From Bacteroidaceae bacterium (GTDB taxonomy: Bacteria > Bacteroidota > Bacteroidia > Bacteroidales > Bacteroidaceae), in assembly GCA_017461605.1 (NCBI GenBank), contig JAFTXN010000002.1, positions 248,001 through 312,000 on the forward strand: a stretch of 64,000 nucleotides of DNA. Reading direction: 5' to 3'. Of this stretch, positions 1 to 64,000 are shown one piece after another; the stretch's first letter is position 1; each line of letters opens with the position of its first letter. The notes under the pieces were generated by a model. That model saw only the letters and a list, made by a program, of their open reading frames with translations, searched no databases and was not told the DNA's origin. The position numbers and the translations under genes are program-made.

Positions 1-24
1 TTCTGCAGGGCGGTACGAAAAAAG

Positions 25-58
25 AAGAAGCACTCCGCGCGTTTGAGGAGTGCTTCTT
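25..58 (-). terminator. Rho-independent terminator of folC
   Basis: A perfect 12-bp stem (25-36 with 47-58) with a 10-nt loop lies just past the folC stop codon. On the minus strand it is followed by a T-rich run, the layout of an intrinsic terminator. Confidence 0.8.
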
Positions 59-85
59 TGAAAATGGTTGTTGAGTGTATGTGAT

Positions 86-1399
86 TCAGAATGCTTCGCA
101 ATGACTCTCTGAGAGCCCTTCCAGCAAATCAGCGACCACGAACGTGCTTCCGCCCACAAAGATGAAATCGTCGGGGTGGGCTTCTGCAAGTGCTGTGCGG
201 TAGGCCTGCATCACGGTGGCGTAAGTCTTGCCTTGCAGTCCCAAGCCCTGTGCTTGTTTGCCGAGTGTCTGTTCATCCAGCGAGCGTTTCACCGAAGCGC
301 GGGTGAAGTAGCAAACGGCTTCTTGGGGGAGACGCGAAAGCACAGCGCTTGTGTCCTTGTCGGCCGCCATACCTATAATGATGCGCATGGTGCGGCAATG
401 TTGCGCTCTCAGTTGTGCACCGATGTGCTCCCAACCGCCGGCATTGTGTCCGGTGTCGCAAACCACGCGCGGAGCAGTTTGCAACGTCTGCCAGCGTCCG
501 GCCAGGCCGGAGAGGCTGCACACGTGGGCAAAACCTTGGCGAATGTGTTCTTCCGTGATGTGGGCGTGGGGCAGGAGAGGAAGCAGCACTTCCAGCGCGC
601 ACAGCAGCGTGTTGGCATTGCGAGGTTGACACCGGCCGCCCAACTCTCCGATGATGGTGCCAAAGGAACGGGTTTCGTAAACCCACTTCCCATCTTCTCC
701 CATTGTGCTTGAGATTACCTGCGGAGTGTCCTCGGCAAAATGGATGGGAGCCTGCATCTGCTCCGCTTGGTGTGTGAAGACGGGACGTGTTTCGGCATCG
801 CTCTCGCCAATGATGACCGGAGTTTTGTGCTTGATGATGCCGGCTTTCTCTGCGGCGATGGCAGCTCGGCTCTCGCCCAGGAATTGCGTATGGTCCAAGC
901 TGATGTTTGTAATGATGGAGACAAGCGGATGGATAATGTTTGTACAATCGAGCCGACCGCCCAGGCCGGTTTCTATCACGGCTATGTCAACCTGTTCTTC
1001 GGCAAAGTGTTGCAGCGCAAGCGCTGTGGTAAGCTCGAAAAATGAGGGGTGCAACGGCTCAAAGAAGGCACGTTCTTCTTCAACGAATCGCACCACCCGT
1101 TCACGCGAAATCATCTCTCCGTTGACGCGGATGCGTTCGCGGAAGTCGGTGAGGTGGGGCGACGTGTAGAGTCCGGTACGTAAGCCGGCAGCTTGCAGAA
1201 TGGCGGCAATAGTACTGGCACACGAGCCTTTACCATTGGTGCCGGCGATGTGTACCGTGGCAAAACGTCTGTGAGGGTGTCCGAAATGTGCATCCAGCAG
1301 ACGGGTAGTTTCGAGTCCTTCCTTGTAGGCTCCGGCGCCCACTTGCTGGAACAGCGGAGCGGAGGCGTAGAGATATTCAATGGTCTCTTTGTAAGTCAT
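86..1399 (-). CDS. folC: bifunctional folylpolyglutamate synthase/dihydrofolate synthase
   Basis: FolC joins L-glutamate to dihydropteroate and then lengthens the glutamate tail of folates in the cytoplasm. The Mur-ligase type P-loop AGTNGKGS is seen at about residues 52-59, followed by SPHLTDFRERIRVNG, typical of the family, and later ETGLGGRLDCTN. The length of about 437 aa is normal for FolC. I chose the ATG at 1399 (MTYKETIEYL); the frame also stays open four codons upstream to a TTG at 1411, which is a less likely start. The gene lies downstream of dnaJ on the same strand but is separated from it by a strong terminator, so it is probably transcribed on its own. Confidence 0.95.
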   Translation of the reverse strand: MTYKETIEYLYASAPLFQQVGAGAYKEGLETTRLLDAHFGHPHRRFATVHIAGTNGKGSCASTIAAILQAAGLRTGLYTSPHLTDFRERIRVNGEMISRERVVRFVEEERAFFEPLHPSFFELTTALALQHFAEEQVDIAVIETGLGGRLDCTNIIHPLVSIITNISLDHTQFLGESRAAIAAEKAGIIKHKTPVIIGESDAETRPVFTHQAEQMQAPIHFAEDTPQVISSTMGEDGKWVYETRSFGTIIGELGGRCQPRNANTLLCALEVLLPLLPHAHITEEHIRQGFAHVCSLSGLAGRWQTLQTAPRVVCDTGHNAGGWEHIGAQLRAQHCRTMRIIIGMAADKDTSAVLSRLPQEAVCYFTRASVKRSLDEQTLGKQAQGLGLQGKTYATVMQAYRTALAEAHPDDFIFVGGSTFVVADLLEGLSESHCEAF

Positions 1400-1455
1400 A
1401 CGGTATTTCAACTTTTGCGCAAAGCATGCATGTTGCTGCGCTGTGGTACAAAAAA

Positions 1456-1487
1456 GACGGGCTGACGACTCATGCCGTCAGCCCGTC
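1456..1487 (-). terminator. terminator of grpE-dnaJ
   Basis: A 12-bp perfect stem (1456-1467 with 1476-1487) with an 8-nt loop is followed on the minus strand by a run of six Ts. It lies 12 nt past the dnaJ stop and separates the chaperone unit from folC. Confidence 0.85.
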
Positions 1488-1498
1488 GTTGTGTCGTG

Positions 1499-2659
1499 TC
1501 AGTCGAAGTATTGACGGAAACTTCGGAAGATGGTATCTTTTGCCTGGCTTGTAGGCTCAAGATTGTCGTTGCCCTTCATGCTCTCGAAAGCACGCTTCTC
1601 GTCTTTGTTCAGTGCTTCGGGGATGTAGATGCTCACGTTGATGATGATGTCGCCCTTGCCGTAGCCATATCCCGATACTGCCGGCAAACCTTTGCCTCGC
1701 AGGCGGAGACGTGTGCCGGGCTGTGTACCGGGCTTGATATTGATGCGTGCTTTTCCGTCGAGCGTGGGGATTTCCACACTGTCGCCGAGCACGGCTTGAG
1801 GTACGGTGAGGAGTAAGTTGTAAATGAGGTCGTTTTCGTCGCGAATGAGTTCGGGATGTTCTTCTTCCTCGATGAGCACTTGTATGTCGCCCGGCACGCC
1901 GTTGTGTCGGCCTGCGTTGCCTTTGCCTTGCACCGTAACAACCATGCCTTCCGCTACGCCGGCGGGAATGTTGATTTCCACAATTTCCTCACCGCTTACC
2001 ACACCTTCGCCACCGCATTTGCTACATTTGTTCTTGATGACAGAGCCTTCGCCTTGGCAGGTGGGACAAACCTCTTGCGATTGCATCATTCCAAAGAAGC
2101 TTTGGCTTGTGCGCAGCACGTATCCTGTGCCTTGGCAAGTGCTACAGGTTTCGGGCTGACTGCCTCCGGCGCTTCCGCTGCCGTGGCAGGAATCGCAGCA
2201 AACGTTCTTCCGAACTTTGAACTTCTTTGTTACGCCTGTCGCAATCTCGTTCAGCGAAAGCTTCACCTTGAGTCGAAGATCGCTGCCTTGGAAGCGACGT
2301 GGACGACCGCCGCGGCCACTTCTGCCGAAGCCTCCGCCAAATCCACCCATGCCGCCAAAGATGTCGCCAAACTGACGGAAAATGTCGTTGAGGTCCATGC
2401 CGGCACCGCCAAATCCGCCGGCGCCGCCCATACCGTTGACGCCCTCTTTTCCGAACTGGTCATATCGGGCACGCTTGTCGGGGTCGCGCAAAACGTCATA
2501 GGCTTCGGCCGCTTGCTTAAACTTTTCTTCGGCTTCCTTATCCCCCGGATTGCGGTCGGGGTGGTATTTGATGGCCACCTTCTTATAGGCGCGTTTTATT
2601 TCTTCGGCACTCGCCGTTTTCTCAACGCCGAGTATCTTGTAATAGTCCATATCTGCCAT
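1499..2659 (-). CDS. dnaJ: chaperone DnaJ (Hsp40)
   Basis: DnaJ delivers unfolded clients to DnaK and stimulates its ATPase. All class A domains are visible: the J domain with YHPDRNPGD at about residue 33, the G/F-rich region at about 75-125, four CxxCxGxG zinc repeats ([32 protein letters not shown]) at about 155-220, then the C-terminal substrate-binding domains. The length of 386 aa is usual. It follows grpE by 80 nt on the same strand with no promoter motif that I can see between them, so the two probably form one operon. DnaK is not in the window. Confidence 0.98.
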
Positions 2660-2739
2660 ATCTGTGAGTGCTTTTTAATTAATGAATGAGGGAGGTGCGG
2701 CTTTGTGGAATGCTTGGTGCAATCTCCTTGCGCTGTTTG

Positions 2740-3312
2740 TTATTGTCCCACAACCACTTTGGCGTGGCGGATTACCTTGTCGTTGAGCAGGTATCCGGCT
2801 TGCACGCAGTCGATGATGCTGCCCTTTTGTGCGTCCTCGGTGGCAGGAATCAGGGCTACGGCTTCGTGAAAATCAGTGTCGAAGGCAGCTCCTACGGTCT
2901 CCATGCGTTTGAGTCCCTGTGCGCTTAAGGTTTTCGTAAGTTTGGAGAGGATGAGTTCCACGCCCTCTTTCAGCGTTTCGACCTCGTTGCTGGCGGCTAT
3001 GTTCTGCTGTGCGCGTTCGATGTCGTCGAGTACGGGGAGCAGGGCCTCCATCAGCTTTTGTCCGCCACTGAGGATGAGATCTGCTTTCTCCTTCAGCGTG
3101 CGTTTGCGATAGTTGTCGAATTCGGCCATCTGCCGTAGCAATTGGTCTTTGAGCATTGCGATTTGTTCCTCAGCTTCTGCCAACTTTTCAGCATCGGTTT
3201 TTTCGGTCTCTTCCACGGTTACTTCGTCTGTGGCCACTTCTTCTGTGGTTTCGGTTTCGGCAGCCGTGTTTACGTTCTCTTCGGTTTCGTATTTCTTTTC
3301 AGCTTCTGTCAT
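2740..3312 (-). CDS. grpE: nucleotide exchange factor GrpE
   Basis: GrpE releases ADP from DnaK. The 190-aa product has a long acidic low-complexity N-terminus (about 1-50, rich in E, T and V), then a coiled-coil region, then the conserved C-terminal part seen here as FDTDFHEAV and the terminal VVVGQ. It is the first gene of the grpE-dnaJ unit. A sequence matching the sigma-54 consensus lies 45-60 nt upstream of the ATG (see the separate entry). There is no CIRCE-type inverted repeat upstream. Confidence 0.96.
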   Translation of the reverse strand: MTEAEKKYETEENVNTAAETETTEEVATDEVTVEETEKTDAEKLAEAEEQIAMLKDQLLRQMAEFDNYRKRTLKEKADLILSGGQKLMEALLPVLDDIERAQQNIAASNEVETLKEGVELILSKLTKTLSAQGLKRMETVGAAFDTDFHEAVALIPATEDAQKGSIIDCVQAGYLLNDKVIRHAKVVVGQ

Positions 3313-3356
3313 GTTGTGTGTCGTGATTTAATAAATATGCGTTTGTCCTCGGAAAT

Positions 3357-3372
3357 AGCAAAGTTTGTGCCA
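3357..3372 (-). promoter_or_regulatory. sigma-54 (RpoN) type promoter of grpE-dnaJ
   Basis: Read on the minus strand the sequence is TGGCACAAACTTTGCT. It matches the -24/-12 consensus TGGCAC-R-N4-TTGC-W at every fixed position, with exactly 10 nt between GG and GC. Transcription would start near 3346, about 33 nt before the grpE ATG. No TAnnTTTG housekeeping box is seen here. The assignment is motif-based; RpoN itself is not in the window. Confidence 0.6.
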
Positions 3373-3394
3373 AAATCCGTTAGTGGCAGACTGA

Positions 3395-5210
<1,816 letters not shown>

Positions 5211-5280
5211 TGGAAAGATGGCGTGGTGCATTCCATGTCTGCGTGGAGTGCTTCCGTATGTTTTCTGCAGGCCTTCTGGC

Positions 5281-5347
5281 AAAACTGGCAGGCCTTGCCA
5301 GTTTTTTGGCAGTGCTTGCCAATTTTTTGGCAAGGCCTGCCAGTTTT
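5281..5347. repeat. triple palindrome cluster 1 (TGGCA-N5-TGCCA type)
   Basis: Three imperfect palindromes follow each other at about 21-22 nt, separated by T tracts: TGGCAGGCCTTGCCA, TGGCAGTGCTTGCCA and TGGCAAGGCCTGCCA. The site lies between two divergent genes, so it is unlikely to be only a terminator. The rest of the 5021-5730 gap holds repeat loci A and F and otherwise shows no gene. Confidence 0.8.
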
Positions 5348-5539
5348 GCCGAGACCCTATATAGAAAAATGGTAAATCCTGTGGGATATGATGAAATCCG
5401 CAAGGACGCAACGAGGGGTGCACTATGCGAAAATGCAGAGGCACGATTGGAAGTTTCGGAGGGTGCCTGTGCGAACGCAATAGGGTGTCGCCATTTCCGA
5501 CTCCATACATATAATAAATATATACGCGTGCGAAGTGTG

Positions 5540-5690
5540 TCGGGAGGCTCGGGTGAAGTTTCGTGGCTTTATGTACTTCATTCCACTCGCCTTTCACTAC
5601 CTTTTAATAAGGTAGGATGCGGCTCGGGAGTGCTTCGCTGAAAATCTTGTGATTTTCGCTCATCACTTCACTCGCCTTTCACTACCTTTG
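5540..5690 (+). repeat. hairpin-promoter repeat, locus F (with promoter of thiD)
   Basis: Two tandem units of the same repeat family point at thiD. Each has a GGCTCGGG block, a hairpin (second unit: GCGAAAATC-like arm against GATTTTCGC), CACTCGCCTTTCACTA and the -7 box. The second box is TACCTTTG at 5683-5690, 40 nt before the thiD ATG. This subtype lacks TTTG at the -33 position. Confidence 0.7.
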
Positions 5691-5730
5691 CAAAAAGGAC
5701 AAAGAACAATCGTTTCATCTAATTCAGATT

Positions 5731-6549
5731 ATGAACATGACTGTTGAAAGTGATGCTCATTATCCCGTGTGTCTCAGCATAGCAGGAAGCGATCCGAGCG
5801 GTGGGGCCGGTATTCAAGCCGACCTCAAGGTGTTTTCAGCCCTCGGCTGTTACGGAGCGGCTGCTATCACTGCGCTGACGGTGCAAAACACTTGCGGTGT
5901 GAGCGAAAACCAACCGGTGGAGGCCTCGATGGTATATCGGCAGGCGCGGGCCGTGATGGAGGATTTGCGCCCCGATGTGGTGAAAATCGGGATGACGTGT
6001 CGAGCCGATACCATTCGCGCTGTGGCCGAACTGCTGTGCGAGTTCCAACCTCGCTTCACTGTGCTCGATCCCGTGATGGTGTCGTCGTCGGGGCATCCGC
6101 TGCTGGATGATGAGGGACGGAAGGCTTTGATCGAAATCCTGATGCCCCTCTGCCGGCTCGTTACGCCCAATTTGCAGGAAGCGGCATGCTTCGCACAAGA
6201 TTTTCCCACCGAATGGGAGGCTCTGAAGAATTCGGAACAGACAGCTCTGTTGCTGAAGGGAGGCCATCTTGAGGGTGCGCCGGAGGATGTGCTCCACGAT
6301 GGTGGAATGGTGCACCGCTTCCTCGGACATCGCATCGAAAGCTGCAATACGCACGGAACAGGTTGTGCGCTCTCGTCAGCCATTGCGGCTTTCGTGGCAC
6401 GTGGTTGTGATCTGGCGAAAGCCGTCGAAGAAGCCAAACGATACGTGGAGGAGGCTCTGGCAAGCGGTGCAGGTGTTTGCATAGGGGAGGGCACAGGACC
6501 TATGAACCACTTTTTCAACCCGCTACCCATGATAATAAGGAGGAAATAA
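5731..6549 (+). CDS. thiD: hydroxymethylpyrimidine/phosphomethylpyrimidine kinase
   Basis: ThiD phosphorylates HMP and HMP-phosphate to HMP-diphosphate in thiamine synthesis. The ribokinase-like fold is shown by AGSDPSGGAGIQADLK at about 17-32, the substrate loop VVKIGM, LDPVMVSSSG and the C-terminal anion hole THGTGCALSSAIAAF at about 206-220, where Asp is replaced by the family-typical HGTGC motif. The length of 272 aa is usual. It stands alone, with no other thi genes nearby and no TPP riboswitch recognisable in front. fabD follows on the same strand behind its own -7 box. Confidence 0.95.
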   Translation: MNMTVESDAHYPVCLSIAGSDPSGGAGIQADLKVFSALGCYGAAAITALTVQNTCGVSENQPVEASMVYRQARAVMEDLRPDVVKIGMTCRADTIRAVAELLCEFQPRFTVLDPVMVSSSGHPLLDDEGRKALIEILMPLCRLVTPNLQEAACFAQDFPTEWEALKNSEQTALLLKGGHLEGAPEDVLHDGGMVHRFLGHRIESCNTHGTGCALSSAIAAFVARGCDLAKAVEEAKRYVEEALASGAGVCIGEGTGPMNHFFNPLPMIIRRK

Positions 6550-6550
6550 G

Positions 6551-6558
6551 TACCTTTG
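6551..6558 (+). promoter_or_regulatory. housekeeping -7 box of fabD
   Basis: TACCTTTG matches the Bacteroidetes -7 consensus TAnnTTTG and lies 58 nt before the fabD ATG, immediately after the thiD stop codon. No clear TTTG is present at -33. Confidence 0.55.
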
Positions 6559-6616
6559 TACCGCTACATGGCACGAACATTATTTCACAAGCGAACAATA
6601 AAAACAAGAAAACAAT

Positions 6617-7516
6617 ATGAAAGCATTTGTATTCCCGGGACAAGGTTCCCAATTTGTTGGAATGGGTAAGGCTCTCTATGAGAAACATCCCATAGCCAAG
6701 GAGCATTTTGAGAAAGCCAATGAGATATTGGGCTTCCGTATCACAGACATCATGTTCGAAGGTACGGACGAAGAGCTGAAACAAACCAAGGTAACTCAGC
6801 CAGCCGTTTTCCTGCACAGCGTCATCAGTGCCATGTGTCTGGGGTCGGACTTCTGTCCCGATATGGTGGCCGGACATTCATTGGGTGAGCTCTCAGCGCT
6901 TGTCGCAGCAGGAGCTATCAGTTTCGAAGATGGTCTGCGCCTTGTGGCAGCTCGTGCCATGGCCATGCAGAAGGCCTGTGAGGCAGCTCCGGGCACAATG
7001 GCTGCCATCATCGCTCTGCCCGACGAACAGGTGGAAGCCATCTGTGCAGAGGTAAGTACCGATGCTGCAGTGGTAGTTCCGGCCAACTATAACTGCCCCG
7101 GCCAGTTGGTAATCAGCGGACACAAGGAGGCCATCGATGCTGCCTGTGTGCGTCTGAAGGAAGCCGGTGCCAAGCGTGCGCTGGTGCTTCCGGTGGGTGG
7201 TGCTTTCCATAGCCCGCTCATGCAGCCGGCCAAGGAAGAACTCGAGGCCGCAATTGCTGCCACTGAATTCCGCAAGCCCGTTTGTCCCGTGTACCAGAAT
7301 GTGGACGGGCTTCCCCACACCGATCCTGAGGAAATCAAGGCCAATCTGATTCAGCAACTCACGGCTTCCGTGCTTTGGACCCAGGAAGTAGGCAATATGG
7401 TGCAGGCCGGCGCTACCGAGTTTACCGAATGTGGCCCCGGTAAGGCCTTGCAAGGAATGATAGTGAAGATTGCCAAGGGTAACGAGGCCGTAACCGTACG
7501 CGGGGTGGCAGACTAA
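6617..7516 (+). CDS. fabD: malonyl-CoA:ACP transacylase
   Basis: FabD moves malonyl from CoA to acyl carrier protein, the entry step of type II fatty acid synthesis. The start MKAFVFPGQGSQFVGMG is diagnostic. The nucleophile motif GHSLGE places the catalytic Ser at residue 88, and the catalytic His lies in GGAFHSPLM at about 197. GQLVISG and the C-terminal FTECGPGKALQGM are also typical. It is 299 aa, near the usual length. It is not next to other fab genes here, and a structured intergenic region separates it from the GH13 gene. Confidence 0.97.
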   Translation: MKAFVFPGQGSQFVGMGKALYEKHPIAKEHFEKANEILGFRITDIMFEGTDEELKQTKVTQPAVFLHSVISAMCLGSDFCPDMVAGHSLGELSALVAAGAISFEDGLRLVAARAMAMQKACEAAPGTMAAIIALPDEQVEAICAEVSTDAAVVVPANYNCPGQLVISGHKEAIDAACVRLKEAGAKRALVLPVGGAFHSPLMQPAKEELEAAIAATEFRKPVCPVYQNVDGLPHTDPEEIKANLIQQLTASVLWTQEVGNMVQAGATEFTECGPGKALQGMIVKIAKGNEAVTVRGVAD

Positions 7517-7534
7517 CCGCAGCGATATTAAAAC

Positions 7535-7650
7535 ACGTCACAATTGTGTGCCAACGTGTCGAAACCTTCAGTCCGGACGGACGGAAAGCGGACACGTTGG
7601 CACATAATCATTTGTCAGACACCGATAGTGCGTCCGTGAATGTGTGACGT
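7535..7650. repeat. nested inverted repeats between fabD and the amylase gene
   Basis: An outer 8-bp pair (ACGTCACA 7535-7542 with 7643-7650) encloses a perfect 14-bp pair (7547-7560 with 7591-7604) whose 30-nt loop contains a further small GTCCGGAC palindrome. No T run follows, so it is not a standard terminator. It may be the 5' leader of the amylase mRNA or a processing site. Confidence 0.5.
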
Positions 7651-7675
7651 TCCATAATAATTATATAACAACAAG

Positions 7676-9349
7676 ATGAGCGAAAAGATAACGATATATC
7701 AAGTGTTGCCGCGCCTTTATGGCAACACCTGCACCAAGAATGTGCCGCACGGCACTCTGAAGCAAAATGGCTGTGGCAAGATGGCCGATTTTACCGATGC
7801 CGAACTGGCGCGTATCCGTGCTTTCGGATTTTCACACATTTGGTACACAGGCTTGCTGGAGCATGCCACGCAGACCGACTATTCGTCTATAGGCATCGCC
7901 AAGGACCATCCGGCTGTGGTGAAAGGGCGCGCAGGTTCTCCCTATGCCATCAAGGATTATTACGACATAGACCCCGATTTGGCTATCGACCCCGAGCGTC
8001 GCATGAAGGAGTTTGAAGCTTTGGTGCGTCGCACACACAAGGCCGGCCTCAAGATGGTAATCGACTTTGTGCCCAATCATGTGGCGCGCCAATACCACTC
8101 TGACGCCAAGCCGGCACGTGTCAAGGATTTGGGCGAGGCCGATGATACCACGATGGGCTTCTCTCCGCAAAACAATTTCTACTATCTGCCTGGACAGCCT
8201 CTCAGTACGAAAAACTTTGATCGCACACAAGCGGCTCGTTCGCCCTATAAGGAATATCCGGCACGCGCCACCGGCAACGATGGATTCACGGCCGAACCGG
8301 GAGAGTTCGATTGGTACGAAACGGTGAAGCTTAATTATGGTGTGGACTACTGTGGCGGACGCGCTTGTCACTTCTCACCTGTTCCCGATACATGGAAGAA
8401 GATGACGGCCATCCTGCTCTTCTGGGCCAAGAAGGGAGTGGACGCTTTCCGCTGCGACATGGCAGAAATGGTGCCGGCAGCCTTCTGGAGCTACGCCATT
8501 AGTGAGGTGAAGAAGAAGCATCCCGCGATACTCTTCATCGCAGAGGTCTATAACCCCGGCGAATACCGCAATTACATTCGTAGCGGTTTCGATTATCTGT
8601 ATGACAAGGTGGGACTTTACGACACACTCCGTGCTGTTGTATGTGGGCACGCTTCGTCTCGGGCCATCACCGGCGCGTGGCAGGCTGTGGACGACATTCG
8701 CGAGCATATGCTCTACTTCCTTGAGAACCACGATGAGCAGCGCATCGCTTCGGTGCAGTTTGCCGGCAATCCCATCACCGCTCGTCCGGCTCTCGTGGCT
8801 GCAGCCTGCATGGGCACGAATCCACTCATGATCTATGCCGGACAAGAGCTGGGTGAGGCTGCCGCAGATGCCGAGGGCTTCAGTGGAGCTGACGGACGCA
8901 CCACCATTTTCGACTATTGGGGTGTGCCGTCTCTGCAAAAACTGCAGCAGGGTGAGATGTTCTTCTCGCCGGAAGAAGCAGCCCTCTACAATTATTATCG
9001 TCGCGTGCTGACTGCTGCGACCACCGATCCAGCTTTGCGCGAAGGTATGTTCTACGATTTGATGTATGCCAACTATGATGCGCAATGCGGTTTCAATCCT
9101 GATCGTCAGTATGCCTTCCTTCGCACTACGGGAGAGGCAAACGTACTGGTGTGCTGTAATTTTACGGATGCAGACACCACAGTTGGCATTCGCATTCCGG
9201 CACACGCCTTCACCTTCTTGTCATTGAAGCCCGGTGTGGTGGCATCGTGCGACTTGCTCAGCGGTGAAACGCAGACGCTTAGTCTGAAGCCCGATGCCCA
9301 TACCATAGTGAGCGTGCCGGCGCATAGCGCAGTGGTGTTGCGTTGGTAA
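7676..9349 (+). CDS. cytoplasmic GH13 alpha-amylase family protein
   Basis: A retaining alpha-glucan hydrolase or transglycosylase of family GH13. The four conserved regions are present: DFVPNH (130-135), DAFRCD with nucleophile Asp261, FIAEV with acid/base Glu290, and ENHDEQ with Asp353. A beta-sandwich domain fills the last ~90 residues. There is no signal peptide, so it should act inside the cell on imported maltooligosaccharides or storage glycogen. It is 557 aa and has no susC/susD or other amylase genes beside it. Exact specificity cannot be read from sequence alone. Expression ends at the very strong hairpin at 9363-9416. Confidence 0.88.
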   Translation: MSEKITIYQVLPRLYGNTCTKNVPHGTLKQNGCGKMADFTDAELARIRAFGFSHIWYTGLLEHATQTDYSSIGIAKDHPAVVKGRAGSPYAIKDYYDIDPDLAIDPERRMKEFEALVRRTHKAGLKMVIDFVPNHVARQYHSDAKPARVKDLGEADDTTMGFSPQNNFYYLPGQPLSTKNFDRTQAARSPYKEYPARATGNDGFTAEPGEFDWYETVKLNYGVDYCGGRACHFSPVPDTWKKMTAILLFWAKKGVDAFRCDMAEMVPAAFWSYAISEVKKKHPAILFIAEVYNPGEYRNYIRSGFDYLYDKVGLYDTLRAVVCGHASSRAITGAWQAVDDIREHMLYFLENHDEQRIASVQFAGNPITARPALVAAACMGTNPLMIYAGQELGEAAADAEGFSGADGRTTIFDYWGVPSLQKLQQGEMFFSPEEAALYNYYRRVLTAATTDPALREGMFYDLMYANYDAQCGFNPDRQYAFLRTTGEANVLVCCNFTDADTTVGIRIPAHAFTFLSLKPGVVASCDLLSGETQTLSLKPDAHTIVSVPAHSAVVLRW

Positions 9350-9362
9350 TCTTTGTAGATAC

Positions 9363-9416
9363 GATATACACAATGGGGGGCAGTCATCCGGATGGCTGCC
9401 CCCCATTGTGTATATC
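9363..9416 (+). terminator. long hairpin terminator after the GH13 gene
   Basis: A perfect 21-bp inverted repeat (9363-9383 with 9396-9416) continues inward through a CATCC/GGATG pairing almost without a loop. It begins 13 nt after the stop codon. Its stem is unusually long for a terminator. Confidence 0.75.
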
Positions 9417-9427
9417 GGTAGATACAA

Positions 9428-9460
9428 AAAAACGCAACCTGCTATGCAAGTTGCGTTTTT
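9428..9460 (-). terminator. terminator of the ffs-tRNA-Thr transcript
   Basis: An 11-bp stem (9428-9438 with 9450-9460) is followed by a T run on the minus strand, 4 nt past the tRNA 3' end. The A/T-flanked stem could also act on the plus strand. Confidence 0.75.
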
Positions 9461-9463
9461 GAG

Positions 9464-9537
9464 AGCCTCTTGTCGGATTCGAACCAACGACCCCGAGATT
9501 ACAAATCACGTGCTCTGGCCAACTGAGCTAAAGAGGC
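9464..9537 (-). tRNA. tRNA-Thr (anticodon UGU)
   Basis: A full cloverleaf is readable: acceptor GCCTCTT/AAGAGGC, D arm GCTC..GAGC, anticodon loop TTTGTAA giving UGU, variable loop GGGTC, and T arm GTTGG-TTCGAAT-CCGAC. CCA is not encoded. The anticodon stem CGTGA/TCTCG has one T-T mismatch in the third pair. It begins only 5 nt after the end of the SRP RNA, so both are probably cut from one transcript. Confidence 0.95.
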
Positions 9538-9542
9538 GGGGA

Positions 9543-9638
9543 GGGTAAGCTCACTGCATCGCGCCGCTACAACCAACTACCTTTGCTGCGGTCAAGCCCT
9601 GGAGGATTCGAAGGGAGCTGGCCGTACAGCACTTACCC
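9543..9638 (-). ncRNA. ffs: small SRP RNA (4.5S-like)
   Basis: The minus-strand sequence folds into one long hairpin: GGGTAAG at one end pairs with CTTACCC at the other, and an inner helix of about 15 pairs leads to an apical region. That region holds the hallmark of SRP domain IV, CCAGG and AGCAA separated by exactly 10 nt, the same spacing as CAGG/AGCAG in E. coli 4.5S RNA. The apical stem-loop is GC-UUGACC-GC rather than the usual GGAA tetraloop. Ends are inferred from the pairing. It binds Ffh during co-translational membrane targeting. Confidence 0.7.
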
Positions 9639-9657
9639 GTGTTGCTTATTTGCGATG

Positions 9658-9688
9658 CAAAAGTAGGCATTCGGATGGTAACTACCAA
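9658..9688 (-). promoter_or_regulatory. housekeeping promoter of ffs-tRNA-Thr
   Basis: Minus-strand TACTTTTG (9658-9665) matches TAnnTTTG, with TTG (9686-9688) 20 nt upstream. Transcription would start near 9650, just before the SRP RNA. Confidence 0.65.
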
Positions 9689-9813
9689 GCGTTGCGACGA
9701 TTTTTTGCATTTTTCTTTGCATTTTTCTGCTTTTTGCGTGCTTTTTGGGCGTTTCTCCGTGCGATGGCGGCGGTTAAACGACGTGTCGGGGAAGATTTGA
9801 GTCCTCTGCAGTA

Positions 9814-10917
9814 TTACACTTTCAGGTAGATGCGGTGCCGATGCAGGAAGTAGAGAAACATCCAGCAAACAGCCACATATCCGGCCGCGAGTGCTGTGCC
9901 TTGCCATGCTTCGGGCAACCATCCGGCTGCGCCTCCAAAAATCGCGCGTGCGGTGAAACGGAAATCAATGAACTGTTGAGCCAAATAGATGGTGATGGAA
10001 TTGAGTCCGATGACGCTGAAGAAAAGTGTGCCTTTGCGCCAGCCGCGCAGGTCGATGCAGTAGTGAAAGATGCCGAAGAGCAGCAGAGAAAGGCCTCCGG
10101 TGATGCAGACAAACGAGCTTGTCCACAGATTTTTGTTAATGGGAAGTACAAAATTCCACACCCATGCCACAACTATGAGAAGCACTCCGATGGCTGCCAG
10201 CCATAAGCAGGTGTGTGTTCCTTTGCCATGGCGAACAGCTTCACCGGCTTCGATACCGATGAGAGCGGTGCACACGGCCGGCAGGGTGCCGAGCAAACCT
10301 TCGGGGTCGTGAATACCGTTGTGTAGCGTGCCGGGCAGCAGAATTCGGTCCAGATAGCTGACGATGTTGCCCTCCATGGTGAGCCGTCCGGCTTCTGCAT
10401 CGGGTGCACCGACCAGGGCGAGCAATGCCCAATATCCCAGCAAGATGCCGCCCATCAGGATATAGCGTGAGCGCCTTTGCAGCAGGGTGCTTATGAGTGC
10501 CGCCAACATCCAGGCCAAACCAATTCGTCCCAATACGCTGGCCACGCGTAGGTTTTCAAAGTCGAAGGACAGCAGGCCATTATACACCATGCCGAGTGCT
10601 ACGAGCGTGAGGCCGCGTCGCATAATGCGAAGTCGGATTTGTGTCAGGCTTTGTCCACGTTCTTGCTGCTTGCTGAAAGAAAAGGGGAACGAGACGCCGG
10701 CAATGAAAAGGAACAGGGGAAAGATGAGGTCGTAGGCTGTGAAACCATGCCAGGCCGGATGCCCCAGCTGTGGCGGAATGGCATCCAACCATGTGCCTTG
10801 AAATTGCCAACAAAAGTAGAGCAGCAGAGCGTCGCCGCCCATGATGAAAAACATGTCGAAACCGCGAAGTACGTCGAGTGAGTGCAGGCGTCCTTGGAAG
10901 GGAGAGTGTGGAGCCAT
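9814..10917 (-). CDS. NagX-like membrane acyltransferase (DUF5009/DUF1624)
   Basis: A polytopic inner-membrane protein of 367 aa with about ten hydrophobic segments. It resembles the heparan-alpha-glucosaminide N-acetyltransferase/NagX family: it starts RLHSLDVLRGFDMFFIMGGDALL and has the conserved AYDLIFPLFLFIAGVSFPFS. Members are often linked to N-acetylglucosamine use, and the neighbour upstream on the same strand is a GH20 beta-hexosaminidase, which supports a role in amino-sugar handling. A hairpin terminator lies between the two genes, so coupling may be partial. Enzymatic activity has not been settled for the bacterial family. Confidence 0.8.
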   Translation of the reverse strand: MAPHSPFQGRLHSLDVLRGFDMFFIMGGDALLLYFCWQFQGTWLDAIPPQLGHPAWHGFTAYDLIFPLFLFIAGVSFPFSFSKQQERGQSLTQIRLRIMRRGLTLVALGMVYNGLLSFDFENLRVASVLGRIGLAWMLAALISTLLQRRSRYILMGGILLGYWALLALVGAPDAEAGRLTMEGNIVSYLDRILLPGTLHNGIHDPEGLLGTLPAVCTALIGIEAGEAVRHGKGTHTCLWLAAIGVLLIVVAWVWNFVLPINKNLWTSSFVCITGGLSLLLFGIFHYCIDLRGWRKGTLFFSVIGLNSITIYLAQQFIDFRFTARAIFGGAAGWLPEAWQGTALAAGYVAVCWMFLYFLHRHRIYLKV

Positions 10918-10964
10918 ATATGGGTATACAATTATTATATATATAGGTAAAGTGTTCTAAAGTA

Positions 10965-10995
10965 TTTCGGGGCGACATGATGTGCCGCCCCGAAA
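10965..10995 (-). terminator. terminator of the GH20 gene
   Basis: A 10-bp stem TTTCGGGGCG/CGCCCCGAAA (10965-10974 with 10986-10995), extended by two further pairs, lies 5 nt past the GH20 stop on the minus strand. Confidence 0.65.
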
Positions 10996-11000
10996 GTTTC

Positions 11001-14000
11001 TTATTTGTATATCTTCTTTCCGGTGTTGGTGATGTAGATGCCGTGGCCGGGAGTTATCACTCTGCGACCACTGGTGTCGTAAAGGCGGAGGCCTTCAGCT
11101 TCGTTGCCCTCGGCATCAAGATGCGTGATGCCTGTGGTTTCGATATTTGTACGCTCGAAACTCCATGTGGCAGCACCCCAGAAAGGTTTCATCAGCAGGT
11201 ATCCCCACGCATCAGGATTGATGTACCAGCTGTTCTTGCCGCTTGCGTCGATGATGCAGATGCCGGTTTGTCCGTCGAGTGTGCGTTCTTCGAGTGTCCA
11301 ACCATAGGGCTTGCCAAGCTTCACTGTTTGGTCGGTGGCGTCGCTCGCGATGTAAGCTCCAGTCTTCGTGGCCTTGTTGAAGAAACTTACGGTTCCGTCA
11401 TCGTTCTTTCGGATGAACCAAAGTTGGTTGTCGCTTTCCGATTTTACTTTTGGCTCGACGCGTTTGGTTGAAGCATTGCCCGTGGCGTAATAGTTGTTGA
11501 ACCAAACGTTGCGTATGCGGTAGAAGTATTCCTCACTGAGGACGTCGAGTGCAGAAGTGCGTTCCATGAGTAGGAAAGCATTGTAGCGTTCCACATACTC
11601 CTGATAGATGCTTTCGCTCACGTTGCCGGTTTCGATGACGGCTTTCGCAGGTGTCAGCACCTCGTCTTTCAGATAGTCGAGCGCACTCTCGGTGGGCTCG
11701 CCCATCTTTCCGGGTTCGGCGGTGAGGAGTATCAGTTCGCACTTGTTGCAGAGACCTTGCAGCTGTGCGGCGAAATCGGTTACTTCCACGAGATACCAAG
11801 TGCCGGGATAGCACAAGGCGGCTACGTCCTTGGCATGTACCAGACCGGTTAGTTCGCCGTGCATACGCTTCACGCTGCCTGTAACATTTTCCTTGTAACC
11901 CTGAGTGGCCGAAATGGTAATCACACCGGGCAGATAGGTGTATTCGCCGGTGGCGATGGTAGCCTTGTCCACGCGGATGGGGGTGGGATTTTCGTTGACC
12001 AGTGTTACGGCATTGTTGATGCTTGGCATTTGCAAAGCCTTGCCTGTGCAGATATTTCGCAACACGTATTCGCCGTTTGTTCCCTCGAATGTCCAAAGTT
12101 CTTCAGGCTCCACCTGCGGTGTGTAGTGGAAGCGCACATTTGTGCCGTCAGCATAGACGGTGGAACCGGCATATTGCTGTTTGTAGTAAGTGGAGGCCGA
12201 AACTATCTGATAGGTCTTGCCGGGTTGCGGTTGCACGATGGGTGCTTCCTTGTAGCCGGCCAGGGCTTCGGCCAGCACTTTGGCTACGGTTTCGTCGCTT
12301 GGGTTAGCTTTGGCTTCCTCCAATGACTTCTGCAGCGCGTCGTAGTATGTACCCTCGGGGTATCCCACACCGCCGCGAGTGCTCAGGCTGAGAATTGTCT
12401 CGGCTTCGTCGATATTGGCTTCGAGTGCTGACTTTTCGTCGGGGATGATGTAGTGTTTGGCATAGGTGTAGCCCAATGCATCAAGGATTTCGTCGTGTCG
12501 CTGAAGGCGTGCGTAGAAATCATCCCAGTTCTTCTGAGCTGCGGGCAACCATCCTGTTTCCGACAGCGCCAAGAGGCGTGGCAGCAACTGGTATTCCACT
12601 TCCTTTATGTCGTTGGTGGTTTCAGTCCACATGTTTCCCTGTACGCCCAGGCAGTATTCCTCCTTGCCCCCAAGTGCTTCCAGCGGATTGAGATTGTAGA
12701 CTTCTTCGATGGTATTCACGAAGTTGTCTCCCCAACCGCCGTTGTAAGGTTCGTCCACCAAGCGTTGGTTTACGGGCACTTGCATGAAGTCGAGGTAGAG
12801 TTGGTTGTAAGGCACGATGATGCTCTTCATACCCTTGTTGGCTGCTTCGCGACTTTTGTCAATGCTGTTCCAAGCCATGACGACGGGCTTCACAGAGTTC
12901 TGGCTGCTCCAGTGGGCCAATAGTTCGTCCCACACCACGAGGTCTTTCCCGTATTCGTCCTTGAGATAATTGCCTAGTAGTTCCACAAGCCACGATTGCA
13001 GCTCGTTCACTCCGCCGAGGCCTTCTTCCCGCACGCGGCGCAGACAGTCGGCATTGTTGCTCCATTGATCGGTGGGGCATTCGTCGCCACCGATGTGTAC
13101 GTATTGATAAGGGAAGATGGTGGCTACGTGTCCGAGTACGCACTTCAGGAAGTCAATAACTTCGTCCTTGCCTATGTTGAGCACATCTTTCGAAATTCCT
13201 CCATCGATGCGTACTTCATATTCCTTGCTTGGGTCGCAGCTGAACTCGGGGTAGGAGGCCACGGCGGCTACCATGTGGCCGGGCAGGTCTACCTCTGGGA
13301 TAATCTCTATGTGGCGTTCGGCTGCATAGGCCACGATTTCGCGCAGGTCGTCTTGCGAATACCACATGCCACGGCCGTATTCGGTGTCGTCATAGAATGC
13401 GCGTCCGTCGCCCGGGTTGCTGAACGAGCCTTTGCGAATGGCTCCCACCTCGGTGAGGCGTGGATATTCGGGTATCTCGATGCGCCAGCCTTGGTCGTCG
13501 GTGAGGTGCCAGTGAAATCGGTTCATCTTGTAGAAAGCCATGATGTCGAGCACGCGTTTCACCTCCTCCTTGTTGAAGAAGTGACGGGCGATGTCAAGCA
13601 TATAGCCACGGTGTCCGAGGTGTGGGCGGTCGCTGATGGCGACGTAGGGGAGCGTCCATTCCACCTGTTGTACGTTTTCTGCAAAATACTGGTGTGGAAG
13701 GAGTTGTTTCAGCGTTTGCAGTGCGTAGAAGAAGCCGGCAGCCTCGGAGGCCGTGATGCGGATGCCATTGTCGGTGACTTGGAGCGTGTAGCCTTCGGCC
13801 GGTTGCTGAGCGTCCACACTCAGGTGAATAGAGTTGGCCTCGGGAGCGTCCGGTGTCTCCTTGATGGTGAGCGATTTGCCGGAGGCTTTGGTCCATTGTG
13901 TGGCAAAACTCTCGACATGTTTGCGTACCGTGTCGTCAGTGTAAGTGATGGTCGTGAAATTGGCAAAATTGGCTTTGCCATCTTTCGTGATGGAGAGTTG

Positions 14001-14552
14001 TGAGGGGAAAGGCACAATGGAAATGCTGCCCAGCGATTTGAATTCGGTTTCGCTCTGGAAACGAACAGGGTTGTTGGGGTCGGCAGCGTCCCAGAAACCA
14101 ACACCGCGATTTTCGGATGGGCCGCCGAATAAGTTCATCGATACGGCAGAATTGCCCACGGGTTGCAACTCGTAGTGGCCGGTGTATGTGTTGTTTCGGG
14201 TGGCAACAATCGTGAAGCGGCTTGTGCCTGAGGCATTGGTAGAGGCCTTTACCATAGTGCTCTTGGCCGATGAGGCGGCATGGAGTTGCAGCCCGAGTTT
14301 GTTGGTGAAGGTGTAGCCATCGGTATCGTTCCCTTCGACTTTCCACAGTTGGCTGTCTTGTCCTGTGGCTGCCGAGGTGGAGATTTGTGCTCCGCTTGTG
14401 GTGGCAGTGAAAGCATTTCCGCCATTCATGAAGCGGATGAGGTAATACACCTCTGCATCAGCCGTACTGATGGTGGGGAAACTCTGTGCGCTGAGCTGCA
14501 TGAGTGGCATCAGTGTCACGAGGAGCAGAATTCGTAGTAGTGTTTTTCTCAT
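11001..14552 (-). CDS. secreted GH20 beta-N-acetylhexosaminidase with accessory domains
   Basis: An exported 1183-aa enzyme that removes terminal GlcNAc/GalNAc from glycans. It has an N-terminal signal peptide (about 1-23), a ricin-like beta-trefoil region (about 30-170), a GH20b domain (about 175-300) and the GH20 barrel from about 305. The catalytic pair is in HIGGDECPT (Asp490, Glu491), with WHLTDDQGWRIEI and EVDLPGH also conserved. After the barrel come a spacer (about 690-790) and ricin-like segments. The tail LRLYDTSGRRVITPGHGIYI resembles Bacteroidetes C-terminal sorting domains, so it may be surface-attached or secreted by T9SS. It is much longer than a minimal GH20 because of these extra modules. 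Confidence 0.93.
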   Translation of the reverse strand: MRKTLLRILLLVTLMPLMQLSAQSFPTISTADAEVYYLIRFMNGGNAFTATTSGAQISTSAATGQDSQLWKVEGNDTDGYTFTNKLGLQLHAASSAKSTMVKASTNASGTSRFTIVATRNNTYTGHYELQPVGNSAVSMNLFGGPSENRGVGFWDAADPNNPVRFQSETEFKSLGSISIVPFPSQLSITKDGKANFANFTTITYTDDTVRKHVESFATQWTKASGKSLTIKETPDAPEANSIHLSVDAQQPAEGYTLQVTDNGIRITASEAAGFFYALQTLKQLLPHQYFAENVQQVEWTLPYVAISDRPHLGHRGYMLDIARHFFNKEEVKRVLDIMAFYKMNRFHWHLTDDQGWRIEIPEYPRLTEVGAIRKGSFSNPGDGRAFYDDTEYGRGMWYSQDDLREIVAYAAERHIEIIPEVDLPGHMVAAVASYPEFSCDPSKEYEVRIDGGISKDVLNIGKDEVIDFLKCVLGHVATIFPYQYVHIGGDECPTDQWSNNADCLRRVREEGLGGVNELQSWLVELLGNYLKDEYGKDLVVWDELLAHWSSQNSVKPVVMAWNSIDKSREAANKGMKSIIVPYNQLYLDFMQVPVNQRLVDEPYNGGWGDNFVNTIEEVYNLNPLEALGGKEEYCLGVQGNMWTETTNDIKEVEYQLLPRLLALSETGWLPAAQKNWDDFYARLQRHDEILDALGYTYAKHYIIPDEKSALEANIDEAETILSLSTRGGVGYPEGTYYDALQKSLEEAKANPSDETVAKVLAEALAGYKEAPIVQPQPGKTYQIVSASTYYKQQYAGSTVYADGTNVRFHYTPQVEPEELWTFEGTNGEYVLRNICTGKALQMPSINNAVTLVNENPTPIRVDKATIATGEYTYLPGVITISATQGYKENVTGSVKRMHGELTGLVHAKDVAALCYPGTWYLVEVTDFAAQLQGLCNKCELILLTAEPGKMGEPTESALDYLKDEVLTPAKAVIETGNVSESIYQEYVERYNAFLLMERTSALDVLSEEYFYRIRNVWFNNYYATGNASTKRVEPKVKSESDNQLWFIRKNDDGTVSFFNKATKTGAYIASDATDQTVKLGKPYGWTLEERTLDGQTGICIIDASGKNSWYINPDAWGYLLMKPFWGAATWSFERTNIETTGITHLDAEGNEAEGLRLYDTSGRRVITPGHGIYITNTGKKIYK

Positions 14553-14588
14553 GTTAAGCGTGATTTAAGATTGATTGATTTCCAAGGG

Positions 14589-14596
14589 CAAAAATA
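14589..14596 (-). promoter_or_regulatory. -7 box of the GH20 gene
   Basis: TATTTTTG on the minus strand fits TAnnTTTG and lies 37 nt before the GH20 ATG. A convincing -33 TTTG is not seen. Confidence 0.45.
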
Positions 14597-14657
14597 CATT
14601 TTTTGATACAAGCATTTGGCTTCCGGCATTCGAAAAATGTGTAAGCACTGATGTGTT

Positions 14658-14720
14658 TTCTGCAGTGCTTGCAGAAATTTCTACAAGCACTGCAGAAAAA
14701 TCTGCAAGCACTGCAGATTT
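14658..14720. repeat. triple palindrome cluster 2 (CTGCA-N5-TGCAG type)
   Basis: Three related units, CTGCAGTGCTTGCAG, CTACAAGCACTGCAG and CTGCAAGCACTGCAG, are spaced about 21 nt apart with A/T-rich linkers. The cluster lies between two minus-strand genes. Confidence 0.8.
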
Positions 14721-14768
14721 TCTCCCATCGCTCAGTCTTTTTCCCGGAACGGGAGCAGCATAAAAAAA

Positions 14769-14803
14769 CTCTGCTTTAAGGAAGAGCTTTCCTCAAAGCA
14801 GAG
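14769..14803 (-). terminator. terminator of the zinc metalloprotease gene
   Basis: A 15-bp nearly perfect stem (14769-14783 with 14789-14803) with a short loop is followed by a T run on the minus strand, 32 nt past the protease stop codon. Confidence 0.8.
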
Positions 14804-14834
14804 ATTGAAAAAGTAAGTGATGGTTGTTGCAGAA

Positions 14835-17192
14835 TTATTTTATCACCAGTGTACGCTCTATCTGGTCTGCCAGGGCTGCGTAGTGAGCACGTGTCTCGGC
14901 ATTTCCTCCAAGGGTAGCGAGGCGTTTTTTCAGGCTGTTAAGCGTGGCAAGTATCGCTGCGTGCGACCGAGAGTTTTGTACTTGACTTGCTACACTGAAG
15001 TTTCCGCAGAGTCGACTTACGTAAGCCTTTTGCAAATTGCACACGTAGGGCGTGGGGTTGCTGCCGCGTGCTGTGCCAAACAGCTCCTCGGTGATGTCGT
15101 TGAGATATTCGGTCACGGGGTATTCGGGAGTGAGGTTTTCCAACTTGTAGAGGCCAGTCATGGAGGTTATCACAGCACTTCCGAGTGAGGCCGTAAAGTC
15201 TTCGGGACGGGGCGTGAGGCGCAGCATATAGTCTTCGCCAATGAGCCAAGTCGGTTCGTCGAAGATGTGGCGTACCAAGAAGCCGAAGGCATCTTTCTGC
15301 TTACTGCGTGGAGCATTCGAATAGACGTTGCCGGGTTGGTCCACCGTTTTGTAGTCGGCATAGACACCACCGATGTTGCTTTCCACATGATAGATGTAAC
15401 GCAGGAACTGCGTGCGTACTTGTCCGAACATGCCGGAGAGGTTTTCGCCGAAGATGTCGTTGCTTTCGTAAGTCCATTCTGGCAGATTCTTGATGACACG
15501 TTTCAGATTGAGGATACCATATTCGCTGGCTTTCACGGCATCGTCACCCAGATCTTCGGTTTGGCAGCGGCTGTCGTTGGTGCGGTTGGTTTCGCCATCG
15601 CCAAACCAAAGTCGCGGATTGGCCGCCAGACGTTCGGTGACGAGGGGCTCGAGTTCGTAGTGATCGCTTTCGTCATCGTAGGCATTGAACATGGGTTTGT
15701 AGCCCCACTCGATAGCCCAAATGTCATAGTCGCCGATGCGTGGGAAGATGCCTTCGCGCGAAATGCCGTCCTCAGGTTGAGCTACGTAGTTGAAGCGGGC
15801 GTAGTCCATGATACTGGGGGTGTGGCCGTGGGTCTCGACAAAGCTCTTGCTGCGCAGGCTGTCCACCGGCACAAGGCTGGAACTGCCAAAGTTGTGGCGC
15901 AGTCCGAGTGTATGGCCCACTTCGTGTGAAGATACGAAACGGATGAGCTGTCCCATGAGGTCGGTATCGAATTTCATGCGTTGGGCAGCTTCGTCCAGGG
16001 TTCCGGCTTGTATCATATACCAGTCGTGTACGAGTTTCATCACGTTGTGATACCAGCAGATGTGGCTCTCGAGGATTTCACCAGAACGTGGGTCGTGAAC
16101 GTGAGGTCCATAGGCGTTGGGAATGTCGGAAGCGAGGTAGCGTATCACGGAGTAGCGTGCGTCCTCCATCGACATGGTGCTGTCGTTCTCCGGCCATTCT
16201 TTGGCCATAATGGCGTTCTTGAAGCCTGCTTTCTCAAAAGCCTTTTGCCAGTCATTGACACCCTGGATGAGATAGGGACGCCACTGCTTGGGAGTTGCCG
16301 GGTCGATGTAGTAAACAATCGGCTTCTTGGGTTCAACCAGTTCGCCGCGCTTCATGCGTTCCAGATCGGCACTGTCCTTGGGCTCGAGTCGCCAGCGTGT
16401 GATGAAGCGCTTGGACTTGACGCGCTGCTGGTTGTCGGAGAATTCGTCAAAATAGTCGGTGAAATATCCTACGCGCGGATCGAACAGACGGCGCTGCATG
16501 GGTACTTCGGGCAGCAGGATGAACGACACGTTCAGGCCTATTGTCACTTTTCCCGTGTAGGCAGCGGCGTGAGTGCGACGCTGTGCAGACATCCATGTCT
16601 TCACGGTGCGAATTTCGGTGTTGAGGGGGAAACTCTTGATGCTCTCGATGTACGAAAGCTGGCCGAGCATGGCGCTGAGTCCGAGTGAGGTCTTGATGCT
16701 TTGGGGCAGGCCGATGGCGGGATTGTCTTCGTTGAAGAAAGACGAAACCTTGATTTTGTACACTCCGCGTTTGTGGCTTTCCACTTTGAAAGCACCGATG
16801 ATGGGGTTCTCGTTGCTTACGAGAATGGCCTTGTTGATGGCTTCGCTGCTGTCAGCGGTACTGATGAGCAGCTCGGAGCGCAGCATGAGTTTGTTGTCGG
16901 GAGCCACTTGCCAGTACACTGTTTGCTGATTGGCCAATTCGCCTCCATACTTCTCCGTGCCTCCGGGGGTGGAGGTGTAGCGCACGGTGACGAGAAATTT
17001 GCGCCCAATCAGGCTGTCGGGGATCTCGAAGAACCAATCTGTGCCGCTCTTTGTGGCGTTAAACAATCCTGCAGCATTGGTTGAAGCTTGCCTTTGGGTA
17101 GTTGCAGGTGCAGCTGCTGTTTTCTTCTTTCGAGCTTCTGCCGGTGCGCATAGCAAGACGAGGCAGAGCAAAAGCCAAATGTTCTTTTTCAT
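14835..17192 (-). CDS. secreted zinc-dependent metalloprotease (DUF5117/DUF5118 family)
   Basis: A 785-aa exported protein with a signal peptide (about 1-20, ending PAEA). The zinc motif HEVGHTLGLRH spans residues 423-433, giving three His ligands and catalytic Glu424 in a metzincin-like HExxHxxGxxH arrangement. The region before it resembles the DUF5118/DUF5117 domains found in this Bacteroidetes family. The family is predicted to be periplasmic or extracellular; its substrates are not known to me. It has no co-oriented close partner: a terminator lies downstream and a gap of 123 nt upstream. Confidence 0.88.
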   Translation of the reverse strand: MKKNIWLLLCLVLLCAPAEARKKKTAAAPATTQRQASTNAAGLFNATKSGTDWFFEIPDSLIGRKFLVTVRYTSTPGGTEKYGGELANQQTVYWQVAPDNKLMLRSELLISTADSSEAINKAILVSNENPIIGAFKVESHKRGVYKIKVSSFFNEDNPAIGLPQSIKTSLGLSAMLGQLSYIESIKSFPLNTEIRTVKTWMSAQRRTHAAAYTGKVTIGLNVSFILLPEVPMQRRLFDPRVGYFTDYFDEFSDNQQRVKSKRFITRWRLEPKDSADLERMKRGELVEPKKPIVYYIDPATPKQWRPYLIQGVNDWQKAFEKAGFKNAIMAKEWPENDSTMSMEDARYSVIRYLASDIPNAYGPHVHDPRSGEILESHICWYHNVMKLVHDWYMIQAGTLDEAAQRMKFDTDLMGQLIRFVSSHEVGHTLGLRHNFGSSSLVPVDSLRSKSFVETHGHTPSIMDYARFNYVAQPEDGISREGIFPRIGDYDIWAIEWGYKPMFNAYDDESDHYELEPLVTERLAANPRLWFGDGETNRTNDSRCQTEDLGDDAVKASEYGILNLKRVIKNLPEWTYESNDIFGENLSGMFGQVRTQFLRYIYHVESNIGGVYADYKTVDQPGNVYSNAPRSKQKDAFGFLVRHIFDEPTWLIGEDYMLRLTPRPEDFTASLGSAVITSMTGLYKLENLTPEYPVTEYLNDITEELFGTARGSNPTPYVCNLQKAYVSRLCGNFSVASQVQNSRSHAAILATLNSLKKRLATLGGNAETRAHYAALADQIERTLVIK

Positions 17193-17315
17193 GTGAGTGT
17201 TTATTGATGTATGATTATTTCGTGAGTGAGAAGAGTACTCCTTATTATATATAACACGCGAAGTGGTGATTTGTTACAAGGAAATGCAATTTTTTTTCTG
17301 AAAGAGCAGAAGTCT

Positions 17316-18083
17316 TCACCGTGCGAGTATCTTGCAGAAGTGCTTGTAGTTGCCATCGAGGCGCGAGAGTTCGTAGGTTTCCAGTCGCAGGGAGAATGTA
17401 CCGGGAAGGTCGTTCAAACCGAAATAGTGGTGTATGATGCAAGCCAGATTGAAGCTGCGATGATCGTTCTTGCGCATCAAGGTGAGGCAGTGCGATCGCA
17501 GCAGTTCGGGCTCGCCCTCCAATTTCTTCAGTCGGTTGAACAATATGTAATAGCCGGCTTCTCCGTTGGTCCGCATCAGGGCTGCTACTTCCTGCTTGAT
17601 GTTGCCATGACAGCAGATGTCGAGCAGCATCTCGATGTCGGCAGTCTGTGTGAGCGAGGGGAGGAGTTGCTCTATGATTTTGCGCAAGTCTATGGCTGTG
17701 GCTTGGGAGGAAAAACGTTGCAATGCCTCGCGACCATCGGTAAGTCCGCCTGCCGCAAATTTGTGTATGGCAGCTTTGAGAAATGTGCCCAAGTAAGCCT
17801 TGGTGTGGGTGGGCACGATGACCTCGAAGAAGTGCCAGAATTGCTCGGCCTCCAACTCGGGAAGTACCGTTTCGCCCAACATGAAGCCGGCAGTGCGGAA
17901 GGCAGAGTTGGAAAGACCGGACAGGCAGTCGCGTAAGCCTTCAGCATCGTTTTGCTGTGCATATCCGCGCAAACGTTGCAGCAATGCGGGGTTGTGGGGA
18001 CGAACGTTGTACATCAGATTACGAATGAATGAAAGGTTGGAATGGACTGTGGGGATGGGAGAGATACTTTCGGCTTTAATCAT
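17316..18083 (-). CDS. conserved protein of unknown function downstream of rlmD
   Basis: A 255-aa protein that I do not recognise. It is mostly helical by appearance, has no signal peptide or membrane segment, and carries repeated leucine-rich helical stretches such as LLQRLRGYAQQ and EALQRFSSQA that could form a HEAT-like scaffold. It starts with ATG 6 nt after the rlmD stop codon, so the two are almost certainly co-transcribed, which hints at a role near ribosome biogenesis or RNA modification. That link is inference from position only. Confidence 0.75.
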   Translation of the reverse strand: MIKAESISPIPTVHSNLSFIRNLMYNVRPHNPALLQRLRGYAQQNDAEGLRDCLSGLSNSAFRTAGFMLGETVLPELEAEQFWHFFEVIVPTHTKAYLGTFLKAAIHKFAAGGLTDGREALQRFSSQATAIDLRKIIEQLLPSLTQTADIEMLLDICCHGNIKQEVAALMRTNGEAGYYILFNRLKKLEGEPELLRSHCLTLMRKNDHRSFNLACIIHHYFGLNDLPGTFSLRLETYELSRLDGNYKHFCKILAR

Positions 18084-18089
18084 CAGGCA

Positions 18090-19514
18090 TCACTGTCTCC
18101 GCTCGAGCAGCACCACGTTTTCCACATGGTGTGTGTGGGGGAACATGTCGACCGGCTGCACGGCCACCACGCGATATTGCTCATCGAGCAAGGAGAGGTC
18201 ACGGGCTTGGGTGGCAGGATTGCAGCTCACGTAAACGATTCGCTTGGGTGCGGCAAAGAGGATGGTTTCCACCACATCGCCGTGCATTCCGGCGCGTGGG
18301 GGGTCGGTGATGATGACGTCCGGTCGGCCGTGTTCGGCAATGAAGTCGCGATTGAGAATGTCCTTCATGTCGCCGGCAAAAAACAGTGTACGATCATCGA
18401 GTCCGTTGAGCCGTGCGTTGACCTTGGCATCCTCGATGGCCTCAGGCACGTATTCGATACCAACCACCTTGCGTGCCTGTCGGGCCACAAAGTTGGCAAT
18501 GGTGCCTGTGCCGGTATAGAGGTCGTAGACCAACTCTTCGCCTGTGAGTCCGGCGAATTGGCGCGCCACCTTGTAGAGTTCGTAAGCCTGCAGTGTGTTG
18601 GTTTGGTAGAAACTCTTGGGGCCCACCTTGAATCGAAGCCCTTCCATTTCTTCATATATGTAGTCGGTGCCGAAGTGTGTGCTTACCTCAAGGTCGCCAA
18701 AGGTGTCGTTGCACTTCCGATTGTTCACATAGAGCAGCGAAGTGATTTCGGGGAAAGCGGCATGCAGGTGGTCCAGCAGCGCAAGGGCGGCTGCTTGTTC
18801 CTCGGCTGTTTCGATGCAGAACTGTATGAGCAACATCAGTTCGCCCGTGGCAGAGGTGCGAATCATCATGCCACGCAGCAATCCTTTTTGTTGACGCAAG
18901 TCGAAGAAAGACAATCCCTCAGCCAGCGCGTAGCGGCGTATCTCGTTGCGTATGCGGTTGTTGATGTTGTCCATTAGGTGACACTCATCGATGTCCAGTA
19001 TCTTGTCGAACGCTCCCGGGATGTGAAATCCCACGGCATCCATGCAATCGAATTTTTCGCCCGAGGCCACTTGCTCCGTGGTGAGCCACTTCTTGTTGCT
19101 GAAGCCAAACTCCAACTTGTTGCGGTATTCCCGTGTTTCGCGGCTCCCCAGGATGGGTGAGATGGGGGGCAGTTCCACTTTGCCGATGCGTCGCAGATGG
19201 TCCTCCACCTGCTGTTGCTTAAATCGCAACTGTTCTTCGTAAGGCAGGCATTGCCACTTGCAACCACCGCACACGCCGAAGTGCTTGCAGAAGGGCTGTG
19301 TGCGCAGTTCGGAGAGTTTGTGGAACTTTACAGCATCGGCTTCGGCATAGCTGTGCTTCTTTCGGCGAACTTGCAGGTCGACCACATCGCCCGGCACTAC
19401 GTAAGGAATAAAAATCACGAGGTCGTTCACACGAGCCAACGCCTTGCCTTCGGCTGCCACGCCCGTGATGGTGATATTCTCAAGGAGGGGTAATGGTTTC
19501 TTCTTTCTTGCCAT
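18090..19514 (-). CDS. rlmD: 23S rRNA (uracil-C5)-methyltransferase RlmD
   Basis: An SAM-dependent RNA m5U methyltransferase of the RlmD/RumA family (U1939 of 23S rRNA in E. coli). An N-terminal TRAM domain (about 8-70) is followed by the [4Fe-4S] cysteines in CKHFGVCGGCKWQC (about 76-89). The methyltransferase part has DLYTGTGTIANF, TDPPRAGMH and the catalytic VSCNP. The length of 474 aa is typical of Bacteroidetes members. The promoter lies in repeat locus B: TTTG-N19-TAACTTTG, 21 nt before the ATG. The unknown gene at 17316 follows in the same operon. A related RlmCD-type specificity cannot be excluded. Confidence 0.93.
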   Translation of the reverse strand: MARKKKPLPLLENITITGVAAEGKALARVNDLVIFIPYVVPGDVVDLQVRRKKHSYAEADAVKFHKLSELRTQPFCKHFGVCGGCKWQCLPYEEQLRFKQQQVEDHLRRIGKVELPPISPILGSRETREYRNKLEFGFSNKKWLTTEQVASGEKFDCMDAVGFHIPGAFDKILDIDECHLMDNINNRIRNEIRRYALAEGLSFFDLRQQKGLLRGMMIRTSATGELMLLIQFCIETAEEQAAALALLDHLHAAFPEITSLLYVNNRKCNDTFGDLEVSTHFGTDYIYEEMEGLRFKVGPKSFYQTNTLQAYELYKVARQFAGLTGEELVYDLYTGTGTIANFVARQARKVVGIEYVPEAIEDAKVNARLNGLDDRTLFFAGDMKDILNRDFIAEHGRPDVIITDPPRAGMHGDVVETILFAAPKRIVYVSCNPATQARDLSLLDEQYRVVAVQPVDMFPHTHHVENVVLLERRQ

Positions 19515-19534
19515 AATAGTCTGAATATGCGGAG

Positions 19535-19712
19535 CAAAGTTAGTGCAAGGCGAGAGGAATACAAAGAAAGACCGCAGGTTTTTCTTTTATTCCCGAGCCG
19601 CCGCCTGACTTGCGCGCAGCGAAAGTGTGCAAGGCGAGAGGAATTGTGGAGAAAGACCGCAGGTTTTTCTTTTATTCCCGAGCTGCCGCCTGACTTGCGC
19701 GCCAAAATGTGC
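19535..19712 (-). repeat. hairpin-promoter repeat, locus B (with promoter of rlmD)
   Basis: Two tandem units on the minus strand. The unit next to rlmD has the hairpin GGAATA..AAAG against CTTTGTATTCC with the same bulged base as the other loci, then the -7 box TAACTTTG (19535-19542) with TTTG (19562-19565) exactly 19 nt upstream. The second unit keeps the hairpin and GGCTCGGG-like block but has no intact -7 box. Confidence 0.75.
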
Positions 19713-19810
19713 CGAACTGATGATGAACAGCCCGGGCCGCACGGACGAGTGGGCGAGGGCAGAGGATAATAATGCTGAGCACCTCCGTGCTTTTTCTGCA
19801 AGCATGGTAG

Positions 19811-19879
19811 GAAAACTGGCAGGCCTTGCCACTTTTTTGGCAGTGCTTGCCAGTTTTTTGGCAAGGCGTGCCAGTTTTT
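19811..19879. repeat. triple palindrome cluster 3 (TGGCA type)
   Basis: Same three units in the same order as cluster 1, separated by T tracts: TGGCAGGCCTTGCCA, TGGCAGTGCTTGCCA and TGGCAAGGCGTGCCA. The remaining part of the 19515-20030 gap holds a 9-bp hairpin at 19964-19989 past the mutY stop and no gene. Confidence 0.8.
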
Positions 19880-19963
19880 GAGAAACCCTATTTCGTTTTC
19901 AGAGAAATCTGCGATGTTTTTTCATCGTTGGCTACATGAAGAAGTGCAGTGGGAGTAAGGATG

Positions 19964-19989
19964 CCGAAATGCGAGTTGTGGCATTTCGG
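19964..19989 (-). terminator. possible terminator of mutY
   Basis: A 9-bp stem CCGAAATGC/GCATTTCGG (19964-19972 with 19981-19989) lies 42 nt past the mutY stop. No T run follows on the minus strand, so this is weak. Confidence 0.35.
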
Positions 19990-20030
19990 ACGGATACGAA
20001 GAGGGCAATCAATGCCTGCCGAAATTGGGG

Positions 20031-21206
20031 CTACTGATTGCTCTCTGTTGTGTGTGGGAAGGAAGTTTCTCTGTCGACCATCTCAAAGAGGCGTTCCACC
20101 AGTCGCGGTATGGCATACTGAGTGCGCAGCTCTTCGCGTACGGCCGTATATCCTTCGATGCTCGTTTCGACAGGTGCATCGACCACATAGAAGTCGGCGT
20201 GCAGGTGGCGGTGTGTCAGCTGGTGGGTGATGTTCTGTGCCAAGAGGTGCAGCGGAGAGGCGGCGAGCACGTCGTGCAGCAGCGGATGCCGCCGCAGTTC
20301 TTCTTCAGTGGGTGTGTGAGCGTCATACTCTATCACCACAGGCTCGTAAAGGCCCTGCCAAATGTCGCCTTTGCCCCGCCGACGCAGCAGAATGTGCTCT
20401 CCGGTTCGGATGTATAGATAGGCAAAATAGCGATGTTGCACGGCGGTTCGCTTTTGCTTGAAGGGAAGTTGTGAAGTGGCATTGTTCGCGTTTGCCCAAC
20501 AACCATCGGACAACGGGCATGAGGTGCAGCGCGGAGTCATCGGGGTGCATTGCATTGCTCCGAAGTCCATCATGGCTTGGTTGTAGCGGCCGGGGTCGCG
20601 TGCATCCAGCAGCGTGGCAGCCAACTCCTTGAATAGTTTCTGCCCCTGCGTGGTGTCAATGGGATTGTGTAAACCGAAATAGCGGGCCAGCACTCGGTAA
20701 ACATTGCCATCGACAACGGCGTGTGGCAGCCCGAATGCAATGCTGGCAATGGCAGCTGCTGTGTAATCGCCGACGCCCTTCAAACGTCGGATGTCTTCAT
20801 AGGTGTGTGGGAAACGGCCTTGCTCAGCCATCTGACGAGCTGCGGCGTGCAGATTGCGTGCACGGCTGTAGTAGCCCAGGCCTTGCCAGAGTTTCAGCAC
20901 TTCTTCCTCGTCGGCCTCGGCCAATGTCCGAACGTCGGGGAAGCGCTCGATGAACCGATGGAAATAGTCGATGCCTTGCGCCACGCGAGTTTGCTGCAAG
21001 ATAATCTCGGAGATCCAAATGGTGTAAGGGTTGCACGTTTCGCGCCAAGGCAGTTCGCGTCGGTGGCTTTCGTACCATGTGAGCAGCGTGTTGCTCCACC
21101 ATGATAGCGACGCACCGCCGCAATTCTTAGTCGGAAGGTCGGCTTGCGAAGGGTCTTTCGGGGAGACGGGAGGTCGCGTGTTGCTATCTTCATGCGAATG
21201 TGCCAT
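20031..21206 (-). CDS. mutY: A/G-specific adenine DNA glycosylase
   Basis: MutY removes adenine mispaired with 8-oxoguanine. The helix-hairpin-helix region LKGVGDYTAAAIASIAFG is followed by the catalytic Asp in VVDGNVYRVL, then the [4Fe-4S] cysteines in CTPMTPRCTSCPLSDGC (C-x6-C-x2-C-x5-C). The C-terminal ~110 residues form the NUDIX-like 8-oxoG recognition domain, with LLRRRGKGDIWQGLYEP. The N-terminal ~35 residues are an extra polar extension. The protein is 391 aa. It has no close partner; manC lies upstream behind a terminator. Confidence 0.95.
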   Translation of the reverse strand: MAHSHEDSNTRPPVSPKDPSQADLPTKNCGGASLSWWSNTLLTWYESHRRELPWRETCNPYTIWISEIILQQTRVAQGIDYFHRFIERFPDVRTLAEADEEEVLKLWQGLGYYSRARNLHAAARQMAEQGRFPHTYEDIRRLKGVGDYTAAAIASIAFGLPHAVVDGNVYRVLARYFGLHNPIDTTQGQKLFKELAATLLDARDPGRYNQAMMDFGAMQCTPMTPRCTSCPLSDGCWANANNATSQLPFKQKRTAVQHRYFAYLYIRTGEHILLRRRGKGDIWQGLYEPVVIEYDAHTPTEEELRRHPLLHDVLAASPLHLLAQNITHQLTHRHLHADFYVVDAPVETSIEGYTAVREELRTQYAIPRLVERLFEMVDRETSFPHTTESNQ

Positions 21207-21240
21207 GACTGTTTACTCTCTCTTGATGTGATTAAATGTA

Positions 21241-21268
21241 TTTGGGACGACCGCCGGGCCGTCCCAAA
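21241..21268 (-). terminator. terminator of the mannose-1-phosphate guanylyltransferase gene
   Basis: TTTGGGACG (21241-21249) pairs with CGTCCCAAA (21260-21268) around a GC-rich centre, between the manC stop and the mutY start. Confidence 0.65.
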
Positions 21269-21332
21269 AGAAACTTATCTGTGTGGCAGAGCGTGGCGTG
21301 AGGGAACACGGGCTGTCTGCGTTATCTTCAGA

Positions 21333-22385
21333 TTAGTGGAAAGTGCGTATGCGTTGCTCTTCGCTCATCTTGCAAATCAGCAGCACGCCGTCCTTTTCCA
21401 CGACAATGTATCCGTCGAGTCCTTGTACCACCACCTTCTTCTCTCCGGCGGCATGCACGATGCAGTTGTGCGTGTCGTAGAGGTCGATGTTGGTTCCGAC
21501 GATGGCGTTACCGTATTTGTCTTGTTCCAGCTCCTGCTGCAACGACGACCAGGAGCCGAGGTCGCTCCAGCCAAAGTCTGCAGGATAAACAAAAATCTCT
21601 TCCGCTTTTTCCAGAATGGCGTAGTCGACGGATATGTTCTCACACGAAGGAAACAGACGGTCTATGCTTTCCTGCTCCTTGGGAGTGTCGTAGTAGGGAA
21701 GCATGCTCTCGAATACCTGAGAGATTTCCGGTTGATACACACGGAACGCGTTGATGATGGTGCTGACGTTCCAAAGGAATATACCCGAGTTCCAAAGATA
21801 GTTGCTCTGTTTGAGATATTCTGTAGCCACTTCCAAGGTGGGCTTCTCCTTGAAGGCATCCACGCGATAGATGTTGTGCTGCAGCGAAGAGGCACAACTG
21901 AGGTCCGCCTTGATATATCCGTAACCCGTCTCGGGATGCGTAGGTTTCATGCCCAATGTTACGATGCTGTCGGTCTCGGCTGCGAAGTCGAGCGATTCGG
22001 TGATGGCTTTGCGGAAGCTTTTCACGTCTTTCACCTTGTGGTCCGAGGGAGCGACGATGACGTTGGCGCGCGGGTCGCGCTTTTTTATTTTCCAGCTGAC
22101 GTAGCAGATGCACGGCGCCGTGTTACGCCGACATGGCTCGAGCAGGATGTTGTCCGTGGGGATTTGGGGCAGCTGTTCGCGCACCAAGTCGCTATAATTG
22201 GCCGATGTAACCACCCAAATGTTCTCGGTGGGGACAATTCCTTCAAATCTCTCCGTGGTGAGTTGAAGCAGGGTTTTGCCACAACCGGTTACGTCAAGAA
22301 ACTGCTTGGGACGCTCCTCGCTTGATAGAGGCCAAAAACGACTGCCTGCGCCTCCGGCCATGATGACCAAATGATTGTTTTTCAT
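21333..22385 (-). CDS. manC: mannose-1-phosphate guanylyltransferase
   Basis: This enzyme makes GDP-mannose from mannose-1-phosphate and GTP, the precursor of GDP-fucose and mannosylated surface glycans. The nucleotidyltransferase signature MAGGAGSRFWPLSSEERPKQF is at residues 9-29, followed by EPCRRNTAP, APSDHKV and GYGYIKA. At 350 aa it is the short form without a C-terminal isomerase domain. It lies 31 nt downstream of the DUF1573 gene on the same strand. A decayed 5' end of gmd, the next step toward GDP-fucose, lies far away at 36.2 kb. Confidence 0.93.
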   Translation of the reverse strand: MKNNHLVIMAGGAGSRFWPLSSEERPKQFLDVTGCGKTLLQLTTERFEGIVPTENIWVVTSANYSDLVREQLPQIPTDNILLEPCRRNTAPCICYVSWKIKKRDPRANVIVAPSDHKVKDVKSFRKAITESLDFAAETDSIVTLGMKPTHPETGYGYIKADLSCASSLQHNIYRVDAFKEKPTLEVATEYLKQSNYLWNSGIFLWNVSTIINAFRVYQPEISQVFESMLPYYDTPKEQESIDRLFPSCENISVDYAILEKAEEIFVYPADFGWSDLGSWSSLQQELEQDKYGNAIVGTNIDLYDTHNCIVHAAGEKKVVVQGLDGYIVVEKDGVLLICKMSEEQRIRTFH

Positions 22386-22416
22386 GATGAAGAAACGTGT
22401 GTGGGATTATGGCTAC

Positions 22417-22806
22417 TTATTTCTGAGCATTGTCCATGGTACCTTCGACGTAGATGCGCACCATGGCATTGGTGGCATTCGAACGTATGGTTACCGACTT
22501 GCGGAACGGACCGGGAAACTTGCCTTTGCCGTTGTATGTTACGCTGATTTGTCCGGTCTTTCCGGGCATGATGGGCTTCTTGGTATACTCGGGGACGGTG
22601 CATCCGCACGACGAGAAAGCCTGCTGAATGACAAGCGGTTTGTCGCCTGTGTTGGTGAAAGTAAATACGTACGTCTGCACGTCGGCCTCCTTGAATGTTC
22701 CGAAATTGTGTGATGTCTTGTCAAACTTGATGACGGCTTGCGCCAGAGCCGAACTGCTCATGCCAAAAGCTGCCAAAGCCACGAGAAGAGTAAAAAAACG
22801 CTTCAT
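22417..22806 (-). CDS. exported DUF1573 protein
   Basis: A 129-aa secreted or periplasmic protein: signal peptide (about 1-22, ending ALA-QA), then a single DUF1573 immunoglobulin-like domain with FDKTSHNFGTFKE, TNTGDKPLVIQQAFSSCGCT and the conserved CGC pair. I chose the ATG at 22806 because the signal peptide starts there and a TAnnTTTG box lies 31 nt upstream; the frame runs further upstream only across ruvC. The function of DUF1573 is not established. It is probably co-transcribed with manC. Confidence 0.88.
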   Translation of the reverse strand: MKRFFTLLVALAAFGMSSSALAQAVIKFDKTSHNFGTFKEADVQTYVFTFTNTGDKPLVIQQAFSSCGCTVPEYTKKPIMPGKTGQISVTYNGKGKFPGPFRKSVTIRSNATNAMVRIYVEGTMDNAQK

Positions 22807-22836
22807 AACTTTCTGAATTAAATGTATGTTAGTTTG

Positions 22837-22844
22837 CAAAAGTA
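22837..22844 (-). promoter_or_regulatory. -7 box of the DUF1573-manC unit
   Basis: TACTTTTG on the minus strand matches TAnnTTTG, 31 nt before the ATG at 22806. It lies back-to-back with the ruvC promoter. Confidence 0.55.
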
Positions 22845-22907
22845 TGAATTTTCTCCGTCTGTTGCTTTCTTTGGTGCTAAAAAGTGTGATATTTTTTATG
22901 TAATCTG

Positions 22908-22915
22908 TATTTTTG
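22908..22915 (+). promoter_or_regulatory. -7 box of ruvC
   Basis: TATTTTTG matches TAnnTTTG, 20 nt before the ruvC ATG, implying a very short leader. Confidence 0.5.
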
Positions 22916-22935
22916 TCTTTCCAAAAACACTGTGT

Positions 22936-23586
22936 ATGAAAATAAATGCTGTGCGCAAACCCGAGCCGGCTCTTCGTGATAAGGTGATATTGGGCATAGA
23001 CCCCGGCACCAACGTGTTGGGATATGGCGTGGTGCGTGTCAGGGGTCGTAAGGTCGTGATGGAGGCTATGGGAGTCATTGATTTGCGAAAGGTCGGTGAC
23101 GTCTATCTCAAGCTGGGTCGCATCTACGAGCGCATCATCGGTATCATCGACAGCTTCCTGCCCGACGAGATGGCCATCGAGGCCCCCTTCTTTGGCAAGA
23201 ACGTGCAGAGCATGCTTAAACTCGGTCGTGCGCAAGGTGTAGCTATTGCAGCAGCTATCAGTCGCGACATCCCGATTCACGAATATGCCCCCCTCAAAAT
23301 CAAGATGGCCATCACCGGTAACGGACAGGCCAGCAAGGAACAAGTGGCAGGCATCCTGCAACGACTGCTAAACATTCCGGACGAGTCGATGTTGCCTTAT
23401 TATGATGCCACGGATGCATTGGCGGCAGCCTACTGCCACTACCTGCAGGATGGCAAGGAAGAGCACACCGGTGGCGGTGCTCGCTCGTGGAAAGACTTTG
23501 TGAAACAAAACGGCTCGCGTGTGAGTGGAATGACGGGGCCGCAACAACAATTGGCAGAAGCCCTATGCAAGAAATCATCAAAATAA
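22936..23586 (+). CDS. ruvC: Holliday junction endonuclease RuvC
   Basis: RuvC cuts Holliday junctions during recombination repair. The catalytic acidic residues lie in [26 protein letters not shown] and the C-terminal [14 protein letters not shown]. Starting at the ATG of [11 protein letters not shown] gives 216 aa with a usual N-terminus; an upstream in-frame extension to 22822 lacks family similarity. A short basic tail extends past the family core. The stop codon overlaps the next gene by 22 nt, so the two are translationally coupled. ruvA and ruvB are not nearby. Confidence 0.95.
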
Positions 23587-25019
23587 CACAAGGGGTCACG
23601 CGATTGCCCGAGCGCCGCATGGCACAGCCTGTAGACTTCTCCCTATGCGACGGCGAACACATTGCCATCGTGGGGGCAAATGGTAGCGGCAAGTCACGAT
23701 TGGTGGATATCATTCGTGCAGCTTTTCCCCTGCAAGGAGATACTGCCATATCCTACGATTTCGGGCCCTCGTCTTCGCCTCACGTTTCCGACAATCTGCG
23801 CTACGTAGCCTTCAGAGATATCTATGGAGATGGCGAAGCAGCCTATTATCAGCAGCGTTGGAACAAGTGGGACGAAACATCTTCGCCCACTGTGGCAGAA
23901 GCGTTGGGAGATGCTGCCCAATGGCCGGAAGAAATCAGTGCATTGATGGTGGGTGATGATGCCTTCTGTTCGCGACAGCTGCATCTGCTTTCGAGTGGCG
24001 AACTGCGCAAATTCCATTTGGCCAAAGCACTGCGCGGAAATCCCCGTGTGCTTATCATTGACAATCCCTACATCGGCTTGGATGTCGCAGCGCGTCAAAC
24101 GCTGACGCAGGTGCTGCAAGCACTCGCCGAAAGGCTTTCCCTCATTCTGGTGGTAAGCGATCGTGCCGACATTCCGGCTTTCATCACCCACGTGGTGCAC
24201 GTTGAAAATTTGGTGGCTCATGCCCCGCAACCCGTGGCTGATTTCCTGAAAACATCCGAGGCTACTGTCTCCTCTCTCTCCGCGGCGGACAAGGAACTGC
24301 TTGAGAGCCTGCTCCGTCGCAATACATTTCCCTCCGCCACCGACATCATCCGCATGAAAGATGTCAGTGTGGTCTATGACGGACGGGCCATTTTGCAACA
24401 CGTTGATTGGACGGTGAAGCCCGGCGAATGCTGGGCGTTGCAAGGCGGTAACGGTGCCGGAAAATCCACCCTCCTCTCATTGGTGTGTGCCGATAATCCG
24501 GCTGCCTATGCCTGCGACATCACGCTTTTCGGCAAGCGGAGGGGGCGTGGAGAAAGCATTTGGGATATCAAGCGGCACATCGGCTACGTGTCGCCCGAGA
24601 TGGCTCGCACCTATCGTCGCCGTTTGCCAGTTATCGATATCGTTGCGAGCGGACTGCACGACACCGTGGGATTGTATCGCAAGCCCACCGATGCTGAGCG
24701 TAAAGATTGCCGCGGCTGGCTGCGCCTATGGGGTGTTGAGGCATGGAGCGAACGTAGCTTTATGCACCTTTCCGATGGAGAGCAACGCTTGGTGCTGCTG
24801 ATACGTGCCTTTGTGAAAAATCCTGCTCTCTTAGTGCTCGATGAGCCCTTCCATGGGCTCGACTGCCCCACGCGGCATCGCGCCATGCAAATCCTTGAAG
24901 CCAGTATGCGGCAGCCCAGCAGAACGCTCATCATGGTGTCGCACTACGCCGACCAACTGCCCCCGTGCATCAACCGCAGGCTTACGCTGGAAAAGGGACG
25001 GGTGCAGACTGTCGAATGA
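23565..25019 (+). CDS. ModF-like tandem ABC ATPase
   Basis: A 484-aa protein with two ABC domains and no membrane segment, like ModF/PhrA-type proteins. NBD1 has Walker [10 protein letters not shown], signature LSSGELRK and Walker [13 protein letters not shown], in which the usual catalytic Glu is Asn. NBD2 is canonical: [17 protein letters not shown] and [12 protein letters not shown]. The ATG at 23565 overlaps the end of ruvC by 22 nt and gives the natural N-terminus; earlier in-frame codons lie inside ruvC. No molybdate transporter genes are visible beside it, so its role is unclear. It ends before a strong bidirectional terminator. Confidence 0.85.
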
Positions 25020-25081
25020 AGTTAATCTTCCGGTTTTTCATTGCCGCAAGCATTGTTGGAAATCCTTTGTGATAAAAAACA

Positions 25082-25119
25082 TTCAGCCCCACGGAATAAC
25101 GATTTTCCGTGGGGCTGAA
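25082..25119. terminator. bidirectional terminator between the ModF-like and tonB genes
   Basis: A perfect 15-bp stem (25082-25096 with 25105-25119) lies between the convergent genes ending at 25019 and 25162 and is followed by T-rich sequence on the plus strand. Confidence 0.8.
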
Positions 25120-25161
25120 CTTTTGGACGAGAATGTGTGTTTTTATGTGCTTCAAGTTTTC

Positions 25162-25803
25162 CTAGGAGATTACAAAGCGGACGGGACAAGTGAACCACGC
25201 GTTGACGGGTTGGCCGTTTTCTTTTCCGGGTTTGAAGCGTGGAAGTGATTTTATGAGGTCTATGGCCGCCTTGTCGCAATCCGGAGATAGTCCTTTTTGA
25301 ACAACAACTTTTCCGACGCTACCATCGGATTTCACGACGAAGCGCAACACCACCACACCTTGGATTTCCATCTCTCGGGCAGAGCGTGGGTATTTCAGAT
25401 TTGTAGCGATATATTTTAAGAGCGCACTTTCGCCACCAGGGAATGTGGGCATAACATCCGTGATTTGATAAACCTTTTCTTCAAGTTCTTCTCCATGATT
25501 TTCCGGAGGTGCCGGTGTTGACGGGGCATGTGTTTCCACGATTTCGGTGGGGGCTTCCGGAGTGCTTTCACGCATTCGGTACTCACATCGGTCATCGTGT
25601 GTCATCGTTCTGTCCTCTTGCGCTCCCGAACTTGTTCCGCTGATGTTGTAGTCTTCCGACATTTGCATTTCCCGGGACTGATCTCCTAATTGCTCGGTAC
25701 TTGCAGAAACTTCCGGTATGGTTTTCTTATATTCCAGATAGTAATGAAGCCCGACAAGCACCACAATGCTCAAAAGGGCGGCAAAAAGTAAAAATTTTTT
25801 CAT
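25162..25803 (-). CDS. energy transducer TonB
   Basis: A 213-aa TonB-type protein that couples proton motive force to outer-membrane receptors. A single N-terminal membrane anchor (about 3-22) is followed by a polar, Pro/Thr/Glu-rich periplasmic linker (about 30-125) and the C-terminal TonB domain: FPGGESALLKYIATNLKYP, GVVVLRFVV and FKPGKENGQPV. The ATG at 25803 places the anchor at the N-terminus; the longer in-frame version adds residues without family likeness. No exbB/exbD genes lie alongside, so it is an orphan TonB that could serve the receptor at 27853. Confidence 0.9.
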   Translation of the reverse strand: MKKFLLFAALLSIVVLVGLHYYLEYKKTIPEVSASTEQLGDQSREMQMSEDYNISGTSSGAQEDRTMTHDDRCEYRMRESTPEAPTEIVETHAPSTPAPPENHGEELEEKVYQITDVMPTFPGGESALLKYIATNLKYPRSAREMEIQGVVVLRFVVKSDGSVGKVVVQKGLSPDCDKAAIDLIKSLPRFKPGKENGQPVNAWFTCPVRFVIS

Positions 25804-25925
25804 CGTTTGTGGTGATGTAAAAGTGAATAGATGGTGATTGCTATTCCTTTGAGGAGGAGTTGGAAAGTCGACATGAAACACTCTATCTACTATTGACGAA
25901 TTTCATGCTCCCATTCCAGAGAAAT

Positions 25926-25988
25926 CTAAACGCCGAGTAAAATTTTCTACTCGGCGTTTAGAAATTTCTACTCGGCGAGTAAATTTTT
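25926..25988. repeat. palindrome cluster 4 (CGAGTA/TACTCG type)
   Basis: Variant of the palindrome clusters: an AAACGCCGAGTA/TACTCGGCGTTT pair followed by TACTCGGCGAGTA, with A/T tracts between and a spacing of about 20 nt. It lies upstream of tonB. Confidence 0.65.
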
Positions 25989-26069
25989 GCTCGTCAGAGG
26001 CATGTTTTTCTTACAAAGTGTAAGCATTGTCTTCCGTCAAAATGATAGTGAATCGTATAGCATCGGTGC

Positions 26070-27389
26070 TTATTTGCTTACCTTGCGTGCTGCGTCGCGG
26101 ATGATGCGCAGTGTGGTGTCATCGGTGTCGAACACGGAATACCAACCTTGTGGTTCGTGAGGTGGGTCGCAGAGGTAGTCCATGCCGGGTTTCCAATCGT
26201 TGGCTGTCGGTCTGCCAATGCCGCCCCAGCCCCAGAAATTGCATCCGGCCAAAGCTCCGCGGCGGTTGTGGCTCTGTGTGACGTGGCGCATGATGGTGGA
26301 ATAGAGTTTGTCGCGTGATTGTGTGCTTTGCTTGGGGTCGTAGGAGTGCCCGTCGCGTGGGTAGCCAAATTCCTCGATGACATAAGGCTTGTTGATGGTG
26401 CGTGCCATCTGTTCGTGCAGTCGGATGTATTGCTCTGTGTGGCTAATGGCTTCGCGAATGTCGGTGTCGGTGTGTGTGCGGCGTGCCCAGCCCCAGTTGA
26501 CAGGCCATATATGTACCGTTAGGTAGTCGATGCCGGAGCCGGCGTGGAGTTTGGTGCAGAACGTTGTGTCTGTTTCGCATCCGTAGAGGCCTTCGCTACC
26601 GGTGCTCACGAGATGGTGAGGGTCGTGTTGCTTTATGAGAGCCGCTGTCGTGCTGATCCAAGTTGCAAAACTGCTTTTGCCTTGTTTGGAAAAGGGGCGC
26701 GGCTCGTTGCATATCTGCCAGGCCATGATGGTGGGGTCTTGGCTGTAGGGCTTGTCTGTATATGTGTTTTTGCGCGTCACGATGCGCTCTACGTGCTTCA
26801 GGTATAGTTGTTGTGCCTGAGCATCATGTGCAAATTGCGAAGCATATTCGACATATGCATTGTAGCCCTCGCCGGATGCGTTAGGCGAGTGGCCGTGTCC
26901 GGTTCGATTGAGGTAGTGGCCATAGCCTCCGCTCCAATCCCAGGAGTTGGTAAGATAGATGACAGCTTTCATGTCGCGTCGACCCATCTCCATCAGCAGA
27001 TAGTCCAGCCCGGCAAGCAGTGTGTCGTTGAGGTTGCCGTGTTCGTCTTGCAGCACCGGCCGCACGGTGTTGGCGTTCTTACTTCCGCTATCGGCTCCTG
27101 CCAGGATGCGGAGGTTGCGCACACCGAGCATGCAGAGGATGTCGAGCTCTGCCTGCAGGCGTTGGCGATTGCCGCCGCAGCCCTCGGAGGCCAAGATGGG
27201 GGCGTACCACATGTTGGTTCCAATGAAGTAGTAAGGCTTCCCGTTCAGCATAAAGTGTGTGCCGTCGGTAGTAACGAAGCCGTGAGGCACTGTGGCTTTT
27301 TTTGTGTGGGTTGGCTGACTTGCAGCACCGAGTGGAATGCAACTTCCCAATGTGCAGATGAGTGCGAAGATGATGTGTTTGAACTTCAT
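26070..27389 (-). CDS. secreted GH5 beta-mannanase-like glycosidase
   Basis: A 439-aa exported retaining glycosidase, most like GH5_7 endo-1,4-beta-mannanases. It has a signal peptide (about 1-23), FMLNGKPYYFIGTNMWYAP at the barrel start, acid/base Glu in WQICNEPRP, the conserved His in TVHIWPVNWGW and nucleophile Glu in YVIEEFGYPRDG. The ATG at 27389 gives the signal peptide. Its promoter is repeat locus C (TTTG-N19-TACCTTTG), 20 nt before the ATG. A paralogue with altered active-site residues is at 55849-57138. Mannan is the likely substrate, but this is by family only. Confidence 0.88.
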   Translation of the reverse strand: MKFKHIIFALICTLGSCIPLGAASQPTHTKKATVPHGFVTTDGTHFMLNGKPYYFIGTNMWYAPILASEGCGGNRQRLQAELDILCMLGVRNLRILAGADSGSKNANTVRPVLQDEHGNLNDTLLAGLDYLLMEMGRRDMKAVIYLTNSWDWSGGYGHYLNRTGHGHSPNASGEGYNAYVEYASQFAHDAQAQQLYLKHVERIVTRKNTYTDKPYSQDPTIMAWQICNEPRPFSKQGKSSFATWISTTAALIKQHDPHHLVSTGSEGLYGCETDTTFCTKLHAGSGIDYLTVHIWPVNWGWARRTHTDTDIREAISHTEQYIRLHEQMARTINKPYVIEEFGYPRDGHSYDPKQSTQSRDKLYSTIMRHVTQSHNRRGALAGCNFWGWGGIGRPTANDWKPGMDYLCDPPHEPQGWYSVFDTDDTTLRIIRDAARKVSK

Positions 27390-27408
27390 AAGCGTGTAAC
27401 TTTGCGGA

Positions 27409-27507
27409 CAAAGGTAGTGCAAGGCGAGCGGAATACAAAGAAAGACCGCAGGTATTTCTTTTATTCCCGAGCCGCCGCCTACCTTGGGCCTTAGCCAAAG
27501 TGTGCAG
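27409..27507 (-). repeat. hairpin-promoter repeat, locus C (with promoter of the GH5 gene)
   Basis: A minus-strand unit with the GGCGGCGGCTCGGG block, hairpin GGAATA..AAAGAAA against TTTCTTTGTATTCC with the conserved bulge, CGCTCGCCTTGCAC and -7 box TACCTTTG (27409-27416). TTTG (27436-27439) is exactly 19 nt upstream. The start of a second unit follows. Confidence 0.75.
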
Positions 27508-27628
27508 ATTAAAACACGAAGGTCGGAGGCTTCGCACGTGTATATTATATAATATATGTATAAGGAATGTGGATTTTTCCTGACCCATGTTTCCGAATGC
27601 TTCTCCGTAAATGCATCTCTTTAAATAA

Positions 27629-27792
27629 AATAGGAGGCGGCTCGGGAAAGCTTTTGAAAATTCGCAAGCTCACTTTCAAGCTTTTCGCTCGCCTTTCACT
27701 ATCTTTAGATAAGATAGGATGCGGCTCGGAAAAGTGCGTGCGAAATAACTGCGTTCTTTCACGCCCTTTTCGCTCGCCTTTCACTATCTTTG
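27629..27792 (+). repeat. hairpin-promoter repeat, locus D (with promoter of the TonB-dependent receptor)
   Basis: Two tandem plus-strand units. Their hairpins use unrelated arm sequences (AAAGCTT..GAAA with TTTCAAGCTTTT, and GAAAAG.GCGTG with CACGCCCTTTTC). The second unit ends in the -7 box TATCTTTG (27785-27792), 61 nt before the receptor ATG. No TTTG at -33. Loci C and D fill the 27390-27852 gap, back to back; no gene is seen there. Confidence 0.7.
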
Positions 27793-27852
27793 CTCGCCTT
27801 GTATGACATCACACAATAAAAGGTGTAGATGGCCGTTCATAATTAAAGAAAT

Positions 27853-30270
27853 ATGAAATCAATACATTCAAATAGAAGGACTCGACGTGCCGTTATGCTG
27901 TGGCTGACTGGGCTGTTCTTGTTGTCATCTCTGCCACTTTCGGCGCAAGAGCGTTGCCGTATCTTTGGTTCGGTGAAAGATGAGAAAGGCGACCCTGTGG
28001 AACTGGCCAACGTTCGTGTGCAAGGGACTGCGCAGGGAACAGTTACCAACTTGAAGGGCGAGTACTCATTCTATTGTGCTTCGGCTGATACGGTGACGGT
28101 GGTATTCTCCATGATAGGATACGAAACGCGTAAACGCACACTGCTGAGTCCAGTAGACTCGGTACGCATTGACGTGATGATACCTGCCTTGGGCGCATTC
28201 CTGGGTGAGGCTGTGGTGACGGGTTCGCAAATTCAGACCGGCACAGTGCAGCGTATCAAACCGGTCGACTCGCGCCTGGCTCCTTCGACTACGGGCAACG
28301 GGGTGGAGGAGATCATTGCTACACAGGCCGGCGTGTCGACGCACAACGAACTTTCGTCGCAGTATAACGTACGTGGAGGTTCGTTTGACGAGAATTGTGT
28401 CTATCTCAACGGAGTGGAAATATATCGTCCGCTATTGGTGCGTTCGGGGCAGCAAGAGGGACTTTCGGTTATCAATTCCGACATGGTGGAAAGCATCGGA
28501 TTTTCGTCCGGAGGCTTCGAGGCGCGTTATGGCGACCGCATGTCGTCTGTGCTCGACATCACCTACAAGCGACCCGAGGCATTCGAGGCACGTGTGAACG
28601 GCTCGCTACTGGGTGCCGGTGCTTATGTGGGATGGGGTAACAAGCGCGTGAGTTTGATGACTTCTGTGCGCTATAAGACAACGCGCTATCTGCTTGGCTC
28701 GATGGACACTGACGGAGAATACAAACCCAACTTCCTGGATTATCAGGCGTATTTCTCCTGGCGCCCAAACCAGCGGTGGACGCTCGATGTTATCGGAAAT
28801 ATCAGCGACAACCATTACACTTTCGAGCCGGAGGATAGAGAAACGAAGTTTGGCACGATGAACGATGCCAAATCGTTTAAGGTATATTTTGACGGGCAGG
28901 AGAAGGACTACTTTCGCACGATGTTCGGTTCGGTGTCGCTGACCCGACATTTCAACCCCGATACCTATTTGGCTCTGCAGCTTTCGAGTTTCACTACACG
29001 CGAACACGAAACTTACGACATCCAAGGCGAGTATTGGCTCAACGAGGCGACAGCGCAGCAAGAGTTAGGCGTGGGCACATATATGGAGCATGCTCGTAAC
29101 AGACTGCGTGCCGGTGTTTTGGATGCCGGACTGAAATTTCGTACAAAGTTTACCGGTCATACGTTGCAGGCAGGATTTAACTGGCGACGCGAATGGGTGA
29201 AAGAGAATTCGCGTGAATGGGAAATGCGCGACTCTATGGGATATTCGCTGCCCCACGACCCCGAACGATTGATGCTGATATACAGCCTGCGTTCGCACAA
29301 TGAAATAAAGACCAACCGCATTGAGTTTTACGCACAGGATGCCTGGCGCTTTAAGACCGGGGTGGGACTTTTCAATCTGACTTATGGATTGCGCCTGTCG
29401 CATTGGGATTGGAACAAAGAAACGCTTGTTTCGCCCCGTGTCTCGTTAGGATTGTTGCCGAGCTTCAGCGACGACTGGACGTTCCGCTTTGCCACCGGCT
29501 TCTATTATCAGGCACCATTCTACAAGGAGTTGCGCGACACCACCATTGTCGATGGCATCTCCACGGTGCGGCTCAACAGAGATATTAAGTCGCAGCGCTC
29601 CATCCACTTTGTGCTGGGTGGTGATTACACATTCCGCTTGATGGATCGGCCGTTCAAGTTTACGACGGAGGTCTACTATAAAGCACTTTCAAACCTCATT
29701 CCCTATACCGTAGACAACGTTCGCGTGGTGTACTATGGCCGTAATATTAGCAGCGGATATGCTGCAGGAATCGACTTTAAGCTTTTTGGAGAATTTGTAC
29801 CCGGCACTGATTCGTGGCTGACCTTTTCGCTAATGTCTACCAAGGAGAAGATCGGTGGCGTGTGGGTTCCGCGTCCCACAGATCAGCGTTACAATGTGTC
29901 GCTCTATTTTACAGATTATTTCCCAAGCACCGATCGTTGGAAGTTAACGCTAAAAGCAGCCTTTGCTGATGGTTTGCCATTTGGCCCGCCCCACACAGAC
30001 AAAACCCAACACACCTTCCGAGCTCCGGCCTACAAACGTGTGGACGTTGGCATGAGCTATCGACTTATCAACAATGAGGACAAGCACATCTATCGTGGTT
30101 TTGGCAAAAATATCAAGAACGCTTGGATCGGACTGGATGCCTTCAATCTGCTTGGCATCAAGAATGTGAACTCTTATTATTGGGTAACCGATATTACGAA
30201 TACGCAGTATGCCGTGCCCAACTATCTCACCGGTCGACAAATCAATCTGCGCCTGAGCATCGACTTCTGA
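27853..30270 (+). CDS. TonB-dependent outer-membrane receptor
   Basis: An 805-aa TonB-dependent receptor. A signal peptide (about 1-35) is followed by a CarboxypepD-reg-like beta-sandwich (about 37-120: RIFGSVKDEKGDPVELANV, GYETRKRTL), a plug domain (about 125-240: NGVEEIIATQAGVSTHNELSSQ split over STTGNG, RGGSFDENCVYLNGVE) and a beta-barrel ending in the aromatic INLRLSIDF. It lacks a SusD partner and the usual SusC signatures, so it is more like a siderophore, vitamin or metal receptor than a glycan importer. It is followed after 20 nt by the HhH/barrel gene, with which it is probably co-transcribed. The ligand is unknown. Confidence 0.92.
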   Translation: MKSIHSNRRTRRAVMLWLTGLFLLSSLPLSAQERCRIFGSVKDEKGDPVELANVRVQGTAQGTVTNLKGEYSFYCASADTVTVVFSMIGYETRKRTLLSPVDSVRIDVMIPALGAFLGEAVVTGSQIQTGTVQRIKPVDSRLAPSTTGNGVEEIIATQAGVSTHNELSSQYNVRGGSFDENCVYLNGVEIYRPLLVRSGQQEGLSVINSDMVESIGFSSGGFEARYGDRMSSVLDITYKRPEAFEARVNGSLLGAGAYVGWGNKRVSLMTSVRYKTTRYLLGSMDTDGEYKPNFLDYQAYFSWRPNQRWTLDVIGNISDNHYTFEPEDRETKFGTMNDAKSFKVYFDGQEKDYFRTMFGSVSLTRHFNPDTYLALQLSSFTTREHETYDIQGEYWLNEATAQQELGVGTYMEHARNRLRAGVLDAGLKFRTKFTGHTLQAGFNWRREWVKENSREWEMRDSMGYSLPHDPERLMLIYSLRSHNEIKTNRIEFYAQDAWRFKTGVGLFNLTYGLRLSHWDWNKETLVSPRVSLGLLPSFSDDWTFRFATGFYYQAPFYKELRDTTIVDGISTVRLNRDIKSQRSIHFVLGGDYTFRLMDRPFKFTTEVYYKALSNLIPYTVDNVRVVYYGRNISSGYAAGIDFKLFGEFVPGTDSWLTFSLMSTKEKIGGVWVPRPTDQRYNVSLYFTDYFPSTDRWKLTLKAAFADGLPFGPPHTDKTQHTFRAPAYKRVDVGMSYRLINNEDKHIYRGFGKNIKNAWIGLDAFNLLGIKNVNSYYWVTDITNTQYAVPNYLTGRQINLRLSIDF

Positions 30271-30290
30271 GGTAGAAAAATGATGTTGCG

Positions 30291-32339
30291 ATGAGGCATT
30301 ACGGAAGTTGGGTGCTGCTCTTGGGGTGCTTGCTCTCTGTGGTAGCAAAAGCACAGGTGCAGCGTGAGGAATACATGGACTGGGGCGAATTTGTTGCCGC
30401 ATGTATTGATGAAGCCAATACTGAAGATAACACTTCGCAACTCGAAGCGCAGTTGGAGCAATTGGAGGAGTGGCATGAGCATCCGTTGAATATCAATCGG
30501 GTGGTGCGTGAGGACTTATTGCGTTTCCCTTTTCTTACATCTGAACAGGCAGATTCTATATTGTCCTATCGTCAACGCTATCGGTGTTTCCGTACGCTGG
30601 GCGAACTAATGTATGTTCGCAACCTTGGTTATGACGATCGTCGTCGCCTTTCGCTGTTCTTATATGTTGGCGATACGGTGCGCATCCTCACTCCGGACAA
30701 ACGCAGATGGGTTGGTGGACTACATGAAGTGGTGGCTCGGTTGGATGTCCCTATGTATAAGCGAGCCGGAAACAAAGATTATGAAGCATCCGATCTGCTT
30801 GAGAATCCCAATCGTGTGTATTTGGGCAATGGCTTGGCTAACACGATGCGCTATCGTTACAGTTGGCAAAGCGATGTGGCTTACGGATTGACGCTGCAGA
30901 AGGATGCAGGCGAGCCATTTGGTACTTATAATACTTACCCCTATGACTATGTTTCTGCCTATGCCTATTATCGTCCTCTGTCGCGCCGATGGGAGGTGTG
31001 GGCCGGCGACTATCGAGTCCGGATGGGACAGGGGCTGTTGTTGGGAGATGTCTGGCTCTCTTCGTATGCGGTCATGGTCGAGCAGTTACCACGTTCGCAG
31101 ACACGGGTTCGCAGTCATAAAGGGACGGACGAGAGCCATTTCTTTCGAGGTGCAGCTATGAAATGGCGCCATGGGGCATGGGAACTGACTGCTTTTGCTT
31201 CGTATCGTCGGCTCGATGCACGAACAGAGGACGATACGGTGCGCTCTTTCCCAGACAACGGGCTGCATCGCACTCTCAGCGAGTGTAATAATCGGCGTGC
31301 CGTAGGAGCTCTTGTGGGAGGTGCTCATGTGAGTTATACTAAACTGCGTGGACATGTAGGCTTCGGTTTTGTTTATTCTCATTTTGACAAGACAGTGTTT
31401 CCCGTACCTCGGGACTACAACAGATACTATATGCGAGGAACCGGAACTGCCGGTTTCAGTTTCGACTATGCATGGCATAATCGCCGTTGGAGTGTTCAAG
31501 GTGAAGCTGCTATGGATGGTAAAGCACATTTTGCCTCGGTACATTCTGTGAGATGCGAGGTGGACCAGTACTTGTCGTTGATGGCACGCGCTCGAAGCCT
31601 GTCCCAACGATTTGTATCGCTGTGGGGAGATGTGTCGCAGGACAACGGGCAAGTGCAGAATGAGCACGGATTGATGCTCGGAGCCAAGTTCTCTCCTCTG
31701 GACAAGGTGGAAGCATTGGCTTATGTGGATGGATATTTTCATCCCGGCCCGACTTATCGTGCCGATGAAGCCTCACAAGGATGGGCGAGTGGTCTCGATG
31801 TGCGTTATACCCCGTCCGAGAAATGGGCTTTGCGCTTCCGATATAAGTTGAAAGCCGAGCAGCAAAATGTGACGGGGTATGATGGCATGATGGAATATGC
31901 CGGAACGCATCGCTGGGGCTTGTATAGTACATATTGTCTACCTTCTCTCACAGCGATGATGGGGGCTGATATGTGTCTATCCACTCGGCAGACGCGAGGC
32001 AATTCGGTGGGTTGGATGCTGTCGGCACGTGTGAGATGGCAACCCTCGGAGAAGATTCGGTTGCAAGCCTTTGCTGCATATTTTCATACGGACGATTATG
32101 CCTCGCGCTTGTATGGTTACGAACCCCGTTTGCGTTACGATGCCGGTTTCCCGGCTTTTGCCTATCATGGAGTGCGAGGCGTGTTGACCACAGAGTGGCA
32201 GGTGTGTGGCTGGTTGTCGCTGGGGTGTCGCTACTCCTTATGGCACTATTTCAATCGCAACAGTATCAGTTCGGGTACGCAGCAGATCGATGCTCCCACG
32301 CAAAACGACCTCACGCTGCAAGCGCGTTTCCTCTTCTGA
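30291..32339 (+). CDS. helix-hairpin-helix/outer-membrane barrel protein
   Basis: A 682-aa exported protein with a signal peptide (about 1-22). A helical region follows (about 45-120: PLNINRVVREDLLRFPFL, YRCFRTLGELMYVRNLG) that resembles HhH_3/ComEA-like repeats. The remaining ~500 residues are rich in alternating aromatic strands and end in TLQARFLF, like an outer-membrane beta-barrel. Such HhH-barrel proteins are seen in Bacteroidetes, and I know no established function. Its position 20 nt behind a TonB-dependent receptor suggests a shared operon and perhaps a shared uptake task. Confidence 0.8.
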   Translation: MRHYGSWVLLLGCLLSVVAKAQVQREEYMDWGEFVAACIDEANTEDNTSQLEAQLEQLEEWHEHPLNINRVVREDLLRFPFLTSEQADSILSYRQRYRCFRTLGELMYVRNLGYDDRRRLSLFLYVGDTVRILTPDKRRWVGGLHEVVARLDVPMYKRAGNKDYEASDLLENPNRVYLGNGLANTMRYRYSWQSDVAYGLTLQKDAGEPFGTYNTYPYDYVSAYAYYRPLSRRWEVWAGDYRVRMGQGLLLGDVWLSSYAVMVEQLPRSQTRVRSHKGTDESHFFRGAAMKWRHGAWELTAFASYRRLDARTEDDTVRSFPDNGLHRTLSECNNRRAVGALVGGAHVSYTKLRGHVGFGFVYSHFDKTVFPVPRDYNRYYMRGTGTAGFSFDYAWHNRRWSVQGEAAMDGKAHFASVHSVRCEVDQYLSLMARARSLSQRFVSLWGDVSQDNGQVQNEHGLMLGAKFSPLDKVEALAYVDGYFHPGPTYRADEASQGWASGLDVRYTPSEKWALRFRYKLKAEQQNVTGYDGMMEYAGTHRWGLYSTYCLPSLTAMMGADMCLSTRQTRGNSVGWMLSARVRWQPSEKIRLQAFAAYFHTDDYASRLYGYEPRLRYDAGFPAFAYHGVRGVLTTEWQVCGWLSLGCRYSLWHYFNRNSISSGTQQIDAPTQNDLTLQARFLF

Positions 32340-32587
32340 CACAAATCTTTTCGTTTCTTCTTGCCCAAGTTGTTAATGCTCTCTTGGATGACAGTTTTGC
32401 AAAACTATATGAGCGCATATTCTCGCCATATTTAGAGCACTTGGAGTGCAATCTGAGTCTTTTCAGAAACGTAGAGGTAAACTCAACAGGGAGTTGCGAA
32501 ACCTATTTGCAGATAGGTGATTTTACCTCAGTTGGAGACCTGAAACTGCTGAAAGCGAGGGAAGATTTATCAAGCTGTTCTTACATT

Positions 32588-32621
32588 TTTGACGCTGTTC
32601 GCTCATTTTTTTGTATTTTTG
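32588..32621 (+). promoter_or_regulatory. promoter of the GLUG-repeat protein gene
   Basis: TATTTTTG (32614-32621) fits TAnnTTTG, with TTTG at 32588-32591 about 22 nt upstream and 29 nt to the ATG at 32651. The 311-nt gap 32340-32650 otherwise shows only short inverted repeats and no gene. Confidence 0.55.
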
Positions 32622-32650
32622 CACGAAAATTTCAAATCAAACTTAACAAT

Positions 32651-35600
32651 ATGCGTAAACATTTACTTATGCTCGTGGTGGCCTTCCTGTCGGTGGTAGC
32701 CATGGCGCAAACCCAGCACAAGCCCTCTGCCCAAAGGCTTGCACAGCTGAAGGGAGGAGTGGCCTCATGGGTCGACTTTTCCAAGAAGAATATGGGCGTG
32801 CGTGCCCTCGGTGGCCGTCCGCAGTTGATGAATCTCGTGCCAGCAGCAGAGGAAGGTGCTGATCACACCTTGCAAGGTACAACTTGGGGACTCCTCAACA
32901 CCGAGGATGGACGCACTTGGTATTACACACAGAAGTTTGAGTATGACGCTGACTTGGTGTGGTATTATAGCAAGAGCGAAATCGAAATTTTCGATGAGAA
33001 TTATGAGAAATTGACCACGCTCACCATCGATGTTCCCAAAGGCTGTAAGGTGAACTCCATTCAGGTGTTTGGAACTGCAACCACCAAGTTCTTTGACCGC
33101 GATGCCAAGACTTGGGAAGTCATGGTGTATATGCACGAAGTGGGAAGCAATGGAGAGCAAATCCACACCATTACGGCATACGATAACAAGGGAGTTGCAA
33201 AAGCCAGTTACGATGCCTATGGAGCTATCTTCTTCGATGCAAGCGAAGGCTTCAGTAGTTATCAACGCGTAGCCTTGGTGCAGCAGAATACTGTGACCGA
33301 GGGAGAAGGCGCAGCTGCCGTAACCAAGGATGTGCATACCATCACCTTGTTGAAGCCCGGTAGTTTTAGCAAACCTGCACCGGCTGTGGAGCAGACTTTC
33401 ACCGTGGATACGGAGTTGATCTACTATAGCGACGGACCTTTCTTCAATATGTATAAGGTTGACGGAAAGCCTTACTACACGTTGTCCCACTATGCCAAGC
33501 CTTACATGAGCGGTTATGACAATGCTACATGGGAACCCATCGTAGCAGAAGACAATAGCTATCTCACCAAGGTGTATGACAAGAATTTCAAGGAGGTAGC
33601 TTCGCTCAGCGTTCCCGTAAAGAAAGGCGTTGATGCGCTTTATACCTTCTATGCTTTCGGTATGTTCTCTTACGAGGACCTCACGACAAAATTTACGGAC
33701 GATGGTAAGTTCAACTTCGTAATCACTCGCTATGACTACATCTCCTCGACCGACGACTACGAATACGCTTTTGATGTCTACGATCAGGATGGTGAAAAGG
33801 TAAAGACCCTCTGCGACTTGGTGCAAAATTGGCAGCCATTGTCCAATGTGCCCGGCCAGCCCGAGCAAATGAGCTTCTTGGTACTCGAAAACGATGTTCA
33901 AAGAATCCGAATGATTGACATCCCGAGCGGTGAAAGAGTGACAGAGTTTGAAGCCGTGGTCGACGGATATAAGCTCTCCAGCAACTACGACCGTGTGGGT
34001 GTGGATAATACATATAAATACGTTATAGGTATCGGTGAAGCAACGATGGACGAACAGGAGAACGTGATTGCTCGCATCGGTTGGTACGACAAGGAAGGTA
34101 CCCCCGAGCGTTATGTGACGTTCAACCTCGACCCCAATGCCGAACTCTTCACCCCCTATATCGCAGGCGCAACGCTGAATCCTTACCTCTTCAATACCGA
34201 TGCCAAGCGCGAATACTTCTATATGGCCAAAGTGAAGCCTGAGGGTAGTAACGTCGTTGAGGACGTGCTTTGCTTGGCGGATGAGAATGGAAACACCATC
34301 CGCACATTCTCAGCACCATCAGACGGTGCTACATTCTCCAGTGGCGACATCTTTGATGCGACTACCGCCAACCCCAAGTTGGTATTCAGTTATCACAATG
34401 CCGATGCCGATATCTACGACATCTGTTTCTATCATCTGCCCTTCAACAAGTGGAGTGCAGGCGGCGATGGCACCGAAGCCAATCCCTATGTCATTACTTC
34501 AGCCGGCGACATGATGCAGATCAGTCAGGACCCGGCGGCTCACTATGTGTTGGGAGCGGATATAGATATGGGCGATTATGTTATGGATTGGCAGCCGGTG
34601 GAGGCTTTCACCGGAACGCTCGATGGTAAAGGCCATACCATTTCCGGTCTTCGCATTAAGACCGACAAGGAATATGTTGGCCTCTTCCAGACTACCAGCG
34701 AAGGCGCTGTGATCAAGAACCTCGTGTTGGTTAATCCTGTGGCAGAAGTACAGAAGTACAATTATTTTTGCTCGTTCATCGCAGCTTATTCGCTCGGCAC
34801 CAAGTTTGAAAACATACATATATATAATGGTGCAATCAGCGGTGCTGATACCGAAGCCGTAGTGGGAGGTATCTGTGGTGAAGCTTCCATGGAGTGTTCT
34901 TTCATTGGTTGCTCGGTACAGGATGTAACTATCAATCTCCCTCTCGCCCAAATGGTGGGTGGTATCGTTGGTGATACACGTACAACCTCTAAGGTGAAAG
35001 CTTGCTACGTCAGTGGTTCGATCACTGCCGATGCTTCTTTGGGTGGTATCGTTGGTGTTACAGGCATGAACTCCACCGTGAGCAACTGCCATGCAGACGT
35101 TGTGCTGACTGCGCAAAACACTGTGGGCGGTATTGTAGGCCGTTCCGGTCGTGCTCCCATTGACCACTGTTATGTTGCCGGAGAGATTACAGCAACCAAG
35201 GGTAACTTCAGCGGTAACTATTGTGCCGGAGGTATTGTCGGTCTGCTTGAGAGCGACTGGGCCGGAGCAACAGCCGCTGTTATCTCGGGTTGTGTGTCAA
35301 TGGTCGAAATGAAGGATATGCCTGCCGGAGCCAAAGCCGTGCACCGCATCGCCGGTATGACCATTGCCGATGAAGTGTACGAGGAAGGCGAGGAGGTGAA
35401 GACTGATGCAGGTCTGTCAGCCAACTATGCCACAACTATTTGGGAAGGTGTCACAGCCGATGTTGCAAAAGCTGATGGCGCAGATGTTGCAGCCGATGCG
35501 CTGACCACCGAGTTCTTTACCACATTGGGCTATGCCTATGGTACAGATTCGATAGCTCCATGGAAGGGCAACAATATCCCCGTATTGTATTTCGAAGAAG

Positions 35601-36094
35601 AAGCACGCAGCATCGCACTCAGTGCCGAAGACGTATTGCTTGCCGAGGGCGAAAGCTTCAGCCTCGTAGCCACCGTATATGGTGTAAACGATGCTTCAGA
35701 AGTGGTGTTCAGCAGTTCGAATGAAGAAGTTGCCATTATAGAGAATGTAGTAGTTGAGGGAAACAAGGCTACTGCCACTATCCAATGGAAGGGAGAAGGC
35801 TCTGTTGTTATCACAGCTTCGGTGGGTGCCCTTTCTGCTACCTGCCAAGTGCTACTTATCTCCGGTATCGGCGAAGTGCTTACTCCTGAAGATGGGCTTG
35901 CTATTCAGAACGAGGCCGGACGAATTCATGTTCCCGGAGCAACCGCGCTCAGTTTGTATGCTGCCGATGGCAAGCGTGTAGTGGCTGTAGCTGGCGAGCA
36001 ACTCTCGTTGACCGGTATCAGCAATGGTGTTTATGTAGTTGTAGCTACCGACAACGCAGGTCGTCGCACTTCTGCCAAAGTAATGGTAAAGTAA
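32651..36094 (+). CDS. large secreted protein with GLUG repeats and sorting-like C-terminus
   Basis: A 1147-aa exported protein with a signal peptide (about 1-20, ending AMA-Q). Residues about 30-610 form a beta-rich region that I do not recognise, with repeated FAFG/YYS-type strands. Residues about 737-870 hold GLUG-type repeats with the recurring VGGIVG motif. A bacterial Ig-like (BIG2) domain lies at about 985-1065 ([20 protein letters not shown]). The last ~70 residues ([20 protein letters not shown] to the terminal KVMVK) resemble a Por/T9SS type A sorting domain. I started it at the ATG with the signal peptide; the frame is open far upstream into the previous gene. Adhesion or surface binding is plausible but unproven. 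Confidence 0.82.
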
Positions 36095-36133
36095 GCACAT
36101 AAGCACGTACAGTAAATAGTTTGTTAACGAAGT

Positions 36134-36169
36134 CCGACCGGCGAGTGGCGTAAGCCTCTTGCCGGTCGG
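36134..36169 (+). terminator. terminator of the GLUG-repeat protein gene
   Basis: CCGACCGGCGAG (36134-36145) pairs with CTTGCCGGTCGG (36158-36169) with one G-T pair, and a small GGC/GCC pair in the loop, 40 nt past the stop codon. Confidence 0.65.
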
Positions 36170-36180
36170 CGTCTTTCTGT

Positions 36181-36266
36181 GAGCATTCCAAGCCTTTTCT
36201 CAAAAGGAGTTCGGATAAGAAAGAACCGTCTTGTCCGGTAACACCGGTGATTAAAGCTTTCTTCAT
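36181..36266 (-). pseudogene. gmd: 5' remnant of GDP-mannose 4,6-dehydratase
   Basis: On the minus strand, from an ATG at 36266, the frame reads [20 protein letters not shown] and then LLLRKGLE, the N-terminus of Gmd including its Rossmann GxxGQDG loop. Similarity stops after about 28 codons, where the sequence runs into the terminator hairpin of the converging gene. Gmd is normally ~360 aa, so >90% is missing. The -7 box TACATTTG at 36325-36332 is intact, so the fragment may still be transcribed. Confidence 0.75.
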
Positions 36267-36324
36267 GATGTGATATGTTTTTTTGAATGAATAGTCGATT
36301 GTGGGTAACGTATTTATGATATTG

Positions 36325-36332
36325 CAAATGTA
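36325..36332 (-). promoter_or_regulatory. -7 box in front of the gmd remnant
   Basis: TACATTTG on the minus strand matches TAnnTTTG and lies 58 nt before the remnant's ATG, as expected for the promoter of the lost gene. Between 36333 and 36634 I see no gene, only a CGCGCATGCGCGCG palindrome near 36500. Confidence 0.45.
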
Positions 36333-36634
36333 GTGAAAAACGAGAGAAACGCATCGGAAAAAGAGAAACAACTTGTGCGTGTTTTTCTATAGGCTTTTAA
36401 TATAGCGTCAATGGAGGACCTTGTGTTGCAATGTGCCCGTTTGAGTTTTCGTTCTTATGATATCGGGAAAAAGGAATGATGCCGACATATAAATATAACG
36501 CGCATGCGCGCGTAGGCCCATGGATTTTTTATCCATATCATCTCTATTTCTTGTCGTAAATCAGTTTTTGTGATGAAATTTGTGGCGAATTGTAGTGTAC
36601 GCATTCGGCTCTCGTGTTATGATGTCGCATGCCG

Positions 36635-36701
36635 GAAAATATGCAAGCACTGCAGAATTTTCTACAAGCACTGCAGAAAATCGAGAACGCCTTGCAGAAA
36701 T
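36635..36701. repeat. triple palindrome cluster 5 (CTGCA type)
   Basis: TGCAAGCACTGCA, CTACAAGCACTGCAG and a degenerate third unit ending CCTTGCAG are spaced about 21 nt apart, upstream of the ribosomal protein promoter. Confidence 0.7.
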
Positions 36702-36807
36702 GCGCGGGTGGGGGAGTGAGAAAAAGAGGTGCTGTGGTGGCGGTCGGAAACGGTCTTTTTGTGGTGTCGGATGCAAATGCGCAAATTCAAAAAGTTAGGC
36801 GTAAGGC

Positions 36808-36838
36808 TTTGTCAATTCGGCAAGAAGTGGTACTTTTG
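36808..36838 (+). promoter_or_regulatory. promoter of rplM-rpsI(-rpsB-tsf)
   Basis: TTTG (36808-36811), exactly 19 nt, then TACTTTTG (36831-36838): a perfect match to the Bacteroidetes housekeeping consensus, as expected for a strongly expressed ribosomal operon. Confidence 0.8.
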
Positions 36839-36844
36839 CACGCC

Positions 36845-36969
36845 GATTATTATCAAGCGGGCTCTCCGAGCCTGTCTTTCTGTGAGTTAAGCGGAATAGT
36901 CTTTGGCCGGACACCGCTCTCCTTGCAGTAAATTTTTTAGTAGTTATACACATTTAAAAACAAACAAGA
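36845..36969 (+). promoter_or_regulatory. structured leader of the rplM operon
   Basis: About 125 nt separate the inferred transcription start from rplM. It contains GGCTC-TCC-GAGCC and a larger AGCGG..CCGCT stem, followed by an A/T-rich stretch. A ribosomal-protein autoregulatory leader is possible; I cannot match it to a named family. Confidence 0.4.
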
Positions 36970-37431
36970 GTGGACACGTTAAGTTACAAGACCATTTCTG
37001 CCAACAAAGCGACCGCTAACAAAGAATGGGTTGTAGTAGATGCTACAGACCAGGTGCTGGGTCGTCTTTGCACGAAAGTTGCCAAATTGCTGCGTGGTAA
37101 GTACAAACCCAACTTCACCCCGCACGTTGACTGTGGCGACAATGTTATTATTATCAATGCCGACAAAGTGAAGCTCACCGGCAAAAAGTGGACAGACCGC
37201 ATCTACTATACTTACAGCGGCTATCCCGGTGGTCAGAAAGAGCACACACCCGAGAGCATCATGGCAAAGCCCAACGGCGCAGAGAAGTTGCTCCGTCGCG
37301 TAGTGAAGGGTATGCTTCCCAAGAATCGTCTTGGCGCACATCTCCTCGGAAACCTCTATGTTTACGAAGGTGGCGAACACAAGCACGAAGCACAGAGCCC
37401 GAAGGCAATTGATATTAACCTCTATAAATAA
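36970..37431 (+). CDS. rplM: 50S ribosomal protein L13
   Basis: L13 (uL13) is an early-assembly protein of the large subunit. The product reads WVVVDATDQVLGRLCTKVAKLLRGK near the N-terminus and YVYEGGEHKHEAQSP near the C-terminus, both typical. The start codon is GTG at 36970 (VDTLSYKTIS), 153 aa. It is the first gene of rplM-rpsI, with rpsB and tsf behind, the standard Bacteroidetes order. Confidence 0.97.
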   Translation: MDTLSYKTISANKATANKEWVVVDATDQVLGRLCTKVAKLLRGKYKPNFTPHVDCGDNVIIINADKVKLTGKKWTDRIYYTYSGYPGGQKEHTPESIMAKPNGAEKLLRRVVKGMLPKNRLGAHLLGNLYVYEGGEHKHEAQSPKAIDINLYK

Positions 37432-37439
37432 GTGCAGCA

Positions 37440-37826
37440 ATGGAAATGATAAATGCATTAGGCCGTCGTAAGAGTGCTATCGCACGTATTTACGTAACAG
37501 AGGGAACAGGTAAAATCACCATCAACAAGCGTGACCTTGCCGAGTATTTCCCCTCTTCCATCCTGCAGTTCGTTGTGAAGCAGCCCCTGAATCTGCTCAA
37601 CGTTGCAGAGAAATATGACATCAAAGTAAACCTCTGCGGTGGTGGTTTCACCGGACAGTCTCAGGCTCTCCGTTTGGCTATTGCCCGTGCTTTGGTGAAA
37701 ATCAACGCCGACGACAAGAAGGCTCTCCGTGCTGAAGGCTTCATGACTCGCGATCCCCGTGAGGTTGAACGTAAAAAGCCGGGTCGTCCCAAGGCACGTC
37801 GTCGCTTCCAGTTCAGCAAACGTTAA
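37440..37826 (+). CDS. rpsI: 30S ribosomal protein S9
   Basis: S9 (uS9) contacts the P-site tRNA through its basic C-terminal tail, seen here as KKPGRPKARRRFQFSKR. NALGRRKSAIARIYV and GGGFTGQSQALRLAIARAL are family-typical. The length is 128 aa. It begins 8 nt after rplM, so the two are coupled. Two ATGs six nt apart (37440 and 37446) could each serve as start. Confidence 0.97.
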   Translation: MEMINALGRRKSAIARIYVTEGTGKITINKRDLAEYFPSSILQFVVKQPLNLLNVAEKYDIKVNLCGGGFTGQSQALRLAIARALVKINADDKKALRAEGFMTRDPREVERKKPGRPKARRRFQFSKR

Positions 37827-37993
37827 TCTCGGCATTGCTGCTGGAATACGTTTAGCATCTAAACCGGCGGGACTTCCCCTATGGCGGAACTACCCGGCGG
37901 CTGGTTGACAAAAACAAGTCCATTCGTCAATACTCCGGTAGGCAGACGGTGGCAAACAACTCAAAAGAAAGTAAACGAACAAAACAAATCAAA

Positions 37994-38824
37994 ATGGCTA
38001 GAACAAATTTTGAAACCCTTTTGCAGGCCGGATGCCACTTCGGCCACCTCAAACGTAAATGGAACCCCGCTATGGCTCCCTACATCTTCATGGAGCGCAA
38101 CGGCATTCACATCATCGACCTCCACAAGACTGTGGCTAAGATCGACGAAGCTGCTGAAGAACTCAAGAAGATTGCCAAGCAGGGAAAGCGTGTCCTTTTC
38201 GTTGCTACTAAAAAGCAGGCAAAGCAAGTAGTTGCTGAGAAAGCAGCTGCAATCAATATGCCTTACGTTGCCGAACGTTGGCCGGGCGGTATGCTCACCA
38301 ACTTCCCCACAATCCGTAAGGCAGTGAAAAAAATGGCCAACATTGATAAGCTTACCAGCGATGGTACTTTCTCTAACCTCTCAAAGCGCGAAATCCTTCA
38401 GATCACTCGTCAGCGTGCCAAGCTCGAGAAGAACCTTGGTTCAATCGCCGACCTGACTCGTCTGCCGGCAGCTCTCTTCGTAGTTGACGTGTGCAAGGAA
38501 CACATCGCAGTGCGTGAGGCTCAACGTTTGGGCATTCCCGTGTTCGGTATCGTTGATACCAACTCTAACCCCAACGGTATCGACTTCGTAATTCCCGCAA
38601 ACGACGATGCCAACAACAGTATCGAAGTAATTCTCGATGCTTGCTGTGCAGCGATCGCCGAGGGCGTGGAAGAGCGTAAGGCTGAGAAAGTGGACGCTGA
38701 GGCTGCCGGTGAAGCCGGTGAAGAGAAGGCTCCTCGCAAGCGTGCTTCTAAGGCTCGCGTAGAGAAGACTGAAGAAGCCGCTGAGGCTCCCGCAGCTCAG
38801 GAAGAAGCTCCCGCTGAAGCTTAA
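37994..38824 (+). CDS. rpsB: 30S ribosomal protein S2
   Basis: S2 (uS2) binds the small-subunit body with S1. The sequence begins ARTNFETLLQAGCHFGH and has FVATKKQAK, ERWPGGMLTNF and PVFGIVDTNSNP. The last ~45 residues are an acidic/basic Ala-Glu-Lys-rich extension seen in many Bacteroidetes S2 proteins. The ATG at 37994 gives the family N-terminus; the frame is open 45 nt further upstream. The 167-nt spacer after rpsI contains CCGGCGGG/CCCGGCGG repeats and may carry its own regulation. Confidence 0.97.
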   Translation: MARTNFETLLQAGCHFGHLKRKWNPAMAPYIFMERNGIHIIDLHKTVAKIDEAAEELKKIAKQGKRVLFVATKKQAKQVVAEKAAAINMPYVAERWPGGMLTNFPTIRKAVKKMANIDKLTSDGTFSNLSKREILQITRQRAKLEKNLGSIADLTRLPAALFVVDVCKEHIAVREAQRLGIPVFGIVDTNSNPNGIDFVIPANDDANNSIEVILDACCAAIAEGVEERKAEKVDAEAAGEAGEEKAPRKRASKARVEKTEEAAEAPAAQEEAPAEA

Positions 38825-38852
38825 ATCGATTTTTCAAACAACCCAATAGTTA

Positions 38853-38891
38853 CTCCCTCGCTCCGCCGCAGGAGCGGCAGAAGCGGGGGAG
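38853..38891 (+). promoter_or_regulatory. hairpin between rpsB and tsf
   Basis: CTCCC..CGC pairs with GCG..GGGAG around an inner GCTCC/GGAGC pair, in the 92-nt rpsB-tsf spacer. It could be an attenuator, mRNA stabiliser or processing site. The following T run is short. Confidence 0.45.
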
Positions 38892-38916
38892 AACTCTTTT
38901 AAAACAGAAAAGAACT

Positions 38917-39909
38917 ATGGCAGTATCAATGGAAGATATCAAGAAACTGCGCGCTATGACCGGCGCAGGTCTTGGAGATTGCAAGAAAGCCTTGGCAGAA
39001 GCCGAAGGCGATATCGATGCAGCAATCGAAATCATTCGTAAGAAGGGTCAGGCTGTAGCTGCTAAGCGCTCTGACCGTGAAGCATCCGAAGGTTGTGTGC
39101 TCTGTAAGAGCGAAGGTGGCTTTGCAGCTATCATTGCTTTGAAGTGCGAAACCGACTTCGTTGCTAAGAATGCTGATTTCATCAAGCTCGCGCAAGATGT
39201 TATCGATGCAGCTGTTGCCAACAAGTGCAAGAGCCTCGACGAAGTGAAAGCCCTTCCCATGGGTGGCGCTACTATCGCTGATGCAGTGGTAGACCGTAGC
39301 GGTATCACCGGTGAGAAGATGGAACTCGATGGATACATGTTCATCGAAGGCGAAAACATTGCAACTTACAATCACCAGGGCACTAACACCCTCTGCACCT
39401 TGGCTGCATTCAACAAGGCTGCTGATGAGCAAGTGGCCAAGCTGATTGCCATGCAGGTGGCTGCTATGAACCCCATCGCTGTGGATGAGGCCGGTGTTCC
39501 TGAGTCAGTGAAGGAAACTGAAATCAACGTGGCTATCGAAAAGACTAAGGCTGAGCAAATTCAGAAGGCTGTTGAAGCAGCTCTGAAGAAGGCCGGTCTT
39601 AATCCTGCACACTTCGACAGCGAAGACCACATGCAGAGCAACCAAACCAAGGGTTGGATCACTGCTGAGGACGTTGAGAAGGCGAAGGAAATCATTGCGA
39701 AGACTTCAGAAGAGAAGGCCGCAAACCTTCCCGAAGCTATGATTCAGAACATTGCCAAAGGCCGTCTGAACAAGTTCCTCAAGGAAGTATGCTTGCTCAA
39801 CCAGGAGTTCATCATGGACAGCAAGAAGACAGTGAAAGATATGCTCAAGGAAGCCGATGCCGAACTGCAGGTAGTAGACTTCAAGCGCTTCACTCTCCGC
39901 GCAGAATAA
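38917..39909 (+). CDS. tsf: elongation factor Ts
   Basis: EF-Ts recycles EF-Tu by exchanging GDP for GTP. The N-terminal UBA-like domain reads IKKLRAMTGAGLGDCKKAL, followed by the core with KCETDFVAKN that contacts EF-Tu and the C-terminal module with LLNQEFIMD. The product is 330 aa, the Bacteroidetes length. It is the last gene of the rplM-rpsI-rpsB-tsf run and ends at a strong terminator. Confidence 0.97.
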   Translation: MAVSMEDIKKLRAMTGAGLGDCKKALAEAEGDIDAAIEIIRKKGQAVAAKRSDREASEGCVLCKSEGGFAAIIALKCETDFVAKNADFIKLAQDVIDAAVANKCKSLDEVKALPMGGATIADAVVDRSGITGEKMELDGYMFIEGENIATYNHQGTNTLCTLAAFNKAADEQVAKLIAMQVAAMNPIAVDEAGVPESVKETEINVAIEKTKAEQIQKAVEAALKKAGLNPAHFDSEDHMQSNQTKGWITAEDVEKAKEIIAKTSEEKAANLPEAMIQNIAKGRLNKFLKEVCLLNQEFIMDSKKTVKDMLKEADAELQVVDFKRFTLRAE

Positions 39910-39931
39910 GCATTACGCTTACATACAAAGC

Positions 39932-39968
39932 AAAAGCTCACCGACGCATTGGTTCGGTGAGCTTTTTT
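39932..39968 (+). terminator. terminator of the rpsB-tsf unit
   Basis: A perfect 13-bp stem (39932-39944 with 39954-39966) ends in a T run, 22 nt past the tsf stop. Its A-flanked 5' side may also work on the minus strand for the lipid kinase gene. Confidence 0.9.
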
Positions 39969-40107
39969 ATTGTTTCTGCCGGCGTGTGCCTTGCACGCAG
40001 AATGACGGGGAATGCTTTTGATGCATCCCGAAGCGTTGCTGGAGGTGCAATGCGGCGGGATGCTTGTGCTCATGCGCAATGTAGTGGGGAGGGAGTAGGG
40101 GATAGAA

Positions 40108-41136
40108 TTACAACTTCTTGATTCTCTCAATCAGGATATGGTTGCGTCGTTTGGTATCTTTGATACCGCGTTTTAGTTGTTCGGAACGCTCCACGGCCCA
40201 TTCGTTGATGCGTTCTGCAAATGAGTTGATAATGTTTGCGGTGCGCACTTTCGCATCGGGGTTTACCACGATGTTGATGCTTTGTGGCACCATTTCCACG
40301 TCTATCGTGTTTCCGGTGATGAGCGGTTCGCCGTCGCAGTGCACGGCGCCCTCTTTGGAGCGCGTGATGCGCACTTTTCGAGCACGGAAAGTCTTGACGT
40401 GCTTGTTGTCGAGCAGTGTATTGTTGAATAGTTGCAATGCCACTTGTGCAGACTCCAGTGTGGAGAATGGTTCCATCACGATGATGTCCATCAGTCCGTC
40501 TTCCATCGAGGCGTGCGGTGCTATGTAGGCATTGTTGCCATATTGTGAGGCATTGGCGCAAGCAATGAGAAAAGCCTTGTAGCGCACCGTGCCGTTTTCG
40601 TCCTCGATGATGTAGTTGTCCGGTTGGTAGCTCAGTCCTTCGCGCAGCGTGTTCTCGATGTAGGATAGGGGGCCGCGTTTCCCGCTTTCGGCAAATTTGT
40701 GGCTGACAAAGGCGTCAAATCCTACGCCGCAGGTGCAGAAAAACGGCATTCCGTTGATGATGCCATAGTCCAGGCTTCTCACCGCGTCGGCATTGAGGAT
40801 GCGGATGGCTCCGGCCGTGTCGAGCGGTATCTGCAGGTGTCGCGCCAATCCGTTGCCCGATCCGCAGGGCACTATGCCCAATGCCGCTTGGCTGTGGGTG
40901 AGCGAGCGCGCCACTTCGTTCACTGTGCCATCGCCACCTACGGCAGCCACGATGTCGCATCCTGCAGCCGAGGCTTCTTTGGCCAACTCTGCAGCATGTC
41001 CGGCGTATTCGGTGAACTTCACTTTGTATTCGAAGCGCTCCCCATCCAGGTTTTCGCGAATGATGCGCCGGATGTTGCGTTTCTTGTCCGTTCCCGATAT
41101 CGGATTGACGATGAAAAGAATTTTTTTCTTGCTCAT
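40108..41136 (-). CDS. diacylglycerol/sphingoid-type lipid kinase
   Basis: A DagK/LcbK-type lipid kinase of 342 aa. The catalytic domain has FIVNPISGT near the N-terminus, the nucleotide loop AAVGGDGTVNEVA and GSGNGLARHL. The C-terminal beta-sandwich has SMEDGLMDIIVM and HCDGEP. Family members phosphorylate diacylglycerol or long-chain sphingoid bases. It is divergently transcribed from serine palmitoyltransferase with a shared 210-nt gap, so a sphingoid or ceramide substrate is a reasonable guess. I chose the ATG at 41136 (MSKKKILFIV) over an in-frame codon four residues upstream. Confidence 0.88.
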   Translation of the reverse strand: MSKKKILFIVNPISGTDKKRNIRRIIRENLDGERFEYKVKFTEYAGHAAELAKEASAAGCDIVAAVGGDGTVNEVARSLTHSQAALGIVPCGSGNGLARHLQIPLDTAGAIRILNADAVRSLDYGIINGMPFFCTCGVGFDAFVSHKFAESGKRGPLSYIENTLREGLSYQPDNYIIEDENGTVRYKAFLIACANASQYGNNAYIAPHASMEDGLMDIIVMEPFSTLESAQVALQLFNNTLLDNKHVKTFRARKVRITRSKEGAVHCDGEPLITGNTIDVEMVPQSINIVVNPDAKVRTANIINSFAERINEWAVERSEQLKRGIKDTKRRNHILIERIKKL

Positions 41137-41265
41137 AAGAATACACACAGTGCCTTATGTGAGCAAAAATAAGGAATTCTGCGCCATATCCTCTGATTTC
41201 CGCACATAAAATCATTAAACGTGTAATTTTCTTTAACAAAAAAGCATATTTCTATAGGAAATGCG

Positions 41266-41273
41266 TAACTTTG
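41266..41273 (+). promoter_or_regulatory. -7 box of spt
   Basis: TAACTTTG matches TAnnTTTG, 73 nt before the spt ATG. Confidence 0.5.
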
Positions 41274-41346
41274 CGCAAATGTTTGGAAAGTGTGCCGAAT
41301 GCCTTTGCGTGGCTGATAGCGGCACGCATTAAAGAATTTGACGTTT

Positions 41347-42534
41347 ATGGGAATTTTACAAGACAGATTAGCGAAGTACACCATGCCTCAGGAATTTATG
41401 GCGCAGGGTGTATATCCTTATTTCCGCGAGATCGACGGAAAGCAAGGCACAGAAGTAAGTATGGGCGGGCACAAGGTATTGATGTTCGGCTCAAATGCAT
41501 ATACGGGACTTGTAGGCGATGAGCGCATCATCAATGCCGCAATTGCAGCTACCCATAAATACGGAACAGGCTGTGCCGGTTCGCGTTTCCTCAACGGAAC
41601 GCTGGACTTGCACGTGCAGCTCGAAAAGGAGCTGGCCGAGTTTATGGGTAAGGACGAGTCGCTTTGCTTCTCCACCGGTTTTACCGTGAATTCCGGCGTC
41701 ATAGCCTGCCTTACGGGTCGCAACGACTACATCATCTGCGACGACCGCGACCATGCAAGCATCGTGGACGGCCGCCGCTTGTCCTACTCCACATGCCTCA
41801 AGTTCAAGCACAACGACATGGAGGACCTGGAGAAGCAGCTTCAGAAGTGCGCCCCCGATGCCGTGAAGCTCATCGTGGTGGATGGCGTGTTCTCGATGGA
41901 AGGCGACCTGGCCAATCTGCCCGAAATCATTCGTCTGAAGCATAAATACAATGCTACTGTGATGGTGGACGAAGCCCACGGCCTAGGCGTGTTCGGCAAG
42001 GACGGCCGCGGCGTGTGCGACTATTTCGGACTGACCGATGAGGTGGATCTCATCATGGGTACATTCTCCAAGTCGCTGGCCAGCATCGGCGGTTTCATTG
42101 CAGCCGACAGCACCATCATCAACTGGTTGCGCCACAACACACGCACCTACATCTTCTCTGCCTCCAACACGCCGGCAGCCACCGCTGCCGCCATGGAGGC
42201 CCTGCACATCTTGCAGCGAGAGCCGGAACGCATTCAGGCACTTTGGGACGTGACAAACTATGCGCTGAAGCGCTTCCGCGATGCCGGCTTCGAGATGGGC
42301 GAAACCCAAAGCCCCATCATCCCGCTCTATGTGCGCGATGTGGAAAAAACATTCCTCGTCACCAAGATGGCGTTCGACGAAGGCGTGTTCATCAACCCCG
42401 TCATTCCGCCCGCCTGCGCACCGCAGGACACACTGGTGCGTGTAGCCCTGATGGCCACCCACACCAAGGAGCAGGTGGATCTCGCCGTGGAGCGTCTCAG
42501 CAAAGTGTTCCGCCAGCTGGATATCATCAAGTAA
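41347..42534 (+). CDS. spt: serine palmitoyltransferase
   Basis: A PLP-dependent alpha-oxoamine synthase that condenses serine with a fatty acyl-CoA to 3-ketosphinganine, the first step of Bacteroidetes sphingolipids. The start MGILQDRLAKYTMPQEFMAQ closely resembles the characterised Bacteroides enzyme. Also seen are SNAYTGLVGD, GTGCAGSRFLNGT, the PLP-stacking DEAHGLGVFG, and the Schiff-base Lys in GTFSKSLASIGGF. It is 395 aa. The ATG at 41347 matches the family start; a TTG nine nt upstream is less likely. The alternative KBL (glycine acetyltransferase) is less like this N-terminus. The divergent neighbour is a lipid kinase. Confidence 0.92.
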   Translation: MGILQDRLAKYTMPQEFMAQGVYPYFREIDGKQGTEVSMGGHKVLMFGSNAYTGLVGDERIINAAIAATHKYGTGCAGSRFLNGTLDLHVQLEKELAEFMGKDESLCFSTGFTVNSGVIACLTGRNDYIICDDRDHASIVDGRRLSYSTCLKFKHNDMEDLEKQLQKCAPDAVKLIVVDGVFSMEGDLANLPEIIRLKHKYNATVMVDEAHGLGVFGKDGRGVCDYFGLTDEVDLIMGTFSKSLASIGGFIAADSTIINWLRHNTRTYIFSASNTPAATAAAMEALHILQREPERIQALWDVTNYALKRFRDAGFEMGETQSPIIPLYVRDVEKTFLVTKMAFDEGVFINPVIPPACAPQDTLVRVALMATHTKEQVDLAVERLSKVFRQLDIIK

Positions 42535-42563
42535 GAAGTTTCGGAAAACACCGCAAAATAACG

Positions 42564-42599
42564 AAAGAGCCGGAAGCCATTGTGCTTTCGGCTCTTTTT
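42564..42599 (+). terminator. terminator of spt
   Basis: AAAGAGCCGGAAGC (42564-42577) pairs with GCTTTCGGCTCTTT (42584-42597) and runs into Ts, 30 nt past the stop codon. Confidence 0.85.
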
Positions 42600-42700
42600 G
42601 AATGTAGGCAGGAGGTGTAGGAAAACAAAAGTACTTTTCGAAGCGTTTCTCAGTAATCCGGTAAATCTCGTGTAATCTGTTGACGACAAATCATCTCCCA

Positions 42701-42915
42701 ACGGCCTGAAAGGCCATCAAGCCCTTAGCTCGGGGCAGCGCCCCGAGTATCCGTAGCGATGCCGAGCGCGCCCTGCAGGGGCAAAAGCAGTATCTCTTGG
42801 GTCGTTTGTACCGGCTTTTTCCCTGCAGGGCGCAGGCTGAATATGCGTTCCGTTCTTAGGGCAGCGCCCCGAGCTGATGGCTTCTTCCCCTCTCAGGGGA
42901 GCTTCGTGCCCCCGG
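42701..42915. repeat. REP-like palindrome cluster
   Basis: A run of GC-rich palindromes: GGCCTGAAAGGCC, CTCGGGGCAGCGCCCCGAG, CGCCCTGCAGGGGC, CCCTGCAGGGCGC and GGGCAGCGCCCCGAG, ending with CCCCTCTCAGGGG. It resembles bacterial interspersed REP elements. The rest of 42535-43163 holds the spt terminator and palindrome cluster 6; no gene is seen. Confidence 0.65.
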
Positions 42916-42960
42916 GTGTTTTATTGAAAGCCACGCACAACATTCCCCCTGCCGATGCCG

Positions 42961-43027
42961 GAAAATCTGCAGTGCTTGCAGAATTTTCCACAAGCATTGC
43001 AGAAAATTCTGCAAGCACTGCGCATTT
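42961..43027. repeat. triple palindrome cluster 6 (CTGCA type)
   Basis: CTGCAGTGCTTGCAG, CCACAAGCATTGCAG and CTGCAAGCACTGCGC at about 21-nt spacing, between spt and the kinase gene. Confidence 0.75.
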
Positions 43028-43163
43028 TGCCCGAAAGCATCCCTCATTTTTCGGCAATGTGAATGCGGCAACGAGAAATGCTCACCGGATTATCGCGCTG
43101 TGATGCTGAAAATGCCTAACTTCGGCACGAAAACATAAAAGAAACTTATACATCTCTGAGGAT

Positions 43164-45071
43164 ATGGAAGCACAAATAGACGGAAAACACTCCCTGCTGC
43201 CTGTGGGCACGCTGCTTTTTCACGGCACTTATCGCGTGGTGCGCCACTTGGCTTCCGGCGGTTTTGGCAACACCTACGAGGCTGTGGACACGCAGTTGGG
43301 CGATTCGGTGGCCATCAAGGAGTTCTTCCCTAAGCAACTCTGTGGACGCAACAGCGAGGGCGGCACCGTGACGCTGCTGAGCACCGACTGCGGTGAGCTC
43401 TTCACGCAGCTGCGCACCAAGTTCAAGAAGGAGGCCACACGCATCCGCCGGCTCAACCATCCGCACATCGTGCGCGTGCTGGCTTATTTCGAGGAGCAGG
43501 GCACGGCCTTCTATGCCATGGACTTTCTCCGGGGCGAGAGCCTCTCGGCGCGCACGAAGCGCACCGGCCGTCCGCTCACCGAGGCTGAGGTGCGGCGTTA
43601 TCTGCCCCAGGTGCTCAGTGCGCTGAAAGAGATGCACGCCAAGGAGTTGTGGCATCTTGACCTCAAGCCCGGCAACATCATGATCAACGAGCGCGACGAA
43701 GCCGTGCTCATCGACTTTGGCGCGAGCAAGCAATTGCGCACCGAGGAGGGCGTCTCTGTTTCCACTTCGCTCAGCTGTGCCTACACACCCGGCTATGCGC
43801 CGCTCGAGTTGGTGGATCAACATTTGGAAAAATTCGGTCCGTGGACCGATCTCTATTCCCTCGGTGCCACGCTTTACAATCTCCTCACCGGGGTGCGTCC
43901 GCTCTCACCCTCACATCTCATTCAGGGCGAACAACTCGCTTTCCCACCCTCCGTTAGCGCCGCTATGCAGCAACTCATCACTTGGCTGATGCAGCCCGTG
44001 ATGAGCCAACGGCCGCAGAGCGTTGGGGAAGTGGAGGCGCGGTTGGCGGAAACGAATGGGGCTGTGGCAGATACGCCTCAGGACAATGTTGCACGCATCC
44101 CTCAGTCCGAAACCGTGCGCCCCGAGTCCGTCAGCACCGTTTGCGTGGATTTGCCGGATCAGGTAACGGTTGCTAAGGACCGTGGTACGCCCCTTCCGGG
44201 CGGCACGCAGGTTGTTGAAAAAGGGGAAGCCAATGCCGGAAAGTCGGTTCCGGCTGCGCCGAAGAAAACTTCTAACACATGGAAGTGGCTGTTAACTATA
44301 GCTGTGGCAATTGCTGTGATAACTGGAGTTGCGGTGAATAAATGTAGCGATGCTTCCAGACAGTCGGCAAACAAAGAAGCAATTCTTAATCGTTTGGTAG
44401 AAAATATGGTCTATGTCGAGGGCGGCACTTTCACCATGGGTGCCACTTCGGAGCAGGGTGGCGATGCTGACAGCAACGAGAAGCCTACGCACCAAGTAAC
44501 GCTGAGCAGTTATTATATCGGTAAGTATGAAGTTACGCAGGCAGAATGGCAAGCCGTGATGGGTACGAATCCTTCCTGCTTCAAAGGCGACAATCTGCCC
44601 GTTGATTGTGTGAGTTGGGACGATTGCCAGGAGTTTATCCGCAAGCTGAACGAACTGACGGGCAAACAGTTCCGCTTGCCTACGGAAGCCGAGTGGGAAT
44701 ATGCTGCCCGTGGTGGTAAGCGCAGTTATGGCGTGAAATACGCCGGCGGTAGCGACATCGACAATGTGGGGTGGTATTGGAAAAACAGCAACAGCACCAC
44801 TCACCCCGTGGGTCTGAAGCGTCCCAACGAATTGGGGCTATACGATATGTCGGGCAACGTATATGAATGGTGTCAGGATTGGTATGGCAGTTATAGCAGC
44901 AGTCCTCAGACGAACCCCACCGGTCCTGCAACAGGCAACGATCGTGTGTTGCGTGGGGGCAATTGGAACAATACTGCGGGGCGCTGCCGCCTCTCGTACC
45001 GCCACGACTTCGTCCCCGACATCAGGGACCGCAATTACGGGCTGCGCCTTGCTCTCCCCAATTTACAATGA
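43164..45071 (+). CDS. Ser/Thr protein kinase fused to a formylglycine-generating-enzyme domain
   Basis: A 635-aa fusion. Residues about 20-290 are a Hanks-type kinase: SGGFGNTYEA (31-40), VAIKEF with Lys52, HLDLKPGN (164-171) and DFG (184-186). A Pro/Thr/Val linker leads to one membrane segment (about 374-391). Residues about 412-632 are an FGE/SUMF1-type fold: MVYVEGGTFTMG, EVTQAEWQAVMG, RLPTEAEWEYAARGG, GNVYEWCQDWYG and RGGNWNNTAGRCRLSYRH. With the kinase in the cytoplasm, the FGE part would be periplasmic. The C-terminal segment resembles the variable C-type-lectin face of diversity-generating retroelement targets. Sensing or ligand binding is more likely than sulfatase maturation. No sulfatase is nearby. 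Confidence 0.88.
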   Translation: MEAQIDGKHSLLPVGTLLFHGTYRVVRHLASGGFGNTYEAVDTQLGDSVAIKEFFPKQLCGRNSEGGTVTLLSTDCGELFTQLRTKFKKEATRIRRLNHPHIVRVLAYFEEQGTAFYAMDFLRGESLSARTKRTGRPLTEAEVRRYLPQVLSALKEMHAKELWHLDLKPGNIMINERDEAVLIDFGASKQLRTEEGVSVSTSLSCAYTPGYAPLELVDQHLEKFGPWTDLYSLGATLYNLLTGVRPLSPSHLIQGEQLAFPPSVSAAMQQLITWLMQPVMSQRPQSVGEVEARLAETNGAVADTPQDNVARIPQSETVRPESVSTVCVDLPDQVTVAKDRGTPLPGGTQVVEKGEANAGKSVPAAPKKTSNTWKWLLTIAVAIAVITGVAVNKCSDASRQSANKEAILNRLVENMVYVEGGTFTMGATSEQGGDADSNEKPTHQVTLSSYYIGKYEVTQAEWQAVMGTNPSCFKGDNLPVDCVSWDDCQEFIRKLNELTGKQFRLPTEAEWEYAARGGKRSYGVKYAGGSDIDNVGWYWKNSNSTTHPVGLKRPNELGLYDMSGNVYEWCQDWYGSYSSSPQTNPTGPATGNDRVLRGGNWNNTAGRCRLSYRHDFVPDIRDRNYGLRLALPNLQ

Positions 45072-45130
45072 AGACCTTCTAAGGAGAAAAAGGCGAACGA
45101 AGAACGCCCGAAAACACTCGGCCGGCCGAC

Positions 45131-45575
45131 TATCCGGATGGCGCTTCGCCCCTAAGGTAGGGGAGATGCCCGCAGGGCAGAGGGGTATGAAAAAATCTTT
45201 GCTGAAATATTCGCTTTCCGTTTGTTCATACCCCTCACCCGTTCCGGGAGCTCCCCTACCTTAGGGGAGCAGTTGCCGTCCGGCTGCTTGTTGCCCTGCG
45301 GTGCGTTTCCCGTGTTCAGACCCTCCGGATGGCACTTCGCCCCTAAGTTAGGGGAGATGCCCGTAGGGCAGAGGGGTATGAAAAAAGCGTATTATATTCT
45401 TAGTCAACGTATTCCGTTTGTTCATACCTCCTCCGCTTCGCTCGTCCTTCTACCTTAGGAGGACAGCCCCATCCGGTCTGCCTGCATCCTTCTTGCTGTA
45501 TTCAGCGTTCGGACAAGCCGGATGGGGCTGCTCCCCTAAGGTAGGGGAGCTCCCGGAACGGGTGAGGGGTATGAA
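45131..45575. repeat. BIME-like array of five alternating units
   Basis: Five copies of a ~60-nt unit in alternating orientation: forward 45131-45191, inverted 45225-45285, forward 45323-45381, inverted 45418-45480, forward 45517-45575. The forward unit runs CCGGATGGCGCTTCGCCCC, CTAAGGTAGGGGAG, then GCCCGCAGGGC and GAGGGGTATGAA. Spacing is about 100 nt. It fills the 45072-45659 gap between the convergent kinase and mltG genes; no gene is seen. Confidence 0.8.
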
Positions 45576-45659
45576 TAAAGCTTATGCCCGTTTCAAAAGA
45601 AACAGAGGAATAGAAACAAACGCAGAGGAAGTTTTCTTGAAAACGATGTAAAAACTTTC

Positions 45660-46685
45660 TTACTTGATGCCTCGCTCATTGAGTGCCTGCACATATCTTC
45701 GTGCATTGGCCTTGTGCTCTTCGTAAGTGGCGGCAAAATTATGTCGTCCGCTGAAGTCTTCTTTCGCACACATATATATATAATTGTGTTCCGTGTGGTT
45801 GAGCACGGCATCGATGCTGGCGATGGACGGCAGGCAGATGGGGCCGGGCGGCAGGCCCGGGCAGACGTAGGTGTTGTATGGGCTGTCGCAGGTGAGGTGC
45901 TTGTTGAGGATGCGGCGCAGACCGAAATCCTGCAACGCGAACTTCACCGTGGGGTCGGCCTGCAGTTTCATGCCTTTACGCAGCCGGTTGAGATATAGCC
46001 CTGCGATGTCGGGCTTCTCCTCGTTGTTGGCCGTTTCTTTCTCCACGATGGAAGCCAGTGTGATGACCTCCTGCGGTGTCAGTCCGGCCATTTCGGCTTT
46101 GTTCTTCCGCGTGGTGGTCCAGAATTTCTCGCTTTCGCGCTTCATGCGTTGTGCCAGCTGGTCCGTGGTGATGTCCCAATAAACTTCGTAGGTATTGGGC
46201 AGGAAGAGGCAGGGCAGGGTGGCGGTGTCGCAACCATACTTTTCGCAAAACGCAGGGTCGGTGAAGGCTTCTGCCAATGTGGCGGAATCGACCTCCAGAT
46301 GCTTGGCAATGCGGCCGGCCAGGTGCTTCATCGTGTGAACGGTGGGCAGCGTGATTCGCACGGGCGACTGCCGGCCGTGCAGCAGGCGTCGCATGAGGGC
46401 AAAGGTGCTGAGATGCGGCTCCACTTCGTATCGGCCGGTGTGCAGGTGCTCGGCATAATTGTCGACACGCGCCAGCAAGCGCAGGGCCATCATGGAGTGG
46501 GAATGGCCATGGCTGTTCAACTTGTGAAACACCGAGTCGGCTGTGTCGTTGCGGTCGATGTAGAGCACTTCGGTCGTTTCGCTGCGAGAGAAAGGCAGGA
46601 AGACGAAACTCAGAAACAGCAACAGGAGACAACCGACAGCAATGCCGATGATGGCGGCTGGGCGTTTGAAAATATCTAACTTCAT
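45660..46685 (-). CDS. mltG: endolytic murein transglycosylase MltG
   Basis: MltG cuts nascent glycan strands at the inner membrane and sets glycan chain length. After a short cytoplasmic N-terminus there is one membrane segment (about 10-32), a LysM-like region, then the YceG domain with LASIVEKETANNEEKPDIAGLYLNRL holding the catalytic Glu, LQADPTVKFAL and the C-terminal SPYNTYVCPGLPPGPI. It is 341 aa. The ATG at 46685 places the membrane segment near the N-terminus. Its -7 box TATTTTTG is at 46711-46718. Confidence 0.94.
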   Translation of the reverse strand: MKLDIFKRPAAIIGIAVGCLLLLFLSFVFLPFSRSETTEVLYIDRNDTADSVFHKLNSHGHSHSMMALRLLARVDNYAEHLHTGRYEVEPHLSTFALMRRLLHGRQSPVRITLPTVHTMKHLAGRIAKHLEVDSATLAEAFTDPAFCEKYGCDTATLPCLFLPNTYEVYWDITTDQLAQRMKRESEKFWTTTRKNKAEMAGLTPQEVITLASIVEKETANNEEKPDIAGLYLNRLRKGMKLQADPTVKFALQDFGLRRILNKHLTCDSPYNTYVCPGLPPGPICLPSIASIDAVLNHTEHNYIYMCAKEDFSGRHNFAATYEEHKANARRYVQALNERGIK

Positions 46686-46710
46686 AGGTGATTTTTGTGG
46701 TTTGCGAGCA

Positions 46711-46718
46711 CAAAAATA
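46711..46718 (-). promoter_or_regulatory. -7 box of mltG
   Basis: TATTTTTG on the minus strand fits TAnnTTTG, 26 nt before the mltG ATG. No clear -33 partner. Confidence 0.45.
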
Positions 46719-46761
46719 CACTTTCTGTGCAAAAATCTTGATAATTATTGCACAAAACAGC

Positions 46762-46790
46762 TTGTGGTATGCAAAGTTTTACTACTTTTG
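46762..46790 (+). promoter_or_regulatory. promoter of the acyl-CoA ligase-lptB unit
   Basis: TTG (46762-46764), 18 nt, TACTTTTG (46783-46790), 64 nt before the ATG at 46855. Confidence 0.6.
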
Positions 46791-46854
46791 CACAAGTTAA
46801 TAAATAATGTGCCAAAAATAGCCCGGAGGCGAGGCATAAAAATACATAATTGTT

Positions 46855-48528
46855 ATGGAACAAACCTATTCCGATTTCATTGGTTTTATACAGAAGTCTC
46901 TCACCGACAACTGGGATCTGGATGCCCTTACCGACTATGAGGGAACCACTCTGCAGTATAAGGACGTGGCTCGAAAGATTGAAAAACTGCATATCCTCTT
47001 TGAGAATGCCGGCGTAAAGGAGGGCGACAAGATTGCCCTGTGCGGTCGCAACAGTGCCAACTGGGCGGTGGCATTCTTGGCTACATTGAGCTATGGTGCA
47101 GTGGCTGTGCCCATTCTTCATGAGTTCAAGTCCACGCAGGTACACGATATTGTCAATCACTCCGAAGCACGTCTGCTCTTCGTCGGTGACCTCGTTTGGC
47201 CCACGCTGAATGCGGACGAAATGCCCCACCTTGAGGGTATCGTTTACATCCCCGACTATTCATTGAAGGTGAGCCGCACCGAGCAGTTGACGCAAGCACG
47301 CGAGCACCTCAACGAATACTTCGGTCGCAAATATCCGAAGTATTTCCGCAAGGAGCACGTGCAATACCGAAAGGCCGGCAGCGAGGAACTGGCGCTGATC
47401 AACTATACTTCAGGAACCACCAGCAACTCCAAGGGTGTGCTCTTGCCTTACCGCGCTTTGTGGTCGAACTTGGCATTTGCGCAGCAGGAGTTGGGCGACA
47501 AGCTTCATCGGGGCGACCATGTCATCTCCATGCTCCCGTTGGCGCACATGTATGGCATGTCTTTCGAGTTCATATTTGAGTTTATGACCGGGTGCCACGT
47601 GTTCTATCTGACGCGCGTTCCGTCCCCCAAAATCATCTTTAAGGCTTTCTCCGAAATCAAGCCGCACATTGTCATCTCCGTGCCCTTGATTATTGAGAAG
47701 ATTATTAAGAAATCCGTACTCCCCAAGCTGCAAACGCCCAGCATGAAGGTGTTGCTCAAGTTGCCCTTCATCAATACGAAGATACGCGAGAAGGTGCGCG
47801 AACAGATGGTGGCAGCTTTCGGAGGTCGCTTCTACGAAATCATTGTGGGAGGCGCAGCTTTCAACAGCGAGATCGAAGAATTCCTCCACAAGATAGGTTT
47901 CAATTACACCGTAGGTTATGGTGCCACGGAGTGTGCTCCCATCATCAGCTATGCCGACTGGAAAGAATTCAAACCCGGCTCTTGCGGTAAAGCAGCGCCG
48001 CGTATGGAAGTGAAGATCAACTCTTCAGATCCTCAGAATGAAGTTGGCGAAATCCTGGTTCGCGGTGCCAATGTGATGCTGGGCTATTTCAAAAATCCGG
48101 AAGCCACTGCAGCTGTTCTCGACAAGGACGGATGGTATCACACAGGCGACCTTGGCATCATCGACGAAGATGGTTTCATCTACATCCGAGGCCGTAGCAA
48201 AAATATGCTCCTCGGTGCGTCCGGACAAAACATCTATCCGGAAGAAATCGAAGACAAGCTCAGCACTTTGCCCTATGTAAGCGAATGTGTCGTGATACAG
48301 AAGTTGGAAAAGCTCTACGGACTCGTGTTCCCCGACTTCGATGAAGCACAAAAGGCCGGGCTTGACGAAGAAGGACTGCGTGCCGTCATGGAGCAGAACC
48401 GTAAGGACTTGAATGCCATGGTGGCTTCTTACGAACAGCTGTCCGGCATCCGCATCATGCAGGAAGAATTTGAGAAAACGCCGAAACGCAGTATCAAGCG
48501 CTTCCTCTACGAAAACGCAGAAGTGTAA
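46855..48528 (+). CDS. long-chain fatty acid CoA ligase (AMP-forming)
   Basis: An ANL-superfamily enzyme that activates fatty acids to acyl-CoA through an acyl-AMP. The AMP-binding motif INYTSGTTSNSKGVLL is at about residues 182-197, followed by GYGATECAPIISY, the WYHTGDLGIIDEDGFIYIRGR hinge region (split here as WYHTGDLG and IYIRGR) and the C-terminal catalytic Lys in TPKRSIKRFLY. It is 557 aa and lacks a signal peptide. lptB starts 6 nt later, so both are in one operon; the substrate chain length is not readable. Confidence 0.9.
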   Translation: MEQTYSDFIGFIQKSLTDNWDLDALTDYEGTTLQYKDVARKIEKLHILFENAGVKEGDKIALCGRNSANWAVAFLATLSYGAVAVPILHEFKSTQVHDIVNHSEARLLFVGDLVWPTLNADEMPHLEGIVYIPDYSLKVSRTEQLTQAREHLNEYFGRKYPKYFRKEHVQYRKAGSEELALINYTSGTTSNSKGVLLPYRALWSNLAFAQQELGDKLHRGDHVISMLPLAHMYGMSFEFIFEFMTGCHVFYLTRVPSPKIIFKAFSEIKPHIVISVPLIIEKIIKKSVLPKLQTPSMKVLLKLPFINTKIREKVREQMVAAFGGRFYEIIVGGAAFNSEIEEFLHKIGFNYTVGYGATECAPIISYADWKEFKPGSCGKAAPRMEVKINSSDPQNEVGEILVRGANVMLGYFKNPEATAAVLDKDGWYHTGDLGIIDEDGFIYIRGRSKNMLLGASGQNIYPEEIEDKLSTLPYVSECVVIQKLEKLYGLVFPDFDEAQKAGLDEEGLRAVMEQNRKDLNAMVASYEQLSGIRIMQEEFEKTPKRSIKRFLYENAEV

Positions 48529-48534
48529 AGCGAT

Positions 48535-49347
48535 ATGAACGAAGCGCAAGGCTTGGCCGCTATGGCCGTTGCCGAGTCGATGGTGTTGCGCACCGAAGGC
48601 TTGGTGAAGAAATACGGCAAACGAACCGTGGTCAATGGGGTTTCGTTTGACGTAAAGCAAGGAGAAATTGTGGGCTTGCTCGGACCAAATGGTGCGGGCA
48701 AGACCACATCTTTTTATATGACAACCGGACTTGTGGTCCCCAATGGCGGACGCATCTTCCTTGATGAACAGGAAATCACTGACTATCCTGTTTACAAGCG
48801 GGCCCGTGCCGGCATAGGCTATCTGGCACAGGAGGCTTCTGTGTTCCGCAAGATGAGTGTGGAAGACAACATTGCGTCCGTGCTTGAGATGACCGGCCGG
48901 TCCAAGGAATACCGTCGCGAAAAGTTGGAAAGCCTTATCGCAGAATTCAACCTGCAGAAGGTGCGTAAGAACTTGGGTGATCAACTTTCGGGAGGCGAAC
49001 GGCGACGCACAGAGATAGCACGCTGTTTGGCCATCGACCCCAAGTTCATCATGTTGGACGAACCTTTCGCAGGTGTGGACCCCATTGCGGTGGAAGACAT
49101 ACAGTATGTGGTATGGAAATTGAAGGACCGCAACATCGGTATACTCATCACCGACCACAACGTAGAGGAGACGCTGTGCATCACCGACCGAGCTTATTTG
49201 TTGTTCGAGGGACGCATACTTTTCCAGGGCACACCTGAAGAGTTGGCCGCCAATCAGGTGGTGCGCGACAAGTATCTTACCAATAGTTTCAAGCTCAGAA
49301 AGAAAGATTTCTCTTCGATGGAGAAGCAGCGTGAAGCCGCTTTGTGA
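48535..49347 (+). CDS. lptB: LPS export ABC transporter ATP-binding protein
   Basis: LptB is the cytoplasmic ATPase of the LptB2FG complex that pulls LPS from the inner membrane. It has Walker A LLGPNGAGKTT, the Q loop in GYLAQEASVFRKMSVEDNI, signature LSGGERRRTEIAR and Walker B FIMLDEPFAGVDPIAV with the H loop ITDHNVEETL, all characteristic of LptB. It is 270 aa, with ~16 extra N-terminal residues; MVLRTEGLVKKYG at 48580 is an alternative start closer to other LptB proteins. It is co-transcribed with the acyl-CoA ligase; lptF/G are not in the window. Confidence 0.95.
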   Translation: MNEAQGLAAMAVAESMVLRTEGLVKKYGKRTVVNGVSFDVKQGEIVGLLGPNGAGKTTSFYMTTGLVVPNGGRIFLDEQEITDYPVYKRARAGIGYLAQEASVFRKMSVEDNIASVLEMTGRSKEYRREKLESLIAEFNLQKVRKNLGDQLSGGERRRTEIARCLAIDPKFIMLDEPFAGVDPIAVEDIQYVVWKLKDRNIGILITDHNVEETLCITDRAYLLFEGRILFQGTPEELAANQVVRDKYLTNSFKLRKKDFSSMEKQREAAL

Positions 49348-49394
49348 CGTTGAGGTCGCACAAGCGGGCATACTCGATGCTGCAAGAAATATGG

Positions 49395-49441
49395 GAAGCC
49401 ACCGCAGGGCATCGTGACGCCTATGTCGGTGGCTTCACTCG
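49395..49441 (+). terminator. terminator of the ligase-lptB unit
   Basis: GAAGCCACCG (49395-49404) pairs with CGGTGGCTTC (49427-49436), with an inner GGGC/GCCT pairing, followed by GTTTTT. Confidence 0.7.
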
Positions 49442-49497
49442 TTTTTATAAGAAATGCGAACTCGGTATGTGAGTTCTTGATAAGAAGATAGACAATT

Positions 49498-49893
49498 ATG
49501 GGAAGAAAGAAATTCTCTCAGCGTGAGATCAACATCATCGGGAAGTTGTTGAGCAGAAAGATGGCAGGCACGCGGTTTCAACAAAAGATGGTGAGGCACA
49601 CTTTGCGCACCACTTTCGAATTCAATATCTCCGACTTCAATGTACAGGGAAAGGCTTTCGGGCCTGACGATCTCAATGAGTGCGTGCGCCGAGGCATTAT
49701 TCAGATTTTGGATGATGCCACCATCGAAGCCATGAAGCAGCGCCACCTTGAGAAGCGGCAACACGACGAAGTGCTGCAGCAGGCCGAGGCCATTGCCAAT
49801 GGCGATGCTGTGGATTGGCAGGAAGTGCAGCGACAGTGGGATGCGTATTACGGAACCCAAAGTGCCGAGCAAGAGAGTCAGGAGGGCAAGTAA
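49498..49893 (+). CDS. small conserved protein of unknown function
   Basis: A 131-aa protein that I cannot assign. It has no signal peptide or membrane segment. The N-terminal half is basic (GRKKFSQREINIIGKLLSRKM), which could contact nucleic acid, and the C-terminal half is acidic and helical (HLEKRQHDEVLQQAEAIA). It lies between the lptB terminator and the S9 peptidase gene, 29 nt before the latter, and may be co-transcribed with it. Confidence 0.7.
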   Translation: MGRKKFSQREINIIGKLLSRKMAGTRFQQKMVRHTLRTTFEFNISDFNVQGKAFGPDDLNECVRRGIIQILDDATIEAMKQRHLEKRQHDEVLQQAEAIANGDAVDWQEVQRQWDAYYGTQSAEQESQEGK

Positions 49894-49922
49894 GAAACGT
49901 AACATCAAATCTATAAGAATCT

Positions 49923-52415
49923 ATGAAGAATTTGTTTATCGCTTTGTTGCTTTGTCTGCCGCTGACAGCCCAAGCAGACACCATCCGTGTGGAGCGTGCA
50001 TGGATGGCCGAACCGATTAAAATTTTCTCCCCCTATCAGGTCGATTCGCTCAGTGGGAAGCGTGCCAAGTTCGACTTGAAGGAGGTTTTGGCCAACAATG
50101 CTTCGGCTGCTTTTCTCACCCGTCCGGCCACTGCCGAAGTGCTGCGTGGAGCTGCGCTTCCGGCCCTCGACAGCACCGCCACATTACGCTTGGTTCGTTT
50201 TCCCGTGTCGGCATCGCGTTATGTGAAGGCCAAAATTTCGGTGAAGAACCTGGCCTCTTACAAGCTGTATGTCAACGAGAAGGAAGTGAGTGGGGGAGAA
50301 GTAAAGTTGCTTCCCGGAACATCCGATGTCGCCATCCTATGTCTGACGCAGCCTACGGCCAAAGACACTTTTAGTGTTTGTGTGGAAGGAAAAAGTTTGA
50401 AGGGGCTTTCACTCCCATCGTATGACGAGAAGCGAGCCTATAACATGACTGAGATGTTGGAAGGCGATCGCCCTTACAATGTTTCCGTTTCGCCCGATGG
50501 CAAGTATCTCGTGGCTTCCTACTACACCAAGAAGAGCGACGGCTCCAACCAGTTCCGCACGGTGCTTTCCGAAGTCTCCACCGGCCGCGAGCTGTTGCGC
50601 CGGAGCGAGTATGTCAATTGGCAGTGGCTGCCCACACGTTCGGTGCTCTACTATACACGGAACGGAGCCAAAGGTACACAACTCGTGCTGCTTGATCCGC
50701 AAACGCAGAAGGAGACGGTGTTGGCCGAAGGGCTGCCCACAAGCAGCTTCACCCTGTCGCCCACCGAGGACTATCTCATCTACAGCAAAACGGCTGAGGG
50801 AGAGAAAGACAAGGGCGGCTTGCGCCGTCTGCGCGAACCCGACGACAGAATGCCGGGATGGAGAAACAACAGCGAACTCTATCGTTACGATTTGAAAACC
50901 GGCCTGACGCAACGTCTGACCTTCGGTGCGACCGGTGTATCTCTGAACGATATTTCTGCGGACGGCAAGCAGTTGCTGCTTTCCTTCAGTCGCATGGACA
51001 CCCGTCGCGCTCCGTTCCGTCGCACCACGATAGTGTGCATGGATGCATACACCGGCCATGTGGACACACTATTGGCTGATACGGCCTTTGTGAGTCAGGC
51101 CAAATTCTCACCCGATGGCAAGCAGTTGCTCATCAAGGCCACACCCGCAGCCTTCGATGGTATCGGTAGCGAGGTGGCTGCGGGACAGACTCCCCAGGGA
51201 TTCGACTATCGTCTGTTCCTCTACGACATTGCTACGAAGCAAGTCAGCCCGTTGCTGCGCAAGTTCGCGCCTTCTGTGGAGGGCTTCCGTTGGCATGCCG
51301 TCGACAACACGATTTACTTCTCTGCCACCGACGGATGCAATGTGAGCATTTTCAGTCTTTCGCCCGTTACGGAAAAGGTGGTGCGCTATCGTCTCCCGGT
51401 ATCCTATGTGCAGGGTTACAGCATCGCCCGTGGTATGAAGAAACCGCTCATGGTGTTCCACGGACAGACCGGCGAGCGTGCACGCGAGATGTATGCATGC
51501 ACACTCTCGGCAGAGCAGCCCAAGAGCCGTCGCATTGGTGAGACCAATTTCGACGAGCAGTTTGCCAACGTAGCCATCGGCACTTGCCACGACTGGAGCT
51601 TCCTCTCATCGCGTGGCGACAGCATCCGTGGCTTCTACTTCCTGCCCCCCGATTTTGACGCGTCGCAGAAGTATCCTCTCATTGTCTATTATTATGGTGG
51701 CTGCACGCCTACGCCGAAAATGCTTGAGTCTCAGTATCCTCTGCAAGTGCTGGTCTCGCAAGGCTATGTGGTATACGTGTGTCAGCCGAGTGGTGCCATA
51801 GGCTTCGGTCAGGAGTTTGCCGCTCGCCACGTCAACACTTGGGGACAAGGCTCGGCCGACGACATCATCGAGGGTACCAAGGCCTTCTGTGCCGAGCACC
51901 CTTATGTCAATGCTCAAAAGATTGGCTGCATGGGAGCATCGTATGGCGGATTTATGACACAGTATCTGCAGACACGCACCGACATCTTTGCGGCTGCCAT
52001 CTCGCATGCCGGAATTTCCAACATCGCGAGCTATTGGGGCGGAGGCTACTGGGGATACACCTATGGAGAGGTGGCGCAATATGGCAGCTACCCTTGGAAC
52101 AATCCCGAACTCTATGTGAAGCAATCGCCCTTGTTCAACGCCGACAAGATAAACACTCCGCTGTTGCTGCTGCACGGAACGGTGGACACCAATGTGCCGA
52201 CCGACGAGAGCCAGCAACTCTTCACGGCTTTGCGCATACTGGGCAAGCGCGTGAGCTACATACATATCAATGGCGAAAACCACGTCGTGACCAACCACAA
52301 CAAGCGTTTGGAGTGGCAGAATGCCATCTTCGCCTGGATGGCCTATTGGTTGAAAGACGAACCCGAATGGTGGGAAGAGCTTTATCCCACGGATAAGTTC
52401 GGACAGGACGAATAA
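49923..52415 (+). CDS. secreted S9 family prolyl oligopeptidase (DPP IV-like)
   Basis: An 830-aa exported serine peptidase that probably trims dipeptides or prolyl oligopeptides in the periplasm. It has a signal peptide (about 1-19, ending AQA), a long beta-propeller region (about 150-560, with repeated SPDGK/SPTED strands such as VSPDGKYLVAS) and a C-terminal alpha/beta-hydrolase. The catalytic Ser673 lies in MGASYGGFMTQ, Asp in LHGTVDTNVP, His in INGENHVVTN. Bacteroidetes encode several such enzymes; the exact DPP type is not readable. It ends at a hairpin terminator. Confidence 0.93.
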   Translation: MKNLFIALLLCLPLTAQADTIRVERAWMAEPIKIFSPYQVDSLSGKRAKFDLKEVLANNASAAFLTRPATAEVLRGAALPALDSTATLRLVRFPVSASRYVKAKISVKNLASYKLYVNEKEVSGGEVKLLPGTSDVAILCLTQPTAKDTFSVCVEGKSLKGLSLPSYDEKRAYNMTEMLEGDRPYNVSVSPDGKYLVASYYTKKSDGSNQFRTVLSEVSTGRELLRRSEYVNWQWLPTRSVLYYTRNGAKGTQLVLLDPQTQKETVLAEGLPTSSFTLSPTEDYLIYSKTAEGEKDKGGLRRLREPDDRMPGWRNNSELYRYDLKTGLTQRLTFGATGVSLNDISADGKQLLLSFSRMDTRRAPFRRTTIVCMDAYTGHVDTLLADTAFVSQAKFSPDGKQLLIKATPAAFDGIGSEVAAGQTPQGFDYRLFLYDIATKQVSPLLRKFAPSVEGFRWHAVDNTIYFSATDGCNVSIFSLSPVTEKVVRYRLPVSYVQGYSIARGMKKPLMVFHGQTGERAREMYACTLSAEQPKSRRIGETNFDEQFANVAIGTCHDWSFLSSRGDSIRGFYFLPPDFDASQKYPLIVYYYGGCTPTPKMLESQYPLQVLVSQGYVVYVCQPSGAIGFGQEFAARHVNTWGQGSADDIIEGTKAFCAEHPYVNAQKIGCMGASYGGFMTQYLQTRTDIFAAAISHAGISNIASYWGGGYWGYTYGEVAQYGSYPWNNPELYVKQSPLFNADKINTPLLLLHGTVDTNVPTDESQQLFTALRILGKRVSYIHINGENHVVTNHNKRLEWQNAIFAWMAYWLKDEPEWWEELYPTDKFGQDE

Positions 52416-52438
52416 GAAACTCCACATCGCACACGCAG

Positions 52439-52469
52439 AGGCGGAGGCTCCATCCCGGGGCTTCCGCCT
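52439..52469 (+). terminator. terminator of the S9 peptidase gene
   Basis: AGGCGGAGGC (52439-52448) pairs with GCTTCCGCCT (52460-52469), 24 nt past the stop, followed by a short T-rich stretch. Confidence 0.6.
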
Positions 52470-52502
52470 TGTTGTTTGATGGCTGCAGCGTGCTTTTACA
52501 AA

Positions 52503-52552
52503 GTTTTCCGGTGCTTGCCGGAAAAGTGGCAGGCCTTGCCACTTTTTGCGCA
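52503..52552. repeat. palindrome cluster 7 (TGGCA type, two units)
   Basis: TTCCGGTGCTTGCCGGAA and GTGGCAGGCCTTGCCAC at about 21-nt spacing, then a degenerate third unit (TTTTTGCGCAAAG). Confidence 0.7.
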
Positions 52553-52607
52553 AAGCCTCCGAACAATCACACGCTTGCCTCTGTGCATTGCGCAAGCCTT
52601 GTCAAGA

Positions 52608-52699
52608 ATTTTGCTTCGCGCAAGTCAGGCTGCGGCTCGGGAATAAAAGTAAAAGCTTCGCGTTTTACTTTGTATTCCACTCGCCTTGCACTAACTTTG
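52608..52699 (+). repeat. hairpin-promoter repeat, locus E (with promoter of pyrK-pyrD)
   Basis: One plus-strand unit: TGCGGCTCGGG block, hairpin GGAATA..AAAGTAAAA against TTTTACTTTGTATTCC with the conserved bulge, CACTCGCCTTGCAC and -7 box TAACTTTG (52692-52699). TTTG (52669-52672) is exactly 19 nt upstream. It ends 26 nt before pyrK. Confidence 0.75.
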
Positions 52700-52725
52700 C
52701 AAGCATACAGATAAATTAACATTGT

Positions 52726-53508
52726 ATGCTCATGAAGAAATATGCGCTCGATTTGATTGTAGCCGCCGTGGAAACTCCGCGCGAAGGCTATGTGCTGTTG
52801 CGCCTCACGCATGAACAGGCTTTGCCTCCGATGCTTCCGGGGCAATTTGTCGAGGTGCAGGTGCGCGGCTCCGAAACCACATTTTTGCGCCGCCCCATCT
52901 CCATCAACTACGTAGACCGGGCCAACAACGAACTTTGGTTGCTCGTGCATGTGGTGGGAGAGGGCACACGTGCCATGGCCGCTCTCAAGGTCGGTGATGT
53001 GCTCAACTGTGTGTTCCCCTTGGGCAACGGTTTCACTCAGCCCGAGGGTAGCGGTCGAAAGGTGCTCCTCGTGGGTGGCGGCGTGGGAACGGCACCATTG
53101 CTCTATCATGGTGAGATGCTCCGAGAGGCCGGCCACGAACCTGTGTTCTTGCTCGGCGGACGCACCGAAGCCGACCTGATGCAGTTGGAGCACTTCCGCC
53201 GCTATGGCCGCGTGTTGCTCACCACCGAGGATGGCTCTGCCGGAACCAAGGGCTTCGTAACGCATCATCCCGTTTGGGAGGACGAACAGTTTGACCTCAT
53301 TGCCACCTGCGGTCCAAAGCCCATGATGGTGGCTGTGGCGCGGATGGCGAAGGCCAAAGGCACGGAGTGCGAAGTGTCATTGGAGAACCTCATGGCTTGC
53401 GGCCTCGGAGCCTGCCTCTGCTGCGTGGAGAAAACGCACGAAGGCAATGTGTGTGTATGTAAGGACGGACCCGTATTCAACATAAAGCAACTGACATGGC
53501 AAATCTAA
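52726..53508 (+). CDS. pyrK: dihydroorotate dehydrogenase electron transfer subunit
   Basis: PyrK passes electrons from the PyrD flavin through FAD and a [2Fe-2S] cluster to NAD+. The FAD-binding part has [13 protein letters not shown] and RRPISI, the NAD region has [15 protein letters not shown], and the cluster cysteines lie in [16 protein letters not shown] and the following [10 protein letters not shown]. It is 260 aa. It overlaps pyrD by 13 nt, consistent with translational coupling of the two subunits. The start may be the ATG at 52726 or the one at 52732. Confidence 0.94.
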
Positions 53509-54407
53509 GCGTAAACATCGGCGCAATGTCGCTGAAGAATCCGGTAATGACGGCTTCCGGAACTTTCGGATATGGTCTGGAATTTGCCGACTTTATTGAC
53601 CTGAACGAGCTCGGCGGTTTCATCGTGAAAGGCACAACGCTGCATCCTCGGCAGGGCAACGACTACCCCCGCATGGCCGAGACGGCAGGCGGAATGCTCA
53701 ACTGTGTGGGGCTGCAAAACAAGGGCGTAGATCATTTCTGCGAGAAGATTTATCCGCAGTTGGAGCATCTTAACACCAATGTGCTGGTGAATGTGTCGGG
53801 CAGCACTCCCGAAGACTATGCAGAGTGTGCCGCACGCATCGATGCACTGCCCGGCATCCCGGCTATCGAACTGAACATCTCGTGCCCCAACGTGAAAAAC
53901 GGCGGAATGGCATTCGGCGTAACCTGTGAGGGAGCGGCAGCCGTGGTGAAGGCAGTGCGACAGGCTTATCACAAGACGCTGATTGTGAAGCTCTCGCCCA
54001 ACGTGACGAACATCGCGGACATTGCTCGCGCCGTCGAGGCCGAAGGTGCTGACAGTGTTTCGCTCATCAACACCCTCATGGGTATGAGCATCGACATCGA
54101 GCGCCGACGCTCACGCCTCAGCATCGGCACCGGCGGCCTCTCGGGCCCGTGCGTCAAGCCCGTAGCCCTGCGCATGGTGTGGCAGGTGGCAAAGGCGGTC
54201 AACATACCCGTCGTAGGTTTGGGCGGCATCATGAATGCCACCGATGCCATTGAGTTTCTCATGGCCGGTGCCACCGCCATCGAGATCGGTACGGCCAATT
54301 TCATCGACCCTGCCATCACCGTCAAGGTGGTGCGCGGCATCAACGAATGGCTCGATGCGCATGGCTGCAAAGACGTGCACGAAATCATAGGAGCGCTCGA
54401 GGTATAA
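53496..54407 (+). CDS. pyrD: dihydroorotate dehydrogenase B, catalytic subunit
   Basis: The class 1B, NAD-linked enzyme of pyrimidine synthesis. FMN-barrel motifs are [27 protein letters not shown], the catalytic-Cys segment [25 protein letters not shown] and [19 protein letters not shown]. The length of 303 aa is usual. It pairs with pyrK as a heterotetramer. Other pyr genes are not here. Confidence 0.96.
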
Positions 54408-54435
54408 TCCCCCTCGGCATCCTATTGTTTTTTAC

Positions 54436-54495
54436 AAGGCGTTTAGAAAATTCTGCAAGCACTGCAGAATTTTCTAAACGCCTTGCAGATTTTCA
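54436..54495. repeat. palindrome cluster 8 (CTGCA type inside a longer inverted repeat)
   Basis: AGGCGTTTAGAAAATTCTGC and its reverse complement flank the centre CAAGCACTG, giving a stem of about 20 bp, followed by CCTTGCAGATTTTC. It lies after pyrD and may also terminate its transcript. Confidence 0.7.
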
Positions 54496-54578
54496 CCCCC
54501 TTGGTGAAGACTGTAAGTCCCTTCTGTTTGCACTTCACAAAGTTTAAGTTTCGTAAATGAAGATATACACCCATTTTT

Positions 54579-54609
54579 TTGCAACTCATTCGGAGAACCC
54601 TTATCTTTG
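54579..54609 (+). promoter_or_regulatory. promoter of the desulfoferrodoxin gene
   Basis: TTTG (54579-54582), exactly 19 nt, TATCTTTG (54602-54609): full match to the housekeeping consensus, 85 nt before the ATG. Confidence 0.75.
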
Positions 54610-54693
54610 CTGCAGTCGGAAGCCTCGGCTTGTCCGAAAATCTTCCGAAGAGAGAACAAAGACATAACAAAAACGCTAAAAAACAAACGAGCT

Positions 54694-55080
54694 ATGACAA
54701 CGAAATTCTACAAGTGCCAACATTGTGGCAACGTGATAGTGAAAACCATAGACTCCGGTGTGCCGGTGGTATGTTGCGGACAGAAGATGGAAGAACTCAT
54801 TCCCGGAACCGTGGATGCCAGCGTGGAGAAGCATCTTCCCGTGGTAACACGTCTGGATGAGTGTCGCATCCGTGTGGAAGTGGGTAGCGTGCTTCATCCC
54901 ATGCAGCCCGAACACCACATCGCTTTCATCTACGTAGAGACAGAGCATGGCGGACAGTTGTATCGGCTTTCGGACCAACCCGTGGCCGAATTTTGCACCG
55001 GTGCCGACAAGCCCGTAGCTGTCTACGAATATTGCAATCTGCACGGACTTTGGAAGACAGAACTTCCCGCCGACTTCTAA
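54694..55080 (+). CDS. dfx: desulfoferrodoxin / superoxide reductase
   Basis: A two-iron protein that reduces superoxide to hydrogen peroxide without making oxygen, suited to anaerobes. The N-terminal desulforedoxin domain holds the Fe(Cys)4 ligands in YKCQHCGNVI and VVCCGQKMEEL. The C-terminal neelaredoxin domain has EKHLPV, HPMQPEHHIAFIYVET and YEYCNLHGLW, with the His ligands and the axial Cys. It is 128 aa from the ATG at 54694; the frame is open upstream but that part has no likeness. Ferritin follows 79 nt later, so superoxide defence and iron storage may be co-regulated. Confidence 0.94.
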   Translation: MTTKFYKCQHCGNVIVKTIDSGVPVVCCGQKMEELIPGTVDASVEKHLPVVTRLDECRIRVEVGSVLHPMQPEHHIAFIYVETEHGGQLYRLSDQPVAEFCTGADKPVAVYEYCNLHGLWKTELPADF

Positions 55081-55159
55081 TCTCTGCACCCGGCGAGAGG
55101 TAATCACCGAAAACCAACGAAGAACAATTCAATCAGTAAACCCCAAAAACAATACCCAA

Positions 55160-55684
55160 ATGATCAGCGAACAACTCCAAGCCGCCATCAATAAGCAAAT
55201 CAATGCCGAACTCTGGTCCGCATACCTCTACCTCTCAATGTCGATGGACGCCGAAGCCAAAGGCCACAAGGGCGTAGCCAATTGGTTCTACGTGCAGTTC
55301 CGTGAGGAGCAGGATCACGCACGCATCTTCATGAACTATCTCAACTCACGCGATGCACGTGTGTTGCTCGACCCCATTGAGGGAGTTCCCACGCATTGGG
55401 ACACGGTGCTCGACATGTTTCGTGCCACCTTGGAGCACGAACGCAAAGTGACGGCCATGATCAACGAAATCGGTGCCATCGCACATGCCGACCGCGACCT
55501 GGCCTCCATGAACCGCGTGGTGTGGTTCATCGACGAACAAGTGGAAGAGGAGGAGTCTGCTCGCGAAATGATACAGGCTGTCGAAGCCGTCGAGGGCAAC
55601 AAGTATGGCATGTATATGCTCGACAAGGAACTTGCCGCACGCACATACACCACTCCTTCGCCCTTGGCAGCCGAAGGCGAATAG
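55160..55684 (+). CDS. ftnA: ferritin
   Basis: A 24-meric iron-storage protein of 174 aa. The ferroxidase ligands are seen in NAELWSAYLYLSMS (Glu17), FREEQDHARIF (Glu-x2-His) and the later EHERKVT and FIDEQVEEEESA. The four-helix layout and length are normal. The last ~12 residues are a short, variable tail. It follows desulfoferrodoxin on the same strand and ends at a terminator. Confidence 0.95.
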   Translation: MISEQLQAAINKQINAELWSAYLYLSMSMDAEAKGHKGVANWFYVQFREEQDHARIFMNYLNSRDARVLLDPIEGVPTHWDTVLDMFRATLEHERKVTAMINEIGAIAHADRDLASMNRVVWFIDEQVEEEESAREMIQAVEAVEGNKYGMYMLDKELAARTYTTPSPLAAEGE

Positions 55685-55717
55685 TCATTGGACAGAGTTT
55701 TGAAACCTTAGAAAAAA

Positions 55718-55751
55718 CGAGGCCGGCTACCGAAAAAAGTCGCCGGCCTCG
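55718..55751 (+). terminator. terminator of ferritin
   Basis: CGAGGCCGGC (55718-55727) pairs with GCCGGCCTCG (55742-55751), 33 nt past the stop. It may also act for the minus-strand GH5 paralogue. Confidence 0.75.
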
Positions 55752-55848
55752 CTGCGTTTGTGTCGCACCTAAAGGCGCGAAAACGAATGCAGCTTTAGTA
55801 CCCACGGCTGCGCCATAGGCTATTATAGGAGTGGAACATAATGTTTCT

Positions 55849-57138
55849 TTAATGGCTGTTTAGCACCTTTGCACCCTCTTCCAACCTTTTCAGACAAGGA
55901 GTATCGGTGGCGAAGACGGAGTAGAGACCTTGTGGGTCGCAGGGATTGTCGCCGGTGAGCACACCCGCTTGCCACACAAAGTCGTCGGCGCGATTGTCTC
56001 CGCTCCAGGCAGAAACGATGATGCCGGACAGCACATCGTCCGAGGCAACGGAGGCCGTGAGTTTGCTCATCACGAATTCGAAGAAGTAGTTGCGATAGAA
56101 GGCCGGGCTGTCGGGCGTGAAGAAATGGCGGTCGCGCGGATAGCCAAATCCGGTGAGCACCAACGGGAGTGCGGCGTTTTGCGCGATGCGCCGGTGTTGT
56201 TCGTAATAGTCGGTGGCTTTGAGGTATGTGTTCGGCAGGTCTTCGAGTGTGCGGCTCTTGTGCGCCCAGTCCCACCGCAAGGGTTGGAGTTGGAACGAGG
56301 CAAAGCTGAATGCTCCGGTGGTGTAGAGCATTTCGTAGAAGCGTTCGTTGTCGGCGCAGTGCTTGATGCCGGCTGTGCCGAGGCTTATCAGATGATTGGA
56401 ATCGGCCTGCCGAATGATGTGTGCGGTGCTCATGGCCCACTCCATAAAGCCGATGTTCTTTGCTCCGCCGGGGGCTTGTGGCTCGTTACAGAGTTCCCAG
56501 GCCATGATGGCAGGGTCATTTCGGTAGGCCTTGCCTGTGATGCTGTTGGTGCGTTGCACGATGGCGAGTGCGGTGTGTTGGTAGAGCTTCACGGCTTCGG
56601 CATTACTATAGAATGCAGCTACGCGTGCAGCATAGGCCTCCGGCAGTTCCTCAGCCTGCATGGGGACGATGGTGTCGCCCGTTTCGCGCAGATAGTGTGC
56701 CAGTCCGCCGCTCCAGCTGTAGGTGTTGGTGAGGCTGAGCACGGCACGCATGTTTCGCTTGCCAAGTTCGGTGATTACGAAGTCGAGTGCCGTCAGCAGG
56801 GTGTCGTTGAGCATTCCGCCGGGTTGCACCATGGCAGGGCGGATGGCGCGAACGTCATCAGGAGCGGGACTTTCGCTAACGGCCAGGATGCGCAGTGTGT
56901 TGATGCCGAGTCGCTGCAGACGGTCGAACTCGGCACAAAGGCGCTCCTGACCTCCACGGATGCTATCGGCGGCCATGTGTACGGCATACCACATGTCGGC
57001 ACCGATGAAGCGGAAGGGCTTTCCGTTTTCGGTAAGGTGGGTTCCGTCTGTGCGGACAAAACTCTGTGATGCTGTCTGAGCGAAACTCATAAGTCCGGAC
57101 AGCAGGCAGAAGATCAATATCAGGAGGGTGTGTCTCAT
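55849..57138 (-). CDS. secreted GH5-like protein with lost catalytic nucleophile
   Basis: A 429-aa exported paralogue of the GH5 protein at 26070-27389. It has a signal peptide (about 1-20), HLTENGKPFRFIGADMWYA at the barrel start, the acid/base motif WELCNEPQAP and the C-terminal CDPQGLYSVF shared with the paralogue. However, the nucleophile segment IEEFGYPRD of the paralogue reads LTGFGYPRD here, so the Glu before FG is Gly (codon GGA at about 56139-56141), and the conserved His of VHIWPVNWGW is Gln (QLQPLRWDW). Both are read from clean in-frame codons. It is likely a non-hydrolytic binding protein or uses another mechanism. It starts 8 nt behind metH on the same strand. Confidence 0.85.
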   Translation of the reverse strand: MRHTLLILIFCLLSGLMSFAQTASQSFVRTDGTHLTENGKPFRFIGADMWYAVHMAADSIRGGQERLCAEFDRLQRLGINTLRILAVSESPAPDDVRAIRPAMVQPGGMLNDTLLTALDFVITELGKRNMRAVLSLTNTYSWSGGLAHYLRETGDTIVPMQAEELPEAYAARVAAFYSNAEAVKLYQHTALAIVQRTNSITGKAYRNDPAIMAWELCNEPQAPGGAKNIGFMEWAMSTAHIIRQADSNHLISLGTAGIKHCADNERFYEMLYTTGAFSFASFQLQPLRWDWAHKSRTLEDLPNTYLKATDYYEQHRRIAQNAALPLVLTGFGYPRDRHFFTPDSPAFYRNYFFEFVMSKLTASVASDDVLSGIIVSAWSGDNRADDFVWQAGVLTGDNPCDPQGLYSVFATDTPCLKRLEEGAKVLNSH

Positions 57139-57146
57139 GGAGAGGT

Positions 57147-59900
57147 TCAGAAAAGTCGGGGTTTGTTGTTACGCGCTTCGTCAATGGATAGGAGGTTGGG
57201 CGCAGGCTTTGCGTGTTGTTCACGCAGGTGCTGATATTCGTTGGCAATGGCTTGGGTGAATGACTGACGCGTCTCTGCATTCATCAGACAGGCTGCCACG
57301 CTCACCATCTGCGACGCATCTTTGACATGCACCACCGGGCCGTCGTAGACCGGTGCGATGTGCAGGGCTGTGTGTAGCTTTCCGGTGGTGGCACCTCCCA
57401 CGATGAGCGGAATTCGGAGGCCGGCCGATTGCATGGCCTCGGCTACGCGAATCATCTCGTCCAGGCTGGGAGTGATAAGGCCGCTCAGACCAACCATGTC
57501 GGCCTTGGTGCGGATGGCTTCGGACACAATGCGGTCGGTCGGACACATCACGCCCAAGTCTGTCACCTCGTAGTTGTTGCATCCCATCACCACGGCCACA
57601 ATGTTTTTGCCGATGTCGTGCACGTCGCCTTTCACTGTGGCGATGACCATGTGCCCGGCTTTGTTTTGGCCGTCGCACTGCTGTGCTTCGATGTGCGGTT
57701 GCAGAAAGTCAACGGCCTGCTTCATGGTGCGTGCAGTCTTTACCACTTGTGGCAAAAACATTTTGCCGGCGCCGAAAAGCTCTCCGACATGATTCATGCC
57801 CTGCATCAGTGGTCCTTCGATGATGTCGACAGCACGCGCGTGCTGTTGCAGCGCTTCGGTGAGGTCGGTAGTCAGGTGGTCGGGCACTCCCTTGATCAGT
57901 GCTTGCGTGATGCGTTCGTTGACAGGGATTTCCGTGCGAGCGGTCTCGGCTGCAGAAGTTCGGTTGGTGCCGGCAGCGGTCTCTCCATTGTTCAGCACGC
58001 TTTCGGCCAAGGCGATGAGGCGGTCGGCTGCGGGTCGGCGATTGAGCACGGCGTCTTCCAGAATTTCCAGGTGCTCGGCCGGAATGTCCTCATACATCAC
58101 CGAGGTGGCCGGATTGACGATGCCCATGTCCATACCGGCTCTGATGGCGTGAAAGAGGAACACAGCGTGCAGGGCCTCGCGGATGTAGTTGTTGCCACGG
58201 AAGGAGAACGAGAGGTTGCTCACTCCGCCGCTGATGTGCACGCCGGGCAGGTTGTTGCGAATCCAGCGTGTGGCCTCGATGAAGCTGTGTGCGTAGTCGT
58301 CGTGTTCGGCCATGCCGGTGCAGATGGCTAGTATGTTGGGGTCGAAGATGATGTCGCAAGCGGGGAAGCCCACTTCGTCTGTCAGAATGCGGTAGGCGCG
58401 GCGGCAGATGTCGATGCGGCGTTCGTAGGTGGTGGCTTGTCCCTCTTCGTCGAAGGCCATGATCACCACGGCAGCTCCCATGCGACGCAACTCGCCGGCT
58501 CGTTCCTTGAAAACCGTTTCGCCCTCCTTGAGCGACAGAGAGTTGACGATGCATTTGCCTTGCACGCACTTCAGCGCAGCACGGATGGTCTCCCAGTCGG
58601 ACGAGTCGATCATGAAGGGGCGGCGTGCCACTTCGGGTTCGGCGGCCAGCAGGTTGAGGAAGTGCACCATCTCTGCACGAGTGTCGAGCAGACCATCGTC
58701 CATGTTGATGTCGATGATTTGTGCTCCGTCTTCCACCTGTCGGCGTGCGATGGCCACGGCTTCGTCGTGCTTCTTCTCCTTGATGAGTCGCAGGAACTTG
58801 CGCGAACCTGCCACGTTGCAGCGTTCGCCCACATTGATGAAGTTCATGTCGGGCTTCAGCTCGAACATGTCAAGCCCGGCCAACTGCATGCTTTGGGGGC
58901 GTGCCACCGGAATGTGGGGTGGGAGAAAGGTGCCGTTCTCGTGGACGATGTCGGGATAACGAGCGATGAATGCGTCTGTGGTGCCGCAGCATCCGCCTAT
59001 GATGTTGACGAGTCCGCTCTTGACGTAGCTGCGCATCTCTTCGGCCATGGCTTCCGGTGTTTGGTCGTATCCACCGTTGGCATTGGGCAGGCCGGCATTG
59101 GGATACACGGAGATGCGATAAGGGGCGCAGCGGGCAAGTTCTTCGACGAAGGGGCGCATCTCAGCAGCACCGAAGGAGCAGTTCAGGCCTACGCTGAAGA
59201 TGTCGGCATGTGCCACCGAAGCGAGAAACGCTCCCAATGTCTGTCCCGACAGAGTGCGTCCGGCGCGGTCGGCAATGGTCACGGAGAGCATGATGGGCAC
59301 GCGGCGGCCGGTGGTCTGCATGGCAGTTTCGGCAGCATAGAGTGCGGCTTTGGCATTGAGTGTGTCGAAGATGGTCTCGATGAGCAACGCATCTACGCCC
59401 CCCGTGATGAGGGCTTCCATCTGCTCGGTGTAGGCTTCGGCCAAGGCATCAAAGGTGATGGCTCGCAGGGCCGGATCGTTCACGTCGGGACTCATGGAGA
59501 GCGTCTTGCCGGTGGGACCCACGCTGCCGGCCACGAGGCGTGGCTTGTCGGGGTTGCGCTGTGTGTATTCGTCGGCCAAACTTCGCGCCAAGGCCACGGC
59601 AGCAGCGTTGAGTTCGCGGCAGATGTTCTGGCAGTGGTATTCGGCCATGGAGATGCACTGTGCGCTGAACGTGTTGGTCTCGATGATGTCGGCGCCGGCT
59701 TCGAGATATCGTCGGTGTATGTCGGCGATGATGTCGGGACGGGTGAGCGTGAGCAGGTCGTTGTTGCCCAATTGCTGTCCCGGCAGGTGGGCAAAGCGTG
59801 TGTCCCGATAGTCGGTTTCGGTGAGGCCGTAGCCTTGTATCATGGTGCCCATGGCTCCATCGAGAATGAGTATGCGTTGATTGGCCAGCGTTTCGAGCAT
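57147..59900 (-). CDS. metH: cobalamin-dependent methionine synthase lacking the reactivation domain
   Basis: MetH moves a methyl group from methyltetrahydrofolate to homocysteine through methylcobalamin. The homocysteine domain (about 1-320) begins ILILDGAMGTMIQ and has the zinc Cys residues in LNCSFGA and IGGCCGTTD. The folate domain (about 345-605) has NVGERCNVAGSRKF. The B12 cap and Rossmann domains (about 650-890) have DVHDIGKNIV with the lower-axial His. The protein ends at 917 aa, directly after the B12 domain, so the AdoMet reactivation domain (~330 aa in E. coli MetH) is absent. No cobalamin riboswitch is recognisable upstream. Confidence 0.95.
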   Translation of the reverse strand: MLETLANQRILILDGAMGTMIQGYGLTETDYRDTRFAHLPGQQLGNNDLLTLTRPDIIADIHRRYLEAGADIIETNTFSAQCISMAEYHCQNICRELNAAAVALARSLADEYTQRNPDKPRLVAGSVGPTGKTLSMSPDVNDPALRAITFDALAEAYTEQMEALITGGVDALLIETIFDTLNAKAALYAAETAMQTTGRRVPIMLSVTIADRAGRTLSGQTLGAFLASVAHADIFSVGLNCSFGAAEMRPFVEELARCAPYRISVYPNAGLPNANGGYDQTPEAMAEEMRSYVKSGLVNIIGGCCGTTDAFIARYPDIVHENGTFLPPHIPVARPQSMQLAGLDMFELKPDMNFINVGERCNVAGSRKFLRLIKEKKHDEAVAIARRQVEDGAQIIDINMDDGLLDTRAEMVHFLNLLAAEPEVARRPFMIDSSDWETIRAALKCVQGKCIVNSLSLKEGETVFKERAGELRRMGAAVVIMAFDEEGQATTYERRIDICRRAYRILTDEVGFPACDIIFDPNILAICTGMAEHDDYAHSFIEATRWIRNNLPGVHISGGVSNLSFSFRGNNYIREALHAVFLFHAIRAGMDMGIVNPATSVMYEDIPAEHLEILEDAVLNRRPAADRLIALAESVLNNGETAAGTNRTSAAETARTEIPVNERITQALIKGVPDHLTTDLTEALQQHARAVDIIEGPLMQGMNHVGELFGAGKMFLPQVVKTARTMKQAVDFLQPHIEAQQCDGQNKAGHMVIATVKGDVHDIGKNIVAVVMGCNNYEVTDLGVMCPTDRIVSEAIRTKADMVGLSGLITPSLDEMIRVAEAMQSAGLRIPLIVGGATTGKLHTALHIAPVYDGPVVHVKDASQMVSVAACLMNAETRQSFTQAIANEYQHLREQHAKPAPNLLSIDEARNNKPRLF

Positions 59901-59943
59901 GTGTGTGGTGTGGTTTGGTTGTTAATGATGTTGGTTTTGAGGT

Positions 59944-60004
59944 CTGTTCATACCCCCTCCGCTTCGCTCGTCCCCCTATCTTAGGGGAGCAGCCCCGTCC
60001 GGTG
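59944..60004 (-). repeat. single copy of the BIME-like unit
   Basis: TTCATACCCCCTCCGC, CTTCGCTCGTCCCC, CTATCTTAGGGGAGCAGCCCC and GTCCGG match the inverted units of the 45131-45575 array. It lies between smpB and metH. Confidence 0.7.
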
Positions 60005-60050
60005 TGTTGGTGCGATGGCTTCTTTTTATTTACCTCTGTGCTCGGGGTGT

Positions 60051-60527
60051 TCAGAAACTCTTGTTTTTCATCACGCGGTCCACTTCGCGGCGATCGTCCT
60101 TGTCGCGTAGGGATGCACGCTTGTCGTACTCTTTTTTACCCCGGCACAGGCCGATGCTGAGTTTGGCGCGTCCGTTCTCGTCGATGAAGAGGCGGAGCGG
60201 CACGATGGTGAAGCCGGGTGAGCGCGTGGCGTCCTGCAAGGCCCCGATCTCTTTGCGGTTGAGCAGGAGCTTGCGGTCGCGGCGTGTGGCGTGGTTGTTG
60301 TAGGAGCCGAAGCTGTATTCGGCGACGTACATGTTCTTCACCCAGATTTCGCCGTTGTGTATGTAGCAATAGGTATCCACGAGGCCGGCTTTTCCGGCGC
60401 GGATGCTTTTCACCTCGGTGCCGGTAAGCACGATGCCGGCGGTATATCGGTCGATGATGAGATAGTCGAACTCGGCACGCCGGTTCTTGATGTTGATGCG
60501 TGCGGGCTTTGTTTCTTTCTTTGCCAT
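60051..60527 (-). CDS. smpB: SsrA-binding protein SmpB
   Basis: SmpB binds tmRNA and brings it to stalled ribosomes. The product has [43 protein letters not shown] and the basic C-terminal tail [20 protein letters not shown], which inserts in the mRNA channel. It is 158 aa. It is 12 nt downstream of the DUF4375 gene on the same strand. tmRNA itself is not found in the window. Confidence 0.96.
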
Positions 60528-60539
60528 GTGGCAGGATAT

Positions 60540-61058
60540 TTAAGCGATGGTTGCAAAATTTTCGATATGCTCGTCCACGTAATGGGCGATGGCAGCCTGG
60601 ATTTCTTCCTCCTGCTCGATGAAGCTGTCGTCCAGTTCGTCGAATTCGGGGAACTGCTCAAACAGGGCCATAAACTCGTCGTCGCTGCACGGTTGTTCGA
60701 TGCTCTCGCCGTGCAGGTCGTAGAGGCGGCGTGCTTCGTAGAGGAGCTTGGAGAAAGCATGCAGTCCCCAAAGGCGCATGGCCTTGGCAAAAGGATTGCG
60801 GAAGAAGAAGGGGCCGTAGCCGTTGTGTATGAGTTGCACGAAACCGCCGTCCATCAGTTCGTCGTGCAGGAGTGTGTATCCCCACAAGGTGATTTGGTCG
60901 GCATTGAGGCGCTGCATGGCTTCGGCATCGAGATGGCCGCCGGCGGCCTCGGCTATGGCGTCGGCAAACACTTTGACAAAGGCATCCATGCCCTCGGTGG
61001 CGGCTTGGCGGAGGGCACTGTCGGCTATGCAGACTTGCAGGGTTTGATTTTGTTCCAT
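60540..61058 (-). CDS. DUF4375 (DMP19-like) protein
   Basis: A 172-aa soluble, strongly acidic protein. The central part, WGYTLLHDELMDGGFVQLI, then HNGYGPFFF and AKAMRLWGLH, resembles DUF4375, the fold of Neisseria DMP19, a DNA-mimic protein that antagonises a repressor. The C-terminal ~45 residues are very rich in Asp and Glu, which fits nucleic-acid mimicry but does not prove it. I chose the ATG at 61058; the longer in-frame version crosses the palindrome cluster. It is 12 nt upstream of smpB and probably shares its transcript. Confidence 0.75.
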   Translation of the reverse strand: MEQNQTLQVCIADSALRQAATEGMDAFVKVFADAIAEAAGGHLDAEAMQRLNADQITLWGYTLLHDELMDGGFVQLIHNGYGPFFFRNPFAKAMRLWGLHAFSKLLYEARRLYDLHGESIEQPCSDDEFMALFEQFPEFDELDDSFIEQEEEIQAAIAHYVDEHIENFATIA

Positions 61059-61280
61059 CGTCGGGAGAGTTAATGCTGTGTTAAAATGAATGTACGCAGG
61101 GCGTTTATGTGGGCAAAAATACGATTTTATTCCCTTATACGGTCGGTCGGGGAGAGTTTTGGTGGGTTTTCGGCTTTCGGGCGAAGCGAGACACAACTTT
61201 GCACGGCCGGTTGTTGCGTCGATAAGGGGTTTGTGTGATATTTTTGCGGCTTTGGCAGATTCTTTTCGGGCCATGAAGTG

Positions 61281-61347
61281 AAAACTGGCAGGCCTTGCCA
61301 AAATTTTGGCAAGGCCTGCCAGTTTTTTGGCAAGGCCTGCCAGTTTT
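61281..61347. repeat. triple palindrome cluster 9 (TGGCA type)
   Basis: TGGCAGGCCTTGCCA, then two copies of TGGCAAGGCCTGCCA, spaced 21-22 nt with A/T linkers. The cluster lies 51 nt upstream of the htpG sigma-54 motif, a distance at which enhancer-binding sites can occur. The remainder of 61059-61501 shows no gene. Confidence 0.8.
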
Positions 61348-61397
61348 TGCAGAAAGCCTATGCATTTTGTGCTATGCGGCCTGCGAAAACCGAGAGT

Positions 61398-61413
61398 TGG
61401 CACAGAATTTGCA
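61398..61413 (+). promoter_or_regulatory. sigma-54 (RpoN) type promoter of htpG
   Basis: TGGCACAGAATTTGCA matches TGGCAC-R-N4-TTGC-W at every fixed position with exactly 10 nt between GG and GC. The start would be near 61425, about 77 nt before the htpG ATG. It is the second such match in the window, and both precede chaperone genes. Confidence 0.6.
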
Positions 61414-61501
61414 AAAAAGCAAGGTGCCGCTTCCTCGTGCGTATATATAATAATGTATGGAGGAGCGCCAAATTGAAATAATCAACTAAAAACATACAGC
61501 T

Positions 61502-63553
61502 ATGCAAAAAGGAAACATCGGGATAACGACCGAAAACATCTTTCCCGTCATTAAGAAATTTCTCTATTCGGACCACGAAATCTTTCTGCGCGAAATCGTG
61601 GCCAACGCAGTGGATGCCACACAGAAGCTGAAGACGCTGGCAGCCAAGGGAGAGTGTCCGGGCGAACTGGGCGACCTCACCATCAGCATCAAGCTCGATG
61701 CCGAAGCCGGTACACTCACCGTGAGCGACCGCGGTATCGGTATGACGGCCGAGGAGGTGGATAAGTATATCAACCAAATCGCTTTCTCGGGTGCCAACGA
61801 CTTCCTGGAGAAATACAAGGACGATGCCAACGCCATCATCGGACACTTCGGACTGGGCTTCTACTCCTCCTTCATGGTGGCCAAGCAGGTGGAAATTTTC
61901 ACCCGTAGCTACAAGGAAGGCGCAGTGGCTGCTCACTGGACTTGCGACGGCAGTCCGGCTTACGAACTCGGCGAGTGCGACAAGGCCGAGCGCGGTACCG
62001 ACATCGTGTTGCACATCGATGATGAGAACAAGGACTTCCTGGAAAAATCGAAGGTGGAAGGACTGTTGCGTAAATACTGCAGCTTCCTGCCTATCCCCGT
62101 GGCTTTGGGCAACAAGACCGAATGGAAGGACGGCAAGCAGGTGGAGACCGACGAGCCGAATGTGATCAACGACACCAACCCCCTGTGGACAAAAACTCCC
62201 TCCACACTCAAGGATGAGGACTACAAGAGCTTCTATCGCCAGCTCTATCCCATGAGCGACGAACCGCTGTTCTGGATTCACCTCAACGTGGACTATCCGT
62301 TCAACCTCACCGGCGTGCTCTATTTCCCCCGCATCAAGAGCAACATAGAGATACACCGCAACAAGATACAGCTCTACTGCAATCAGGTGTTCGTGACGGA
62401 TCAGGTGGAGAACATCGTGCCCGAATTCCTCACCCTGCTGCACGGTGTGATCGACTCTCCCGACATCCCGCTCAACGTGAGCCGCAGTTATCTGCAGAGC
62501 GACGCCAATGTCAAGAAGATTTCGACCTACATCACCAAGAAGGTGTGCGACCGCCTGCAGGGCATCTTCAAGAACGACCGCGCCGACTTCGAGCAGAAGT
62601 GGGACGACCTGAAACTCTTCATCCACTACGGCCTGTTGTCGCAACCCGACTTCTACGACAAGGCAAAGAACTTTGCACTGCTCAAGGACGTTGACGGAAA
62701 GAGCTTCACCTATGATGAATATCGCGACCTCATCAAGGCCACTCAGACCGACAAGGAGGGAAATCTCATCTACCTCTACGCCACCGACCGCGAAGCACAG
62801 TATAGCTACATCGAGGCTGCTCGTGCCAAGGGCTACAGCGTGTTGCTCATGGACGGACAGCTCGACAGTCCGCTGGTAGGCATGTTGGAACAGAAGTTCG
62901 AGAAGTGCCGCTTCTCGCGTGTGGATGGCGACACCATCGACCGCCTCATTCAGAAGGATGACAACAAGGGCGAAGAACTTGCAGCCGACGAGGCTGAACG
63001 CCTGACCGGTATCTTCAATGCCGTTCTGCCCAAGCTCGACAAGGTGGAATTCCACGTAGAGACACGTGCCATGGGCGAAGAAACCGCTCCGGTGGTTATC
63101 ACGCAGAGCGAATACATGCGCCGAATGAAGGAGATGAGTCAGCTGCAAGCCGGCATGAGCTTCTATGGCGAAATGCCCGACATGATGAGCCTCGTGCTCA
63201 ACTCTGACCATCGCCTGGTGAAGGGCGTGCTCGCGGATGCCGCTTCGATGAACGAGCAGCTCAATCCCGTGGAAGCCGACTTGCGTGGGCTGAATGCGCG
63301 CCGTCAGGTGATCGAACAATCGCAGCGCGACAAGAAGTCTGAAGAAATCACGCAGGAAGAACGCGACGAACTCTCCAAAACCAACAACGAAATCAGTGAG
63401 AAGCAAAACCAAAAGAAGGAAATCCTGACGGCTTATGCCAAGGGCAGCCAAGTGGTTTCGCAACTCATCGACATCGCATTGCTGCAAAACGGACTGCTGC
63501 GTGGCGAAGCCCTCAGCAAGTTCTTGCGTCGCAGCATCGACATGATAAAATAA
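61502..63553 (+). CDS. htpG: molecular chaperone HtpG (Hsp90)
   Basis: HtpG is the bacterial Hsp90, an ATP-driven dimeric chaperone. The GHKL ATP-binding domain has HEIFLREIVANAVDAT with the catalytic Glu and metal-binding Asn region, TVSDRGIGMTAEEV, FGLGFYSSFMVA and GTDIVLH. The middle domain has FWIHLNVDYPFNLTGVLYFP and NVSRSYLQSDANVKKI, and the C-terminal dimerisation domain follows. It is 683 aa, the Bacteroidetes length. A DUF1460 gene starts 5 nt after its stop. Confidence 0.97.
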   Translation: MQKGNIGITTENIFPVIKKFLYSDHEIFLREIVANAVDATQKLKTLAAKGECPGELGDLTISIKLDAEAGTLTVSDRGIGMTAEEVDKYINQIAFSGANDFLEKYKDDANAIIGHFGLGFYSSFMVAKQVEIFTRSYKEGAVAAHWTCDGSPAYELGECDKAERGTDIVLHIDDENKDFLEKSKVEGLLRKYCSFLPIPVALGNKTEWKDGKQVETDEPNVINDTNPLWTKTPSTLKDEDYKSFYRQLYPMSDEPLFWIHLNVDYPFNLTGVLYFPRIKSNIEIHRNKIQLYCNQVFVTDQVENIVPEFLTLLHGVIDSPDIPLNVSRSYLQSDANVKKISTYITKKVCDRLQGIFKNDRADFEQKWDDLKLFIHYGLLSQPDFYDKAKNFALLKDVDGKSFTYDEYRDLIKATQTDKEGNLIYLYATDREAQYSYIEAARAKGYSVLLMDGQLDSPLVGMLEQKFEKCRFSRVDGDTIDRLIQKDDNKGEELAADEAERLTGIFNAVLPKLDKVEFHVETRAMGEETAPVVITQSEYMRRMKEMSQLQAGMSFYGEMPDMMSLVLNSDHRLVKGVLADAASMNEQLNPVEADLRGLNARRQVIEQSQRDKKSEEITQEERDELSKTNNEISEKQNQKKEILTAYAKGSQVVSQLIDIALLQNGLLRGEALSKFLRRSIDMIK

Positions 63554-63558
63554 GCCGG

Positions 63559-64000
63559 ATGCGCACACGTAATTATATAAAGGTGTGCCGCCTCGCTGCC
63601 GTGCTGTCGGCCATAGTGTCGGGCATGGTGTGCCAAGCCTCTCCGCAGGGCAGTGCCTCAGGGCATTGCTCTGCGGTTTTCGTGGAGGAAGCAGCCGAAG
63701 CGCAGGGCGACTCGTGCACCGACCAATCCTATCTCCGGAAGGTGATCTACACAGCAGCCGATTCTGCCCGGGTGGAGCAACTCTTGCAAGCTGATTGCGG
63801 CGAAAACGATGTGCTCTTCTATGCCCGACAATTCCTCGGAACGCCTTATGTGGCGCACACCTTGGAAGTGAGCGACCCGGAACGACTTGTGGTGAATCTG
63901 CGGCAGCTCGATTGCACCACACTGGTGGAGACCGTCAATGCCTTGGTCATCACGCGACGCCAAGGGCAGCGACGCTTTGTGGACTTCTGCCGAAACCTGG
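63559..64000 (+). CDS. DUF1460 N-acetylmuramoyl-L-alanine amidase-like protein (partial)
   Basis: The gene starts with ATG 5 nt after htpG and runs off the window after 147 codons. It begins with a signal-like segment (KVCRLAAVLSAIVSGMVCQA), then DVLFYARQFLGTPYVAHTLE and NLRQLDCTTLVETVNAL, in which the Cys of LDCTT is the predicted catalytic residue of the NlpC/P60-like DUF1460 family. This family includes predicted periplasmic peptidoglycan amidases. It may be co-transcribed with htpG. Confidence 0.85.
   Translation, partial: MRTRNYIKVCRLAAVLSAIVSGMVCQASPQGSASGHCSAVFVEEAAEAQGDSCTDQSYLRKVIYTAADSARVEQLLQADCGENDVLFYARQFLGTPYVAHTLEVSDPERLVVNLRQLDCTTLVETVNALVITRRQGQRRFVDFCRNL

Follow-up and report, generated by a model that had tools for sequence, protein, structure and literature searches.

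A putative sigma-54 promoter of grpE-dnaJ and a candidate activator of chaperone genes in Bacteroidaceae

Positions 3357 to 3372 of the stretch of Bacteroidaceae DNA analyzed here (64,000 nt, hereafter the window) are likely to be the -24/-12 element of an RpoN promoter for grpE-dnaJ, within a proteostasis regulon that would be activated by an enhancer-binding protein (EBP). This regulon would comprise grpE-dnaJ, groES-groEL, dnaK, htpG, and clpB, with the addition of rsfS-ftsH and a small heat-shock gene in single relatives. The evidence that we computed consists of promoter conservation, a palindrome, its phasing, a recurring gene order, and a single activator. The first-pass annotation of this DNA had proposed an RpoN-linked chaperone regulon, and the idea is supported by our comparative data, which show sites before grpE, groES, dnaK, and htpG. 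It had also taken RpoN control of chaperones to be new, a view that is not supported, since sigma-54 chaperone promoters in Bacteroidota are already described in two publications (PMC9723704, PMC12316311).

The first publication is a start-site map of Flavobacterium psychrophilum. It places sigma-54 (SM4) promoters before groESL, dnaK, grpE-dnaJ, htpG, clpB, lon, and skp, and leaves open the activator of these promoters (PMC9723704). The second, a computational survey from 2025 called aRpoN-DB, finds an enrichment of predicted sigma-54 promoters of groEL, groES, grpE, dnaJ, dnaK, and HSP90 in Bacteroidota or in Bacteroidia. It describes grpE as sigma-54 dependent in both B. thetaiotaomicron and F. 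psychrophilum, and groES in B. thetaiotaomicron (PMC12316311). Its set for Bacteroidota is the same as that of the start-site map, and it differs from our analysis in dealing with enrichment at the genome scale. In other sources, the term "bacteroid" is found in no passage of PMC3162934, and sigma54, sigma-54, or rpoN in no passage of PMC7366714. The palindrome or the activator assignment was not found in the open-licence literature, searched at the level of titles and abstract starts. By this literature search, the sigma-54 chaperone regulon is known in the phylum, and the operator together with its activator is a testable addition that goes beyond what is in print.

The grpE promoter site and its window

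The features of the window are the following, with protein families assigned using Pfam alone as the protein library.

3357..3372, minus strand: sigma-54-type promoter of grpE-dnaJ (putative), TGGCACAAACTTTGCT, with -24 TGGCAC and -12 TTGC, conserved in relatives
2740..3312, minus strand: grpE (Pfam GrpE, 3.7e-44)
1499..2659, minus strand: dnaJ (Pfam DnaJ and DnaJ_C), next downstream of grpE on the same strand
3395..5020, minus strand: ATPase gene directly upstream of grpE (Pfam), presumably of ABC-F type given its domain layout
61398..61413, plus strand: sigma-54-type promoter of htpG (putative), TGGCACAGAATTTGCA, a perfect match, conserved upstream of htpG
61502..63553, plus strand: htpG, encoding Hsp90 (Pfam HSP90)

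The grpE promoter sits in the 82-nt gap between the upstream ATPase gene and grpE. Its sequence, place, and strand are as the first-pass annotation had described them: TGGCACAAACTTTGCT is read on the minus strand from 3372 to 3357, with the correct GG-N10-GC spacing and the TGGCAC-N5-TTGCW pattern, and the grpE ATG (3312) lies 44 nt downstream of its last base (3357). Transcription of grpE-dnaJ is predicted from this position to start near 3346. A second perfect match before htpG had been pointed out as well, and the exact TGGCACNNNNNTTGCW does occur twice in the window, before grpE and before htpG, where base counting over the two strands predicts 0.061 occurrences. The frequency of such matches, given earlier as one per four million positions, is one per 2.1 million in our computation. 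The annotated absence of CIRCE held: the letters of this element, TTAGCACTC-N9-GAGTGCTAA, had no match in the window with up to three mismatches, and a CIRCE element in the window was thus rejected.

The window also contains hairpin arrays of the form TGGCA-N5-TGCCA with a spacing of exactly 21 nt, at 5286-5342, 19817-19873, and 61286-61342 (three units each), and a single unit at 52527-52541. One array ends 55 nt ahead of the htpG promoter. The hairpin-linked sequence TGGCAAGGCCTGCCA has 48 occurrences in the genome, and its reversed control has none. A small SRP RNA of Bacteroidales type adjoins a tRNA (window 9464-9645), which fits the order.

Conservation of the promoter before chaperone genes

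We searched for promoter sites in 60 genomes. The grpE gene was found in 59 of them and all 59 loci were read. For groES, 49 loci were read among the 57 genomes having the gene (G040, G043, G045-G047, and G049-G051 were left out), and for dnaK, 43 among 49 (G001, G025, G042, G046, G047, and G058 were left out), two of the 43 being taken from matches of the composite-pattern search presented below. For htpG, 80 loci were kept among at least 559 found. Sites were counted within 260 nt before the gene under a strict rule, where GG and GC are fixed and at least nine of ten consensus letters are present, and under a relaxed rule, where the last C is free and eight of ten letters are required.

Under the strict rule, the same-genus loci have sites before grpE in 21 of 34 cases, groES in 27/32, and dnaK in 8/11, and the other loci in 6/25, 8/17, and 0/19 cases, respectively; the dnaK counts cover 30 of the 43 loci. 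Strict sites precede htpG in 54 of 80 loci. The expectation, estimated from the rest of the loci, is 0.003-0.014 per window overall, and 0.006-0.012 for the same-genus and htpG sets. The same-genus conservation of the grpE motif, which the first-pass annotation had proposed to check, is 30/34 when counted with the relaxed rule. Relaxed sites were distributed as follows, related genomes being non-independent samples in these as in the strict counts, and the control windows having sites in 5-8% of cases.

grpE: gene strand 51/59; opposite strand 4/59; control windows 77/994
groES: gene strand 44/49; opposite strand 1/49; control windows 65/802
dnaK: gene strand 42/43; opposite strand 1/43; control windows 60/1134
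htpG: gene strand 76/80; opposite strand 3/80; control windows 275/3718

The strict count of 0/19 might be taken for a lack of dnaK sites in loci from outside the genus. This was overturned: most of the ten other-family dnaK sequences that were read show a TGGCA-type -24 followed by TTG[AT], and the strict count thus understates conservation. More generally, the C of the -12 element is often A or T in other families. Concerning htpG, the carriers of a site with ten of ten letters include Prevotella denticola NCTC13067, Alloprevotella tannerae ATCC 51259, Segatella baroniae, and Xylanibacter brevis. Among the 80 loci kept, no strict site was found in Leyella stercorea, Hoylesella saccharolytica, Prevotella aurantiaca, and five Phocaeicola, and the latter five have a relaxed site and the palindrome described below. 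In the window's own genome (2.06 Mb, 81% complete), no HSP70 match was found at 1e-150, presumably because the assembly is incomplete.

Could the grpE site be a chance match without function? TGG-N10-GC alone is common in the window (200 occurrences for 187 expected), and when the whole genome was searched for TGGCACNNNNNTTGC, which gave 12 exact matches against one for the reversed control, nine of the 12 were within or antisense to long open frames. Yet the site keeps its position before orthologous genes across families while the spacer sequence is free to vary, and both strict and relaxed sites are conserved above the level of background windows. Chance was rejected on these grounds and we find it scarcely credible. 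The comparison instead indicates that the grpE site is conserved.

The three remaining genomic matches lie between genes, each directed towards one: grpE, htpG, and a gene for a probable zinc metallopeptidase. The last one is an exact sigma-54 site at L001:1501-1515 (G000:C1), 98 nt before a gene whose product, from its residues, we take to be a membrane zinc metallopeptidase.

Sigma-54 or housekeeping promoter

The strict sites before chaperone genes include 89 distinct sequences. The filter imposed GG and GC on all of them. In columns that it did not score, R is found right after TGGCAC in 80 of the 89 sites, T right before TTGC in 77, and W after TTGC in 84. The extended sigma-54 consensus has R, T, and W at those columns.

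One might argue that the grpE site belongs to a housekeeping promoter whose -7 box TAnnTTTG is slightly degenerate, and that its sigma-54 look is accidental. In PMC9723704, this box is the one given for sigma-A in the phylum. The first-pass annotation saw no housekeeping -7 box here, which is right for TAnnTTTG itself and misses that the site contains AAACTTTG, a single letter away from it. In addition, three sites of the form TTGCACTAACTTTGC[AT], located before ORFs of the window, are two letters away from the grpE site. Against this explanation, none of the 89 distinct strict sites fits TAnnTTTG, for which the housekeeping box was rejected, the unscored R, T, and W are kept, and the opposite strand and control windows are mostly devoid of sites. 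We therefore consider a housekeeping origin very improbable. Within the limits of sequence evidence, sigma-54 is favoured by TGG being kept and TA not.

The three TTGCACTAACTTTGC[AT] sites are borne by three similar stretches of the window (about 5060-5200, 19520-19700, and 52590-52705), where they have a promoter-like appearance. With up to two mismatches, TTGCACTAACTTTGC[AT] has six matches in the window, one of which is the grpE site, for 0.11 expected. By their sequence, these stretches look like a dispersed promoter-bearing repeat.

A palindrome phased with the promoters

Word counts upstream of 110 strict sites revealed CTGACAA and AAATGGC, which together form the palindrome CTG[AC]CA-N3-TG[GT]CAG. 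These counts also picked up words located in the coding end of the gene that precedes grpE. The palindrome was exposed by 7- and 8-mers, whereas dyad counting gave little signal. With at least ten of its 12 letters within 300 nt, it is found before groES in 22 of 35 cases (0.8 expected), dnaK in 6/8 (0.2), htpG in 6/54 (1.2), and grpE in 3/27 (0.8). In the window, there is none within 200 nt of the grpE or htpG sites. In the window's own genome, groES has a sigma-54 site and a palindrome 58 nt from the promoter, and a clpB-like gene has TGGCAAGGGTTTTGCC with a palindrome at 48 nt and a weaker overlapping half at 38. The distances between the start of the palindrome and the start of the -24 element cluster at 25-28, 36-39, 44-50, and 58-59 nt, with 13 of the 78 lying at 69-92 nt.

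We trained a palindrome matrix on the groES and dnaK promoters of the same genus only, and scored the remaining promoters. The other-family sets, which played no part in the word counts, had matches before grpE in 10/21 cases, dnaK in 14/18, and groES in 7/12. For htpG, whose set did take part in the word counts, the matches were 16/76. Same-genus grpE had 1/30, and the background windows 83/8006. Outside the training set, 37 of the 48 matches lie at 24-61 nt from the promoter, with R of 0.82 at a period of 10.5 nt, a phasing that was reached by none of 20000 uniform draws, although relatedness between genomes inflates this statistic. At many of these promoters, the palindrome, which lies on one face of the helix from the promoter, is probably the binding site of the activator. 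A tendency of palindrome-bearing promoters to tolerate a poorer -12 element was weak (Fisher p 0.035) and confounded by lineage, and was not retained.

We then searched for the palindrome and the promoter as one pattern in the 60 whole genomes. This resulted in 11 matches in ten genomes, with none for the reversed control, and all 11 precede proteostasis genes: dnaK (six), groES (three), clpB (one), and rsfS-ftsH (one). The dnaK and groES genes were assigned by position, clpB and rsfS-ftsH by their residues. In 50 of the 60 genomes, among which the window's own, the composite pattern has no match. As the pattern was derived from groES and dnaK of the same genus, the presence of these two genes among the matches was expected; it is the absence of other genes that is telling. 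A looser pattern gave 19 matches in 15 of the 60 genomes, again with none for the control: 15 before dnaK (nine), groES (five), and rsfS-ftsH (one), and four that are ambiguous or overlap open frames in sense or antisense. Applied to 296 genomes of the phylum, the looser pattern had 27 matches in 21 genomes, against seven for the reversed control. These were before dnaK (nine), groES (seven), a small heat-shock gene (one), and secA (one), the other nine being unclear or overlapping open frames in sense or antisense. The names of clpB, rsfS-ftsH, and the targets in the 296 genomes come from first residues and not from a family scan.

RpoN and the candidate activator

The first-pass annotation had advised verifying that the genome encodes RpoN and an enhancer-binding protein, and both are there. 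The rpoN gene has its activator-interacting, core-binding, and DNA-binding domains, and there is one strong bacterial enhancer-binding protein (bEBP), the four further PF00158 matches being weak (3.7e-7 to 1.8e-4).

L019:7637-8848, minus strand: EBP (candidate activator), with AAA+ at residues 16-182, followed by a lid, some 90 more residues, and a Fis-type HTH (HTH_8)

This EBP is sensorless, i.e., it has no domain N-terminal to AAA+, and it has the Walker A motif GESGVGKE and a GAFTGA loop. Its gene is found in the order EBP-lptE-TPR-secG; the TPR protein has no obvious export signal by eye. Within the genus, 29 of 35 genomes have a single PF00158 match at E 1e-30 or better. We could read 34 EBP copies (none for G018), of which 32 keep the HTH; the copy of G017 is cut by a contig end. 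The loop reads GAFTGA in 21 copies and GAFTGS in eight, the other five copies having GAYTGA (one), GAYTGS (two), GAFTTA (one), and GAYTDA (one), so that 13 of 34 depart from GAFTGA overall.

In other families, eight of 23 genomes have a bEBP no more than about 4 kb from groES, and all eight show the order EBP-lptE-TPR-secG-groES, LptE having no match in one and TPR none in another. In the other 15 genomes no bEBP is listed beside groES, in several of them because the contigs are short. In F. psychrophilum, a sigma-54 regulator gene adjoins lptE, and a few locus tags separate it from groES (0733-0732 and 0729), according to Table 2 of PMC9723704, and these locus tags fit the same EBP-lptE...groES order.

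We found no rpoN match in G003, G018, G040, and G050 among the 60 genomes. These four still carry an activator match and sites, and the absence of rpoN thus failed as a negative control. For G040 and G050, it is perhaps an assembly gap.

The palindrome might be bound by a factor other than the EBP, either a repressor or a different activator, in which case the EBP assignment would be wrong and the promoters would still be sigma-54 dependent. The palindrome is missing from 17/32 groES and 8/24 dnaK promoters of the same genus, where nearly all activators keep the HTH, and from most grpE and htpG promoters. Other families often have several bEBPs, and in four of them (G041, G043, G048, and G055; L288, L289, L290, and L291) a second bEBP gene, alike only in its AAA+ part, follows grpE-dnaJ on the same strand at a distance of a few kb. 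These observations are to be set against the single bEBP of most genomes in the genus, the retention of its HTH, and the phasing of the palindrome with the promoter, which favours contact with the polymerase over steric repression. There is also the case of G002 (L294), a one-contig genome where the EBP ends at 337 residues and has no HTH, with the loop GAYTDA; its groES and dnaK have no palindrome and both have intact -24/-12 sites. This pairing of HTH loss with palindrome loss is only a hint, from one genome, and genomes with an intact HTH also have promoters devoid of palindromes. On the whole, we regard binding by another factor as unlikely, and retain the EBP as the candidate activator.

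Discussion

If the EBP is the activator, RpoN-polymerase would bind these chaperone promoters as a closed complex, which the hexameric AAA+ EBP, the only strong one found in the window's genome, would open with ATP. Bound to the palindrome on the right face of the helix, the EBP would contact the polymerase over a short distance. Some bEBPs act without an upstream activator site, and at grpE and htpG of this genus, where the palindrome is mostly missing, the EBP may act from solution or from a weaker site. Its gene would head an EBP-lptE-TPR-secG operon, running on into groES in several other families. That the EBP binds and activates these promoters, and that heat or misfolded protein induces them, is inferred. 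By analogy with PspA and PspF, one may guess that a chaperone, or the TPR protein from the same operon, restrains the sensorless EBP. Our confidence in the main reading, and in the broader proposal below, is slightly reduced by the departures of the EBP loop and by the adjacency to groES being found in only eight of 23 other-family genomes.

PspF of Escherichia coli is a sensorless, stress-linked bEBP with AAA+ followed by a Fis-type HTH, which controls the psp genes and is held by PspA. The EBP resembles it in its lack of a sensor, its domain order, and its putative link to stress. It differs by about 90 extra residues between the AAA+ lid and the HTH, and by its proposed targets, which are cytosolic chaperones. 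Sigma-32 and HrcA/CIRCE control the same heat-shock target genes; here there is no CIRCE in the window, and promoter type and activator would differ. As for F. psychrophilum, the accessible part of its start-site map describes three PF00158 proteins and no operator, in another lineage and lifestyle (PMC9723704), in contrast with the one bEBP match of 29/35 same-genus genomes and the phased palindrome found here.

A broader proposal, to which we give even chances, is that the heat-shock response of Bacteroidota is a dedicated sigma-54 module replacing sigma-32 and HrcA. One sensorless EBP, encoded in EBP-lptE-TPR-secG(-groESL), would bind CTGACA-N3-TGTCAG, on one face of the helix relative to the RpoN promoters of dnaK, groESL, grpE-dnaJ, htpG, clpB, ftsH, and hsp20, and would couple envelope export to cytosolic folding capacity. 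The published papers that we found leave open which activator drives the sigma-54 chaperone promoters of Bacteroidota. A genus with mostly one activator, a phased operator, and a recurring gene order make it possible to name one gene and one DNA site. If true, this would provide stress-responsive promoters for gut Bacteroidales.
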